A stretch of 64,000 nt of DNA from a methanotrophic endosymbiont of Bathymodiolus puteoserpentis (Logatchev). Lineage in GTDB: Bacteria > Pseudomonadota > Gammaproteobacteria > Methylococcales > Methylomonadaceae. Both the position numbers and the translations under genes were made by a program. The stretch lies in contig NZ_FQTQ01000197.1 in NCBI RefSeq assembly GCF_900128525.1, positions 1-64,000 of the forward strand, given 5' to 3'. The notes below the pieces were generated by a model. That model did no database searches. It saw only the letters and a program-made list of their open reading frames with translations, and was not told the origin of the DNA. Positions 1-64,000 of the stretch are shown piece by piece (the first letter of the stretch is position 1; each line of letters opens with the position of its first letter).

Positions 1-2
1 TT

Positions 3-328
3 AATGACATAATACTGGGCTATAGAAATTGACTAGTATCGCTTATTTTTCAGATTATTTATATGCGGTTGCCCTGCACAAAACTACTTTTTTACCCATT
101 TTAACTGAATACTATGATAAGCAAGGTGAAAAATATAAAACCTATACGGCTTTAGCTGTCGAAACCATTGATGGCTACCCAACGATTACCAAGTCAGAAG
201 CTAAAAACCTGAAAACAGGTGGTAATACCGTCATGGAATATAGCAAAGTTAAATATAATGTGGGTTTACCGGATAATATTTTTAGTGAGCGTTTCTTAAG
301 AAAAGCACCTAGAAAATATTTACGTTAG
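3..328 (+). pseudogene. LolA-like outer-membrane lipoprotein-sorting family protein, C-terminal part, reading frame broken
   Basis: The frame from 29 to 328 encodes about 99 residues that look like the C-terminal third of the 'outer membrane lipoprotein-sorting protein' (LolA-like fold) family. Family-like features are an LPILTEYYDKQG stretch, a DGYPTITKS stretch and the ending VKYNVGLPDNIFSERFLR. An in-frame stop lies at 23-25 and no ATG precedes the homologous part. Only frame 3 is open back to the window edge, and it stops at 30-32. The gene therefore looks frameshifted near base 25-32, or else only a TTG-started remnant is expressed. Such proteins are often encoded beside a beta-barrel partner and an RND exporter, and the next gene is a barrel protein. 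A sequencing error is an alternative. Confidence 0.5.
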
Positions 329-334
329 CTATCC

Positions 335-395
335 CTGTGGGAGGGGCTTTTAGCCGCGACTTTTTACAAATCACGGCTAAAAGCCCCTCCCACAG
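335..395. repeat. REP-like palindrome, family A (copy 1)
   Basis: The 25-base arms at 335-359 and 371-395 are inverted copies with a single mismatch, separated by 11 bases. The arm begins TGTGGGAGGGGCTTTTAGCC. A related, more diverged palindrome lies at 42943-42990. It sits between the LolA-like remnant and the barrel gene, so the transcript can fold a very stable hairpin. Confidence 0.8.
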
Positions 396-453
396 ATATT
401 CCTCATTTAACAGTCATATCGAAAACCAGCATTTTCACATAAAACATAACATC

Positions 454-1956
454 ATGCGCCCATCTTCTTTATCACTAGTCATTGCTGTTATTTCAAGTCA
501 AGGAATAGTTCAAGCTGCTCCCCCTTTACCTGCCGGACTTACTCCTGCAACACGCACACCCGCACTACCGCCTGGACTAAACCCTGCTCCCAGTTTACCT
601 ACTGGACTTACCAGCCCAAAATCAAGTGTCCCCGCCCTTCCTTCTGGCTTAAGCACACCGCCGTTGCTACCGGCGGGAATAGAACAAGCAGAAAATACCG
701 AGCAAAACCCAAAACCGTTTAACCTGTTTGATCAAGATGAGCCCTTTATTAATGTTAGTGGATTCTTGGATGCACGAGGGGGTATTCGTACTCAGAATGA
801 CCCTTATGAAGACCAAATGTCTTTAGGGGAAATTCGTTTACATCTTGACCTGCAAAAAGACATTGGACCTTTTTCATTAAAACTGGTAAATGATTTTCTT
901 TATGATGCACAAGTGGATACTTATGATATTAATTTGAATACAGGTAAAGGCTGGATTGATTTAAGAGAAGCCAGTATTGCTTTTAGCCCTTTATCATTTA
1001 TGGATATCAAAGTCGGGCGACAAATATTAACTTGGGGCACAGGTGACTTAATCTTTATTAATGACTTATTCCCTAAAGATTGGCAGGCTTTTTTTATTGG
1101 TCGAGACTTAGAATATTTAAAAGCCCCTTCTGACTCACTAAAGACTTCTTTTTTTACTGACTACGGTAATTTAGATTTTATTTATACCCCTTGGTTTGAT
1201 GCCGACCGAGGTATTACTGGCGAGAAACTCTCTTACTACAACCCAATGACTGGCTCATTAGCGGGCCAAAATGCCATAATCAATCCGGAAAGACCATCTG
1301 CTGGTGAATTTGCCTTACGCTTGTATAAAAATATCGGTGTCAATGAATTAGCTTTATATGGTTATTACGGCTTTTGGAAAAGTCCTATGGGCTTTAAACC
1401 ACCCATAACCGCAACCGATACAGGCCGAGCCTATTACCCAAAAATGCGCTCATTAGGCGCTAGTTTACGCCGCCCGTTCTGGCAAGGTATCGCCAATATC
1501 GAAGTGGGATATTATGATTCTTATGAAAAAAATAGCAGTAGCAACCCTTTCGTACCGAATAGTGAAGCAAGGTTCTTAATAGGCTATGAACAAGAAATTG
1601 TAAAAAACTTCTCTATCGGTGTCCAGTACTACATCGAGTGGATGCAAGATTATAATCACTACGTAGCAAGCCAAGCACAAATAGGTGTAAAAGCCACACG
1701 TGATGAAGTAAGACACCTATTAACTAACCGGCTAACCTTAATGACCCACCAGCAAAATGTAACCTGGTCATTATTTACCTTCTTCTCTCCTTCCGATGTC
1801 GATGCTTATTTTAGACCTGATGTCAGCTATAAAGTAAATGATTTTTGGACAGTGACAGCAGGCGGTAATTTCTTTGTTGGTAAAAAACAAAACACCTTCT
1901 TTGGTCAATTCGAGAATAATAACAATGTTTATGGCTCCGTGCGTTTCAGCTTTTAA
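454..1956 (+). CDS. Outer-membrane beta-barrel protein (DUF1302-like) with LPxGL-repeat N terminus
   Basis: The protein is about 500 residues from the ATG at 454. An upstream in-frame ATG at 337 would translate the REP hairpin and put about 39 unlikely residues before the hydrophobic signal segment, so I reject it. A signal peptide (about residues 1-22, ending near VQAAP) is followed by a Pro-rich stretch of roughly 70 residues with five LP-x-GL/GI motifs. The rest alternates polar and hydrophobic residues and ends in Phe (SVRFSF), as in porin-like barrels. The pairing with a LolA-like gene resembles the DUF1302/LolA-like/RND export clusters of gammaproteobacteria. The substrate is unknown and the DUF1302 name is from memory of the family. 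Confidence 0.7.
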   Translation: MRPSSLSLVIAVISSQGIVQAAPPLPAGLTPATRTPALPPGLNPAPSLPTGLTSPKSSVPALPSGLSTPPLLPAGIEQAENTEQNPKPFNLFDQDEPFINVSGFLDARGGIRTQNDPYEDQMSLGEIRLHLDLQKDIGPFSLKLVNDFLYDAQVDTYDINLNTGKGWIDLREASIAFSPLSFMDIKVGRQILTWGTGDLIFINDLFPKDWQAFFIGRDLEYLKAPSDSLKTSFFTDYGNLDFIYTPWFDADRGITGEKLSYYNPMTGSLAGQNAIINPERPSAGEFALRLYKNIGVNELALYGYYGFWKSPMGFKPPITATDTGRAYYPKMRSLGASLRRPFWQGIANIEVGYYDSYEKNSSSNPFVPNSEARFLIGYEQEIVKNFSIGVQYYIEWMQDYNHYVASQAQIGVKATRDEVRHLLTNRLTLMTHQQNVTWSLFTFFSPSDVDAYFRPDVSYKVNDFWTVTAGGNFFVGKKQNTFFGQFENNNNVYGSVRFSF

Positions 1957-1964
1957 ATAAGCCC

Positions 1965-2243
1965 TAAAGTGGACCCCATTGTAAAAAGTACAAGCTGTTT
2001 TTTTAGATAGTCATCCTGCATGTTGTTAGCAGGAATCTATGTTTAACATGGACTCCCGATAAAAAAACTTCGGGAATGACGATGTTTTTATATATATTTT
2101 CCCATGAATAATGAGAAGTTACCCATGATACACATAAGCCTGTAACTCCTTATCTGATGTAGGTATTGGCTGATTGTATGAGAGTGTTAGGTATTTCTTC
2201 TTATTATTGGGAGAAAATGGTCTTGACAATAGGGTCCACTTTA
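1965..2243. mobile_element. MITE-like element with 18-bp terminal inverted repeats
   Basis: Terminal inverted repeats starting TAAAGTGGACCC lie at 1965-1982 and 2226-2243 and match at 17 of 18 positions. The 279-bp element has no significant ORF. ATAAGC occurs just outside both ends but is not flush with them, so a target duplication is only suggested. The TIR resembles ends of IS3-type elements, which I cannot verify. A second palindromic repeat is nested inside. Confidence 0.6.
2009..2083. repeat. Palindromic repeat nested in the MITE-like element
   Basis: Two short hairpins occur in tandem. One is formed by TCCTGC...GCAGGA around 2014-2034 and the other by TCCCG...CGGGA around 2054-2075. 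Together they read from GTCATCCTGC to CGGGAATGAC, a layout like the widespread 'TCATTCCCG' intergenic repeats of proteobacteria. No coding potential is visible. Confidence 0.5.
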
Positions 2244-2372
2244 TATAAGCAGAAAGCATCATCTTGTTTATGAGATTTTTGAAGCAGAAAAATTAATTAA
2301 ATATATCGAATGTGGGCGTATAATGAGTGAAAATATTTACTTTTATTTATGACAAAAAAAAGGGTTATCATT

Positions 2373-2741
2373 ATGAATAAAACAAGAGTAGACGATATGT
2401 TAATTGAAATGATTTCCCCAAAAATAAAAGAGATAGAAGAAAAGTTTAGTGCGGGAAAAGGACTTAACCAAGAAGATATAAATACGCTTTTGCTCAAATC
2501 TCAATACAACCATATAAATCACCTTGATGATAAACTAAACGAAGTAACATCAAGTGTCCTAGCACTTGAAAATAAATTTGTAAGCTTAGAAAATAAGTTT
2601 GTAAGCTTAGAAAATAAATTTGATTTATTAAATGAAAAAATAGAACATACCATTCAAAAAGCATTAAATAAAAACATGATGCTTTTAGTCAGCGTAATGG
2701 GTTTCTTCCTCATTATTTCCAAGCTTATTGATAAGATGTAA
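2373..2741 (+). CDS. Small coiled-coil protein with C-terminal membrane anchor
   Basis: The protein is about 122 residues from the ATG at 2373; an ATG at 2349 is in frame but has a poorer upstream context. The middle holds a heptad coiled coil with the 7-residue unit LENKFVS repeated almost perfectly, encoded by a 21-bp DNA repeat near 2568-2632. A hydrophobic segment (MMLLVSVMGFFLIISKL) anchors the C terminus, so the coil probably faces the cytoplasm. I do not recognise a named family. The layout (Asp/Glu/Lys-rich helix, coiled coil, TM tail) resembles small toxin-antitoxin-adjacent or DUF1640-like proteins, but this is weak. The gene stands alone and is AT-rich compared with its neighbours. 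Confidence 0.55.
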   Translation: MNKTRVDDMLIEMISPKIKEIEEKFSAGKGLNQEDINTLLLKSQYNHINHLDDKLNEVTSSVLALENKFVSLENKFVSLENKFDLLNEKIEHTIQKALNKNMMLLVSVMGFFLIISKLIDKM

Positions 2742-3161
2742 ACTCAACCACTATGTATCAAAAGTCCATAGGTTGTTTTCAGAAAGGCTAAAAGGTAACT
2801 ACTCACAGATCTTTATGAAAATATCGTCATTATAGCGGTCAAGCCATTTGAAGTTTTTTCAAAAAACACCACTATCAGCATAACCTGCTATATATTAGAA
2901 GTTTTAGTCTTTTTTTATGCAAAAAATTCAAATGATTATTCCCTTCCCCCTTATATAACAAGATCTTCAGAGTCTCCTTTGTAACTTCTCGTTATTAAAG
3001 GTAACTTTTACTTTGATCGTAACTTAGGGCTAGCATTTTTAGAAATCAGAATAATACGCTTTAACGTATCCGCAAGCTTTGCACTCCTACAAGATTACTT
3101 GGCAATCTATTGCCCCATCTTAAGTACGTCGCTCCAATTTACTATAAACTGAACAAACCTC
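2742..3161. other. 420-bp intergenic region without recognised features
   Basis: This gap lies between the coiled-coil gene and cysH. I see no ORF, strong hairpin or RNA gene. It presumably carries the cysH promoter, but no convincing -35/-10 pair stands out. Confidence 0.4.
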
Positions 3162-3872
3162 ATGAATACCATCGAACAGATACAAAGTGAATTACAAAAT
3201 AAAAATCCACGTAAAGTACTCCGACATGCTTTAGAAAATTATGATCAAGTAGCCATTTCATTTAGTGGCGCAGAAGATGTTATCTTAATTGATATAGCCT
3301 TAAAAATTCGTAAGGATATTCAGATATTTTCTTTAGATACAGGCCGTTTACATCCAGAGACTTATCAATTTATCGAAAAAGTCAGAAAGCATTATAAAGT
3401 TGATATTGAATTACTTAGTCCTGATTACACTCAACTAGAAACATTTGTTAAAGAAAAAGGTCTGTTTAGCTTTTATGAGGATGGGCACCAAGAATGCTGT
3501 GCTATCCGTAAAGTACAGCCCTTAAAACGTAAACTCGCGCAAGTTGATGCATGGATTACTGGCCAACGTAAAGATCAAAGTTTAGATACACGACAAAATA
3601 TTCCAGAAATCCAAATTGATCCCGCTTTCTCAACAACAGAACACACTTTAGTAAAATTTAACCCTTTAGTTAATCAAAGCTCCGCACAAGTTTGGGATTA
3701 TATCGAAGCATACCAAGTGCCTTTTAATGCTTTGCACCAACAAGGATTTATCAGCATAGGCTGTGAGCCTTGTACCCGCGCTGTATTACCTAACCAACAC
3801 GAACGTGCAGGACGCTGGTGGTGGGAAGATACCACTAAGAAAGAGTGTGGTTTACATGTAAAAAAAGGATAG
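3162..3872 (+). CDS. cysH: Assimilatory adenylyl-sulfate (APS) reductase, CysH family
   Basis: This 236-residue PAPS/APS reductase reduces activated sulfate to sulfite with thioredoxin or glutaredoxin in cytoplasmic sulfate assimilation. The PP-loop SFSGAED lies at residues 33-39. Cys112-Cys113 (ECCAIRK) and Cys201/Cys204 (GCEPC) form the four-cysteine set that binds a [4Fe-4S] cluster, the mark of the APS-using rather than the PAPS-using enzyme. The catalytic Cys229 sits in the C-terminal ECGLH motif. The length is normal for the family. It stands apart from other sulfate genes in the window; the next gene, 86 bp downstream, is unrelated. Confidence 0.93.
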
Positions 3873-3958
3873 AGCGAACCTTACCCGCTAATACACTCCA
3901 CACTTAAAAGAGTGGACCGAAGAAGTCCGCCCTATCTACCCACTTAAAAATAAAACAT

Positions 3959-4894
3959 ATGCAAATTCAATGGTACCCAGGTCACATGCACAAAGCAGGC
4001 AAAGAGATAAAGGAATCATTGCCTGATATAGATTTATTAATCGAAGTGCTGGATGCGCGCATTCCCTTTAGTAGCGCTAACCCACTATTAAATGAATTAC
4101 GCGCTGACAAACCCTGCATCAAAATACTTAATAAAGCTGATTTAGCAGACCCCATCAGAACTCAGAAATGGCAGGCATACTTAGAGCGAGAACAAGGGGT
4201 AAAAACTTTAGCAACAACAGCTGTACACTCTGAAAATGTAGCGCAAATTATTGACCTCTGTCGTAAATTAATGCCTCATAAAGCAGAAAATACCAAAGTC
4301 ATACACGCTTTAATTATGGGTATTCCTAATGTTGGCAAATCAACCACAATTAATGCACTAGCCGGTCGTACCATTGCTAAAACCGGTAATGAACCGGCCG
4401 TAACCAAAAGACAACAACGCATTGATTTACATAATGGCATTATTCTATGCGATACACCAGGCATGTTATGGCCAAATTTAGAGAATCCTAATACTGGCTA
4501 TCGCTTAGCAACCACGGGGGCGATTAAAGATACTGCCTTAAAACACGATGATATTGCTTCATTTGCAGGTGAGTTTTTATTGCGCGATTATCCAGAAAGC
4601 TTAAAACAGCGCTACCAAATCGATGAACTTCCTGAAACTGATTATGAGTTACTGTTGTTAATTGGTAAAAAACGCGGTTGCCTACGAGGAGGAGGTCATA
4701 TTGATATCGACAAAGTGGCTAAAATTTTACTGACCGAACTAAGGGAGGGCCTACTGGGCAGGCTGACACTCGAAACACCTGAAATTATGGAGCAAGAGCT
4801 GATTGAACTGGTTGCCTTACAAGAAAAAAGAGCAGCAAAAAAAGCGTTACGAAAAAACAAATGGAAGGCAAATAGAGATGCTAGCCCAATTTAG
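3959..4894 (+). CDS. ylqF: Ribosome biogenesis GTPase YlqF/RbgA family
   Basis: This 311-residue protein is a circularly permuted GTPase. The G4 motif NKAD (58-61) precedes G1 GIPNVGKST (121-129), and G3 DTPG is at 165-168. The N terminus WYPGHMHKA is typical of YlqF/RbgA proteins, which act in late maturation of the large ribosomal subunit. The C-terminal part (about 200-311) is helical and ends in a Lys/Arg-rich tail fit for RNA binding. It converges with the SulP-carbonic anhydrase gene, with only 59 bp between the stops and no obvious terminator. Confidence 0.9.
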   Translation: MQIQWYPGHMHKAGKEIKESLPDIDLLIEVLDARIPFSSANPLLNELRADKPCIKILNKADLADPIRTQKWQAYLEREQGVKTLATTAVHSENVAQIIDLCRKLMPHKAENTKVIHALIMGIPNVGKSTTINALAGRTIAKTGNEPAVTKRQQRIDLHNGIILCDTPGMLWPNLENPNTGYRLATTGAIKDTALKHDDIASFAGEFLLRDYPESLKQRYQIDELPETDYELLLLIGKKRGCLRGGGHIDIDKVAKILLTELREGLLGRLTLETPEIMEQELIELVALQEKRAAKKALRKNKWKANRDASPI

Positions 4895-4953
4895 TGCCAG
4901 CATGGAATGGAAAAGTGCTAACTACCTTGATAAAAACATGAATAATAAAGAAG

Positions 4954-7122
4954 TTAAAACTCGACCTTCCCTGTTTCAATATTGTACATAGCACTGACAA
5001 TATCAATGTCACCGGCAATTTGCATCGCCTGTAATAAAGGGCTTCTTTGTTTAACTTCTTGAACCATAATTTCTACATTACGTTCAGCCACTTTATCCTC
5101 TAAGCAACTACTCTTCAGGCTGTTTTTAGCAAAATCACCTGCTTTTACTGCTTTAACAGCAGGCTGAATTTTATCAAGTAAGCCTGTCAAATTGCCTAAT
5201 TCTATACCTGCGCAAGCACCTTTAATAGCACCGCAATGCGTATGCCCCAAAACAACAACTAACTTAGACCCTGCTACTTTACAAGCATATTCCATGCTGC
5301 CTAAAATATCATCATTAACGACATTTCCTGCAACTCTAACACTAAAAACATCCCCTAAACCTTGATCAAAAATCAGCTCAGCCGAAGTACGCGAGTCAAT
5401 ACAACTTAAAATAATAGCGATAGGAAATTGCCCTTCAACCGTTTCATTAACTTGCGAAAGTAAATTTCGTTTGTTCTTAATACTGTTTACAAAACGGTTA
5501 TTACCTTCTTGCAATATTTTCAATACATCTTTAGGTGTTAATAATTGCTGCGATTCTTGACTAACGGGTAAAACATGCTCAACGGGCTGTAAAAAACCAA
5601 AGCCACGTAGGTTCTGTACAACTAGGTTAATACCTTTACGCTTGGCATCAATTTTAAAATTTTGAATAACCTCATAAACATCGTAATCTATATATTTTAC
5701 ATAGGTTGCGTCAATAACAATATTAGCATTTCGTGGTAGCTCACTGAGTAAATGTAAAATATTGGATTTATTTAAAAATGAAACATTCTCAGACAAAGTG
5801 ATAATTTTTTTATTGTGCCCATGTTGTTCGTGTAAGTGAAAGCCAAGCTTTTTATTTTCTAGCAAAATAAAAAATAAAGCACAGCCCATACCGATACTAA
5901 AACCTGTCAACATATCAGAAAACATGAGTCCAATGATCGTTGCTATAAAAGGGATAAAATGATAAGAGCCGACTTGATACAAGGTTTTAAAGCGTTTTGG
6001 GTTAGCCATTTTATAAGCAACAACAAAAAAAACAGCCGCTAAACTGGACAAAGGAATTTTATTAATTAGCTTAGGAACTAGTAACACCGCAATTAATAAG
6101 AAAATACTTTGCATAAAAGCAGAGGCTTTAGTGCGACTACCTGATTGTACATTGGCGGAACTACGCACAATTAATTGCGTCATTGGTAAACCACCGAGTA
6201 ACCCAGAGCAAATATTACCAATTCCCTGTGCTCTTAATTCTCGATTATTTGAAGTTACTCGCTTATAAGGGTCAAGCTTATTCATCGCTTCAACGCACAA
6301 TAAAGTTTCCAAACTCGCGACAATGGCAATCATAAAAGCAATATGATAAATAACGGGGTTATTAATTTGTGAGAAGTTCGGAAAAGTAAAAACTTGTCCC
6401 AAGTCAGACAGTGTTTCTACAACAGGTATTACAAGTAAATGCTTATCTGTTAAAGCCCATTGAGGATAAAAAGCGATAAACACTTGATTTAACACTACAC
6501 CAACGATAACCGCTACAACTGCCCCATGCAGGCTCTCACTAAACCGGTATTGTTTAATCCATTGTGTTTCCCATAACAATAAAATGAGTAAACAAATTGA
6601 GCTAATGATAATGGCGCTAGGTGCCATAAAATCAAGCATATGCTGTAACTCAGTGAGTGTTGTATATTGGTCACTCTGAAAAAATGAGATATCCCCCTCG
6701 TAATCACGGTCATAGCCTATCGCATGCGGAATTTGCTTAAGAAAAACAATAATACCTATGCCTGATAGCATTCCAGTAATAACAGCAGAAGGAAAGTAAT
6801 AACCAATAACCCCAGTTCCAATCTTACCCATTATAAATTGGATAATCCCGGCCAAAATAACGGCTAATAGGAATGACTCAAAACCTAACTCTGAAATAGC
6901 ACCAAAGACAATCATAGCAAGCCCAGCAGAGGGACCAGTGACGCCTAATGCTGAATCACTTAAGCTAGTGACCACAAGGCCTCCTACAACTCCAGCAATC
7001 AATCCTGCATACAAGGGAGCACCCGAAGCCAAAGCAACACCAAGACATAAAGGTAGGGCTAAAAGAAAAACAACCAAGCTGGCAGGTATGTCAAATCGTA
7101 AATTTGCTTTATAACTTAACAT
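4954..7122 (-). CDS. SulP-family anion transporter fused to a beta-carbonic anhydrase
   Basis: This 722-residue fusion has three parts. Residues 1-425 are a SulP-type membrane domain with about ten or more hydrophobic helices and a VTGPSAGLA motif near 61-69. Residues about 440-515 are STAS-like. Residues about 530-722 are a beta-carbonic anhydrase with predicted zinc ligands Cys574 (SCIDSRT, with Asp576 and Arg578), His627 and Cys630 (GHTHCG). SulP-CA fusions are regarded as bicarbonate transporters that couple uptake to CO2/HCO3- interconversion; transport of this particular protein is inferred. It lies 66 bp downstream of letB on the same strand and may be read through from it. All metal ligands are intact. 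Confidence 0.9.
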   Translation of the reverse strand: MLSYKANLRFDIPASLVVFLLALPLCLGVALASGAPLYAGLIAGVVGGLVVTSLSDSALGVTGPSAGLAMIVFGAISELGFESFLLAVILAGIIQFIMGKIGTGVIGYYFPSAVITGMLSGIGIIVFLKQIPHAIGYDRDYEGDISFFQSDQYTTLTELQHMLDFMAPSAIIISSICLLILLLWETQWIKQYRFSESLHGAVVAVIVGVVLNQVFIAFYPQWALTDKHLLVIPVVETLSDLGQVFTFPNFSQINNPVIYHIAFMIAIVASLETLLCVEAMNKLDPYKRVTSNNRELRAQGIGNICSGLLGGLPMTQLIVRSSANVQSGSRTKASAFMQSIFLLIAVLLVPKLINKIPLSSLAAVFFVVAYKMANPKRFKTLYQVGSYHFIPFIATIIGLMFSDMLTGFSIGMGCALFFILLENKKLGFHLHEQHGHNKKIITLSENVSFLNKSNILHLLSELPRNANIVIDATYVKYIDYDVYEVIQNFKIDAKRKGINLVVQNLRGFGFLQPVEHVLPVSQESQQLLTPKDVLKILQEGNNRFVNSIKNKRNLLSQVNETVEGQFPIAIILSCIDSRTSAELIFDQGLGDVFSVRVAGNVVNDDILGSMEYACKVAGSKLVVVLGHTHCGAIKGACAGIELGNLTGLLDKIQPAVKAVKAGDFAKNSLKSSCLEDKVAERNVEIMVQEVKQRSPLLQAMQIAGDIDIVSAMYNIETGKVEF

Positions 7123-7188
7123 TGGGCCTCTCTTTGTAGAAAAGATTTTTTTAACGCGTCTTTCTTTTTTAGTAATTTCATATCAGGT

Positions 7189-9855
7189 TTATTCAACTAA
7201 GGCGATTTCTGGCTGCCACTCTAACCATTCTTGTTGATAATCATTATGCAAATCAAATACATGCCCTGCTTTAGCATTATGACTAGCTGTCTCCGGTGTA
7301 GCAAAAGCAATCCCACCGGCAACAATGCTTTCAATCGATTCAGTGCGTACTTCTGCCCCAGCAATCCAGCCAAAGTCAATGCTAACACCACTCGCATTCC
7401 AAAACTTAGTATTCTGTTTGACCAACGGCGCATATTGAGACGCAATATAAATATCAATTAAAACCTGTGTCGCATTTTTGGATAAATGAAAACTTCTTAC
7501 TTCACCGACATTAATTTGTCGATAAGAAACATGATTGCCTACTTTAATAGAACCTAAACGTGGTGCTTGTAACACAAGATGTAAACCTTGCTTTATTGCC
7601 ACTTGATTCAGTTTGGCTACAAATTCTGTTTGCTTTGCCCCATTACCGGGTTCTATATCCAAATAGCTTCCTTTAATTAAAGTATCTAAATTTTTATTTT
7701 TAAATAAACCCACTTGCGCTGATACTAACCAAAATTTCGTCCCGGCTCGGGCAAAATTAATCGCTGAGCCGAATAATTTTGCATTGGCAATAATCGATTG
7801 ATTATCTTCTGCTAATTTAACCGTGCTTATTTCTCCAACAGGAACTCCCAAATACTTAATGGCCGTGCCTGCACTAATTCCCTTTGCTAAAGAAAATTTT
7901 ATGGTAATTTCCTCAGCTAATTGCAGAGCGATTTGTTTATCCGCATACAGGTGATAAGTTTTATTATCTTTTGCTTTTGTAGTGACCCTGCTTTCTTGTG
8001 CCAAGTTAGCAAAGCTAATACCACCATTTAATAAAGCGCTCACCGACGCCATATCGACATCAAGCCCCGATAAGCTGGCTTTCACTTTCAGTCCGCTATT
8101 ACGCCAAAAACGACTAGAACCGGTTAGTAAATGTCGATATTTACTGCGTATAACCACGCTAATAATAATCCTGTCATTCTCTTTGCTCAAACGATAATAA
8201 ACGACTTCACCTACTGGAATTTTCTTAAAATAAACTTGAGTTCCAGTCGCCAAAGAGCCTAAATCACTCGCGCTAAGTTGAACAATAGTTTCACCTTTTT
8301 TCGGCTTATAAGGCGTTAATTCTACTCCGATCGCAGCAGCATAGTTAGGGTGTAAATCATAGAGTGCATGGTTTTTAATTTTTTTAGTACTTAATTCCGG
8401 TGTTAAAAATTCAATCCCCCCATTTAACAACGTTCCCACAGTCCCCGTTTGAATGTCCATACCCGTCGTACCGACATGCACTTGTACCCCACTGGTATTC
8501 CAAAAACGCGAACTAGGCGCGACTAAATGCGCATAACGTTCTGTAATATAAATATCAATTAAGACGTGTTCACCTTTTTTATTCAGTTTAAAATCATGTA
8601 CTTGACCTACTTGTATTTTTTTATAAAGGATAGGGCTGCCATATTCGATAGAACCTAAAGAATCCGCTTTTAAAACCAAATGAATCCCTTTATCACCTAT
8701 AGACATTAATGGTGGTTTGCTCAGCGCAATAAACTCTCTAACGCTAGCCCCCTCACCTACTTGCATTTTTATATGGTTGCCTTGTAATAAAGATTTCAAC
8801 CCCGAAAAATCAGTGAGTGAAAGTTTTGGTTTATCTAACCAGAATTTTGTCCCCTCTTTTAATAACGCTTCAGCACGCGGGTCAAACATTACTTCGGCAA
8901 TAACACTTTTCCCCGTCTTTTTATAACTTAATTTCTTAACAATACCGATTTTAAAAGCATCATACTGAACTTCTGTCACACCCTCTTGTAAGCCAATCGC
9001 TGATTCAAAATTAATTTTGACTAAAATACCAACCTTAGCACTATCAAAATCACTGTGTAATTTAAATTGTGTACCGTTATCAGCTATATCGGCACTTTCA
9101 GTGTCTGGCGTATAAAAAGCTATCCCTCCAGAAATGAGTGCTGCAAGTGACTCTGTTTGCATGGAGAAGCCGCTTAAATCTGCTTTTATTGATAAGCCAC
9201 TCGCATTCCAAAAGCGAGATGATTTTTTGACTAAATAAGCATAACGCTCCTCAATATAGACTTTAATAATGACACCGTTATGTGTGTCAGCTAATTCATA
9301 ATCTAAAACTTCACCCACGGGAATTTGGCGAAAATAAATTTTTGAACCACGCGCAATGGAACCTAAACTATCGGCAAAAATATCAATATTCAAACCTAAC
9401 TTATGCTCGTCTATAACCGGTGGTTTATCTAAAGCGATAAACTCTCTTTGCTTTTTACCTTCTCCTGGGTGCATACGAATATAATTCCCCGAAACAATCG
9501 TCTCCAAACCAGTAATTTCAGTTAGCGAAACCTTGGGTTTAACCAACCAAAACCCGGTATTTTCTCTAAGGCTTTCACTGGCTGCTCGCTGAATTTCAGC
9601 ATGCACTTTTACTTGCTGTAAATTCTGACTAATATCTACTTTTTTAACGACACCTATGCGCACCCCTTTATAAATAATAGGGGTTTTCCCCTCTCGCAGA
9701 CCTACCGCATGATCAAATACAATAAGAATATCAATGCCCTTTTCATTCATACTTTGGTATATCGTCCAGCCCCCTATTAAAGCGGCTACTAAAGGTAATA
9801 ACCAAATACCCGATAGCCAATGTTTTTTTATAATAGTGGGCTTAGTTAGGTTCAT
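7189..9855 (-). CDS. letB: LetB (YebT)-type MCE protein with seven MCE domains
   Basis: The protein is 888 residues, close to E. coli LetB (877). One N-terminal membrane helix (about 12-32, GIWLLPLVAALIGGWTIY) is followed by seven MCE units, which begin near residues 40, 155, 275, 390, 510, 640 and 755. They are recognisable by recurring patterns such as SLGSI-x-GS-x-I-x-Y-x-x-I-x-VGEV. Seven units match LetB, a tunnel that spans the periplasm and moves lipids between membranes, rather than PqiB with three. The start overlaps the end of the LetA C-half gene by 14 bp, showing translational coupling. No residues appear to be missing. Confidence 0.88.
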   Translation of the reverse strand: MNLTKPTIIKKHWLSGIWLLPLVAALIGGWTIYQSMNEKGIDILIVFDHAVGLREGKTPIIYKGVRIGVVKKVDISQNLQQVKVHAEIQRAASESLRENTGFWLVKPKVSLTEITGLETIVSGNYIRMHPGEGKKQREFIALDKPPVIDEHKLGLNIDIFADSLGSIARGSKIYFRQIPVGEVLDYELADTHNGVIIKVYIEERYAYLVKKSSRFWNASGLSIKADLSGFSMQTESLAALISGGIAFYTPDTESADIADNGTQFKLHSDFDSAKVGILVKINFESAIGLQEGVTEVQYDAFKIGIVKKLSYKKTGKSVIAEVMFDPRAEALLKEGTKFWLDKPKLSLTDFSGLKSLLQGNHIKMQVGEGASVREFIALSKPPLMSIGDKGIHLVLKADSLGSIEYGSPILYKKIQVGQVHDFKLNKKGEHVLIDIYITERYAHLVAPSSRFWNTSGVQVHVGTTGMDIQTGTVGTLLNGGIEFLTPELSTKKIKNHALYDLHPNYAAAIGVELTPYKPKKGETIVQLSASDLGSLATGTQVYFKKIPVGEVVYYRLSKENDRIIISVVIRSKYRHLLTGSSRFWRNSGLKVKASLSGLDVDMASVSALLNGGISFANLAQESRVTTKAKDNKTYHLYADKQIALQLAEEITIKFSLAKGISAGTAIKYLGVPVGEISTVKLAEDNQSIIANAKLFGSAINFARAGTKFWLVSAQVGLFKNKNLDTLIKGSYLDIEPGNGAKQTEFVAKLNQVAIKQGLHLVLQAPRLGSIKVGNHVSYRQINVGEVRSFHLSKNATQVLIDIYIASQYAPLVKQNTKFWNASGVSIDFGWIAGAEVRTESIESIVAGGIAFATPETASHNAKAGHVFDLHNDYQQEWLEWQPEIALVE

Positions 9856-10468
9856 TTATATCATCCCAAATTAATCTTGAATCAAAACGCATTGCAGCTA
9901 ACATAGTTAATATAATCACAACAGCAAATAATAATCCTGCAGGTTCTATATCCACCGAGGCTATTTTATTAAATTTAACAATACCTAATAAAATACTAAT
10001 CACAAACACATCCAGCATAGACCAGCGACCAACAAACTCAATAATGCGGTACATTTGGGTGCGCATATAAGTGCTCATTGGCCATTTAAATTGTGTTGCC
10101 AGTAATATCATAGCTAAAGCAATTATTTTTAATGCCGGCACTAAAATACTGGCAATAAAAACAATCACAGCAATCGGAGCCATACCAATATTTGCTAAAT
10201 TAATAATGCCAGACATAATGGTATCAGTACGGATAGTCCCCCCCTTAGTCAAAGTCATAATAGGCAGGATATTAGCTGGGATATAGAGAAAAAATCCGCT
10301 GATTAAAAGCGCCCAGCTTTGACTTAAACTATTTGGAATTCTAGGGTAGACTTTGTTCTGACACCGCGGGCACTGAATCACTTGTTGTTGTTTTTGAGGC
10401 AATACCTTATGGCATTGCCGGCAACATAAAAAACCTTGTTTCAAGGCAGAATAAGACTTATTCACCAT
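9842..10468 (-). CDS. letA: PqiA/LetA-like membrane protein, C-terminal half as a separate gene
   Basis: This 208-residue protein has one PqiA domain. A rubredoxin-like zinc ribbon (CRQC near residues 16-19 and CPRC near 34-37) is followed by about four membrane helices, the first beginning WALLISGFFLYIPANILPI. E. coli LetA (YebS) and PqiA hold two such domains in one chain of about 420 residues; here each is a separate gene. The start overlaps the upstream half by 11 bp and the stop overlaps letB by 14 bp, so the three genes are coupled. It should pair with the other half and with LetB to load or extract lipids at the inner membrane. Confidence 0.82.
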   Translation of the reverse strand: MVNKSYSALKQGFLCCRQCHKVLPQKQQQVIQCPRCQNKVYPRIPNSLSQSWALLISGFFLYIPANILPIMTLTKGGTIRTDTIMSGIINLANIGMAPIAVIVFIASILVPALKIIALAMILLATQFKWPMSTYMRTQMYRIIEFVGRWSMLDVFVISILLGIVKFNKIASVDIEPAGLLFAVVIILTMLAAMRFDSRLIWDDINEPN

Positions 10469-11102
10469 GCTTCTCGATTAAATTCCAAATTAATTTTTTA
10501 TTTAATAACTGAGTTTGCAGTGTATTAATGAATAACAAGCTAATAAAAGCATATAAGCCAAAACCTAGATCTAGCTCTGCATCATCGCGTAATTTAATCG
10601 AGGCAACAATAATACTTAGCATAAAAATATCTAACATACCCCAAGCATTTAAATAACCATACCATTTAAAACAAAATGCCAAATAACGACTTTTAACTTG
10701 GTAATAAAAGCGTGTGGTAACAAATATAAGCAATATCATTTGCACCAAAGGAACGAGCATTAAGGAAAAAAATATAATTAAACCAATCCCCCAGTTCCCG
10801 GTACTAAATAATGTTTGCACACAAACTAAAATGGATAATGCTTCGGTATTACCCACCATCGTAAACTGTAATATGGGTAATAACATGGCTGGAAAATAAA
10901 GAATCAAGCCTGCAAAAACACAAAAAAAGTTATTCCTAATAGAAAGGCGCGTTGGATGCTCTAAGGTATGTCCACAACGCGGGCAATGACTCGTACAACC
11001 TTCTTTTACCTGTATGGCAGCCATCAATAAATCACAATCAGGGCATGCCTCTAAAGATTGAGTATTATCGGTATTTAATGTTGACCGCATCATCTCTACC
11101 AA
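10458..11102 (-). CDS. letA: PqiA/LetA-like membrane protein, N-terminal half as a separate gene
   Basis: This 214-residue protein is the second PqiA-domain gene. It has a zinc ribbon (CPDC near 19-22, CPRC near 38-41) and about four membrane helices, the first in the segment FAGLILYFPAMLLPIL. It begins inside the last 38 bp of dnaE on the same strand, and ATG codons at residues 4 and 5 are possible alternative starts. Together with the following gene it makes the equivalent of one full LetA. No degenerate spacer joins the two, so this looks like a stable split rather than a frameshift. Confidence 0.8.
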   Translation of the reverse strand: MVEMMRSTLNTDNTQSLEACPDCDLLMAAIQVKEGCTSHCPRCGHTLEHPTRLSIRNNFFCVFAGLILYFPAMLLPILQFTMVGNTEALSILVCVQTLFSTGNWGIGLIIFFSLMLVPLVQMILLIFVTTRFYYQVKSRYLAFCFKWYGYLNAWGMLDIFMLSIIVASIKLRDDAELDLGFGLYAFISLLFINTLQTQLLNKKLIWNLIEKHGE

Positions 11103-14100
11103 TTAATCGCCGTAGTCGGATCATCAACTCATCCGTTGGATGGACACGCCATGCATCACCTAACTGCACACTTGCTTTCGCACTTGAAGCTAGGTAATTA
11201 GCCACAACCATGCATTGTCCACCACTAAAGGGTTGTATTATTTCCTGTAATTTATGCAAAAAATCACGCCCCTTTACTGCTGAATGCACGCTATCCCAGT
11301 CCAACATTAAGCAGCGCGCGAAATTCTCTCGCGCCTGTTCCATACTTAATAATTTATCAGCGGTAATACTAAGCATACCTGAATAGCCATCCATCCGTGC
11401 CGAGCCTTCAACGATCAAAATATCATCACCTTTTAATAAGTCTTTATAAGTTTCAAAAGTTTCACTATAAATGGCGACATCGACTCGCGCACTTTTATCA
11501 TCCAAAGTGGCAAAACCCATCGTGCGACCTTTCCGATCTTGCCGCGTACGCATGCCAACTAATAAGCCTGCCAAACGCGTATCTGACTTACCACGCGAGC
11601 CTTCAACACTCGCTAAAATATGTGCAATACTGCCATGCGTGATATTTTTTAACTCGGCACTGTATTCGTCAATCGGATGGCCGGTTAAAAACAAACCTAA
11701 GGCTAATTTTTCAAAAGCTAAGCGCTCTTTTTCCGACCATGGCGGAACATTAGCCGAATAGTCTTTTACTTCATCTTCGCTCGTTTCTGCATTAACGGCT
11801 AAACCAAATAAATCATTTTGTCCGACTTCGGTCATTTTTACATGACGTTCTGCTACCTTTATAGCGGTTGGCAATTCAGCCATATGGCTCGCACGATTGG
11901 CATTAAAAACATCGAATGCTCCGCCACGAATCAAGGCCTCAAACACACGTTTATTAACCTTACGCAAATCCACGCGCTTACATAAATCATATAAACCTTT
12001 AAAAGGGCCATTTTCTTTACGCTCGCGTAATAAATCCTCAATTGCCGCCTCACCTACGCCTTTAATTGCGCCAATTCCGTAAACAATTTCGCCTTGTTCA
12101 TTCACAGTAAAATGCAAATTAGAGACATTAATATTCGGCGAACAAACCTCTAATTTCATATCCTGACATTCAGCAATCAAGATGACCACTTTATCGGTAT
12201 TATCCATATCAGCAGACAATACTGCAGCCATAAAAGCAGCGGGGAAATGCGCTTTTAACCAAGCCGTTTGGTAAGCCACCAAAGCATAAGCGGCTGAATG
12301 GGATTTGTTAAACCCATAGCCCGCAAATTTTTCCATAAGATCGAAAACATAAGTCGCAATACTTTCATCAATACCAGCCGCTATTGCACCTTTAGTAAAA
12401 ATAGCTCGCTGCTGAGCCATTTCTTCTACTTTTTTCTTACCCATGGCACGACGCAATAAATCCGCGCCACCTAAACTATACCCGCCCATTTCCCGCGCAA
12501 TTTGCATAACTTGTTCTTGATACAAAATAACGCCATTTGTAGGTTGAAGAATAGGCTCTAAAACAGGGTGAGCATATTCAGCTTTTGCACCATGTTTTAC
12601 ATTAATATAATCATCCACCATGCCTGACTCTAACGGCCCTGGCCTGAACAAAGCCACTAAAGCAATAATGTCATCAAAGCAATCGGGTTTTAACTTTTTA
12701 ATCAGTTCTTTCATACCTCGCGATTCAAGCTGAAATACTGCCGTTGTTTCGGCATTTTTTAAGAGCTCATACGAAGCCGCATCATCACGTGGGATTTGCG
12801 TAATATCAACTAAAGGCTTATTCAGCTCAGCTTGTTTCTTATTGATAGTCTGTAATGCCCAATCAATAATGGTTAAAGTCCGCAAGCCTAAAAAGTCAAA
12901 CTTGACCAAGCCTACTGCTTCAACATCATCTTTATCAAACTGGGTAACTAAATTACCACCACTTTGCTCACAATATAAAGGCGAGAAATCGGTTAATTTA
13001 CTGGGGGCGATAACCACACCACCTGCATGTTTACCAGCATTCCTAACGACGCCCTCTAAAGATAAAGCCATATCCAATAAGGCTTTTACATCATCATCTG
13101 TTTCATATAGCTCTTTAAACTCAGGTACTTGGTCTAAAGCCTTAGTCAAGGTTATGCCGATTTCAAACGGAACTAATTTAGATAAACGATCAACAAAACC
13201 ATAAGGATGACTTAGCACACGACCTACATCACGAATAACCGCTTTCGCTGCCATCGAGCCATAAGTGATAATTTGCGATACTTTTTCTCGACCATAATGG
13301 CGCGCCACATAATCAATCACTTCATCGCGTCGATCCATACAGAAATCGACATCAAAATCTGGCATCGAAACCCGCTCCGGATTTAAAAAGCGCTCAAATA
13401 ATAAATCAAACTCTATCGGGTCTAAATCAGTAATATTCAGTACATAAGCTACCAAAGATCCCGCACCCGAGCCACGACCAGGACCCACTGGAATAGCATT
13501 GTCCTTTGCCCATTGAATAAAGTCAGCAACAATCATAAAGTAACCAGGAAAGCCCATTTGCACAATGGTATCTAATTCCATTGTCAAACGTTCATCATAA
13601 GCTTTACGGTTTTCTTCTGCTGTCCCGGCACCTACCGCAGGGTATTTTTTCAATCGCGCCTCTAAGCCTTTTTTTGATTCCTCAATAAAAAACTCATCTA
13701 AAGACATACCTTCTGGCACAGGAAAGTCAGGTAAAAAGTTTTCCCCTAAGGTTAATTTAAGGTTACAGCGCTTAGCAATTTCAACCGTGTTTGCCGTAGC
13801 TTCTGGAATATCAACAAATAATGCCAGCATTTCATCAGTGCTACGTAAATATTGCTGATGGGTATAATCTTTAGGACGGCGAGTATCATCAATAACACGG
13901 CCTTGGTTAATACACACACGAACTTCATGCGCATCAAAATTGGAAGATTTTAGAAAACGAACATCATTAGTAGCAACAACAGGCAAATCTAACTCTGTAG
14001 CTAAGGCAACGGCCTTGGCTATATAAGCCTCTTCATTTTTTTTGCCGACACGCTGTAATTCCAAATAAAAACTCTGTGGAAATAGAGACTGCCAGTACTG

Positions 14101-14562
14101 CGCTGCTTGCCTTGCCTGCTCTGAATCATCAGCTAATAGTGCTAACCCTACATCACCTTCCAGCGCGCCAGACAAAGCAATTAAACCTTTATTATTTTGC
14201 TCAATCCATTCTCGCCTGAGCATAGGCACACCTTGATGCTGCCCTTCTTGGTAAGCGATAGAAATTAATTCAGTTAAAGTAACGTACCCGACATTATTTT
14301 TAACCAATAGGGTAAGCCGAGAGGGCTGAGCGGGGCTATCTGGGTTAAAAATATGGACATCAGCCCCCGCTATTGGCTTAATGCCTTTACCTAAAGCGGC
14401 ACGATAAAATTTGACGAGAGAAAAAAGGTTAGATTGATCGGTAATCGCTACCGCTGGCATGCCTAAGTTTGCTAACTCATTAATCAAGGGCTTTACTTTA
14501 ACGATACCATCCACTAAGGAATATTCAGAGTGCAGGCGTAAATGAATAAACTTAGGTTGCAT
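11065..14562 (-). CDS. dnaE: DNA polymerase III alpha subunit
   Basis: The 1165-residue protein is almost the same length as E. coli DnaE (1160). The N-terminal PHP domain starts with the family motif FIHLRLHSEYSLVDG. The polymerase active-site acidic motif PDFDVDFCMD lies near residues 398-407, after a GPGRGSGAGS loop. The C-terminal region has an OB-fold (about 990-1065, around GRTMGFATLDD). It is the replicative polymerase catalytic subunit. The gene follows rnhB as in most gammaproteobacteria, but accA, its usual downstream neighbour, is replaced by the letAB genes. The upstream ribosome-binding site is weak. Confidence 0.97.
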   Translation of the reverse strand: MQPKFIHLRLHSEYSLVDGIVKVKPLINELANLGMPAVAITDQSNLFSLVKFYRAALGKGIKPIAGADVHIFNPDSPAQPSRLTLLVKNNVGYVTLTELISIAYQEGQHQGVPMLRREWIEQNNKGLIALSGALEGDVGLALLADDSEQARQAAQYWQSLFPQSFYLELQRVGKKNEEAYIAKAVALATELDLPVVATNDVRFLKSSNFDAHEVRVCINQGRVIDDTRRPKDYTHQQYLRSTDEMLALFVDIPEATANTVEIAKRCNLKLTLGENFLPDFPVPEGMSLDEFFIEESKKGLEARLKKYPAVGAGTAEENRKAYDERLTMELDTIVQMGFPGYFMIVADFIQWAKDNAIPVGPGRGSGAGSLVAYVLNITDLDPIEFDLLFERFLNPERVSMPDFDVDFCMDRRDEVIDYVARHYGREKVSQIITYGSMAAKAVIRDVGRVLSHPYGFVDRLSKLVPFEIGITLTKALDQVPEFKELYETDDDVKALLDMALSLEGVVRNAGKHAGGVVIAPSKLTDFSPLYCEQSGGNLVTQFDKDDVEAVGLVKFDFLGLRTLTIIDWALQTINKKQAELNKPLVDITQIPRDDAASYELLKNAETTAVFQLESRGMKELIKKLKPDCFDDIIALVALFRPGPLESGMVDDYINVKHGAKAEYAHPVLEPILQPTNGVILYQEQVMQIAREMGGYSLGGADLLRRAMGKKKVEEMAQQRAIFTKGAIAAGIDESIATYVFDLMEKFAGYGFNKSHSAAYALVAYQTAWLKAHFPAAFMAAVLSADMDNTDKVVILIAECQDMKLEVCSPNINVSNLHFTVNEQGEIVYGIGAIKGVGEAAIEDLLRERKENGPFKGLYDLCKRVDLRKVNKRVFEALIRGGAFDVFNANRASHMAELPTAIKVAERHVKMTEVGQNDLFGLAVNAETSEDEVKDYSANVPPWSEKERLAFEKLALGLFLTGHPIDEYSAELKNITHGSIAHILASVEGSRGKSDTRLAGLLVGMRTRQDRKGRTMGFATLDDKSARVDVAIYSETFETYKDLLKGDDILIVEGSARMDGYSGMLSITADKLLSMEQARENFARCLMLDWDSVHSAVKGRDFLHKLQEIIQPFSGGQCMVVANYLASSAKASVQLGDAWRVHPTDELMIRLRRLIGRDDAVNIKYR

Positions 14563-14656
14563 AAGATAGGAGAGTTACGAAAGAAATAATACCAAAGGCA
14601 TGGTTACACACAATAGACATTGGTAAAACGAGGCTGTAGTGGAACTTATTGTAATG

Positions 14657-15229
14657 CTATAGCATTTGCTTAATAGGTGAAAATGAACGCCGATGCTGTT
14701 CAGTAAGCCCTAAACTAAGCAGCTTTTCTTTATGTAGTTTTGTTGGGTAGCCTTTATGTTTAGAAAACTCATAACCTGGATAAAGCACATCTAAAGTACT
14801 CATTTCACTATCTCGATAAACTTTAGCTAAGATAGACGCGGCTGAAATTTCAGCAACCAATAAGTCACCTTGAATAATAGTTTCCCCTGGATAATCTATA
14901 TCGGGATATTGATTACCATCTACCTGAACCCATGTGGGTTGAACAGCTAATGACTCTACTGCACGTTTCATCGCCAAGAGTGAGGCTTGCAAAATATTCA
15001 TACGGTCAATTTCACTAGGCTCTGCTCGTGTAATCGTCCATGCTAAAGCTCGTTCTTTGACCTGCTTTGCCAGTGCCTTACGTTTTTTAGCTGATATTTT
15101 TTTAGAATCCGTTAAGCCTTGAATAGGCCGGTGCGGATCTAATATAACTGCGGCAGCAACGACAGGCCCAACGATACAGCCGCGCCCAACTTCATCAACT
15201 CCAGCGGTAATTGTTTGGCTAAGAGGCAA
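14657..15229 (-). CDS. rnhB: Ribonuclease HII
   Basis: This 190-residue enzyme cleaves RNA in RNA-DNA hybrids, including single misincorporated ribonucleotides. The metal-binding residues are all visible: Asp12 and Glu13 in DEVGRG, Asp104 in VQVDGN, and Asp140. It follows lpxA with only 5 bp between them and precedes dnaE by 94 bp. lpxB normally separates lpxA and rnhB in this cluster and is absent here. Confidence 0.95.
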
Positions 15230-15234
15230 TTGAA

Positions 15235-16011
15235 TTACCGTAAAATGCCACGCGATACATTACGCAAGAAACTCACCATATTAGAAATTTCGTCACATTC
15301 TGCAGCTAAATCTTCCATTTCTTCAATAGCATCTTCTAAGCGCAGGTTATTTTTATATAAAATCTTATAGGCCTTACGTATTAAACGAACCGCTTCTGCA
15401 TTACTTCCTGCTCGCTCCATACCCACAGAATTAATACCATGAGGGCGTGTAGGCCGACCACCTACCATAACATAGGGGGGAATATCCTGAGTAATTGCAC
15501 TACCCATAGCGGCAAAACTAAAAGTACCAATCTGAGTAAACTGATGCACCAAAGTAAAACCACCTAAAATGGCATTATCACAAAGATGCACATGTCCTGC
15601 TAAAGATGCCCCATTAGCCATAATAACGTTATTACCCACGATGCAATCATGAGCAACATGCGTATAAGCCATAAAAAGATTATCACTACCAATCTTAGTA
15701 AGACCTCTATCCTGCAAGGTACCACGATGCATAGTCGTAAATTCACGAATCACATTTCTATCACCAATGACTAAACTGGTTTTTTCATCAGCATATTTTT
15801 TATCTTGGGGATCTTCCCCAATCGATGCAAACTGATAAATATGATTATCTTTACCTAACGTTACCGGACCTTTCATCACAACATGAGGACCAATAACAGT
15901 ACCTTCACCGATGCTTACTTCTGCACCAATAATGGAATACGCACCTATTTGTACATTATCCGCAATTTCAGCATGATTATCGATAATGGCAGTCGGATCA
16001 ATCAATTTCAT
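15235..16011 (-). CDS. lpxA: UDP-N-acetylglucosamine acyltransferase
   Basis: LpxA performs the first acylation of lipid A synthesis. I start it at 16011 (MKLIDPTAI), giving 258 residues. A longer frame from 16059 would add 16 residues not typical of the family and overlap fabZ by 62 bp. The N-terminal two thirds is a left-handed parallel beta-helix of hexapeptide repeats, with catalytic His121 in AHDC, and the C-terminal part is helical. The chosen start overlaps the fabZ stop by 14 bp. Confidence 0.94.
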
Positions 16012-16453
16012 CGACGACTGCAGCACAACGAATAATAGCACTTGCAACAAATTCACCATCTACGGTTGCAGTACAATTAAAGGACCAAATATTACGTTTA
16101 CTTCTTTCAAAAATAGCTTCTAGCATCATTTGATCGCCAGGTACCACAGGTCTTTTAAATCTAGCCTTATCAATACCCGTTAAAAAATAAGTCATGCCAT
16201 GGCCTAATTCATCTGGCTTTGTTTCAGAAGCTAACAAACCTGTCGCTTGAGCCAATGCTTCTAAAATTAAAACTCCAGGAAAAATCGCCATATGAGGAAA
16301 ATGTCCCTGAAAAATGGGTTCATTATAAGTAATATTCTTCACGCCCAGTAAGCGTACACCAGGCTCACACTCCACAACTTTATCAATAAGTAGGAATGGG
16401 TATCTATGTGGTAAAAACGCTTGAATTTGTTTTATATCAAGTAATGTTTCCAA
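15998..16453 (-). CDS. fabZ: 3-hydroxyacyl-ACP dehydratase FabZ
   Basis: This 151-residue hot-dog-fold dehydratase acts in fatty-acid elongation and supplies the acyl-ACP pool that lipid A synthesis draws on. The catalytic His51 lies in GHFP, and Glu65 lies in PGVLILEAL. Its end overlaps lpxA. The usual upstream neighbour lpxD is missing: the 146 bp between skp and fabZ hold no ORF. Confidence 0.95.
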   Translation of the reverse strand: METLLDIKQIQAFLPHRYPFLLIDKVVECEPGVRLLGVKNITYNEPIFQGHFPHMAIFPGVLILEALAQATGLLASETKPDELGHGMTYFLTGIDKARFKRPVVPGDQMMLEAIFERSKRNIWSFNCTATVDGEFVASAIIRCAAVVDEID

Positions 16454-16599
16454 TGTAACAACCTTTTTTCTTTAAACTAATGAATACTTCAATACCAAAT
16501 GAACTGGCGCTATCTTTTGTTTTATAAACTAATGCTTCAATCAAGATCAGTCTATAACCTAATCTAATTACTTTTCTCTGAATAGGAATTAAAAAGTGG

Positions 16600-17097
16600 C
16601 TAAGGCATTGTAGAAAGTTTTTCTTGTACTTTACTGGTCACATCTACTTTAGGGCTTGCATAAATCACGCCTTCAGTTAATAACAAATCATACTTCCCTT
16701 CTGCCGCCAAAGCTTTAACTGCTTCAATAATCCTAGTTTGCATTTTGCCTAATTCTTCATTACGACGAATACTAAAATCTTCTTTAAATTCTTGCTGAGC
16801 ACGTTGAACATCTCTACGCTTAGCAATAATATCGCGTTCTAACTTTCGTTTTTCCGTATCCGTCATCGTCAGGCCATCTCTCGCTAATTTTTCTTCTAGC
16901 TTTTTGATTGCTTTAGCTTGTGATACTAGTTGCTTATCTTTAGGGGAAAACTCTTTTTCCAAACGTTTTTTAGCGTCTGCAGCCTGAGGGGCATTCGCCA
17001 TCAATAAGGGCACATTTACTACACCAATTTTTATTTCCGCTTGAACCGCTTGGCTTGCCATTATCAAAGCCGCCAAAAAAAACATTTTTTTCAACAT
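16600..17097 (-). CDS. skp: Periplasmic chaperone Skp/OmpH family
   Basis: The 165-residue protein begins with a signal peptide (about 1-20, cleavage after QAVQA). It continues with a short beta strand (IKIGVVNVPLLM) and a long charged helical hairpin rich in Lys/Glu/Arg, the jellyfish-like architecture of Skp. Skp holds unfolded outer-membrane proteins in the periplasm for BamA. The gene lies about 105 bp after bamA on the same strand. Confidence 0.9.
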   Translation of the reverse strand: MLKKMFFLAALIMASQAVQAEIKIGVVNVPLLMANAPQAADAKKRLEKEFSPKDKQLVSQAKAIKKLEEKLARDGLTMTDTEKRKLERDIIAKRRDVQRAQQEFKEDFSIRRNEELGKMQTRIIEAVKALAAEGKYDLLLTEGVIYASPKVDVTSKVQEKLSTMP

Positions 17098-17201
17098 TAA
17101 AAATTCTCCATATACCTATTCAAAAGAACAAAACCTAGTTATTTATTATACTGCATATCTAGCAGTGAGAGAGTATTTCACTTACCCCCTAGTGATTTTT
17201 T

Positions 17202-19589
17202 TTAAAACTGCGAGCCAAAGCTAAACTGGAATGCTTGCAGTTGGTCGCCTGGCTTATCATTCAACGGTATACCATAACTCACCTGCAAAGCACCAAAAGG
17301 TGATAGCCATTGTGCGGCAACACCCGTTGAATACCTGAAATCACCAAATGAAATACCTGAGTTGAATCGAGTATAACAAGACGTATCACTAGGTGTACAA
17401 GTAGGGTCATCTGCATGATACTGTATATAAGGCCCCTGCACCGTCCCCATATCAAAAAACACACTTAAGCGTATAGAATCTATATCAGACATAAAAGGAA
17501 CCGGGAAAATAAGCTCTGTATTAGCTAATACTTTAAAATTCCCCCCATACGGCCGTGGTGTATTACCATCTGTGAGGCTACAAGTTCCATTACAGTGGTC
17601 TCTTGGCCCCAGCGTATTGTCTCTGAAACCACGCACTGAATTTACACCACCAGCAAAATAGTTCTCAAAAAAGGGTAATTGATCCGTACTACCAAAACCA
17701 TCACCATAAGCTGCTGAAGCCATGATTTTAAAGACTAAATCTTTGGCAACACTAAAATAATGCTGATCTTTTGCACTCACTTTGAAATAGGTTAAATCTC
17801 CACCTGGGAGAGCCACTAAACCGGAAAGTCGCTGCTGACTTCCATTTGTCGGAAAAGTAGGGCGATCTAAGGTATCACGCACCCAACCGATGGAAAGAGG
17901 CAACGTTAAAAATTTATCTCCATTCGCATTAATCCAAACAGGCAATTCCGGCGGTGGATTAACACCCTCCTTAAGTGTTGTATGCTTAATATTAAAACCC
18001 AAATTCAAGCGCTGATTTTCATTAATGGGAAAACCAAAATTGACACCGCCACTAATGACATCTGTCAAATAATTGGAAATATTAGCTTGATTAGCATTCG
18101 TAGACTTATACAATAAATTATAACCAAGACTCACTCCATCCCGAGTAAAATAGGGATTAGTAAAGCCTAAGCTATACAGTGTCGAAACATTACTTTTATT
18201 GAAGTTTATACTGACACGCTTGCCTGAACCAAAGATATTGTCTTGAGTAATGCTGGCATTATAAATCACCCCTTGAGTTTGCGAATAGCCAATACCTGCC
18301 ATTAAATTACCTGATGACTTTTCAGTCACAGAGTAATTCAAATCCATTTGATCGCGCGTTCCAGGCACTACCGGCGTTTCTATGCCGACATTTTCAAAAT
18401 AACCCAAGCGATTTAAACGTGCTTTAGATCGTTCAATTTTAGTTGATGAGGCCCAGGCTCCTTCCATTTGACGCATTTCTCTACGTAAAACTTGATCTCG
18501 TGTCTTGGTATTACCTTGTAGACCAATGCGGCGCACATAAACACGATTGACAGGATCAACAAAAAATGTCATATCGACTAATTTTTCATCATTATGAATA
18601 TCAGGTACCATATTAACATTCGCAAAGGCATAACCTTCTTCACCTAGCCGGTCAGAGATTGCTTTAGATGTTTGTGTCGCCGCTTTGCGCGAAAAAATTT
18701 CACCAGGGCCTACTTGTAGCAGAGCTATTAATTCTTCTGGATCTACAACTAAATTACCACTTAACTTAACTTTATCTAGAGTAAATAAATCTCCTTCTTT
18801 AATATTAATCGTAAGGTAAATATCCTTTTTATCTGGGGTCATTGAAACTTGTGTCGACTTAATCGTAAAATTAATATAGCCACGATCAAGATAATAAGAA
18901 CGTAATCGCTCTAAATCAGCTCCTAGCTTTTGCTTTGAATATTGATCATCTTTAGTATAAAAAGATAACCATCCAGAAGTCTGTAATTCAAATAATTTTA
19001 ATAGATCATCTTCAGCAAAAACTTTATTACCAACAATATTAACTGATTTTATTTTTGACACCGCTCCTTCAGAAATATTAATACTAATATTAACTCTATT
19101 TCTTTCTAACTCAAGAATCTCTGTATCAATTTTTACACTGTATTTTCCATGACTAAAGTATTGACGCATTAACTCCTGCTCCACTTTATCCAAGATTTGT
19201 CGGTTAAATACCTTACCTTTTGACAAACCAATGGTTTTTAGTGCCGTCAACAAATCCTCTGTACTTAAATCCTCATTACCTTCAATATTTATTTCAGAAA
19301 TTGAAGGACGCTCTTGCACAATCACTAATAAAACATTACCTTCACGTTGCAAGGTAATATCTTTAAAAAAACCTGTTTTAAATAAAGCTCTGATTGCAGG
19401 TGCAATATCTTTATTTAATAGCGTTTCACCTACGTTAACCGGTAAGTAATTAAATACCGTGCCAACAGAAATACGCTGCAAGCCACTTACTTGTATATCT
19501 TTGACGACAAAGCCAGTTTCATCACTGTGTACCACGGAGGAAATTGATAGCAAAACAAACAACAGTGAGAATAAAAATTTAAATTTCAT
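17202..19589 (-). CDS. bamA: Outer-membrane protein assembly factor BamA
   Basis: This 795-residue protein has a signal peptide (about 1-22), five POTRA domains (about 25-425, the first with VKDIQVSGLQRISVGTV) and a C-terminal 16-strand barrel. The conserved VRGF lid motif is visible in NSVRGFRDNTLGP, and the chain ends in Phe. BamA is the central insertase of the outer membrane. In many relatives rseP lies upstream; here epmA does, 51 bp away. Confidence 0.97.
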   Translation of the reverse strand: MKFKFLFSLLFVLLSISSVVHSDETGFVVKDIQVSGLQRISVGTVFNYLPVNVGETLLNKDIAPAIRALFKTGFFKDITLQREGNVLLVIVQERPSISEINIEGNEDLSTEDLLTALKTIGLSKGKVFNRQILDKVEQELMRQYFSHGKYSVKIDTEILELERNRVNISINISEGAVSKIKSVNIVGNKVFAEDDLLKLFELQTSGWLSFYTKDDQYSKQKLGADLERLRSYYLDRGYINFTIKSTQVSMTPDKKDIYLTINIKEGDLFTLDKVKLSGNLVVDPEELIALLQVGPGEIFSRKAATQTSKAISDRLGEEGYAFANVNMVPDIHNDEKLVDMTFFVDPVNRVYVRRIGLQGNTKTRDQVLRREMRQMEGAWASSTKIERSKARLNRLGYFENVGIETPVVPGTRDQMDLNYSVTEKSSGNLMAGIGYSQTQGVIYNASITQDNIFGSGKRVSINFNKSNVSTLYSLGFTNPYFTRDGVSLGYNLLYKSTNANQANISNYLTDVISGGVNFGFPINENQRLNLGFNIKHTTLKEGVNPPPELPVWINANGDKFLTLPLSIGWVRDTLDRPTFPTNGSQQRLSGLVALPGGDLTYFKVSAKDQHYFSVAKDLVFKIMASAAYGDGFGSTDQLPFFENYFAGGVNSVRGFRDNTLGPRDHCNGTCSLTDGNTPRPYGGNFKVLANTELIFPVPFMSDIDSIRLSVFFDMGTVQGPYIQYHADDPTCTPSDTSCYTRFNSGISFGDFRYSTGVAAQWLSPFGALQVSYGIPLNDKPGDQLQAFQFSFGSQF

Positions 19590-19640
19590 GTATACGTTAA
19601 TAGCAAAAAAAATCAGTAATCAATACAAAAACTAGGCCTA

Positions 19641-20615
19641 TCAAGCATTCTCAATCGGAAATGCCAAGACCTCATCTATTGCGCTTTTTTGACTTATTAT
19701 CATCAATAAACGATCAATACCAATGGCAATACCGGAGCAATCAGGTAAGCCACTGTGCAGTGCTGCTAAAAATCGCTCATCCTTGTCAATTTTTACTGCC
19801 CCATTATTTTTTCTATGCATAATATCTTGATCAAAACGTCTAATTTGCTCATTAACATCTGTTAATTCAAAAAATCCATTGCCAAGCTCTACCCCATCAA
19901 TAAATAGTTCGACACGCTCTACTACACGAGTATCATTTAATTTTAATCGCGCCAAAGAAGGTAAACAAGCAGGATAATCAAATACCATGCACAATCGAGC
20001 TACCCCTAAATGTTGTTGCACCACATGACTAAATAAAAAATCTAACCATGCGGCATGATCTAAAGCACAGAGCTGAGTAGCCTCAGGAAAACCCAATTTG
20101 TCAGCGCATGCTTGATACTCAGCCGCATCAAACTGCAAAGCATTTAACCCTGTATAATTTTTAAAAACATCAACATAAGTAATGCGCTCTGCTTTACCTG
20201 AGCAACACTCAACTGTTAATAAGGGGGTTAATAAGCTCTCGACATCATCCATTAATTGCTGCAAATCAAAGCCAGTTCTATACCACTCTAGCAGGGTAAA
20301 CTCAGGATTATGATAGCGCCCTGATTCACCATTTCTAAAAGCTTTAGTGATTTGATAAATAGAGCCAGTATTAGCAGCCAACAAACGCTTCATGGCAAAC
20401 TCTGGAGAACTTTGCAAATAATAGTCCCTACTGGGTATCGAATAGTGACTCGTAAAATACTCTAAATAAGGATCAGTTCCCACCGAATGGCAAAGCAATG
20501 GCGTTTCAACTTCCAGCACATTATTAACATAAAAATAAGTTCTAATTTCATGTAATAATTTAGCCCTTAATTGGATAAGCTCCAGCGAACAGCTAGGCTG
20601 CCAGTTTAGACTCAC
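19641..20615 (-). CDS. epmA: EF-P beta-lysylation ligase EpmA (GenX/PoxA)
   Basis: This 324-residue protein resembles a class II lysyl-tRNA synthetase catalytic core without the anticodon-binding domain. Class II motifs are visible (motif 2 around KAFRNGESGRYHNPEFTLLEWYR, motif 3 around GIAIGIDRLLM). EpmA attaches beta-lysine to Lys34 of elongation factor P. The start is GTG at 20615, sharing one base with the efp stop (TAGTG), so translation is coupled to its substrate gene. Confidence 0.93.
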   Translation of the reverse strand: MSLNWQPSCSLELIQLRAKLLHEIRTYFYVNNVLEVETPLLCHSVGTDPYLEYFTSHYSIPSRDYYLQSSPEFAMKRLLAANTGSIYQITKAFRNGESGRYHNPEFTLLEWYRTGFDLQQLMDDVESLLTPLLTVECCSGKAERITYVDVFKNYTGLNALQFDAAEYQACADKLGFPEATQLCALDHAAWLDFLFSHVVQQHLGVARLCMVFDYPACLPSLARLKLNDTRVVERVELFIDGVELGNGFFELTDVNEQIRRFDQDIMHRKNNGAVKIDKDERFLAALHSGLPDCSGIAIGIDRLLMIISQKSAIDEVLAFPIENA

Positions 20616-21184
20616 TATGCTTTAGCACGTGAAACATATTCACCAGTACGCGTGTCAATCTTAAGTAACTCACCAATTTGTACAAATAAAGGCACACGAA
20701 CAACAGCGCCAGTTTCTAAAGTCGCAGGCTTTCCACCACCACCAGAAGTATCACCTTTTAATCCAGGATCAGTATCTGTCACTTCCAATTCAACAAAGTT
20801 AGGAGGGGTGATACTGATTGGCGCATTATTCCATAAAGTAACAATACACATTGCTTGGTCTTTTAACCATAATTTAGCATCCCCGACCGCATTTTCATCG
20901 GCTTGAAATTGCTCAAATGAATCTAGCTGCATAAAGTGAAAAAATTCACCATCATGATATAAATACTGCATATCTATATCCACAACATCAGCCGCCTCCA
21001 CAGATTCACCAGATTTAAATGTACGTTCAATAACACGCCCATTTTTTAAATTTCTAATTTTAACGCGGTTAAAGGCTTGACCTTTCCCTGGCTTAACAAA
21101 TTCATTTTCAATAATGGCGCAAGGATCAGAATCCAACATTATCTTCATCCCTGCTTTAAACTCACTTGTACTGTAACTCGCCAT
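20615..21184 (-). CDS. efp: Translation elongation factor P
   Basis: This 189-residue protein has the three-domain layout of EF-P and helps ribosomes pass polyproline stretches. The modified Lys34 is present in the loop PGKGQ (32-36), consistent with EpmA-type lysylation. It is the first gene of the long minus-strand series, and epmB diverges from it. The three genes together make the modification pathway except EpmC, which is not in the window. Confidence 0.95.
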
Positions 21185-21221
21185 TTTACCCTCAGTTAAT
21201 TATATAATTAAAAACTTTGCT

Positions 21222-21227
21222 ATTATA
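21222..21227 (-). promoter_or_regulatory. Candidate -10 element for efp
   Basis: On the minus strand a perfect TATAAT hexamer lies 38 bp upstream of the efp start, preceded by TGCAAGG. No good -35 is visible. A 16-bp palindrome, TTAATTATATAATTAA, at 21196-21211 lies between it and the start codon. Confidence 0.4.
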
Positions 21228-21317
21228 CCTTGCATCCAATCATTTCTGCAGAATATAGTCTGGCTTTATTGATAAATCTGTCCAGAATCAATTTAAAAAA
21301 ATCCTTGCATTTACTCT

Positions 21318-22301
21318 ATGTCCCCACACACTCCAACTTGGCAAACGGAATTAGCCGCGGCCTTCACAAAACCCAGTGAGCTGCTGCATTACCTGAATAT
21401 CAATACTCACTCAGTATCCACTCTTGCTGAACAAGATTTCGCTATGCGCGTGCCTTTAAGTTATGCCGCTTGTATGGAAAAGGGCAACTTAAATGACCCC
21501 TTACTCAAACAAGTCTTACCTCATGCTAATGAACTCATTCAACAAGCTGACTATAGCAGTGATCCTGTAGGTGATTTATCTGCATTAACTGAAGGCTGTA
21601 TAATTCATAAGTACCAAGGGCGCGTTTTATTTATTACCACTGGCGGCTGTGCCATTAACTGCCGGTTTTGCTTTCGACGTAATTTTCCCTATAGTGAAGT
21701 ACAACTAAATAAACAAAAAGAGGCAAAAGCACTACAATATTTACAAGATCATAAAGACATACATGAAGTGATTCTAAGTGGCGGCGACCCTCTACTATTA
21801 AACGATCAACGATTAGAGTCCTTAATTCACCAATGCGCAGCAATAGCACATATTAAACGTATCCGTATTCATACACGACTTCCTATCGTCCTCCCTGCCC
21901 GCATGACTGATAATTTAATTGGTATCTTAAATAATGCTCCGCTGCCTATCATTCTAGTAACACATTGCAACCATGCTAACGAGTTAAGCGAACACGTTGC
22001 AACAGCATGTTTCGCATTAAAGAAACAAAATATTACCTTACTCAATCAATCGGTTTTATTAAAAGATATTAATGATAATGTAAATATATTACAGAACCTA
22101 AGCGAGCGCTTATTTAACTGCGGAATATTACCCTATTATTTACATTTGTTAGATAAAGCAACCGGAACGGCACACTTTGAAGTAAAACAAGCAACGGCAC
22201 TAAAAATACACCAACAATTACAAAATAATTTGCCAGGTTATTTAGTGCCGAAACTAGTCAAAGAACAGGCAGGCAAAGCATCAAAAACATTGCTAATTTA
22301 A
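21318..22301 (+). CDS. epmB: EF-P lysine 2,3-aminomutase EpmB
   Basis: This 327-residue radical-SAM enzyme converts lysine to (R)-beta-lysine for EF-P modification. The [4Fe-4S]/SAM motif is Cys111, Cys115 and Cys118 (GGCAINCRFCFRR), and SGGDPLL follows downstream. It is transcribed divergently from efp-epmA across a 133-bp region, the common arrangement of this system. Confidence 0.94.
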   Translation: MSPHTPTWQTELAAAFTKPSELLHYLNINTHSVSTLAEQDFAMRVPLSYAACMEKGNLNDPLLKQVLPHANELIQQADYSSDPVGDLSALTEGCIIHKYQGRVLFITTGGCAINCRFCFRRNFPYSEVQLNKQKEAKALQYLQDHKDIHEVILSGGDPLLLNDQRLESLIHQCAAIAHIKRIRIHTRLPIVLPARMTDNLIGILNNAPLPIILVTHCNHANELSEHVATACFALKKQNITLLNQSVLLKDINDNVNILQNLSERLFNCGILPYYLHLLDKATGTAHFEVKQATALKIHQQLQNNLPGYLVPKLVKEQAGKASKTLLI

Positions 22302-22395
22302 TAAACAGACCTTTAAACACAGCGCATACAGCTCTTCTCTGTTACCCTGTGACTAAAGCTTTATACAGCCCCGTCAATAATCCAAGCACAGAAAA

Positions 22396-22791
22396 TTAGG
22401 CGCTATTGACCATAGCACGCAATACATCTGTTCGACTAATAATGCCAACTAATTTTTTATCCTGATACACAGGAAAGCTACGTATCGAAGAGTTTTGAAA
22501 CTGGACTGCTAAATCCACCACACTCATATCCGCTGCAACATGGACAACCTCCTCTGTCATAAACTCAGAGACACGCCCTGCACTGCTCTGATTATATGCA
22601 GTTTCTACAACCATTCTTAAGGCATCCTTTTCAGAAAACATGCCCACCAAGTTATTATGCTCATCTATAACCGGTGCACCTGTGATTTTATGACTTAGCA
22701 TCACCTTAACCGCATCGACAACATTCATATCTTTAGTTAATTTCACTAAATTCTTGGTCATATAATCTGCTACTGTGATTTTTGCTAACAT
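22396..22791 (-). CDS. CBS-domain pair protein
   Basis: The 131-residue protein from the ATG at 22791 consists of two CBS domains (about 8-60 and 73-128). I choose this start because a GGGGAAG ribosome-binding site stands just upstream; an in-frame ATG 30 bp earlier has none. CBS pairs bind adenosine nucleotides and act as energy or redox sensors. No catalytic domain is attached. It lies near, but reads separately from, the nqrM-apbE genes, so a link to respiration is only positional. Confidence 0.85.
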   Translation of the reverse strand: MLAKITVADYMTKNLVKLTKDMNVVDAVKVMLSHKITGAPVIDEHNNLVGMFSEKDALRMVVETAYNQSSAGRVSEFMTEEVVHVAADMSVVDLAVQFQNSSIRSFPVYQDKKLVGIISRTDVLRAMVNSA

Positions 22792-22854
22792 AACTTCCCC
22801 ATTATTATTTTTATAATTCAATCGTTCTATAGCGTAGATCCTTATTAATTATAA

Positions 22855-23043
22855 TTAACCTGCGCTTGCTTCAGCCTCCGCATCCTGCTTCTTTCTTTTA
22901 TCACATTTTTCAACACAAATACAATCTGCGGCTCCCTTACCACCACAAGAACCTTTAATGGCATTACGGCCAAAAATAACACCTACCGCCATAACAACGA
23001 TAACAAGAACCATAAATGCAAATGTAACTAAAAAATAAATCAT
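22855..23043 (-). CDS. nqrM: Na+-NQR maturation protein NqrM
   Basis: This 62-residue protein has one N-terminal membrane helix (about 3-23) and a short Cys-containing tail (Cys33, Cys41, Cys43, Cys47). This matches NqrM (DUF539), which is needed to insert iron into Na+-translocating NADH:quinone reductase. The start overlaps the apbE stop by 4 bp (ATGA), so the two maturation genes are coupled. Confidence 0.9.
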   Translation of the reverse strand: MIYFLVTFAFMVLVIVVMAVGVIFGRNAIKGSCGGKGAADCICVEKCDKRKKQDAEAEASAG

Positions 23044-24095
23044 TGTTTTACCTTTGTGTATTCTGTAAATAAAGGCGTTGCACGCTCAGCAAAACCTTGT
23101 TCTGTTTTAATAATAAAAAATACGGCTAACTGTTGTTGCTCAGCCATTTTATAAGCCTCCTCTGGACCTAGCACCATAAATGCAGTTGCCCATGCATCTG
23201 CAAGCATACAAGTCTCAGTTAATACAGTGACAGATGCTAATTTATGACTAATGGGATATCCCGTTCTTGGGTCAATAGTATGTGAAAACCGCTGTCCCTC
23301 TTGCTCAAAGAAATTCCGATAATCACCTGAAGTAGCCATTGCGGTATCAGTAATAGCAACCACTTTTTCTAGTTCCCTTTTGTTAATAGTAGGCTTTTCT
23401 ATAGCAATGCGCCACTTTTTACCTTGTAAATTATTGCCTTTTAAGCGAATTTCACCGCCAATTTCCACTAAATAATCTTTAATTCCCTGCTCTTCCAGTA
23501 TTCTAGCCACTTCATCAACAGCATAACCTTTAGCTAAAGCTGATAAATCCATGGATAAACTTGCTAACTCTTTAGTCGCCATTAAATCTTGTTTATGCAA
23601 CTGTAACTTAGTATAACCCGTTTGTGCCAATAACTGATTAATTGCTTCTGGCTTAGGGGCTTGAGAAAGCATAATATCTGGCCCAAAACCCCATAAATTC
23701 ACTAAAGGTCCAACCGTAATATCAAATGCCCCACCCGACAATTGACTAATATTTTGTGCAGTATCAAGTACTTTATAGAGCTCAGCCGAGATAATTTGCG
23801 GCTCTGTGCTTGATAAAGTATTTAATAACGATAATTCTGAATCCTTTAGATAGGTTGACATGCGCTGATTAATCGCCTGTAAACGCATTAGGATTAACTG
23901 TTGTAATTTTTCTACACTAGCCTGTTCAGGTATATGAGTTGCTTTAATAGAAAAGCGAGTTCCCATAATAGCCCCTGAATAAACAAAAGGATATTTCTGA
24001 GGCGTGATATTTTCACAGCCTGATAATAAAAAAACAAATATTAAGTAAAAACCTAATTCTCGTTTAAATAATTTTTGTAACATATTTTGACCCAT
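23040..24095 (-). CDS. apbE: FAD:protein FMN transferase ApbE (lipoprotein)
   Basis: This 351-residue protein has a lipoprotein signal with lipobox LLSGC (Cys27). ApbE transfers FMN from FAD onto threonines of NqrB and NqrC. The family signature is visible around SMDLSALAKGYAVD and in the C-terminal HTIDPRTGYPI segment. An alternative ATG lies four codons downstream. It follows nqrF after a 309-bp gap with a terminator, so it probably has its own promoter. Confidence 0.93.
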   Translation of the reverse strand: MGQNMLQKLFKRELGFYLIFVFLLSGCENITPQKYPFVYSGAIMGTRFSIKATHIPEQASVEKLQQLILMRLQAINQRMSTYLKDSELSLLNTLSSTEPQIISAELYKVLDTAQNISQLSGGAFDITVGPLVNLWGFGPDIMLSQAPKPEAINQLLAQTGYTKLQLHKQDLMATKELASLSMDLSALAKGYAVDEVARILEEQGIKDYLVEIGGEIRLKGNNLQGKKWRIAIEKPTINKRELEKVVAITDTAMATSGDYRNFFEQEGQRFSHTIDPRTGYPISHKLASVTVLTETCMLADAWATAFMVLGPEEAYKMAEQQQLAVFFIIKTEQGFAERATPLFTEYTKVKQ

Positions 24096-24347
24096 ACATC
24101 AGATAGCGCTTAAGGAATCAAGATTCAATCATATCCGCAAACACTGTCAACCCGCAGTAGACTGGCAATACTATATATGATCTAGGTTTCAGATTTTATA
24201 AAATGTGCATTCCTAGCCTAGCCTTCGAAAATAGTGATTAACCTTGATATTCTTTGTAAAGAATTGAACAGTAAAGACTAAACATCATGCTCAAATATGC
24301 ATTGTTTATAAATCTAAATTCAAAAAATCTGGGCTAACTAATAGCAT
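24096..24347. other. Intergenic region between apbE and the nqr terminator
   Basis: With the adjoining terminator this makes a 309-bp gap. I see no ORF or further hairpin. It should carry the apbE-nqrM promoter on the minus strand, which I cannot pinpoint. Confidence 0.4.
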
Positions 24348-24378
24348 TAAAAAAGGGTGACTGAAACTCAGTCACCCT
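24348..24378 (-). terminator. Rho-independent terminator of the nqr operon
   Basis: A perfect 11-bp stem, AGGGTGACTGA (24354-24364) with its inverse at 24368-24378 and a 3-base loop, is followed on the minus strand by a run of seven Ts. It begins 26 bp after the nqrF stop. Confidence 0.9.
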
Positions 24379-24404
24379 CCTTATATTCCTTACAAAAGGA
24401 CTAC

Positions 24405-25625
24405 TTAACCACCGAAATCATCTAGCATGATATTTTCTGGCTCTACACCATTTTCTATCAACATATTGACTACCGCAGAATTCATCATTGGAGGCCCACA
24501 CAGATAGTATTCACAATCTTCTGGTGCTGGATGATTTTTAATAAACTCTTCCAACAAGACATTATGAATAAAACCTGTATAACCATCCCAATTATCTTCT
24601 GGTAACGGATCAGACAACGCTACATGCCACTCAAAGTTGTCATTTTCACGCGCTAACATATCGAAATCTTCTACATAGAACATTTCACGCTTAGAACGTG
24701 CACCGTACCAAAACGTCATCTTACGATTGGTTTTGACAGTGCGTAACTGATTAAAGATATGCGAACGCATCGGTGCCATACCAGCTCCACCACCAATAAA
24801 GACCATTTCTGCATCAGTCTTCTTCGCGTAGAATTCACCATAAGGGCCAGATATAACACATTTGTCCCCTGGTTTCAGGTTAAAAATATATGATGACATA
24901 ATACCTGGCGGTACTGAATCAGGCGCTCCTGGTGGCGGTGTAGCAATACGTACATTTAACATGATTTCTTTTTCTTCAGGATAAGAAGCCATTGAATAAG
25001 CACGTAATGTATCCTCTTTCACATCAGAAGTATATCGCCATAAGTCATATTTATCCCACTCATCACGAAATTCTTCTTCAATATCAAAGTCTTGATATTT
25101 AGCGACATGTGGCGGACATTCAATTTGAATATACCCACCCGCTTCATAATCAATCCTCTCACCATTTGGCAATTCTAGGACTAACTCTTTAATGAACGTC
25201 GCAACATTGTGATTTGATTTAACCGTACACTCCCATTTCTTAACGCCAAAGACACTATCTTCAACTTCAATGTTCATGTCATGTTTAATGGCAACTTGAC
25301 AAGCTAAACGCTCACCTTCTGCTGCTTCACGCTTAGTAATATGACCTAATTCAGTCGGTAGAATTTCACCACCACCTGAATGGATTTTTACTTTACACTG
25401 CGCACAAGTTCCACCACCACCACAAGCAGAAGGAACAAACAAGCCGTTATCTGCAAGTGCTGTTAACAATTTACCGCCTACTGGTACATGAATCTTTTTC
25501 TCATCATTGATAAGAATTTCAACATCTCCAGAGGCAACTAATTTACTCTTTGCACCGATAATAACAAATACCAGCGCAATCACGATCACCGTGAAAATAA
25601 TAATGCCTAATGCAATTTCTAGCAT
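24405..25625 (-). CDS. nqrF: Na+-NQR subunit F (NADH dehydrogenase)
   Basis: This 406-residue subunit oxidises NADH. It has an N-terminal membrane helix (about 4-24), a [2Fe-2S] ferredoxin domain with Cys68, Cys74, Cys77 and Cys109, an FAD domain (RAYSMAS) and an NAD domain with [14 protein letters not shown]. It is the last gene of the nqrABCDEF operon. Confidence 0.97.
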
Positions 25626-25637
25626 TACGATACCTTC

Positions 25638-26246
25638 CTAAAGTTGGATTCCAGAGAAAGCCATGAAGCCAAGAGACATCAGACCCGCACTAATAAATGT
25701 GATTCCAAGGCCCTCAAGACCTTTAGGAATATCACTGTATTTTAGTTTTTCACGTACACCCGCCATCACAGTGATAGCTAATGCCCAACCAAAACCACTA
25801 CCAGCACCATAAACAACAGACTGAGTAAAGTCGTAGTCACGTTCAATCATAAATAAACTACCCCCTAAAATTGCACAGTTTACAGTGATTAACGGTAAAA
25901 ATACGCCTAGAGCATGGTACAAAGCAGGAAAGAATTTATCTAAAACCATTTCCAAAATTTGCACTAATGCCGCGATCATACCAATACAGCTTAATAACGC
26001 TAAAAAGCTAAGATCAACACCTGTAATGCCCATCCATGCTAACGCATCTTCTTTTAGTAAAGTATGGTAAATAATATTATTCACAGGTACGGTAATTAAC
26101 TGCACAATCAATACCGCAATACCCAAACCCATTGCCGTCGAAATTTTCTTCGACACGGCAAGGAAGGTACACATACCTAAGAAGAAAGCTAATGCTAAGT
26201 TCTCTACAAAAACTGCTTTAATAAATAAACTTAAATATTCGTTCAT
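25638..26246 (-). CDS. nqrE: Na+-NQR subunit E
   Basis: This 202-residue protein has six hydrophobic helices. NqrE and NqrD form the pseudo-symmetric pair that holds an intramembrane iron centre and takes part in Na+ passage. It starts at the nqrD stop, 1 bp overlapping, and precedes nqrF by 12 bp. Confidence 0.96.
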
Positions 26247-26911
26247 TAGTGATGTCCTCCTTCGCCATGAGAAATATCCATAATTTTAAAATCAGCTGCT
26301 TCATTTTGCTCTGGCTTCCATTGACGAAAGACCCAGATAATACAACCAATAATGAAAAATGCGCTTGGCGGCAATAACATCATGCCATTAGGTTCATACC
26401 ATCCACCATCTTTAATTAATGGAAAGATCTCTATACCTAATAATTTACCAGAACCAAACAACTCTCTGAAAAAAGCAACGATAACCAAGATGAGACTATA
26501 GCCCAAGCCATTACCAACACCATCTATAAAACTCGCCATCGGCGGGTTTTTCATAGCATAAGCTTCAGCACGCCCCATAACAATACAGTTAGTAATAATC
26601 AAACCTACAAAAACTGATAATTGCTTACTCACATCATAAAGGAAGGCTTTTAAGACTTGATCAACCACGATAACCAAAGAAGCAATAATCGTCATTTGCA
26701 CAATGATACGAATACTACTCGGAATATGATTACGAATTGAACTAATCGCCGCACTTGAACAGCCTGTTACTGCTGTTAATGCCACCGCCATAATTAATGA
26801 CGTTGACATTTGCGAAGTAACCGCCAATGCTGAACAGATACCCAATACTTGTAAAGTAATCGGGTTATTATTGACCAATGGATCGGTCAGTACTTTTTTT
26901 GTATCACTCAT
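26246..26911 (-). CDS. nqrD: Na+-NQR subunit D
   Basis: This 221-residue membrane protein is homologous to NqrE, with six predicted helices and a short charged C-terminal tail ending in His-His. The conserved segment [14 protein letters not shown] is visible. It lies 9 bp after nqrC. Confidence 0.96.
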
Positions 26912-26920
26912 AAGTAACTC

Positions 26921-27796
26921 CTAACCCTTAGTTCTTACTTTAGCTAAATAAGCCGCAAAACCTTCTTGGCTCATCCAGTATTTAACAAGATTGGTAACAC
27001 CAACACTCGTAAGTGTTGCCCCTGCCAAACCATCCACTTGAAACTCAGACCCTGGTTTAGATGTATCAACTAAGCCTTTAATAAGACCTAAAGCAACCGC
27101 ACCGGATTCATCATAGACTTTTTTACCTTTCCATAATGCACGCCAGTTAGGGTTAACTACCTCAGCACCTAAGCCAGGCGTTTCGCCTTGGTCATAAAAG
27201 TTAATACTTTGCACCGTTTGGCCATCTGCGTCTAAAGCAAGAAAACCATACATTGTTGACCATAAACCATAACCATGTACGGGCAAGATAATAGACTTAA
27301 CAACATCGCCTTCTTTTACTAAATAAACTTTAGCAATTTTAGCGCGAGTTCTAATGCTAGCGCGATCTTGGTCTTTTGTTAAAACCACGTTCTGCGCAGG
27401 ATCTTTCGCCGCTTTACGTTGATCATAAGCATCTACATCACCATCAACATAATCACCTGTTGCCAGGTCGACTAGTTTAGCCTCAATTCTTTCAGCAAAT
27501 GCTTCATTAATATCCGTCCCTTCTTGCAATAATCCCGCAACATCAAGAATATTCTTCTTCATATCTAAGGCTTTATTTTCAATCTGCAAAGGACGCAAAG
27601 CAACTGCCGCAACAGAAACTAAAATGGCACAGACAAAACATAATGACAGTGCAATCGCAATAGTTTTTTCTAGGCTATCGTTACTTAACGATAAAATATG
27701 ATCTCTATACTTGGCAAATTTTTGGTAGTGCTCGCACTTATCTAGTTTTTCACACAACCCCGCCATATATTTACAAGTCTTTTTTTCGTTAGGCAT
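26921..27796 (-). CDS. nqrC: Na+-NQR subunit C, with an extra Cys-rich N terminus
   Basis: This 291-residue subunit carries covalent FMN, predicted on Thr261 in DGLAGATLT, and one membrane helix (about 45-67). Usual NqrC proteins begin about where residue 38 (SND) lies here; this one has an extra 35-40 residues with Cys8, Cys15 and Cys21 and many charged residues. The long start is supported by an AGAAGGA sequence upstream of the ATG and an 8-bp overlap with nqrB. Confidence 0.95.
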
Positions 27797-28990
27797 GACG
27801 TTTCATCCTTCTCTTAATATTTGCCTGAACGACAAAATAATCAATTACAGGCGCAAACATATTAGCGAATAAAATAGATAACATCATACCTTCAGGGAAA
27901 GCAGGATTAACTACACGCACTAATACCACCATGACACCAATAACAACACCATAAATCCAACGACCTTTATTCGTCATTGCCGCGGAAACAGGATCTGTTG
28001 CCATGTACACCATACCAAAAGCAAAACCACCCAAAGTTAAATGCCAGTAAAAAGGCATAGAAAACATTGGATTCGTATCACTACCGATCATGTTAAACAT
28101 AACAGAAGTCGCTATCATACCGACTAACACGCCCCCCATAATGCGATAAGATGCAATCTTGGTGTACAACAAAAATGCTGCACCAATTAAAATAGCTAAG
28201 GTCGATGTTTCGCCGATTGAGCCAGGCATAAACCCCATAAAAGTTTGAAACCAACTATAACCCGCTGCATGCACAGCATCAAGCCCACCTGTTGCTGCTA
28301 AACCTAAGGGTGTTGCCGCAGTAAAACCATCAACTCCAACCCATACAGAATCACCTGAAATTGCTGCCGGATAGGCAAAGAACAAAAAGGCACGACCTGT
28401 TAAAGCAGGATTCAAAAAGTTTTTACCTGTGCCACCAAATACTTCTTTACCGATCACAATACCAAAAGAAATACCAAGTGCAACCTGCCATAAAGGCATA
28501 TCAGGCGGCAAAATTAGCGTATATAGCATAGAGGAAACAAGGAAACCTTCGTTTACTTCATGGCCACGTACGGTTGCAAATAAAACCTCCCAAACACCAC
28601 CAACCGCTAACGTAACGATATAAATGGGTAGAAAAAATAAAGCCCCATGAACAAAATTAGACAGAGGATTCATTGGATTATATCCAAACATCATCATCGG
28701 AATACTACGCCACCCCGCTGCCTCTTCTAACCCCATTGCTTCCATTGCTAAATTAGCTTGGTAGCCGGAATTATACATAGCCATTAGAATACAGAAGAAC
28801 GTTGCAATAACAACAAACGTCATAGTACGCTTTAAATCATTACCATCACGTACATGTGTTGTACCGTGCGTAACATCAGATGGCGTATAAATAAAAGTAT
28901 CAACCATCTCATAAAGACCGTAATACTTCTCTAGTTTGCCGCCTTTAGTAAAGATCGGCTCAATACTATCTAAAAAATCTCTAGCAGACA

Positions 28991-28991
<1 letters not shown>
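27789..28991 (-). CDS. nqrB: Na+-NQR subunit B
   Basis: This 400-residue membrane subunit has about ten helices and a covalent FMN site, predicted Thr227 in [10 protein letters not shown]. The motif lies close to the Vibrio Thr236 position. It binds quinone and riboflavin in the known complex. It overlaps nqrA by 1 bp and nqrC by 8 bp. Confidence 0.97.
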
Positions 28992-30385
<1,394 letters not shown>

Positions 30386-30508
30386 TCAATCTCAATAAAA
30401 AACGAAAATTAAGAGGCACTTCAATACATAAAACTTTTCTATTATTCCATAAAAAACCCCTATTCTCAATGCGCTTACCCGACAAAAGAGCATAGATAGA
30501 ATATTTTT

Positions 30509-31393
30509 TTATTTAGCAAAGTAATTTACCAAGAAATCAATAAAAGTACTCATTTTCGCGGGATAATAATTACGCCGTAAATAAGTAGCATAAACAGATA
30601 ATTTTGGGATTTTATACGAATCTAGTACCTCAACTAATTCTCCTGATTGCACATAACTGCGCACCGATAAAGCCGGTGCTCGTATAAGTCCCATTCCTAG
30701 TGCAGCTGCTTGACATAGAGCTCGCCCATTATTTGAAGCAAACGACCACTTGGGGCGTATATCAATACGCTTATTATCTTTCTGGAACACCCACACATAA
30801 GCATGCGGTGTATCCAAATAATGCAAACACTTATGCTGCTCTAAATCCTCCACTGTTTTTGGGCACCCATACTGCTTTAAGTAACTAGGAGATGCGTAAG
30901 TACATAAAGAGGTTTGTGCGATCTCCCTAGCAACCACTCCCTGATCTAACTTATCCGTAACAACAATAGAAATATCAAAATTTCCTGCCCTTAAATTAAT
31001 GCGGGCATTATTGAGTGACATTAAAACATCAACATCAGGGCATTCTTTTTGATATGCATCAATGACTGGCACCATATATAGGCCACCAAAATCAATCGGT
31101 ACATTAATCTTTAGTACACCTTTCACTATTTTCCCTGATTGTGTCACTGAACTTTCAATATCATTCAAATCTTCTAGTAATTGCTTACACTGACGATAAT
31201 AGCTCAGTCCCAATTCAGTCACATGCAGCTGCCTAGTCTGGCGGTTAATTAAAGTGACACCTAAGGAATTTTCTAGGCTACGCATATATTTACTAATCAT
31301 CATTGCAGAAACATCCACTTCCCGAGCGACAGCTACAAATGTACCTAACTCAACAATACGACAAAAAACCTGCATATTTTTTAATTTATCCAT
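30509..31393 (-). CDS. LysR-family transcriptional regulator
   Basis: The protein is 294 residues from the ATG at 31393, chosen because a GGGGGG tract precedes it; a longer frame from 31429 lacks a ribosome-binding site. An N-terminal winged helix-turn-helix (about 1-60, MDKLKNMQVFCRIVELGTFVA) precedes the effector domain (about 90-290). The sequence resembles the CrgA/PA2758-like group. It diverges from a carbonic anhydrase gene across about 240 bp and lies downstream of no obvious operon, so either neighbour could be its target. Confidence 0.9.
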   Translation of the reverse strand: MDKLKNMQVFCRIVELGTFVAVAREVDVSAMMISKYMRSLENSLGVTLINRQTRQLHVTELGLSYYRQCKQLLEDLNDIESSVTQSGKIVKGVLKINVPIDFGGLYMVPVIDAYQKECPDVDVLMSLNNARINLRAGNFDISIVVTDKLDQGVVAREIAQTSLCTYASPSYLKQYGCPKTVEDLEQHKCLHYLDTPHAYVWVFQKDNKRIDIRPKWSFASNNGRALCQAAALGMGLIRAPALSVRSYVQSGELVEVLDSYKIPKLSVYATYLRRNYYPAKMSTFIDFLVNYFAK

Positions 31394-31634
31394 TCCCCCC
31401 CCGTTATAAACTATAAGTTTACATAGCATAAACTATAAAGCCCCTATCTTAACCCTTATTCAAGCGATAAAATTCACCCCGGAGATAACAAAATGACAAG
31501 CGCTTATTTGTTATTATAGTTAGCAGCACAGTTTAAATCTCGTCATGATTAATGACTTAGGTTAAGAAAACTAGACTCAATCTCATATCAAGTAAGCGCT
31601 TTCTTTAAACAAAAAACATGACAAAGGTTGCATC

Positions 31635-32213
31635 ATGAGCAAAATATTAAATGAAGTACTTTTGGCTAATCGTGAGTATACAGCAGGTTTTAATAAAGCT
31701 AATTTAGCAATGCCTCCAGCTCGCCAATTTGCCATACTAACCTGTATGGATGCACGCTTAGATCCCGCTAAATACGCAGGCCTTTCCGAAGGCGATGCGC
31801 ATGTTATTCGTAACGCAGGCGGGCGAGCAAGTGATGATGCTATCCGCTCATTAGTTATTTCATACAAATTATTAGGTACGCGCGAATGGTTTGTTATTCA
31901 TCATACAGACTGTGGTATGGAAACCTTTACCGATAATATTATGCGCGAACTCCTATCAACTAGCTTAAAAACAGCATCTGTAGATGATACTGGCTGGCAC
32001 GACTGCTGCGAAGGCAGTGGCTCAACAGAAGGCAATTATATTGATTGGTTAACTATTGAGGAACAGACAGCAAGTGTATTAGAAGATGTGACTCGCATTA
32101 GAAATCACCCTCTTGTTCCTAGCGACATCCCTATTTATGGTTATATTTATGATGTAAAATCAGGCTCACTGGTAGAAGTTCCGGAAGCCACAACTGTTGG
32201 ACAATGTAAGTAG
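31635..32213 (+). CDS. Beta-carbonic anhydrase
   Basis: This 192-residue enzyme interconverts CO2 and bicarbonate. Predicted zinc ligands are Cys37 (with the Asp39-Arg41 dyad in CMDARLDP), His90 and Cys93 in HHTDCGM. A short C-terminal extension includes extra Cys residues in HDCCEG. It is a free-standing cytoplasmic form, in addition to the carbonic anhydrase domain of the SulP fusion. A terminator follows. Confidence 0.92.
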
Positions 32214-32225
32214 CCAAAAAATAAA

Positions 32226-32252
32226 GTCGTGAAGCAATTTCACGGCTTTTTT
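32226..32252 (+). terminator. Rho-independent terminator after the carbonic anhydrase gene
   Basis: An 8-bp stem, GTCGTGAA paired with TTCACGGC through one G-T wobble, with a 5-base loop, ends in six Ts. It begins 13 bp after the stop codon. Confidence 0.85.
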
Positions 32253-32340
32253 CCATATCACATATTTCTAGTCTTACCTCCGCCATAGACACTTATTGCT
32301 CTACAGGCTATGATAAATAAAACATATCGAGGAGAATCTT

Positions 32341-32628
32341 ATGCCTGGCACTCTTGCAGCAATCATCATTACCGTCTTATTTTTCAAGTCAGCATCAGAT
32401 ACAGGAAAGAATCCTGTGCATATGGCTTTTACTGGTTTCCTAGTATTTTTTATTCCCGCACTACTTTGGACTTTTTTTATCACTCCAGGCTTTAAAGATA
32501 GCCTAGCGCATGATCCAAGTAATACCTTAATTAGACTAACCGCTAACTATGCTTATGTGATTATTGGTGCAACCTGCTCTACTTGGGCTTGGTTTAAAAT
32601 TTTCAAATCAGATAGCGAAGAGGATTAA
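32341..32628 (+). CDS. Small membrane protein, unknown function
   Basis: This 95-residue protein has three hydrophobic segments, about 1-18, 29-48 and 66-88. It has a good ribosome-binding site (GAGGAGAA) just upstream of the ATG and a charged tail (SDSEED). I do not recognise a family. The gene stands alone between a terminator and an IS remnant. Confidence 0.65.
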   Translation: MPGTLAAIIITVLFFKSASDTGKNPVHMAFTGFLVFFIPALLWTFFITPGFKDSLAHDPSNTLIRLTANYAYVIIGATCSTWAWFKIFKSDSEED

Positions 32629-33037
32629 TTTTCCGAACAGTGCGACCATAGCGGAGTAAAAGTATATTATAAATACTAAATTTAGCTAAGTCCCTGTACG
32701 CCCTTGCACCCACTTCACACTGTCACTTTTTTTGCTGTAACCGATATCATTGGTTATCAGTAACTCATATTGATCTAACTTTTTCAGCATATCCTCAAGC
32801 CTCAGCTCTTCTCTGGGTTCTGGCGTACCACCCTACCTCATAAAATACTTAGGACTCCTGTCGCCAAATATTCATTCACATACAAAGCGAATTAGATAAG
32901 CCCTAGTAGGGAGCCCAGCATCCGCTTATTCACGAACAAACTCACCCTATAATTACCCTTATTTCTTCGCAAAGCCTCACTGCTATTAAGTTAAGGAAAT
33001 AAATAGTATGATGTGCTGAGTCATAAAAGAGGTCTCT
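32629..33037. other. 409-bp intergenic region, partly an IS remnant
   Basis: Apart from the istB-like remnant (separate entry), I see no ORF or RNA gene. It must contain the promoter of the MFS-gad pair. Confidence 0.4.
32686..32832 (-). pseudogene. Remnant of an IS21-family istB ATPase gene
   Basis: On the minus strand this segment reads about 48 codons to a stop. The peptide includes LRLEDMLKKLDQYELLITND followed by IGYSKKSDS. This matches the Walker B region of IstB-type helper ATPases (LLIxDDIGY-x-KKSD), except that the second acidic residue is Asn. Sequence after KKSDS does not fit the family and no transposase istA remains. It is a decayed fragment with no inverted repeats that I can identify. 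Confidence 0.6.
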
Positions 33038-34291
33038 ATGCTACCTTGGTTAATGTGGGGTATTGCCACACTATATTTTTTATTTGATTTTATCAATCAG
33101 GTTATCCCAGCGGCATTAGGCCCTGAATTAAGAATAGCCTTTAAGGCGGATGCAGCTACTTTTGGTTTAATTTCCTCCTGTTATTTTTATTCTTATGCCT
33201 TATTGCAAATACCGATTGGTTTAACCGTAGATCGGTTTGGACCACGCCGACCGTTGGCCATGGCAGCTATTGTGGCAGGTACAGGCTGTCTATTATTTTC
33301 TTTGTCTGATTCACCAGTCACAGCTAGTATTACACGAATGCTGGTAGGGGCTGGCGCAGCATTCTCCTTTGTCTCCTTTGTCTCCTGCTTAAAACTGGCG
33401 GCTAACTGGTTTCCCGCTAATCGTTTTGCAACTTTAGTAGGCTTAACTAATATCATTGGCATGATCGGAGCAATCAGCGGTGAAGGACCTATTGCAGCTC
33501 TCGGTGAAAAGCTGGGTTGGCAAGAAACCTTATGGATTATTGCTGCCGTAGGATGGTCTCTGGCATTAATTATTTTTGTTTTAGTCCGCGACCAACCAGC
33601 GAATGCAATCAATAAGCCTGCCGGTGTTACTCAAGCTATATGGCCTGATCTACGCTATTTACTGGCACAACGTGATGCCTGGTTAGCAGGTATTTATGCT
33701 GCAACTATTAACACCAGCTTTATTGCTTTTGGTGCATTATGGGGTGCTAATTTTGTGCATACGGCTTTTGGTGTCAACTACGTACAAGCGACTAGTATTA
33801 CCTCGCTAATTTTTGTCGGTGCGATACCGGGTAGTTTCTTCTTTGGCTGGTTAGCTGATAAAATTCAGCGCTTTAAACTCCCCATGCTAATAGGTTCTGG
33901 CGGTGGGCTATTAAGTATGATGGTGTTGCTATATGTTCCAGCTCTGCCGTTATGGGCTGTGTCTGGCTTATTATTTGCCTTGGGTTTCTTTTGCTGTGGT
34001 AATGTCATTACCTATGCCTATAATGCAACTATTGGTCGTCATAGTGCAGAAGGTGTCTCATTAGGGTTTACCAATACCTGGCTTATTGGCGGTAGCGCTT
34101 TGTTTCAGCCTTTGATCGGCTGGTTATTAGATCAGCATAGCGCGGCAAATAGTAATTCCCATATCAGTACATTTACCTTAGCCGGTTTTCAGTTTGCCTT
34201 AACATCTATCGTTATTTGTTTACTCATTGCTTTTATTGCCGCGTTGTTTATAAAAGAAAGTTATCAAAAAACACCACAATCCAGAACCTAG
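33038..34291 (+). CDS. Major facilitator superfamily transporter
   Basis: This 417-residue membrane protein has about 12 hydrophobic helices and the loop 2-3 motif DRFGPRRP (65-72). It shows no periplasmic domain. The glutamate decarboxylase gene follows by 15 bp on the same strand, so the two are almost certainly co-transcribed. A role in glutamate uptake or GABA export is inference from that pairing. The usual partner GadC belongs to a different superfamily (APC). Confidence 0.88.
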   Translation: MLPWLMWGIATLYFLFDFINQVIPAALGPELRIAFKADAATFGLISSCYFYSYALLQIPIGLTVDRFGPRRPLAMAAIVAGTGCLLFSLSDSPVTASITRMLVGAGAAFSFVSFVSCLKLAANWFPANRFATLVGLTNIIGMIGAISGEGPIAALGEKLGWQETLWIIAAVGWSLALIIFVLVRDQPANAINKPAGVTQAIWPDLRYLLAQRDAWLAGIYAATINTSFIAFGALWGANFVHTAFGVNYVQATSITSLIFVGAIPGSFFFGWLADKIQRFKLPMLIGSGGGLLSMMVLLYVPALPLWAVSGLLFALGFFCCGNVITYAYNATIGRHSAEGVSLGFTNTWLIGGSALFQPLIGWLLDQHSAANSNSHISTFTLAGFQFALTSIVICLLIAFIAALFIKESYQKTPQSRT

Positions 34292-34306
34292 AAAACTTTA
34301 TTAATT

Positions 34307-35710
34307 ATGAATATTACCCAAAAAATTAAATCACTTTTCGGAAAACGTGAACTCAACAGTGATTCATATTTAACGCCTACTTATGGCCGGCGCTGGAATA
34401 CCTTAGCGATAGATAAGAAAAAAATACCCTCAGATTCCATGTCGCCAGAGGTTGCGTTTCGTATCGTGGCTGATGAAATGAATCTAGAAGGTAATCCTGC
34501 GTTAAACATGGCGACCTTTGTCACCACCTGGATGGAACCCGAAGCTGAAGAATTGATGAAACTAGGGGCAAGCAAAAACCTAGTGGATGAAGATGAATAC
34601 CCTCAGCTAAAAATAATTGAAGACCGGATCATTTATATGGAAGCCGAATTATTCAATATTCCAGACCATTGCCATCCAACTGGCGTGACGACCATTGGCT
34701 CTTCAGAAGCGATTATGCTGGGTTTGCTAGCGCATAAATGGACCTGGCGTAAAGCTCGAAAAGCAGCAGGCTTAGATACTCAACAGCCTAATATTATATT
34801 CGGTGCCGATGTACATACCTGTTGGGAAAAGTTTGTGCGCTATTTTGATGTCGATATGCGGGTTATCCCACTACAAGCAGATAAATTTACCATTAATGCC
34901 AGCGATGTAGAACCGCTACTGGATGAAAACACGATTGCCGTCGGAGCGGTACTTGGCACAACCTTTACCGGCCAAGTTGATGATATACAAAGCATCAATA
35001 AATTATTATTACGTTATAAGAAACAGACGGGTAGAGATATTCCTATTCATGTAGATGCTGCTAGTGGGGGCTTTGTCCTACCTTTTGTACAGCCAGATTT
35101 TATCTGGTATTTCCGCTTGGAGCAGGTGAAATCAATCAATGTTTCAAATCACAAATTTGGCCTAGTTTATGCCGGTATGGGTTCTATCATTTTTCGAGAT
35201 AAGACCGATTTACCCAAAGAGCTACCTTTTGAAATTAATTATCTGGGTGGTGAAATGTATAACTACAGTTTAAATTTTTCTAAAAGTAGTTCTAATTTGT
35301 TAGCCCAGTATTATATGTTTCTACGTTTAGGTATGAGCGGTTATCAAAATATTATAGATGCGATCATGAGTAATGCTCGCTATCTGGAACAAAAGCTACT
35401 AGACTCCAGTTATTTTGAAGTATTAACAGACAGTAATTTTCTACCGACGGTAGTAGTCAAACTAAAAGGTGCACCCAAATTCAGCGCCTTCCATATTTCT
35501 GATGAACTACGTAAAAATGGCTGGATTGTTCCTGCTTATACCTTGCCCGCCGAAGCCAATGAAATTGTAGTTTTACGCATGGTCATCAAAGAAAACTTCA
35601 GTCGAGACCTGGCAGAAAAGTTATTTTCAGATACGCTACGAGCTGTTGAATATTTTGAAAACTTAGAGGGTATTACACAAACTAAAACAAAAGCACACGG
35701 TGTTTGTTAA
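34307..35710 (+). CDS. gad: Glutamate decarboxylase (PLP-dependent)
   Basis: The 467-residue length equals E. coli GadA/B (466). Asp250 in HVDAASGGF binds the pyridine nitrogen, and Lys283 in NHKFG forms the PLP Schiff base. The N-terminal PTYGRRWNTLA and the motif TGVTTIGSSEA are typical. The reaction consumes a proton and yields GABA and CO2, and supports acid resistance or GABA metabolism. The final residue before the stop is Cys. A strong terminator follows. Confidence 0.93.
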   Translation: MNITQKIKSLFGKRELNSDSYLTPTYGRRWNTLAIDKKKIPSDSMSPEVAFRIVADEMNLEGNPALNMATFVTTWMEPEAEELMKLGASKNLVDEDEYPQLKIIEDRIIYMEAELFNIPDHCHPTGVTTIGSSEAIMLGLLAHKWTWRKARKAAGLDTQQPNIIFGADVHTCWEKFVRYFDVDMRVIPLQADKFTINASDVEPLLDENTIAVGAVLGTTFTGQVDDIQSINKLLLRYKKQTGRDIPIHVDAASGGFVLPFVQPDFIWYFRLEQVKSINVSNHKFGLVYAGMGSIIFRDKTDLPKELPFEINYLGGEMYNYSLNFSKSSSNLLAQYYMFLRLGMSGYQNIIDAIMSNARYLEQKLLDSSYFEVLTDSNFLPTVVVKLKGAPKFSAFHISDELRKNGWIVPAYTLPAEANEIVVLRMVIKENFSRDLAEKLFSDTLRAVEYFENLEGITQTKTKAHGVC

Positions 35711-35723
35711 AAACAATGGGCAT

Positions 35724-35750
35724 AAAAAGGGAAGTAACACTTCCCTTTTT
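35724..35750. terminator. Bidirectional terminator between gad and grxD
   Basis: A stem built from AAAAAGGGAAGT and its inverse, with a 4-base loop, gives a T run on both strands. It lies between two convergent genes: 14 bp after the gad stop and 57 bp after the grxD stop on the other strand. Confidence 0.85.
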
Positions 35751-35807
35751 ATTGTTTAGCAAACACAAGCACTCCCTTTTTGCTAAATTCCTTTGCTTAA
35801 ACCTAAT

Positions 35808-36131
35808 TTATTCAGCCACACTATCCGCAGCAGCTAACATTTTTTGTAGTTCACCTTTATTATATAAATCCATAATAATATCGCAACCACCGACTAACTC
35901 ACCTTTAATATAAAGTTGTGGGTAAGTTGGCCACTGAGAATATTCTTTTAATGCCTCACGCACTTCTTGATCTTCAAAGATATTAAAGGACCCATACTTT
36001 GCGTTACATGCCTGCATGATCTGTGCAACTTGCCCAGAAAATCCACACTGTGGAAAATCAGGCGTGCCTTTCATGTATAAAATGACATCGTTACTCGCTA
36101 ATTGCTCTTTAATTCTGTCTATAACATCCAT
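35808..36131 (-). CDS. grxD: Monothiol glutaredoxin Grx4
   Basis: This 107-residue protein has the monothiol active site CGFS (29-32) and the family motif WPTYPQLYIKGELVGGCDI. Such proteins carry or transfer [2Fe-2S] clusters, working with BolA. It converges with gad. Confidence 0.93.
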   Translation of the reverse strand: MDVIDRIKEQLASNDVILYMKGTPDFPQCGFSGQVAQIMQACNAKYGSFNIFEDQEVREALKEYSQWPTYPQLYIKGELVGGCDIIMDLYNKGELQKMLAAADSVAE

Positions 36132-36307
36132 TATATTTACTCAATAAAATAAAAACCTAGTAATTTTATCAGGATTTATCTAGCAAAAAAAGCGCTTAAT
36201 CAAATATTTACCTTGCTCATTAAAATTTAGAAAACTATAATCAGCACTTTTTTCAAAAAGACAGGCACTTTCACGCTTTACTTTTTGCTTTAAACAAACA
36301 CATCATT

Positions 36308-37483
36308 ATGACTAGCCATATCATGCCCACATACGGGCGTCTGCCAGTCACCTTCACTAAAGGCGAAGGTGCATGGCTCTGGGACGAAAATAATAAACGC
36401 TATTTAGATGCGCTTTCAGGTATTGCTGTGTGTAATTTAGGCCACGCACACCCAGCTATCCACGAAGCCCTATGTAAACAAAGCAAAACCTTGCTACATA
36501 CGTCTAACTTATACAATATAGAAGTTCAAGAGCAACTAGCAACTAAACTTTGTCAGCTTAGCGGCATGGATAATGTATTTTTCGGTAATTCTGGTGCAGA
36601 AGCTAACGAAGCTGCTATTAAAATTGCTCGCTTATATGGTCATAATAAAAACATTACTAACCCTGTTGTACTGGTTATGCAAAAAAGCTTCCATGGACGC
36701 ACTATGGGCACTTTATCAGCTACCGGCAACCCCATAATACAAGATGGCTTTAGCCCTTTATTAGAAGGCTTTGTCCACGTTAGCTATAACGATACTCATG
36801 CTATCGAAATAGCCATTCAACAAAACCCTAATATTGTTGCTGTATTAGTCGAACCGATACAAGGTGAAGGCGGCGTTAATATCCCGGCTCCTGACTATCT
36901 AACTCAGATTCGCAAACTTTGTGATCAGCATGACTTATTAATGATGTTAGATGAAGTACAAACAGGCATCGGCAGAACTGGCGCTTGGTTTGCTTTTCAA
37001 CACAACAATATTACTCCTGATGTTTGCACCCTTGCAAAAGCGCTAGGCAATGGCGTACCTATTGGTGCTTGTATGGCGAAAGGCAAAGCAGCGACACTAT
37101 TAACAGCAGGCAAACATGGCTCGACTTTTGGCGGAAACCCTCTCGTTTGCAGCGTTGCATTAGCCGTTTTAAATACCATAGAAAATGAAAACCTATGTCA
37201 GCAAGCCGCAGATAAAGGTGACGCCATTCAACAAGCTTTTACTGAGCAATTAAAAAATAACAAGCATGTCCTTGAAGTACGCAATAAAGGCATGATGATA
37301 GGTATTCAGCTCGATGCACCTTGCACCGAATTAGTTGCGATTGCCTTAGCAGAAGGCCTGCTTATCAATGTGACAGGCGCAACCACGATCCGTTTATTAC
37401 CACCACTTATTATCAATAAAGAACAAATTGAACTGCTCGTCAGCAAATTATCTGTTTTAGTTAATTGTCATACACAACAATAA
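36308..37483 (+). CDS. argD: Acetylornithine aminotransferase
   Basis: This 391-residue PLP enzyme of class III aminotransferases makes N-acetylornithine. Lys244 in TLAKALGNG is the predicted PLP lysine. The [13 protein letters not shown] and [11 protein letters not shown] motifs are clear. argF follows after 10 bp, so the two arginine genes form an operon. Confidence 0.93.
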
Positions 37484-37493
37484 AAATAATACT

Positions 37494-38393
37494 ATGAACC
37501 CAAGACACTTTATCAGCTTACTTGATTTATCAAGCGATGAATTCCGTGCATTAATTAACCGCGCTATTGAATTAAAAAATAAGCGCGACCCGAACTTTCA
37601 ACCTTTAAAAGGTCAAGTTTTAGCGATGATTTTTGAAAAATCTTCGACACGCACGCGTATTTCATTTGAAACAGGTATGACCCACTTTGGTGGTAGCGCT
37701 ATCTTCTTATCACCGCGCGACACCCAATTAGGCCGTGGTGAACCCATTAAAGACAGTGCAAAAGTTATTTCTAGCATGGTTGACGGCATTATGTTGCGCA
37801 CCAATAACCACGAGACAGTGACTGATTTTGCCAAGCATTCCAGTGTGCCCGTCATCAACGGTTTAACTGACATATTGCACCCATGCCAGTTATTAGCTGA
37901 CATGCAAACCTATTTTGAGCATCGTGGCGATATTCAAGGAAAAACAGTGACTTGGATCGGTGATGGCAATAATATGTGCCACTCTTATATTAATGCAGCC
38001 GTCCGTTTAGACTTTAAACTCAATATTGCGAGTCCTGAAGCTTATCTTCCTAATAATGAAATGGTTAAATCAGGCGGTGAAAGGATACAACTTTTTAATC
38101 AGGCATTAGATGCAGCTAAAGATTCAGATTTAATTGTAACTGATGTTTGGGCAAGCATGGGCCAGGAAGAAGAGCAAAAGCAACGCGAAATCGCCTTTAA
38201 AAACTATCAGGTCAATCAAAGCATTATAGATACCGCTCATGATGACGCTTTATTTATGCACTGCTTACCCGCTCACCGTGGCGAAGAAGTTACTGCTGAA
38301 GTCATTGATGGAAAACAAAGCGTTATTTATAATGAAGCCGAAAATCGCTTACATGCACAAAAAGCATTACTCGAATTGCTAATGTGTACCTAA
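37494..38393 (+). CDS. argF: Ornithine carbamoyltransferase
   Basis: This 299-residue enzyme makes citrulline. The carbamoyl-phosphate site STRTR is at 51-55, HPCQ at 129-132, and the ornithine-binding HCLPAHRG around 256-263. It lies directly after argD and 46 bp before a gene for an SH3 protein. Confidence 0.95.
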
Positions 38394-38439
38394 GTTGGTT
38401 AAACTGAATGTAATTAACCTTTTGTAACAGGACTTTTTT

Positions 38440-39108
38440 GTGAAATACATTGTTTGTTTTATTTTATTATTCAGTAGCCATATTGCGTTGGCAAAATCTG
38501 TTTATGTCACCGATAGTATGAAATTTACACTACGCAGCGGAGAATCTAGCTCGCATAAAATTATTAAAATGTTGCCCAGCGGGACACGCCTTACTTTATT
38601 AGGAGAGAACAAGGCAACAGGTTACAGCCAAGTGAAAACATCTTCTGGAGTAGTCGGCTACATACCTACCCGCTTTACGCTAAGCAAGCCAATTAGTAAG
38701 TGGTATTTAGAAAAAGCGAATAAAGAACTTGAAGTCTTACAAGCAGAAAACAAGCAGCTCAAAGCAACACTCAAAGAATTAAAACAAAATAATTCCGGTG
38801 CTTTAAGCAGCAATGCTGAGTTAACTAAAGAGCGCGATCAACTCAGTACAGAGCTCAGCGATTTGCGCCAAACCGCCTCTAATGCCATACAGCTAAAACG
38901 GCAAAATGTTGAGCTACAAGAACGCGTTGTTCATGTTGAGCGCGAATTACAACAAATTAAAAGAGAAAAACAAGCATTAGAAGACAGTACTAGCCAAGAT
39001 TGGTTCCTATACGGTGGTATTTTATCTTTTCTTGGTATCTTCTTTGGTTTACTTATTCCAAAAATTAGCTGGCAACGTAAGCACTCTAGTAACTGGGATA
39101 CTTTTTAA
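38440..39108 (+). CDS. SH3-domain envelope protein with coiled coil (TIGR04211/YgiM type)
   Basis: This 222-residue protein has a signal peptide (about 1-18), a bacterial SH3 domain (about 20-85, with [19 protein letters not shown]), a coiled coil (about 90-185) and one C-terminal helix (about 192-212). The start is GTG. The layout matches YgiM-like proteins, whose exact role is unclear. Its position after argF looks accidental. Confidence 0.85.
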
Positions 39109-39176
39109 TTAAGAAATATAAATACAACCTTAAAACTTTCCATTTATTCACTCTGCAATCAAGAGACTCAAATCAT

Positions 39177-40862
39177 ATGGCTAACGATAAAAACACCCGC
39201 ACCTTTTCTTCTCAAGTTGTCGATGGTATGGAGCGCGCACCTAGCCGTGCCATGCTTCATGCTGTAGGTTTTAAAAATGAAGATTTCAAAAAACCACAAA
39301 TTGGCATAGCCTCAACGTGGAGCATGGTAACACCGTGCAATATGCATATTAACAAGCTCGCTGATAATGCAGCACAAGGTGTTAATGATGCCAACGGTAA
39401 AGCGGTCATCTTCAATACCATTACTATTTCTGACGGTATTTCTATGGGTACTGAAGGCATGAAATACTCACTAGTTTCTCGTGAAGTTATTGCTGATTCG
39501 ATTGAAACAGTGACAGGTTGCCAAGGTTTTGATGGCGTTGTTGCTATTGGTGGCTGCGATAAAAATATGCCGGGCTGCATGATTGCTATTTCACGCCTTA
39601 ACCGCCCTGCTATCTTTGTATACGGCGGCACAATTTTACCCGGCTGTCATAAAGAGAAAAAACTAGATGTAGTTTCGGTTTTTGAAGCCGTAGGTGCTCG
39701 CGCCAATAATCAAATTGACGATGCTGAATTAGCCGCTATTGAAGAAAAAGCCATTCCTGGTGCAGGTTCTTGTGGTGGTATGTACACAGCCAACACAATG
39801 GCATCTGCTATTGAAGCAATGGGTATGAGTCTACCAGGTAGCTCTGCACAAGCCGCCGTGTCTGATGAAAAACGTAAAGATTGTGAACGCGCTGGCGCAG
39901 CGGTTTTAGAATTACTTAAAAATGACATTAAGCCTAGCGATATTATGACTAAAGCGGCATTTGAAAATGCCATTACCGTCATTATCGCTTTAGGTGGTTC
40001 AACTAATGCTGTTTTACATATGATCGCTATGGCCAATGCTGCCAACGTTGATATTAAGCTAGATGATTTCACACGTATTGGTGCAAAAGTCCCCATGGTG
40101 GCGGATTTAAAACCAAGTGGTCGTTACCAAATGGCTGAATTAATTGAAATTGGTGGCATTCAACCACTGATGAAAATTCTACTTGAGCGTGGCTTATTAC
40201 ATGGTGATTGCTTAACAGTAACGGGGAAAACTTTAGCTGAAAACTTAGCTAACGTTAAACCTTACCCTATAGGCCAAGATATGATATTGCCATTAGATCA
40301 CCCCATTAAAAAAGACAGTCACTTAGTCATCTTATATGGTAATTTGGCGGCTCAAGGTTCCGTTGCTAAAATTACCGGTAAAGAAGGTTTACACTTTACC
40401 GGCACAGCAAAGGTTTTTGATGCCGAAGAGCAAGCATTACAAGGAATTTTAAATGGAGATATTGTTAAGGGTGATGTGATTGTTATTCGTTACGAAGGCC
40501 CTAAAGGTGGTCCCGGTATGCGTGAAATGCTTTCACCTACCTCTGCCATTATGGGTAAAGGCTTAGGGAAAGATGTTGCACTGATTACTGATGGTCGTTT
40601 TTCAGGCGGTACACATGGTTTTGTTGTCGGTCATATCACGCCAGAAGCACATGTCGGTGGTACTTTAGCGATTATTGAAAATGGCGATAAAATTACCATT
40701 GATGCAGAAACTAAAAAGCTAACACTCCATGTGGACGATACTGAAATTTCTGCTCGTTTAGCTAAATGGCAACAACCTGCACCAAAATATACGCGTGGTG
40801 TGCTAGCCAAATACGCTAAGTTAGTAAATTCTGCCTCTGAAGGTGCAGTAACAGACAACTAA
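39177..40862 (+). CDS. ilvD: Dihydroxy-acid dehydratase
   Basis: This 561-residue Fe-S enzyme acts in valine, leucine and isoleucine synthesis. The cluster Cys residues are Cys54 (TPCNMH), Cys127 ([10 protein letters not shown]) and Cys199 ([12 protein letters not shown]). The short-type length and these motifs match bacterial IlvD. A strong stem-loop follows. Confidence 0.96.
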
Positions 40863-40879
40863 GCGATTAGTTTAATAAG

Positions 40880-40910
40880 CGATCTCATGCTCAGGGTGAG
40901 CATGAGATCG
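40880..40910. terminator. Strong stem-loop between ilvD and argA
   Basis: A perfect 13-bp stem, CGATCTCATGCTC and its inverse, has a 5-base loop. No T run follows, so it may be a rho-independent-like attenuator or an mRNA 3'-end protector rather than a classical terminator. Confidence 0.55.
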
Positions 40911-40927
40911 ACATACCCTATACCCTT

Positions 40928-42244
40928 ATGCATAATTCTAGCTCCTTCGTTAACTGGTTTCGGGGTTCCTCCCCTTATATTCATGCGCACCGCAATCGAA
41001 CTTTTGTTATCTACTTTGGTGGTGAGGCCATTTTAGATGCTAGCTTAAACAACCTAGTACATGACTTTGCCTTATTAAATAGCTTAGGCATACGCTTAGT
41101 TTTAATACATGGTATTCGACCCCAAATAGATCTACGACTCAAAAAGCAAAACCTACCTTCTTTATTTCACGAACAACTACGCATTACTGATGCTGCTGCC
41201 CTGCAATGCGTTAAAGAAGCAGCTGGTTTAGCTCGTGTAGAAATTGAATCTCTACTTTCTCTAGGGGTTGCAAACTCACCTATGTCTGGCGCAAAAATTC
41301 GTGTCATTTCAGGGAACTTTGTGACTGCCCAGCCTCAAGGGGTTATTAATGGTATTGACTTGCAATATACCGGAAAAGTAAGACATGTAGACAAGACGGC
41401 AATCCAACAACAACTAGATTTAGATCACGTCGTACTTATCTCCCCTGTTGGTTATTCGCCTAGTGGTGATTTATTTAATTTATCAGCGGAACAGCTTGCC
41501 ACGGATGTTGCTATTACTTTGCAGGCAGAAAAGCTTATTTTAATGACCGAGCAAAGTTGCCATTCAATCGAGTCTGGGCAGCTTATAGCACAAATGACCA
41601 CTGCCGAAACACAAGCCTTTATTGACCACGAGCCACGGCTAAAATTCAGCACAAAACATGCACTACAGTCGGCAATTAAGGGCTGTAAAGCCGGTGTAAA
41701 TCGCGTACATATTTTAAATAGAAAAGAGGATGGTGCATTACTCACTGAATTATTTAGCCGTGATGGCATCGGCACTTTAATTAGTTCAACAGAATTTGAA
41801 TCCATACGCCCAGCTACTTTAAACGATATTCCAGGTATTCTAGAGTTAATAACACCACTAGAGCAACAAGGCCTGTTGGTCGCTCGCTCCGAAGAACATT
41901 TAGAAATTAATATTAATGACTATATCGTTATCGAGCGAGATGGCTTAATTATTGGCTGTACCGCACTACACAAAATAACCAACAGCCATGTTGGCTTAAT
42001 TGCCTGTATGGCGATACACCCCGACTATCGCAAAGCGGCACGCGGCAATCAACTCTTAGAACGGTTACTCATCAAAGCCAAACAAAGCTCCCTACGACAA
42101 TTATTCGCACTCTCGACACAAACCATGCACTGGTTTAAAGAGCGTGGTTTTCAAGAAAGTCACTTCAACGAACTGCCGCACGCCTTACAAGAAAATTACG
42201 ATCATTTGCGTAATTCTAAAGTCTTGAAAAAAAACGTCATTTAG
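40928..42244 (+). CDS. argA: N-acetylglutamate synthase
   Basis: This 438-residue enzyme makes the first intermediate of arginine synthesis. Residues about 1-285 are an amino-acid-kinase-like domain (the allosteric arginine-binding part, with VLIHGIRPQID), and about 295-438 are a GNAT acetyltransferase (motif MAIHPDYRKAARGNQLLERL). It has the full-length architecture of the E. coli type. With argD and argF, it makes three arginine genes within 6 kb. Confidence 0.93.
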   Translation: MHNSSSFVNWFRGSSPYIHAHRNRTFVIYFGGEAILDASLNNLVHDFALLNSLGIRLVLIHGIRPQIDLRLKKQNLPSLFHEQLRITDAAALQCVKEAAGLARVEIESLLSLGVANSPMSGAKIRVISGNFVTAQPQGVINGIDLQYTGKVRHVDKTAIQQQLDLDHVVLISPVGYSPSGDLFNLSAEQLATDVAITLQAEKLILMTEQSCHSIESGQLIAQMTTAETQAFIDHEPRLKFSTKHALQSAIKGCKAGVNRVHILNRKEDGALLTELFSRDGIGTLISSTEFESIRPATLNDIPGILELITPLEQQGLLVARSEEHLEININDYIVIERDGLIIGCTALHKITNSHVGLIACMAIHPDYRKAARGNQLLERLLIKAKQSSLRQLFALSTQTMHWFKERGFQESHFNELPHALQENYDHLRNSKVLKKNVI

Positions 42245-42271
42245 AAGTAGTTGTAGCACAGCACTATAAAG

Positions 42272-42294
42272 GCAGGCTGAAGCCGCGCCCTACA
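42272..42294. repeat. REP-like half-arm, family B
   Basis: The sequence GCAGGCTGAAGCCGCGCCCT matches the arms of the palindrome at 45779-45846. No inverted partner lies next to it. Confidence 0.5.
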
Positions 42295-42495
42295 GTTTTT
42301 AATATGTCCCATGTTAAAATAATAACCCAGAAAACATAGAAAAACACGAATACTCTCTGTGCTTAACTCTTGTTTTTACCCCCGAAACCCGTGACAATTA
42401 CAAGGGTAAATAGCGCGTACACATCTGGGCAATTGTTCATTACTCTACATTCGCGTAAAATCAAGATTCAGATTCACTTTAAGCACAATATTCAT

Positions 42496-42891
42496 ATGAA
42501 AAAAGCACTCTTGTTAACACTCTGCGTACTTGCATTTCCTGCCCTCGCAGCCGAAAAAACACAGCCCTCAGGCGCAACATGGACGGGCTCTAACCTTTCC
42601 GAAGCTACTATAAAACAAGTACAGACAGATAAATATAACTACACTGACTGCATTTACAAAGAAGCACAAAAACAGGGCTATAAAAAAATTGATGCTCGTG
42701 TCGCTACTGATGCTGTTATGAAACAATGTGAAAAAGAACTTTCTAAAATTCGCACCACGTTTATTGGTAACGGCGTACCCCCAATCATTGCTGATCGCTA
42801 CCTCAAGAAAACGCGCATAGATATGACACGAAAAATACTTAAATCATTAATCTTTGCAGAAGCAGCGCGCAAATCAGGCGCAACCCAGTAA
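42496..42891 (+). CDS. Small secreted protein, unknown function
   Basis: The protein is 131 residues from the ATG at 42496. The longer frame from 42370 adds residues before the signal peptide and is unlikely. A signal peptide (about 1-18, ending PALAA) precedes a helical, Lys-rich mature part with two cysteines (TDC and KQC) that could form a disulfide. I do not recognise the family. It lies between argA and a REP copy. Confidence 0.7.
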   Translation: MKKALLLTLCVLAFPALAAEKTQPSGATWTGSNLSEATIKQVQTDKYNYTDCIYKEAQKQGYKKIDARVATDAVMKQCEKELSKIRTTFIGNGVPPIIADRYLKKTRIDMTRKILKSLIFAEAARKSGATQ

Positions 42892-42942
42892 TACTGATAC
42901 GACAAAAAAACCACAATTAAATAAAAAGTCATTATCAAATTG

Positions 42943-42990
42943 TGTGGGAACGACTTTAGTCGCGAAACTGGGGCTAAAGCTACTCCCACA
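42943..42990. repeat. REP-like palindrome, family A (copy 2)
   Basis: The arms TGTGGGAACGACTTTAGTC (42943-42961) and the inverse of its variant (42972-42990) match at about 15 of 19 positions. The family is shared with the copy at 335-395. Confidence 0.7.
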
Positions 42991-43013
42991 AAATACAAAA
43001 ATACACAAAACTT

Positions 43014-43712
43014 ATGAACACACAATTTAAAATAGATTTAGATCTTATACCGACCACGTTTGATGCCATTCATGTTTATTTAGCAGCGACTGTTTTTGGC
43101 CTTGCTCTTACCGTTATTATTTTATTATTTGTGCTCTTAATGAGTGCCATACGTAAAGCTAAAAAACCTGAACAAAAAGCTGTGGACAATAAAGAACAAG
43201 CTATTTCGACAAAAATACCCAAACGTGAACCTGAAGTTAAAATCGTCGAAAAAATTGTTGAGGTAGAGAAAATAGTTGAAGTTGAAAAAATAGTCCAACA
43301 ACCTGCTCCAGAACCTATCGTTTTAAAAGAAGCAACGCCCGATGCCGCGTTACAACTATTAAGTTTATTACAAACCGAAGCACGTTTTATCGATTTTATT
43401 AAAGAAGATGTCAATGCTTATAGTGACCAAGATATTGGCGCTGCTGCACGTGTTGTCCATACAGGTTGTCATAAAGTTATTAAAGAGCACTTTACTTTAA
43501 CAACAATCCGTACCGAACAAGAAGGCAGTAAAATTACTCTAAATAAAGGTTTTAATGCCTCTGAAGTGCGTTTAACTGGAAATATTGTAGGTCAAGCACC
43601 TTTTACAGGTACTCTAGTCCATAAAGGCTGGAAGGTTACTGAAGTTAAATTACCAAAATTAACTCAAGGACATAATGCCAATATTATTGCTGCAGCAGAG
43701 GTCGAACTATGA
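43014..43712 (+). CDS. DUF2760-type membrane protein linked to Hsp70 genes
   Basis: This 232-residue protein has one membrane helix (about 23-45) and a linker with a VEKIVEVEKIV repeat (about 75-95). The globular C-terminal domain (about 105-232) contains LQLLSLLQTEARFIDFIKED and AAARVVHTGCHKVIKEHF. I assign the C-terminal domain to DUF2760 from memory. Its stop overlaps the next Hsp70 gene by 4 bp (ATGA), which indicates translational coupling. Its function is unknown; it may anchor or recruit the Hsp70 at the inner membrane. Confidence 0.8.
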   Translation: MNTQFKIDLDLIPTTFDAIHVYLAATVFGLALTVIILLFVLLMSAIRKAKKPEQKAVDNKEQAISTKIPKREPEVKIVEKIVEVEKIVEVEKIVQQPAPEPIVLKEATPDAALQLLSLLQTEARFIDFIKEDVNAYSDQDIGAAARVVHTGCHKVIKEHFTLTTIRTEQEGSKITLNKGFNASEVRLTGNIVGQAPFTGTLVHKGWKVTEVKLPKLTQGHNANIIAAAEVEL

Positions 43713-45706
43713 AAGGTTTATTCAATACAGGAAATTCAGCGCAAGACACCCCATTAACTGATTCAGAAACAGAAACAATAACTGACTTTAATACGGCTCC
43801 AGAAGGTGAAACGGAGAGTACTGAAATACTCGAACCAACCGAACAAAACGCTGCGCCTGAACTTGAAAGTACTGGCACACATTATTCTATTGGGATCGAC
43901 TTAGGAACCACGCACTGCGTTTTATCTTATGTGGATATTTCTGACCTAGAAGCAGATGACAGAGAGCAAAAAGTGTTGCAGATTCCGCAGCTCACTGCTC
44001 CAGGTACAATTGAAGATAAAGCCCAATTACCCTCATTTTTATACCAAGCCCATGAAGCAGAAATAAACGCAGGCGATACAGCTTTACCTTGGACACCAAA
44101 ACCCGATTATTTAGTCGGTGAAATCGCGCGTAACTTAGGCTCAAAAACACCTATTCGTTTAGTCTCCAGTGCAAAAAGTTGGTTATGCCATGCGGGAGTT
44201 GATTGTAAATCACCTATCTTACCGACTGAAGCACCTGAAGAAGTCACTCGCGTTTCACCTTATCAAGCCAGTGTTGCCTATTTACAACATCTTTGTGATG
44301 CTTGGGATCAACAACACCCTAACACCCCGATTGCTGAACAAGAAATTACCATTACTGTACCGGCATCATTTGACCCAGCTGCCCGTGAATTAACCGCAGA
44401 GGCCGCTCGCTCTGTCGGCTTACAAAATGCAATTCTCCTAGAAGAACCACAAGCCGCTTTATACAGCTGGATTGAAAAAAGCCATGGCGATTGGCGTAAT
44501 CATGCCACTGTGGGGGATATTATTTTAGTCATTGATGTCGGTGGTGGTACAACCGATTTATCTTTAATTGCTGTGACTGAAGAAGCTGGAAATTTAAACC
44601 TAACACGTATTGCGGTAGGTGATCACATATTATTAGGCGGTGATAATATGGATCTCGCGTTAGCCTACACACTAAAAGCTAAACTTGAAAAAGAAAGCAA
44701 ACGTTTAGAACCTTGGCAAGTTCAAGCGCTCACTCATGCCTGCCGCGATGCCAAAGAAAAAATCCTCAGCGATAATGAAGCAGATAATATTCCTATCGTT
44801 GTGCCAAATCGTGGCTCCTCATTAATTGGCGGTACTTTACGTACAGAATTGACCCGCGATGAAGTTAATACTGTATTACTCCAAGGTTTTCTACCCGAAA
44901 TTTCTAGCAACGAACACCCTGTTAGCCGTGCTCGCTCAGGTTTAAGAACCACAGGTTTACCTTATGCGCAAGACGCAGGTATTACACGCCACCTGGCCGC
45001 CTTTTTAACCCGCCAACTCAATGCGGTTGATGATTTAAATGATGTTTCTCTACCAGAAAATGCTAGCTTCATTCACCCCTCAGCCGTATTATTTAATGGT
45101 GGGGTATTAAAAGCGACACGTTTTTCTGAGCGTTTAATGGACGTACTTAATTCTTGGTTGCGTGCTGAGCAAGCACCCGAAGCACGCTTATTAACTGGCG
45201 TAGATTTAGATTTAGCCGTCGCACGTGGTGCGGCTTATTATGGTTTTGTGCGACAAGGTAAAGGCGTACGCATTAAAGGGGGGACAGCAGCTTCTTATTA
45301 TGTTGGTGTTGAAAGTGCGATGCCAGCTGTTCCAGGTATGCCTCCTGAATTGCAAGCTTTGTGTATTGCACCCTTTGGCATGGAAGAAGGAACTGAAACC
45401 GACTTACTTGATGAAGAATTTGGTTTAGTCATTGGCGAACCTGTACGTTTCCGTTTCTTTGGCTCTAAAACACGTCGTGAAGACACGGTTGGCACACGTT
45501 TAGATTATTGGACAGACGAGGAACTCGAAGAGCTAGATGAAATTGAAATCACTTTATCAGAAGAAAATTGTAAAGCAGGTGAAATTGTTCCTGTCTATCT
45601 GCAAGCTTCAGTAACCGAAGTAGGTACATTAGAGTTACAAGCTGTTTCCAGCAAAGATGACAATCATTGGAAAATTGAATTTGATGTGCGCGCAGGTGAT
45701 GAGTAA
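43709..45706 (+). CDS. Divergent Hsp70-family protein (A)
   Basis: This 665-residue protein has an acidic, low-complexity N-terminal extension of about 57 residues before an Hsp70/actin-fold ATPase. The phosphate loop GIDLGTTH is at 62-69, the second DVGGGTTDL near 276-284, and NGGVL appears later. After about residue 490 comes a short beta-rich part, and there is no EEVD end. It is coupled to the DUF2760 gene. Both nucleotide motifs are intact, so ATP binding is likely. The substrate-binding part differs from DnaK. Confidence 0.85.
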   Translation: MKGLFNTGNSAQDTPLTDSETETITDFNTAPEGETESTEILEPTEQNAAPELESTGTHYSIGIDLGTTHCVLSYVDISDLEADDREQKVLQIPQLTAPGTIEDKAQLPSFLYQAHEAEINAGDTALPWTPKPDYLVGEIARNLGSKTPIRLVSSAKSWLCHAGVDCKSPILPTEAPEEVTRVSPYQASVAYLQHLCDAWDQQHPNTPIAEQEITITVPASFDPAARELTAEAARSVGLQNAILLEEPQAALYSWIEKSHGDWRNHATVGDIILVIDVGGGTTDLSLIAVTEEAGNLNLTRIAVGDHILLGGDNMDLALAYTLKAKLEKESKRLEPWQVQALTHACRDAKEKILSDNEADNIPIVVPNRGSSLIGGTLRTELTRDEVNTVLLQGFLPEISSNEHPVSRARSGLRTTGLPYAQDAGITRHLAAFLTRQLNAVDDLNDVSLPENASFIHPSAVLFNGGVLKATRFSERLMDVLNSWLRAEQAPEARLLTGVDLDLAVARGAAYYGFVRQGKGVRIKGGTAASYYVGVESAMPAVPGMPPELQALCIAPFGMEEGTETDLLDEEFGLVIGEPVRFRFFGSKTRREDTVGTRLDYWTDEELEELDEIEITLSEENCKAGEIVPVYLQASVTEVGTLELQAVSSKDDNHWKIEFDVRAGDE

Positions 45707-45778
45707 CTCAGCATTAAGCACGAAATAACACCAATAGATAAAGTAATAATGCTACTCTTGTAGCCAATTTATTTCTCT

Positions 45779-45846
45779 GTAGGGCGTGGCTTTAGCCTGC
45801 ATTGAACACCACTATTAAATATTAGTGAGCTAAAGCTACGCCCTAC
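45779..45846. repeat. REP-like palindrome, family B
   Basis: The arms GTAGGGCGTGGCTTTAGCC (45779-45797) and the inverse of a close variant (45827-45846) are separated by about 29 bases. Half-arms of this family occur at 42272-42294 and 49558-49580. It lies between the two Hsp70 genes. Confidence 0.75.
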
Positions 45847-45888
45847 CCGATTGAGTGTTTACAGCGTAAAAAGCAATTTTTCCTTGTC

Positions 45889-45927
45889 GGGTTAGATTTT
45901 TCTCGCTCCGCAATAAAAATCTAACCC
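45889..45927. repeat. Palindromic repeat, GGGTTAG type
   Basis: Perfect 13-bp arms, GGGTTAGATTTTT and AAAAATCTAACCC, have a 13-base loop. It lies about 27 bp upstream of the second Hsp70 start. The GTCGGGTTAG...CTAACCCACC layout resembles a repeat that is common in gammaproteobacteria, but it could also act as an attenuator. Confidence 0.65.
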
Positions 45928-45953
45928 ACCCCACGAACCCACCCTAAACTATC

Positions 45954-48695
45954 GTGACTAATAAATCCGCACAGTACCACATAGGCATCGACTTAGGCAC
46001 TACTCATACTGTAGTGGCTTACGCCAAAATCCAACAAAAAAATGCATCCATCCAAATTTTTGAGATAGAACAACTGGTCGCTCCTGGAGAAGTTGCTTCC
46101 CGCCCTCTCCTGCCCTCAGTACGCTATCACCCTGCTTGGGGGGAACTTTCTGATACTGATATGGCTTTTTCTCCCGCCGGTGAACAAGCGGTGCTTGGTC
46201 AAGCAGCCCGTGTCTTAAGTGCTAAAACTCAAGGTCGTTTTGTGAGTAGTGCAAAAAGCTGGTTATCTCACCCGTCCATCGATCATACGGCTCCTATTTT
46301 GCCATGGGGTAGCTCTGATGATGTAGAAAAAATATCCCCGCTGGATGCCAGTGCCAGTTATTTAAAGCATGTACGCCAAGTATGGAATCATAAATTTCCT
46401 AACGCTTTGCTTGAAAACCAGCATATCGTCATTACTGTACCCGCTTCATTTGATGAAGGTGCGCGCTCACTCACACTAGAAGCGGCACACAGCGCTGGGT
46501 TTAAAAAAATTCACCTATTGGAAGAGCCACAAGCCGTTTGTTATGACTGGTTACGCCGCCACCAGGATCAACTTAAAACCACCTTAGATGATATAAAACT
46601 ATTACTCGTATGTGATGTGGGTGGCGGTACGACCGATTTAACCTTAATCAAAATCGAAGCCACCGAAACTGAACCGAAATTGTCACGCATAGGCGTAGGT
46701 GATCATTTAATGCTTGGCGGTGATAATATCGACCTTGCCTTAGCGCATTTAGCCGAGTCACGACTTAATACCGATAACAAAAAACTCTCGGCAGCCAATT
46801 TATCGCATTTATTAGAACAATGTCGTATAGCGAAAGAACGCTTATTAGCCGAAGATGCTCCCGAACAACTTAATGTCACGTTATTAGGTGGCGGCTCTAA
46901 GTTAATTGGCGGTACACGCTCAGTTAGTTTAACGCGCGAAGAAGTGAAAAAGATTGCCTTAGATGGCTTCTTTCCTTTATCTAAACTTAGCGAATTACCT
47001 GATAAAAAACGCAGTGGCGTGGTTGAGTTTGGCCTGCCCTACGCAGCAGAACCCGCCATCAGTAAACATATTGCCGCATTTTTAAACACCCATCGCCACG
47101 CAGCACAAGAAGCGCTAGGAAATGACACGATTGTCCCCGATGCCCTGCTATTAAATGGTGGCGTATTTCGCAGTCAACCGATTAGGCAACGTACTCAAGC
47201 CTTAATCAGTTCGTGGCGTAATAAAGCCCCCGTCTTATTGAAAAATGAGCATCCTGAACTTTCAGTGGCTTACGGTGCAGTAAGTTATGGTATCGCTCGC
47301 GAACAGAAGAAAATTAAAATTGGCGGCGGTGCTTCACGTAGTTACTTTTTATTAGTGGGTACAGAAAAAGAACAACAAGGCATCTGCATTCTACCGCGAG
47401 GCAGCGAAGAAGGAAATGAGATTATCTTAAAAGAGCGCCAATTTTCTTTGCGCTTAGGTCAACCCGTCAGCTTTCACCTTACTTCATTAACCGGCGGTGA
47501 TCAATATAAAGCAGGGGAACTCGTTAACATTAGCGATGACTTTCACCCACTACCACCTTTAGCCGTCGCTTTTGACCACGATAATAGCAATGCACAAACT
47601 GAAGTCACGGTACAATTATCCGTCACTTTATCTGCAGTCGGTACTTTACAAATTCAATGTGTTTCAGTTGCCGAACCAGATCAACGCTGGGACGTACAAT
47701 TTCAAATCAGAAAGAAAACAACTCAGCTTACCTCTAATGAACTACCGGAAAAATTTCCGCAGGCCGTAGCACAAATTGAAGCCATTTTCGGTTCTAAATC
47801 TAAAGACATTAACCCTAAAGCAGTAAAAAGTTTACGCGCTGATTTAGAAAAATTATTAGGCTTGCGCAGCGCATGGTCCAGTCATTTATTACGTGAATTA
47901 TTTACGGTATTACTAGAAGTACGCAAGAACCATCGCCGTTCGGCTAACCATGAGCGTGTATGGCTGAGTTTAATCGGTTATTGTTTACGCCCTGGTTTTG
48001 GATATCAATTGGATAATTGGCGTGTTGAACAGCTATGGAAAACCTATCAACATAATATTCAATTTGTTAATGAAACCCAAAACTGGACTGAATGGTGGAT
48101 TTTATGGCGGCGTATTTCTGGTGGCTTAGATACCGAAGCTCAAGAACTAATTTTTAACGATTTAGCTAAATACCTAAACCCAGCATCTGCACGCCAAGGT
48201 AATACCGCAAAAATTGGCAAACAACGGGGTTATGATGATATGGTGCGCTTGGCAGCAGTATTAGAGCGCTTACCTATTGCCCAAAAAACACAGTTAGGTG
48301 AATGGCTATTAAAACGCCTAGAAAAGGCCAGCGAGCCAGCCCATACCTGGTGGGCAGTGGGTCGTATCGGTGCGCGTGTGCCCTTTCATGCTAGCGCACA
48401 TTTCGTAGTTCCCCCTGAAACGGCAACACTTTGGCTGGAAAAGATCCTTAAAGCCGATTGGAAAAAAATCCCACAAGCCGGTTTTGCTGCGACCTTAATG
48501 AGTCGCATGAGCGGTGATCGAGCACGTGATATTGATGAGACACTGCGCAGTCGAGTTATCGCTCAATTAACAGTGACCAAAGCACCTAACTCATGGCTAG
48601 AAATGGTTGAATCAACCAAAGAACTAAACGCCTCTGAAGAACAGCAAATATTCGGTGAAGCATTGCCGCCTGGTTTGACTTTGATTAATCGCTAA
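45954..48695 (+). CDS. Divergent Hsp70-family protein (B) with large C-terminal helical extension
   Basis: This 913-residue protein begins with GTG. It has an Hsp70 ATPase with GIDLGTTHT near residues 10-18, DVGGGTTDL near 221-229 and LLNGGVF. A DUF3731-like helical region occupies about 596-913. It shares the SSAKSWL segment and overall order with protein A, so the two are paralogues. Protein A lacks the extension, which is a likely partner- or substrate-binding part. No DnaJ or GrpE gene is near. The DUF3731 assignment is from memory. Confidence 0.85.
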   Translation: MTNKSAQYHIGIDLGTTHTVVAYAKIQQKNASIQIFEIEQLVAPGEVASRPLLPSVRYHPAWGELSDTDMAFSPAGEQAVLGQAARVLSAKTQGRFVSSAKSWLSHPSIDHTAPILPWGSSDDVEKISPLDASASYLKHVRQVWNHKFPNALLENQHIVITVPASFDEGARSLTLEAAHSAGFKKIHLLEEPQAVCYDWLRRHQDQLKTTLDDIKLLLVCDVGGGTTDLTLIKIEATETEPKLSRIGVGDHLMLGGDNIDLALAHLAESRLNTDNKKLSAANLSHLLEQCRIAKERLLAEDAPEQLNVTLLGGGSKLIGGTRSVSLTREEVKKIALDGFFPLSKLSELPDKKRSGVVEFGLPYAAEPAISKHIAAFLNTHRHAAQEALGNDTIVPDALLLNGGVFRSQPIRQRTQALISSWRNKAPVLLKNEHPELSVAYGAVSYGIAREQKKIKIGGGASRSYFLLVGTEKEQQGICILPRGSEEGNEIILKERQFSLRLGQPVSFHLTSLTGGDQYKAGELVNISDDFHPLPPLAVAFDHDNSNAQTEVTVQLSVTLSAVGTLQIQCVSVAEPDQRWDVQFQIRKKTTQLTSNELPEKFPQAVAQIEAIFGSKSKDINPKAVKSLRADLEKLLGLRSAWSSHLLRELFTVLLEVRKNHRRSANHERVWLSLIGYCLRPGFGYQLDNWRVEQLWKTYQHNIQFVNETQNWTEWWILWRRISGGLDTEAQELIFNDLAKYLNPASARQGNTAKIGKQRGYDDMVRLAAVLERLPIAQKTQLGEWLLKRLEKASEPAHTWWAVGRIGARVPFHASAHFVVPPETATLWLEKILKADWKKIPQAGFAATLMSRMSGDRARDIDETLRSRVIAQLTVTKAPNSWLEMVESTKELNASEEQQIFGEALPPGLTLINR

Positions 48696-48717
48696 TATTA
48701 GAAGGAGAATGCTTGAT

Positions 48718-49131
48718 ATGAAAAACCCCACATTGTATATAGTTTGGAACAATAAAACTAATATAGGTGTTCCCATTATTGATGAGCAACATAGAGGAAT
48801 CATTGCTACCCTAAATTCGTTACATTATTTTATTCAACAAGGACGTGGACTTGAAGCTTTACAGCCAACCTTACAGATAATGAGTAAATATATTGGGTTT
48901 CATTTAAAAACTGAAGAAATGATTTTAGGTGAATGCAATTATCCTCATGCCGATGAGAATTTGGCAAGACAGAAAAAAATATTTAATGATTTTAACAAGG
49001 TTGCGAGAAATGCCACTGCTTCTAAAGATCCAGAATTATTGCTGAGATTTATTAAAAATTGGTGGCTAAGCCATATTAACGAAGAGCATAAAGCATATAG
49101 TCAGTATCTAAAAGGCGACTTTACTCAATAA
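48718..49131 (+). CDS. Hemerythrin-fold protein with degenerate metal site
   Basis: The protein is 137 residues from the ATG at 48718; I prefer this over the ATG at 48709, which lies too close to the AAGGAG ribosome-binding site. Numbering from the 48709 ATG, hemerythrin ligands His28, His65, Glu69 and His122 are present. The positions that normally hold two His and one Asp appear to be Asn84, Gln88 and His127. The four-helix pattern (DEQHRG, FHLKTEE, NYPHADEN, WWLSHINEEH) is clear. It follows Hsp70 B by 22 bp. It may still bind metal, but O2 binding of the standard type is doubtful. Confidence 0.85.
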   Translation: MKNPTLYIVWNNKTNIGVPIIDEQHRGIIATLNSLHYFIQQGRGLEALQPTLQIMSKYIGFHLKTEEMILGECNYPHADENLARQKKIFNDFNKVARNATASKDPELLLRFIKNWWLSHINEEHKAYSQYLKGDFTQ

Positions 49132-49624
49132 CATGGCACTATTGATTCGCCGTATGACAAATCAACTTTGTGACAGGCTCTCCAAAATCTACCTAAGGTA
49201 CTTGGTAGCACACCAACAAAAATATCTAATTAGCCGTTGGCAACGAAGCACATTGCCAAAGGAAATTTTTATCAAATTTGAGTGCTTTATTAGAATTCAT
49301 ATACCACCGACTAACAGCATTTGATTGTGTAACTAGGCTGTAGAAAAGCCTAAAAGTACCCGTTATGAGCCAACAACTGTATTTTTAAACAATTGATATT
49401 AAATAACTCATTTCTCTTAAAATTAAGTTCTTAGGGAAATAAAGGACTTCCAATAGTCTCGTTAGGCGCACTCTCACAAGTACAAAATACAACAACTACA
49501 CTCTGCTTTGGGTTTTTCTATACAATATTGGTTTTTATACGCTTAAATCTAGAAAATGCAGGCTAAAGTGCTGCCCTACATTTATAATTTAAATAATTGC
49601 TAGCCTTTCTTAACTTAGAAATTT
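49132..49624. other. 493-bp intergenic region with a family B half-REP
   Basis: A 63-residue open frame at 49133-49324 has no ribosome-binding site and no recognised content, so I do not call it. The family B half-arm lies near the end (49558-49580). The TonB receptor promoter must be here. Confidence 0.4.
49558..49580. repeat. REP-like half-arm, family B
   Basis: The sequence GCAGGCTAAAGTGCTGCCCT matches the family B arm seen at 42272-42294 and 45779-45846. No partner arm is adjacent. Confidence 0.5.
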
Positions 49625-51952
49625 ATGCCCTGTCATTCAACTCAAAAAAAACTATCTCCTTTATTTATAATCATGAGTTTTATAACCCCTTCAGTAGCAG
49701 CTGATGACAGTGTAATACTGGACACTCTTGTGGTTGAAGATACTATTTCCGTGGGGAATGGATTAATCAACAAACAAACTGGCGTACAGGCGCGTAGCGT
49801 TATATCGCGTGAAGCCATTGAGCAAAAAAACACGCAAAATAACGTCTACCAAGCGATGGATCTGCTACCGGGAGTAAACACTTATAGTTATGATGCTACC
49901 GGTTTATTTGGTGGCAATATACGTATGCGCGGTTTTAATAGCGACCAAATTGGCGTAAGTATTGATGGCGTCCCCATGAACGACGCGGGAAACTTCGCCG
50001 TTTATGCCTCAGAATTAGTTGATTTAGAAAATTTGGAAGAAATTTCTGTTATTCAGGGCGGTAGTGAAATTGATACGCCTATGGTTGGTGCAGTCGGAGG
50101 CTCAATTGGTATGACAACAAGTGCCCCAACCGATCAGCCACGCTTTCGAATCAATCAAAGTTACGGTAGTTATAATGCTTTCAAGACCTTTTTGCGTGCT
50201 GATACGGGTTATTTAGGTGATAAGGTTTTCAAAGCATTTATCTCTGTATCGAAAGCAAAAGCAAACAAATGGAAAGGCGATGGCGAAGCTAATCGCGAAC
50301 ATTTAGACTTTAAAGCCGTCTTAAATTTGAGTCCCAATAATAAAATTACCGGTAGCGTGCTATATAACCGACTGTTTAATAATCACTTACGTACTTTAAG
50401 CTTAGATCAAATAAATACACTGGGTGGTCGCACTGATTTTGGCACTGTTCCACCACAGCATTTAACAGGGATTAATGGTACAGCACAAGTGGAAGTACCA
50501 CCCACCAATAGTTATTACAACCTGAGGCTCAACCCTTATCGTAATTACTTAGGCACTTTGCAGGGGCGTTTTCAATTACTATCAAATCTACAATTAGAAG
50601 TCGATCCCTATTATAGCTATGGCTATGGTACTGGCGGTAATCAACTGAGAACACTGACAGAAAGTAATGATCCCACAGCATTAGGTGGCGGCATTAGCGA
50701 TATTAATCAAGATGGCGACAGCTTAGATACAATCATGATTTATAGCAGTGGCGTGACTGAAACAGAACGCCCCGGCGTGACTGCTCGTTTACGCTGGCAA
50801 ATAGCCAATAATAATATTATGGCTGGTTATTGGTTTGAATATTCACACCACCGCCGCTTTCAACCTGCCGTTATTTTTGATGATAATGGAAATAGCGCAG
50901 ACCCCTGGTTAGAAAAATCGTCAGAATTCTTGCTGCGCCAAGACGGCACGCCTTATCAGGGGCGTAACTTCTTAACTAAGAGTTATTCTCAATCATTTTT
51001 TGCCCAAGATGACCTCAGTTTTTTCGAAAATAAGCTGAAAATTTCACTCGGTTTACGTTATACCGAAATCAAACGTGATTTCTATAATTTAACCAGTGAA
51101 GGTGGCCCAATAGCATACAATATTAAAAAAACATACGGTCGCTTACTACCTAATGCAGGAATTAGTTATCAATTTACCGAGCAACACCAAGTCTTTTTTA
51201 GTCACTCGGAAAACTTCAAAGCACCACCAGACTCTGTTTATTATGGCTTAGCCCAAGCTGATGGCACCTTAAAACCGGTCAATGTGGATGAAGAAACTTC
51301 AATGAATTGGGAGTTAGGCTATCGCTTTAATAGCCATAATATTTCCTTCGCGGGTACTTTATTTCTAATTGATTACCGTAACCGTATTGCTGCAGCCTAC
51401 GATATTGAGAATGATGCGTATACTAATTATAACGTTGGCAATTCGATCACCAAAGGTGTGGAACTAGAATCCGCTTGGCGTTTTTTAGAAAACTGGAGTC
51501 TTTATGGCTCGTTTAGCTTTACCGATAGCCGTATGAAACAAAATTTACAGACGGGGGTTAATACTTTTGAGCCGACAACCGGCAAAGCATTTCCGGACAC
51601 GCCTTACTGGATGGCTGGGCTAGCATTACAATACCGTAACGGCTCTTGGTCCGCTAATATTTCAGCAAAATACACCGGTGACCGTTACACTACCTTAGTT
51701 AACGATGAGTTAATTAAAGGCTATACTTTAGTTAACTTAGATGCCGGCTATCAGTTTCCCACTATGGGCTGGTTCAAAAATCCAGCAGTGCGTTTAAATA
51801 TTTATAATTTACTCAATCAAGATTATTTGAACTTAAATGCCGGTAGTGGAAGTGGCTTCACGACACGCGCACAAGGTGACGGCGGCAGATCACCTTCATA
51901 CTATGTTGGTGCACCCATTAGTTTTAGTGTTATGTTATCGACAGATTTTTAG
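49625..51952 (+). CDS. TonB-dependent outer-membrane receptor
   Basis: This 775-residue protein has a signal peptide (about 1-26, ending SVAA), a TonB box-like segment (LDTLVVEDT), a plug domain (about 50-165, with QAMDLLPGVNTY and IRMRGFNSDQIGVSIDGVPM) and a 22-strand-type barrel ending in Phe. No N-terminal signalling domain is present. The substrate cannot be told from sequence; siderophores, metals or lanthanides are all possible. The next gene starts 6 bp after its stop and encodes a sensor kinase. Confidence 0.93.
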   Translation: MPCHSTQKKLSPLFIIMSFITPSVAADDSVILDTLVVEDTISVGNGLINKQTGVQARSVISREAIEQKNTQNNVYQAMDLLPGVNTYSYDATGLFGGNIRMRGFNSDQIGVSIDGVPMNDAGNFAVYASELVDLENLEEISVIQGGSEIDTPMVGAVGGSIGMTTSAPTDQPRFRINQSYGSYNAFKTFLRADTGYLGDKVFKAFISVSKAKANKWKGDGEANREHLDFKAVLNLSPNNKITGSVLYNRLFNNHLRTLSLDQINTLGGRTDFGTVPPQHLTGINGTAQVEVPPTNSYYNLRLNPYRNYLGTLQGRFQLLSNLQLEVDPYYSYGYGTGGNQLRTLTESNDPTALGGGISDINQDGDSLDTIMIYSSGVTETERPGVTARLRWQIANNNIMAGYWFEYSHHRRFQPAVIFDDNGNSADPWLEKSSEFLLRQDGTPYQGRNFLTKSYSQSFFAQDDLSFFENKLKISLGLRYTEIKRDFYNLTSEGGPIAYNIKKTYGRLLPNAGISYQFTEQHQVFFSHSENFKAPPDSVYYGLAQADGTLKPVNVDEETSMNWELGYRFNSHNISFAGTLFLIDYRNRIAAAYDIENDAYTNYNVGNSITKGVELESAWRFLENWSLYGSFSFTDSRMKQNLQTGVNTFEPTTGKAFPDTPYWMAGLALQYRNGSWSANISAKYTGDRYTTLVNDELIKGYTLVNLDAGYQFPTMGWFKNPAVRLNIYNLLNQDYLNLNAGSGSGFTTRAQGDGGRSPSYYVGAPISFSVMLSTDF

Positions 51953-51958
51953 TTAACA

Positions 51959-54900
51959 ATGCTCAGCATAAATAAAATAATATTCAAACAACTAACACTA
52001 TTTTTTTTATTCTCATTTAGTGCCCTAGTTTATAGCGATGTTCCGTCATTAAATTTTGTTAAAATAGACTCTGCTGACTTTAGCGAACCGAGAACGCTGT
52101 ACCAAGACCATCAAGGCTTTATTTGGATAGGTACAGATTCTGGCTTATATCGATATGATGGTTATGAGTACCTTCATTTTCAACATCAAGCCAATATACC
52201 TAACAGCTTATCTCATGATACTGTAACGAGTATCTTAGAAGACAAACAACAGCACTTATGGGTTGCCACATTCAATGGCTTAGCTCTATTTGAGCCAAAA
52301 TCACTGAGTTTTAGAACTTACTTTCCTTTAGACCTTCAAGAGGGAGCTCAACAAAACCGACAAATTCGCAAAATTGCTAGCGATAGCCAGAATGGCCTAT
52401 GGCTAGCAACGCGGCGAGGGCTACAGCACTTCGACTTAAACACTAAAAAATTCCGTATTTATCGACATAATCCAGCTGAACCTAATAGCTTAGCTAGAGA
52501 TAATATCGACACACTCGTATCCGACTCTCAAGGTGGGCTATGGGCTGCTACTTGGCCTGGAGGCATTGATTACTTACCCGCTGGCAGTTCTACATTTGAA
52601 CACTATCAAATTAATACGGCAGATAACCCTGAGCTAAATAAAAATGTACGCGCTTTATTGATCGATAGTAAAAACAATTTATGGTTAGGAACAGAAGCTG
52701 GCATATTTCGCCAACCCCTCGACCAACCATGGATGCAAAATCAAAAACAAGCACTATCCGTCCTAGACAACAGCCAAAGCTTCAGGGTACACCAATTTAT
52801 CGAGGATAATGCCAATATTATTTGGGCGGCAACGAGTATTGGGCTACTACGTTGGGATAGTGCTCAGCAAAAATTTACTCTTTACCATTCTCACAAGCCG
52901 ACAAAAAATAGTACATTAGGTAATCATATCTACACCCTACTAGTAGATCATTCTGAAGCATTTTGGGTAGCCACTAACAATGGCCTTAGTCGTGCAGATA
53001 CCTCTTTCACTGGCTTTGATCAATTCTCTATTGACTCCTTAAGTGGCATTGAGACATCCGCTAACAATACATTATTGACTATGGTGATGAACAAGGAAGA
53101 TCAGTTATGGTTAAGCTCTGTCTCTGAATTACTTCTCATTAACCCTAAATCACGAGAAACGATAAAATCATTACCTTGGCAATACCTTCGAGACAAAGGA
53201 ATTGTGGATAGTAGGATTTATAGTATTTATCAACCCAACAGCCAATTAGTATGGTTTGGGACTCGCAGTGGCTTAGTCCGCTTTAACCTAGAACACGAGC
53301 AAGCAACGCTTATACCGCTAGGCGATACAGCCAGTAATTTTGTTAATAAAATCATACCTGATGCACAAGGTCGATTATGGCTAGGTACGGGAGGTGGCTT
53401 GATAGAGTATGATCCCTCTATTGGGATCTTACGTAAATTTACCCATGAGCCAAACAATATCAACAGCCTAAGTAACAGTTCGGTTAATGCCATGCTCTTG
53501 GATACAAAAGGTAATATATGGTTGAGTGGTGGTTTTTTAGGTGGTGGCTTAGATGTGCTTAACCCAAAAACGGGACTGATTAAGCATTACCAATATGAGC
53601 CGTCCAAGCAGAGTAGCTTACCCAGTAACTTTATTATGGATATACAACAAAGCTCAGATGGTGCGTTATGGCTAGCAACAGATTCTGGTCTTATCCAAGT
53701 GCAGGTAATGCCAGATGACAGCCTAAAATTTCACCACTATCAATTTCCTGAGTTGGACTCTAATAGTATAAGATCACTGCGCTTTGATAGAAACAATATA
53801 CTGTGGATTGCTTCGGCATCAAAAATGCTACGGTTTGATACGTCAACACAAGAAGTCAATGCCTATCCGTTTGCTAGTAGTGGATATAGTGCAGATAAAC
53901 TACGCTATGATTTCATCATTGGGAGTGATGGCGCACTCTATTTCAGCCGTGACAAAAACCTTATGATCATCCACCCGGAGTTAATGCAGAACAATAAAAT
54001 ACCACCAACAGTCGCCATAACTGATATTCGCCTATCAAATCGCTCGCTACATAACTATAAAGATCAAAAAAAAATAAAACTCGATGGGTCAATCACTCGA
54101 CCCGAAAAATTAACTTTAGCTTGGCAAGACTTGATGCTGTCATTGCATTTTTCTGCATTACATTATGCCAACCCAGCCCTCAATCGCTATGCTTATAAAT
54201 TGGAAGGTTTCAATAAAGACTGGATAGAATCTGATAGTAGCATTCGAATTGCTACATATACAAATTTAGATCCCGGCGAGTATTTATTTCGTGTTAAAGC
54301 AAGTAATAATACAGGCATTTGGAATGAAGAAGGGGTAAGTTTACCTATTACGATTACCCCTCCCTATTGGCAGACACTGTGGTTTCGTGCCCTCATTGCA
54401 AGTGCATTAGCCGCTTTATTATTTGCGCTTTACCTTTGGCGCACTCGCCAACTTAGACAAATTCAATATGACCTTGAGCTGCAAGTAAGCCAACGAACTA
54501 AAGACCTAGTAGAGGCGCATCAAGAAACACTCGCTGCAGCTCAAGTAAAAAGTGATTTCTTAGCGAATATGAGTCATGAAATTCGAACCCCTATGCATGC
54601 CATTATGGGGATGACTCACTTAGTACTGAAAACACAAGTCACTGATAAACAACGAAATTACCTAAATAAAATCAACACTTCAGCCAAATGGCTCTTAGAT
54701 ATACTGAATGATATTTTGGATTTCTCCAAAATCGAAGCTGGAAAAATAACGCTAGAACGTGCTCCCTTTAATCTTCAAGAAATTATAAAATCCTTGGCTG
54801 ATATAGCAGAATCTTTAATTGCCACCAAATCATTAGCGCTCACCTTCAAAATAGATAAGGATGTTCCGGTTTTATTAATAGGTGATTCCTTACGTCTAAG

Positions 54901-56272
54901 GCAAGTACTACTGAATTTAGTCAGTAATGCGATTAAGTTTACCGAAACTGGTTCAGTTACACTGCATATAGAAAAGGTTCAGGCCAATACTAAGGAAGTT
55001 AAAATATGTTTTAATATTATTGATACAGGCATAGGCCTAAACGCCGAACAACAACATCAACTATTCACTGCCTTTAATCAAGTCGATAATTCTATCACTC
55101 GCCTATATGGTGGTACCGGCCTAGGATTATCCATTAGTAAAGATTTGGTAGAACTGATGGGGGGTACGATTTCTGTTGAAAGCTCTCCAAACTCAGGTAG
55201 TCATTTTTATTTCACACTAAGCTTTACACAACAAAAGAGCCAGCAGCAGCCTCCACCTAGTAACACGAGCATACAAACAAAGCCACAGATAACTTTGGCT
55301 ACAGTATCAATACTACTCGTTGAAGACAATATGATTAATCAAGAACTAATGCTGGAGTTCTTGCAAGATCAAGGTATACAAGTAGATATTGCGAATAATG
55401 GTAGTGAAGCCATTACCATGTTGGATAAGAAAGATTATTCCTTGGTACTTATGGATTGCCAAATGCCGGTTATGGATGGTTTTAGTGCAACACGCATTAT
55501 TCGTGAAAATCCCAAATTTAGCGAACTAGCTATTATTGCGATGACCGCAAACACGACGCAAGCTAATCGTAAACTTTGCCTAGCTTGTGGAATGAATGAA
55601 TTTATTGCTAAACCAATTGACTGGAAGGAGTTTTCTCAGGTTATTGCTCACTGGATTAAACCATCACCAAATACAAAGCCGACTAAAGATTGGCATATAC
55701 TAGCTGACCAATTACCTGGCTTTGAATTAACTCAAGTGATGCATTTATTAGGGGGTGACCAGCAAAAACTACGGGCTATGCTGAATAAATTTCGAACTCA
55801 ATTTATATCAGAAGTCAGCGTCTTTATTAGCCTACTCAATACACACCAACTCGATAAAGCAAAAAATTGGCTACACTCACTAAAAGGATCTGCAGGGAAT
55901 CTTGGTGCACACGAACTTTATCAGGCCACGCTGAGTTTAGAAACTCAGTTGTTAAAAGGACAACACTCAAATGAAGCACTAAATCATTGGCAGACAGTCT
56001 TTGATCAAACCATGATGACTTTAACGAGGTTACAAAATAAATCTGCCCCAATAGACAGCGAAGCCACTAAAGCTGACCTCGCTCAAATTTTATCTAAATT
56101 AGTCGTACTATTAGATAATGACCACTTTATTGATGATGAATTACTGAGTCAGCTACAAAAACTGTTACCTGAAACTCAACAAACAGAATATAATAATTTT
56201 TTACAATATATTCATAAAACTGACTACTCTAACGCATTAGTATCACTAAACAAACTGAGCATTAATGAATGA
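51959..56272 (+). CDS. Hybrid histidine kinase with beta-propeller sensor, REC and Hpt domains
   Basis: The protein is 1437 residues. In order: signal or N-terminal helix (1-27); a periplasmic two-component-regulator propeller with many LWLAT/GLWAAT-type repeats (about 30-690); a Y_Y_Y domain (about 720-805); a membrane helix (about 813-833); HisKA with His873 in SHEIRTP; HATPase_c (about 960-1105); a receiver with Asp1166; and Hpt with His1306 in HSLKGSAGN. The architecture resembles HTCS sensors of Bacteroidetes but carries Hpt rather than a DNA-binding domain. Its stop overlaps the next gene by 4 bp. Confidence 0.94.
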
Positions 56273-57990
56273 CGACGCTAAAAACCATAGAACACTCTCA
56301 AGCTACAATTTTAGTTGTCGATGACTCGCGCCTGACACAAGAGTTGCTCGTGACTTTATTAAGTAGCTCAGGTTACCACGTCAAAGTTGCCAGTAATGGT
56401 GCGCGTGCGTTAAAAATCGCACAAAAACAACCCCAGCCCGATCTCATTCTGCTTGATATCAACATGCCTGATATGGACGGTTATGAGATATGTCGTCAAT
56501 TACAAAAATCTCCCCTTACTAACAATATCCCTATCATTTTTATCACTGGTGAAACAACTCATGACTCTGAATCTTATGCTTTACAACTGGGTGCTGTAGA
56601 CTATATTACTAAACCAATCAGTTCTGTTATTACCTTACTGCGTGTAGCCAACCAAATATCACTCAAACGAAGCGCAAGCGCTTTAAAGTATGCAGCTCAT
56701 TATGATGCGCTAACCGGAATTCCAAACCGTGCGTTATTGCTAGATAGATTAAAGTTAGCTATTGCATCGAGTCATCGCAGTCACCGAAAAGTAGCTCTAC
56801 TCTTTATTGATTTAGATAAATTCAAAGCCGTCAATGATATTCTTGGTCATAATATAGGGGATCTACTTCTGCAACAAGTGGCTCTACGAATCGAGTCATG
56901 TATCCGTGAAGGCGACAGTGTGGCTCGATTTGGTGGTGATGAATTTATCGTAATGTTAGAAGATTTAAGTGAAGACTGGCAAGAAGCAGGCGCTCAAACT
57001 TCAGCCATTGCTCATAAAATACTTGGTGCATTGAATCAGGAATATCAACTCAATTCACATAAATACTTTAATACGCCGAGTATTGGTGCCACCGTATTCA
57101 CGGGACATGAATACTCTATAAATGAACTATTAAAACAAGCCGATATTGCTATGTACCAGTCCAAGCTAACCGGACGCAATAAACTAAGCATCTACGACCC
57201 AAAAATGCAAGCTGATATTGCGGCTCGAACACTACTGGAAAGTGAGTTACGCCAGGCATTAGTAAACAAGGAATTCACTCTCTACTATCAGGCGCAAATA
57301 TTCAATGACCAAGTGACCGGTGCAGAAGCACTCATTCGCTGGCAACACCCTACACACGGCTTAGTACTTCCCCAATATTTTATTCATCTGGCAGAAACAA
57401 TAGGTTTAATTATTCCTATCGGCAACTGGGTTTTAGAAACTGCTTGTGCCCAATTAAATAGTTGGTCTCAGCATTCCGCTACACAAGATTTAAAATTAGC
57501 CGTCAATATCAGTGTCCACCAATTCCAGCAAGTTGATTTTGCAGAACAAGTACTCGATACCATAGAAAGCTACGGTATTAACCCTGAAAACCTTAAATTA
57601 GAACTAACAGAATCTTTATTCCTTAACGACATTGATAGCTCAATTATTAAAATGAATAAGCTCCGAAAAGTTGGGGTACATTTCTCGATGGATGATTTTG
57701 GTACGGGCTATTCATCTTTATCTAACTTAAAAAAACTACCTATCGACCAAGTTAAGATCGATAAAAGTTTCGTGCACGATATTTCCAGCGACCCTGATGA
57801 CGCAATCATTATCCAAACTATTATTGCTATGACAAAGAAAATGGGGCTGAGTGTCATTGCTGAGGGTGTAGAGACAGAACTACAACGTGAGTTTTTAGAA
57901 AATGGTGATTGTTTATTTTTTCAAGGATATTTATTTAGTAAGCCTGTCCCCATTGAACAGTTTGAAGCACTGCTAACAGCTAAAAAATAA
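56269..57990 (+). CDS. REC-GGDEF-EAL response regulator for cyclic-di-GMP
   Basis: The protein is 573 residues: a receiver (about 10-130, phospho-acceptor Asp63), a GGDEF domain (GGDEF at 222-226), and an EAL domain (EAL at 353-355, with ELTESLF and DDFGTGYSSL). Both catalytic signatures are intact, so it could make and break cyclic-di-GMP. The 4-bp overlap with the kinase gene and the Hpt on that kinase make it the likely phosphorelay output. Confidence 0.94.
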   Translation: MTTLKTIEHSQATILVVDDSRLTQELLVTLLSSSGYHVKVASNGARALKIAQKQPQPDLILLDINMPDMDGYEICRQLQKSPLTNNIPIIFITGETTHDSESYALQLGAVDYITKPISSVITLLRVANQISLKRSASALKYAAHYDALTGIPNRALLLDRLKLAIASSHRSHRKVALLFIDLDKFKAVNDILGHNIGDLLLQQVALRIESCIREGDSVARFGGDEFIVMLEDLSEDWQEAGAQTSAIAHKILGALNQEYQLNSHKYFNTPSIGATVFTGHEYSINELLKQADIAMYQSKLTGRNKLSIYDPKMQADIAARTLLESELRQALVNKEFTLYYQAQIFNDQVTGAEALIRWQHPTHGLVLPQYFIHLAETIGLIIPIGNWVLETACAQLNSWSQHSATQDLKLAVNISVHQFQQVDFAEQVLDTIESYGINPENLKLELTESLFLNDIDSSIIKMNKLRKVGVHFSMDDFGTGYSSLSNLKKLPIDQVKIDKSFVHDISSDPDDAIIIQTIIAMTKKMGLSVIAEGVETELQREFLENGDCLFFQGYLFSKPVPIEQFEALLTAKK

Positions 57991-58207
57991 GCTACTTAAA
58001 AATCTATATGAAATACAGTAGGTAATCAAAAACTGCGTTCCATTATAATAGTCAAGTAAAATCTTGAATTTTTTTAGGGAAGAAGACTGCCAAAACATGG
58101 GAATACTAATACAAGCTAGAGACTATATTTCGACAGCCTAGGACTAACCTTTATTTTTCGATCTTGTCTCATCTAAGTGCATAGCCCCTAACTACCATAA
58201 ACCGATA

Positions 58208-59272
58208 TTACAACCGATTCCGGCGCTGCGCATAAGCTAATAATTTCTGTGAATACTCAAAAATCCTATGATCATTCGCGCCCGCCTTTCCGAGCGTATT
58301 AACCCAACGCGGTACTACGACACTCATCCGCCAAAAAAAATCAGGGCTCTGCTTAACTTTCAAGCCTTTATATAAAACCCCTTGATCATCGGCAACATTG
58401 GGAGCAGCAGATAAAAAAACTAAGGTTCCATAATGCGTATATCCAACGACATGCTTTCTTAGCCATTCGGAAAGCCATCGAGTACCATTAAATGGTATAA
58501 GACGGATTAAATTTAATACTATCGTAATGCTATACCCTAAAGGTACTCTAGGTACAATATCGGCAGCATTAACAATACGATATACAGGGGTTTTAATCTT
58601 TGCATAAAACTCATCATCAGCCACTCTAGGGCAACCATAAGTATAAGTTGCCCCAACACTATCCGATTCTAAATACCGAGTTGCAACCATTGCAAGCGCC
58701 CCACCTAATGAATGCCCAGTAATATAAACAGGCAAACCACTATCATCTTTTTGTAAAAATGTAGAAATCTGCTGTGCCACTAAATTATAGGCCTCTAAAA
58801 AACCCTTATGAACTTGCCCACCTTGAGGCGCAGGAATTAAATCCATCTTTACATCAGTATGCACATCTTTAATTGAAGGTTGTGTGCCCCGAAATGCCAA
58901 GATTAACATGCCATCAAAATTATCTTTAGAACTTAATTTAGCCAAAAATGCTTCTGTTCCGCCCTCTGAATAACACTCTAATAATTCAAAGTTAGCTTTA
59001 TGCAGTGCTTGCTCTATACCCTGCACTGAACTCGCACTGTCTTTTTGAAGCGCCTTTTTAATTAGTGCCTGTACGGTATCTTTGGATTCCCCGCTTTTAA
59101 CTGAAGCTGTAATCTCTGCAAATAAATCTTCAATTTTTTGTTCGCACGGCAAAGTGTCATAAACCAATCTCGATAACTCAGCCATTATCCAAGCAGTTCG
59201 ATCAGAATAAGCCGCCCTTTTAATGGGAGGAGCTTTAACAAGTGTACTATCGGAAAAATATTCATTTGACAT
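58208..59272 (-). CDS. Class 3 lipase-like alpha/beta hydrolase
   Basis: The protein is 354 residues from the ATG at 59272, preferred over the frame start at 59287 because AGAGG lies just upstream. Numbered from the longer start, the nucleophile Ser193 is in GHSLGG, with likely Asp243 and His285 completing the triad. The AFRGT oxyanion segment precedes. No signal peptide or lipobox is visible. Lipase_3 enzymes act on acylglycerols or phospholipids; the substrate here is unknown. It is the last gene of a minus-strand group. Confidence 0.88.
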   Translation of the reverse strand: MSNEYFSDSTLVKAPPIKRAAYSDRTAWIMAELSRLVYDTLPCEQKIEDLFAEITASVKSGESKDTVQALIKKALQKDSASSVQGIEQALHKANFELLECYSEGGTEAFLAKLSSKDNFDGMLILAFRGTQPSIKDVHTDVKMDLIPAPQGGQVHKGFLEAYNLVAQQISTFLQKDDSGLPVYITGHSLGGALAMVATRYLESDSVGATYTYGCPRVADDEFYAKIKTPVYRIVNAADIVPRVPLGYSITIVLNLIRLIPFNGTRWLSEWLRKHVVGYTHYGTLVFLSAAPNVADDQGVLYKGLKVKQSPDFFWRMSVVVPRWVNTLGKAGANDHRIFEYSQKLLAYAQRRNRL

Positions 59273-59383
59273 AATTAACCTCTTCACTATTTTATTTTCT
59301 TAAAAAACCTACCAAAAAATACATACTTTATAAGGTTAAATACCTACGCTCTTATCTGGCAGGATTAGGTTTTTAACATAGAC

Positions 59384-60622
59384 TTAGGCAACCCGTTTTA
59401 TCGTTACGTTTAACCGTCCTTTATTATTGCCATATTTTGCCAATAAATCATTAGCAAAAGCATATAGTTCGGCATCTCTAGCTGTAATATATTGATTATT
59501 TTCGCCTCCCTTGCCAATGCGAAAATAATCTTCGTTATCATCTAAAGAGCCGCATAACTCGAACCAATTAGCCTCAGGGAGTCGCCTATTACCTTCAAAA
59601 TATTTAACGACGGCTTCTTTATACCAAGGTAACTCATCAGAGGTCCAACCGCTGGCATTACACTTAATGCTATCATCTAACCAAAACTGGTCATCGGCAA
59701 TATCAAACTGATAAGTCTGATGTTTTTTCAACAGCACACCAGACCAGCTATAAAAATCTTCGGCATATACAATAAAATCAAATGAGCTTCCCACATCAAC
59801 AAGTTCTTTTGCTACTGCGCTTGAATGAAACTTATCCGTTGATTTAACTATTCGTTGCGCGTCACGTTGTATATCTAAGTTATTACGTATCCTTGCAAGC
59901 GGATTGGTTTGAATTTTTATTCTTTCTACTTCTTCAAGATTAATAGCTAAGCCACTATCTATTGCTTTTTCCAGTAACCACTGCAAAGCAATATTAGAGC
60001 GTAAAGGATTATTGTTCCCTCCTCCTATATCACTATGCACCCCCTTAAACCATAACTCTTCAAAATGAGTTAATTCACTTTGTGCAACAGGTCGAGTCAC
60101 ATTGAATGCTTCTCTACGCTCATTAAACGCCATTGCATGGTAAAAGTTTTTTACTGTCGCTGGAATTTCGTCAATATTCCAATTTAGATTGATTTCCTGA
60201 AAATTAATAACCGCGTTAATAGGAATGCCAAAAGAACCGACTATGTCCCAAACCCCAAGAAAGCGAATTTCAGGCCTGACCATAGTTCCATCATCCAGTT
60301 TCACACCATGATGCGCCAGTATATTTGAAAAATGTACAGCTAATGCCGCACCGCGACTAAAACCTATAATATCGATTGTATGATCACCCTTTCGCCAGTT
60401 CTCCTTTAATTCATCATACATTTCATGAACTCTCGAACGTCCACCTGAGCCGAATAGCCCCCCTAAAACCTGCCCTAACACACCAAAGCGAGTACCTACA
60501 CCTTCAACATATTCAACAGCAGTTGATTGCTTTTTATAAATCTCAGCAAACCTAACAACATTCGTAGTGTCTTCTAATTGTTCATTTTCATTCCATGTTC
60601 CATCAAATGCATATAAAGCCAT
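59384..60622 (-). CDS. DUF2235 alpha/beta hydrolase (Tle1-like)
   Basis: The 412-residue protein begins MALYAFDGTWNE, the family's N-terminal FDGTWN motif. The nucleophile Ser89 lies in GFSRGAA, and HSDIGGG follows later. DUF2235 proteins include Tle1 phospholipase effectors of type VI secretion, but no VgrG, PAAR or immunity gene is in view. No signal peptide is visible. It lies 112 bp upstream of the lipase gene on the same strand. Confidence 0.87.
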   Translation of the reverse strand: MALYAFDGTWNENEQLEDTTNVVRFAEIYKKQSTAVEYVEGVGTRFGVLGQVLGGLFGSGGRSRVHEMYDELKENWRKGDHTIDIIGFSRGAALAVHFSNILAHHGVKLDDGTMVRPEIRFLGVWDIVGSFGIPINAVINFQEINLNWNIDEIPATVKNFYHAMAFNERREAFNVTRPVAQSELTHFEELWFKGVHSDIGGGNNNPLRSNIALQWLLEKAIDSGLAINLEEVERIKIQTNPLARIRNNLDIQRDAQRIVKSTDKFHSSAVAKELVDVGSSFDFIVYAEDFYSWSGVLLKKHQTYQFDIADDQFWLDDSIKCNASGWTSDELPWYKEAVVKYFEGNRRLPEANWFELCGSLDDNEDYFRIGKGGENNQYITARDAELYAFANDLLAKYGNNKGRLNVTIKRVA

Positions 60623-60753
60623 GATGTATCTCCTATAGTTTCAGTTAAAAATTTTAGCTGATACTGTACCGCCAGCCTTTAAAGGACTGGTAGTGCAAAT
60701 ATTTATTGCCTGAATTCAAGTCATAAGCGCATAAAATTAGTCACATAAATATA

Positions 60754-61365
60754 CTAACGACTCAAATCTGGCTTGACTGCCTCTAAATTTTCTTTTCTAT
60801 GCCCATTCCAAGATCCACTCCCACCTAATGCCACTGCAAGCCATGCAATAAAGTTAACTAGAAAAAAACCATTAACCTCTTTCCCTACCCTTTTAAAAAG
60901 ATTATCCCAATACTCTTTACCATCACCTTTCTTATAAGGGATGACCTCTCCATCAGGAGTCATCTGCCAGATTTGGTTATATTTATAGCCATAATCATGA
61001 AGAAGCCCAGGGATAAGAAGTAAACCAATGGGGTTTAATATCGCCCAAAAAGGCCTTGGTATTGAAGCACCGTCAAAACGAAATCCTTTAGGAATAACCA
61101 ATTCAACACCATCGCTTAAAGTATAATGCCAATTCTCAACCAATTCCCACGTTCTCACTTCGAAAATAAATACCGTTAATTTATGCACGACCGACTTTTG
61201 GTTTTTTGTCGGAATCGGTACCGGTTTAAGCGCGGGCATCGATTCAGTTGAAATAGCCGGATCCACTTCAAGCTTTAACTTGAGATATAAAAAATAAAAA
61301 ATAATATATATGGCTAGTAACAAAATAATTGTCAGACCAACCCAGTAAATAATAGTATTCATCAT
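60754..61365 (-). CDS. DUF1353 protein with N-terminal membrane helix
   Basis: This 203-residue protein has one membrane helix (about 6-30), then a domain with FRFDGASIPRPFWAIL and LIPGLLHDYGY, typical of DUF1353. These proteins are often phage- or toxin-associated, and their function is not known. It shares strand and spacing with the hydrolases around it. The domain name is from memory. Confidence 0.78.
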   Translation of the reverse strand: MMNTIIYWVGLTIILLLAIYIIFYFLYLKLKLEVDPAISTESMPALKPVPIPTKNQKSVVHKLTVFIFEVRTWELVENWHYTLSDGVELVIPKGFRFDGASIPRPFWAILNPIGLLLIPGLLHDYGYKYNQIWQMTPDGEVIPYKKGDGKEYWDNLFKRVGKEVNGFFLVNFIAWLAVALGGSGSWNGHRKENLEAVKPDLSR

Positions 61366-61443
61366 GATTTCCTTTATATTTTTTGCTAATATATTCTTAA
61401 ATATAGACTTTTGCTACTCATTACAAGAAAACTGCTGCTAATA

Positions 61444-62535
61444 TCAATACAGCATAATTGCCCCGCCCCCCTGACTTAAAGCGTAATACAGCCGTGTTCG
61501 AACAATATATTCGCGACCTCGATGCAGACGGAAAGTGATTTTGGCATTGTAATCCAAGCCACTATCATCATCACCATCAAGGTATTCAGGGATACCATCA
61601 CGCACTTCAAATAAAACCATAACAGTATCCATTTGACCAAAAGTTTGTATTTTATATTTTCGGCTTGTCACTGGATTAATTACAAAGTCAATTTGCTCAC
61701 CTGCTGCAATATCAAACCTTTGAGATTCGTACGGGCGTAATTCCGGTAGCTTCTTAGCAAGTGAAGGATATAAACGCTTAACGGTTTGGATATCAATAGC
61801 TGAAAGGCCACTAGCAGGAATTAGTGGCCGCGTTTGATATTCTGTAGGCTTCTTGATAAGGCCTGCCTGGAATTGATAATGCATAATTGAATCTTTATCC
61901 CAGTCCGAGCCATCAACTGTATTTGCCGCTATTTTACGAATAATATTCCAGTGTGTTTGCTGTCTTGACCAATTATTTGGTGGGCCACCAAGTGATGCAT
62001 AAACCTTCTCTTCATCCCAAACTATACCTGCCTTAGGGTTTTGGTGCTCATGAGGAAAACCAAGCACATGCCCTAATTCGTGTAAAGCAGTATCCCGACC
62101 ATAGGAAGTCGTCAAATCCCAACCGAAATTAACTGTACGCCTCGCTGTATCTGAAGCAAAATCAATGCTATCTCTGCCTATATAGGACCAAGACCCATCA
62201 GACTGATCAAAACCTATTCTGACCATTGCATCAGCCGCATTATCCACCTCCTGAAAAGTAAGACCAATATCGAGTTCTTTCCATATTGAAAAAGTATCCC
62301 GCACCGCCTGCTCTTGAGCACTCCCGCCTCTCCAGTAGGCAGGACTTTTAAAGAAAAAATAGGTCAAATTGGTTCCATTCACCCATACTTTATCCATGAC
62401 AGCAATAAGACGCAGCCTAAACCCATCATAAATATGACTTAAGTCTCGTTCCTGTACCTCAGGCAATGAACAGCAAAGATGAGTGTCAGCTAAGGGTTCT
62501 TCGCATGCATGTTTAGTTTTATTTTTTGCAGTCAT
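61444..62535 (-). CDS. Astacin-like (M12A-type) zinc metalloprotease
   Basis: This 363-residue protein has the metzincin zinc motif HELGHVLGFPHEH (His152, Glu153, His156, His162) and the Met-turn SIMHY (216-220). The C-terminal part (about 265-363) is beta-rich with an Asp-rich loop (DGDDDSG), perhaps a Ca2+-binding or PPC-like domain. No signal peptide or prodomain cysteine switch is seen. The substrate is unknown. Confidence 0.9.
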   Translation of the reverse strand: MTAKNKTKHACEEPLADTHLCCSLPEVQERDLSHIYDGFRLRLIAVMDKVWVNGTNLTYFFFKSPAYWRGGSAQEQAVRDTFSIWKELDIGLTFQEVDNAADAMVRIGFDQSDGSWSYIGRDSIDFASDTARRTVNFGWDLTTSYGRDTALHELGHVLGFPHEHQNPKAGIVWDEEKVYASLGGPPNNWSRQQTHWNIIRKIAANTVDGSDWDKDSIMHYQFQAGLIKKPTEYQTRPLIPASGLSAIDIQTVKRLYPSLAKKLPELRPYESQRFDIAAGEQIDFVINPVTSRKYKIQTFGQMDTVMVLFEVRDGIPEYLDGDDDSGLDYNAKITFRLHRGREYIVRTRLYYALSQGGGAIMLY

Positions 62536-62683
62536 TAGCTATACCTCTTTTACCTAATTAGGTAATTTCAAGTTTAAAAAAATACAAAATTATTTAGAAA
62601 AAATGTTAAGGATTGAAAGTTTATATCCATCAAAACTGAACAACAATCCTGCGCTAGTTTTGGGGTTTGTTTTACCCTCAGTC

Positions 62684-64000
62684 CTAAAGCGTTTTAAGAT
62701 ACTCAACCAAAGCCAATCTTTGCCCCTTGTGAATGGCAGGTAACCACTCTAATTCTATTTGCCCTATTGAATTTTTCATCGGCTTCCCCTCTGCATCAAG
62801 TTTAATAACGGGAGTCTTTCCAGCAGCATACTCATGACCAACATGACTGTTACCAGGCAATGAGGTGTTAAACTCAAATAGACTGGGATATTGAGAGGAT
62901 GCTTTACTAACTAGCCCGACATTGATAGGGTCAAACTCTCGGCTCCCCACTGTAAACTTACTTGAACGGCATTCTTTTCCTGTTGTCGCAATTTCTTCTT
63001 CAGTACAACTAGGCAAGAATAACTCATAAAGGCTAGGTACCGAGCCGTTATGTAAATACGGTGCTGTAGCCCATATACCATTGAGTGGTCGCCCTTTATA
63101 AGTCTGTAAGTTTTTTTGGGCTTGTTCATCTGCTGTAAAATCAACATGGCGAATGGTTTTGTCCTTTATCGGATTATTAGCCATCGCAACTAGGAAATCA
63201 TAAGCTTGATCAAGCCAGCGACGAACCATCATCTTATCGTGGTCAGGCTCTAAAACAACGCCACTAGTTGCTTTTGAAAGAGCAAATAACACCCGCGTTT
63301 TTTCGCTAAATTGATCTTTAGAATTAGGAATGTCTTGGCCTTCAAAATAGCCACTATTACCTACATAGGTCAACGCATTTACTGCCATAGCAACATCTGT
63401 TTTAATTGCTCCAAGACTAGAAAATTGTGCAATAACTCTGCGTTCCGAACTGCTACGGTCAAATTTATCTGGGCTGCTATGACATAAGTCACACTGGTAA
63501 TCTTGATAGACCTGCTTGCCTTGTTCTGCAAGTTGCTGATTAATGGCGGGGAAAATATCCTCGGGCCAAACCGGAGATTCCAAGGAAAGTAAATGATCTT
63601 CAAGGCGGAATAAATTTCGCTGCACAGCAGAAGAGCGATAGCCTTTATCCCCCGGCCTTTTTTTAAGGCTAAATGTTGCAAACACGCCCAATACTTCCCC
63701 AGTATTACGCTCTAAGGGACCTAAAAACCCCTTTAATCCACCTGGATTATTATTACCAACACCGTTCCACTGCACGAAATCATGTTGTGGTGTATCCCAT
63801 AAAAATGGATAACTTACTGGGGCGTTAGCAGGATTAGCATTAGGCTGGTCAGGCGTTAAATGCTCCAAAATTCGATTGTATATTCGCCCAAATGCATCAA
63901 GCCGACCATAACCATAATGTACTATCTGATCACCCTGTACAGGTGCATTAGTTTTATTATATTTTTCTTGTTTTTGAGAAACTTGTTCTAATATTTTTCG
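62684..64000 (-). CDS. RoxA-like c-type cytochrome, 5' part outside the window
   Basis: The frame is open to the window edge: codons from 64000 to 63869 read on into the annotated part, including YGYGRLDAFGRIYNR, so the TTG at 63868 is not the real start. One haem-binding CDLCH lies near 63480-63495. The segments PLNGIWATAPYLHNGSVPSL and FTVGSREFDP are typical of di-haem cytochromes of the RoxA/RoxB and related group. A second haem site is probably upstream, beyond the window. Function as a rubber oxygenase is not established; a redox or oxygenase role is likely. Confidence 0.82.
   Translation of the reverse strand, partial: RKILEQVSQKQEKYNKTNAPVQGDQIVHYGYGRLDAFGRIYNRILEHLTPDQPNANPANAPVSYPFLWDTPQHDFVQWNGVGNNNPGGLKGFLGPLERNTGEVLGVFATFSLKKRPGDKGYRSSAVQRNLFRLEDHLLSLESPVWPEDIFPAINQQLAEQGKQVYQDYQCDLCHSSPDKFDRSSSERRVIAQFSSLGAIKTDVAMAVNALTYVGNSGYFEGQDIPNSKDQFSEKTRVLFALSKATSGVVLEPDHDKMMVRRWLDQAYDFLVAMANNPIKDKTIRHVDFTADEQAQKNLQTYKGRPLNGIWATAPYLHNGSVPSLYELFLPSCTEEEIATTGKECRSSKFTVGSREFDPINVGLVSKASSQYPSLFEFNTSLPGNSHVGHEYAAGKTPVIKLDAEGKPMKNSIGQIELEWLPAIHKGQRLALVEYLKTL

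Follow-up and report, generated by a model that had tools for sequence, protein, structure and literature searches.

A DUF2760 protein and two divergent Hsp70 paralogues as a conserved gene module and candidate chaperone system of methanotrophs and other bacteria

The genome of a methanotrophic endosymbiont of Bathymodiolus puteoserpentis carries a gene for a DUF2760 protein (D) followed by genes for two divergent Hsp70-like proteins, A and B. The three genes constitute one conserved and co-inherited module rather than a chance neighbourhood. Their products may together form a chaperone system. Such gene sets occur in many Proteobacteria. The individual parts are members of known superfamilies, and both domains of unknown function, DUF2760 in D and DUF3731 in B, already have names in Pfam.

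The window, the whole stretch of DNA that was analysed, comprises 64,000 nucleotides of contig NZ_FQTQ01000197.1, and all genes of the cluster lie on its forward strand. The first, S (42496-42891), is specific to Methylococcales and encodes 131 amino acids that include a signal peptide and a pair of invariant cysteines. D (43014-43712, 232 amino acids) belongs to the DUF2760 family (PF10816, E 2.4e-55), its profile score being 186 bits against a Pfam gathering score of 25. A (43709-45706, 665 amino acids) is an Hsp70-like ATPase composed of an NBD and an SBD-beta (PF00012, HSP70, E 8.4e-19). B (45954-48695, 913 amino acids) begins with a GTG start codon and combines HSP70 (PF00012) with DUF3731 (PF12531, 'DNA-K related protein', E 4.8e-106), a family of which it is a member with 355 bits against a gathering score of 25. 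As the preliminary description had reported, D and A overlap by 4 bp (ATGA) and the larger Hsp70 follows, here after a gap of 247 bp. This gap contains an imperfect, REP-like inverted repeat (45779-45846, assigned to no strand). Its 19-bp arms, at 45779-45797 and 45828-45846, are two of three copies of the sequence GTAGGGCGTGGCTTTAGCC; the third is found at 42275-42293, and none is expected by chance. The repeat is likely a dispersed element outside the module.

No J-domain or GrpE gene is present among the scanned neighbours of D-A-B, in agreement with the preliminary description, which had also stated that no client gene is near and thereby overlooked the secreted S directly upstream of D. 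A bacteriohemerythrin gene (48709-49131) starts 13 bp after B. It was considered as a cluster member and dropped, being absent at this place in the closest relative, and is probably unrelated because it is not kept there. Scans for sigma-70 promoters and terminators gave no more matches than were found in shuffled sequences. A heat-shock (sigma-32) promoter upstream of S was likewise rejected: 10 of 12 matches are reached by 17% of loci and by 3% of shuffled sequences, and heat-shock control is not claimed because the locus described here reaches only 8 of 12. Elsewhere in the window, a T6SS Tle1-like phospholipase catalytic domain (59384-60622) adjoins a class 3 lipase gene (58208-59287).

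The preliminary description had proposed that co-occurrence and gene order be checked across genomes, and both proved to be conserved. In a phylum-wide sample of 398 genomes, 28 have DUF2760; 27 of these, and no other genome, have DUF3731 as well (Fisher p ~5e-41, a value computed over genomes made non-independent by kinship). In the single DUF2760 genome that has no DUF3731, the locus ends at the end of a contig. A second phylum-wide search, centred on another genome (G030), covered mostly the same genomes as the first. The order D-A-B on a single strand is found in all 68 complete loci, with an overlap of usually 1 or 4 bp between D and A. Flanking genes differ between loci and are common only to close relatives; conserved genes outside the cluster were ruled out as members, their synteny being limited to the genus level. 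The distance matrices of A, B and D correlate with one another (Spearman 0.83-0.94), a correlation in which co-evolution and shared species history are combined. At least 571 relatives of DUF2760 were detected in 84,980 scanned species genomes, and carriers of the module besides methanotrophs include Photobacterium/Vibrio, Massilia/Duganella and Burkholderia, among others. In one lineage A and B are 2.9 kb apart, with a porin-like gene between them on the opposite strand (L042, 8054-10972).

The order to which this genome belongs, Methylococcales, provides the strongest evidence of co-inheritance. Among its 121 genomes, S is present in 98, D in 97 and B in 99, and the three occur together in 95; one family (f94) has none of them. 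Every one of the 97 genomes with D also has B. The position of B is variable: it adjoins A in 44 genomes, lies on other contigs in 35, and in 18 shares the contig at a distance exceeding 30 kb, the maximum being 3.6 Mb. When unlinked, B stands alone among varied neighbours. Since B is often far from D-A and yet always accompanies D, linkage does not explain the co-occurrence. That the genes are retained and lost together even when far apart makes a chaperone machine without the usual J-protein probable.

The module is also carried by some plasmids, one of them conjugative, with a D-A-B copy in Bradyrhizobium. The Thiodictyon plasmid pTs485 has a D-A pair (L172, 9746-12264) with no B nearby, and the neighbours of this pair are genes annotated as anti-phage (DUF499, DUF1156, DUF3780 and PLD), with a TIR-domain gene near. 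These copies could be taken to indicate an anti-phage or mobile-element function. Such a function is very improbable, as the module is present in 34 of the 36 Methylococcales genera and does not show the patchy distribution of defence systems, D falls into no PADLOC family, A and B give only weak and partial NBD matches to a candidate model (E ~6e-7 to 2e-6), and the module is absent from phage records.

A and B are paralogues of each other, with 38% identity in this locus and a mean of 39% across relatives. Their identity to DnaK is ~20-22%. Against the NCBIfam models of DnaK and HscA they reach at best 79-87 bits, the cut-offs being at least 620, and they are also far below the cut-off for MreB. 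Two DnaK proteins and one HscA-like protein are further Hsp70s of the same genome. Both A and B contain the ATPase NBD with phosphate loops and the SBD-beta that define the Hsp70 superfamily. The equivalents of the catalytic residues T11, K70, E171, D194, T199 and D201 (DnaK numbering, plus or minus one) show no variation among 104 A and 85 B sequences, which extends to the relatives the earlier observation that the ATPase motifs of both proteins are intact. The SBD-beta of B is matched by Foldseek to those of DnaK and HscA with a probability of 1.00 (E ~1e-3); that of A is recognized via its alignment to B only.

Beyond SBD-beta the two proteins diverge, and neither has a canonical alpha-helical lid. 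A continues for a median of 2 residues after the end of SBD-beta, compared to 130 in DnaK, and it lacks a lid because the chain stops there. The acidic N-terminal extension of A noted in the preliminary description is real, comprising 60 amino acids in this genome with 13 acidic residues and 1 basic; it is, however, a lineage-specific rather than a core feature, the median length being 56 amino acids in Methylococcales and 10 elsewhere. In B, ~329 residues follow SBD-beta. The helical C-terminal region has ~310 amino acids, close to the roughly 320 first estimated, of which DUF3731 accounts for 248. The AlphaFold2 model of residues 455-913 (mean pLDDT 85) consists of a beta sandwich and an all-helical array, and Foldseek matches the array to HEAT/ARM proteins with a probability of 0.97-1.00 and weak E values. 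A PDB sequence search with a profile of the B C-terminal region returned nothing usable. Based on the weak HEAT/ARM matches and the helix pattern, B is predicted to carry an alpha-solenoid in the position of the lid.

The absence of a lid from A and the replacement of the linker would also suit an Hsp70/actin-fold nucleotide switch or scaffold, comparable to MreB-, FtsA- and Hsp70-like regulators, in which D would anchor A and B at the membrane and the SBD-beta-like domain would serve assembly and not clients. The presence of one D per pair, the vertical and near-universal inheritance in Methylococcales, and the lack of a client gene that recurs beyond this order point the same way. A pure scaffold, however, needs neither a recognizable SBD-beta nor the checked catalytic residues, all of which are kept in both A and B, and a role of this kind is considered unlikely.

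J-proteins are regarded as obligatory co-chaperones of Hsp70. In DnaK, the HPD motif of the J-domain acts on R167, Q378, the linker (the backbone of L391, and D393) and SBD-beta (PMC8215388, PMC7289447). The position of R167 is occupied in A by T, I or V in 98 of 104 sequences and by R in two, so that the arginine is lost in 102; among 85 B sequences, 45 have R there. N170 is replaced by E in all A and B, and Q378 by Y, F or H, apart from one B with S. The linker with D393, VLLLDVTP in DnaK, is replaced throughout by a basic-glycine segment of the (R/K)-I-x-G-G type. The canonical pairing of a DVTP linker with the NBD arginine is found in neither protein, B keeping the arginine in about half of its members. 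Judged by these residues, the J-domain contact site appears to be gone in A and largely gone in B. Since 45 of its 85 sequences retain the arginine, B might on its own still interact with a J-protein.

These residues also bear on the proposal that A and B are auxiliary Hsp70s of the ordinary kind, which would use the DnaJ/CbpA and GrpE of the cell with D as a mere accessory membrane receptor. The genome does encode four J-proteins, of which two are neighbours of DnaK and HscA and none is near D-A-B, and the retained arginine of B would fit such use. Replacement of the arginine, N170, Q378 and the D393 linker in A, and of the linker, N170 and Q378 in B, argues against it, and strict joint presence and absence with D is unexpected for generalists. 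This explanation is therefore thought quite improbable.

The AlphaFold2 model of D has a long N-terminal helix (residues 18-50), a disordered stretch (51-100, with the sequence VEKIVEVEK) and a domain spanning residues 109-232. Within the domain the pLDDT is mostly 93-96 as far as residue 210; it is 81-87 for the C-terminal 22 residues, which include the conserved, near-invariant C-terminus, (I/L/V)-A-x-A-E-V-E-L. The helix contains one strong TM segment with a predicted N-out, C-in orientation. The DUF2760 domain would face the cytosol, as judged from the charges flanking the TM segment (positive-inside rule). The membrane anchor ascribed to D is not universal in the family: a clear hydrophobic segment (Kyte-Doolittle threshold 1.6) is found in 79 of 108 D proteins, and about one relative in four has a weak anchor or none. 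It is strong in Methylococcales and weaker in Vibrionaceae; in Burkholderiales it is missing or replaced by a just weakly hydrophobic, amphipathic segment.

The preliminary description had further suggested that D acts as a J-protein-like tether. The idea of a dedicated non-J partner is consistent with A having lost the J-domain contacts and B most of them. The likeness to a J-protein does not hold: the HPD motif is found in none of the 108 D proteins, a Pfam scan of D returned DUF2760 alone, the domain fold has no match in the PDB (Foldseek, best E 2.0), and a PDB sequence search with the D profile gave nothing usable. D is not a J-protein, by sequence or fold.

S is a new family of secreted proteins and part of the cluster in Methylococcales. 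It is located directly upstream of D in 41 loci of this order, and was not found beside D in loci outside it. In 92 of the 95 genomes with S, D and B, S and D are on the same strand and 630-928 bp apart, measured start to start from the S match to the DUF2760 match. One Methylococcales genome (G541) has S (C6:7286-7654) without D and B, and in another (G434) S is unlinked. The invariant residues are W29, C52 and C78. S has no Pfam match, and no PDB relative was found by sequence-profile search.

The favoured reading is a D-centred, J-domain-independent pair of Hsp70s, A and B, recruited by D; confidence in it is evenly divided. A and B would be ATP-hydrolysing paralogues working as a pair, and D their obligate non-J partner, setting the ATPase cycle of both. 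The cytosolic DUF2760 domain would bind A, and perhaps B, near the interface of NBD and SBD-beta, and the N-terminus of D, if hydrophobic enough, would tether the complex to the inner membrane. The lidless A would bind and release clients rapidly. B, in which a solenoid takes the place of the lid, could be the second Hsp70 that provides nucleotide exchange or holding, as Hsp110 does for Hsp70, or could supply a client-recognising arm. In Methylococcales only, the periplasmic S may be either a client or a sensor of the periplasmic side of D. A more tentative proposal, judged less likely than not as a whole, is a J-protein-free machine of a lidless and a solenoid Hsp70 under a non-J partner, in which D, in methanotrophs, would cross the inner membrane and link the ATPase cycles to a periplasmic protein.

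Several known systems resemble parts of this arrangement. In HscC of Escherichia coli with DjlB/DjlC, too, a divergent Hsp70 serves a single set of partners and probably does so at the membrane, and its clients have been inferred in a review to be transmembrane proteins (PMC8215388). DjlB and DjlC, however, are J-proteins, whereas D has neither HPD nor a J fold; HscC keeps the helical lid that A lacks, and there is one Hsp70 in that system and two in this one. A and B share with DnaK/DnaJ/GrpE the Hsp70 NBD with all catalytic residues and the SBD-beta, and differ in their low identity, the lidless A, the replaced J-site and linker, and a cluster that has no J-protein or GrpE gene. The suggested joint action of two Hsp70 paralogues of unequal size is analogous to the eukaryotic Hsp70-Hsp110 pair, a likeness of arrangement alone; the extension of B is a predicted alpha-solenoid. 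Myxococcus xanthus MXAN_5323 (925 amino acids) is a large Hsp70 outside DnaK, HscA and HscC that is comparable to B in size; it is one of the further non-canonical Hsp70s, with no known mechanism, described in a study of Myxococcus whose consulted passages make no mention of a DUF2760 partner (PMC8265645).

The description of the module as uncharacterised agrees with the open-access literature, the body of papers searched, in which none was found that names DUF2760 or DUF3731 or deals with the module. A 2021 review recognizes three types of prokaryotic Hsp70: DnaK, HscA and HscC (PMC8215388). If the proposed J-free machine is real, it would add further types to these. It would also offer a test case for an Hsp70 cycle driven otherwise than by a J-protein, and for the holding of clients by a lidless Hsp70. 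The module is present in most of the sampled genera of gammaproteobacterial methanotrophs, and is therefore open to direct testing.
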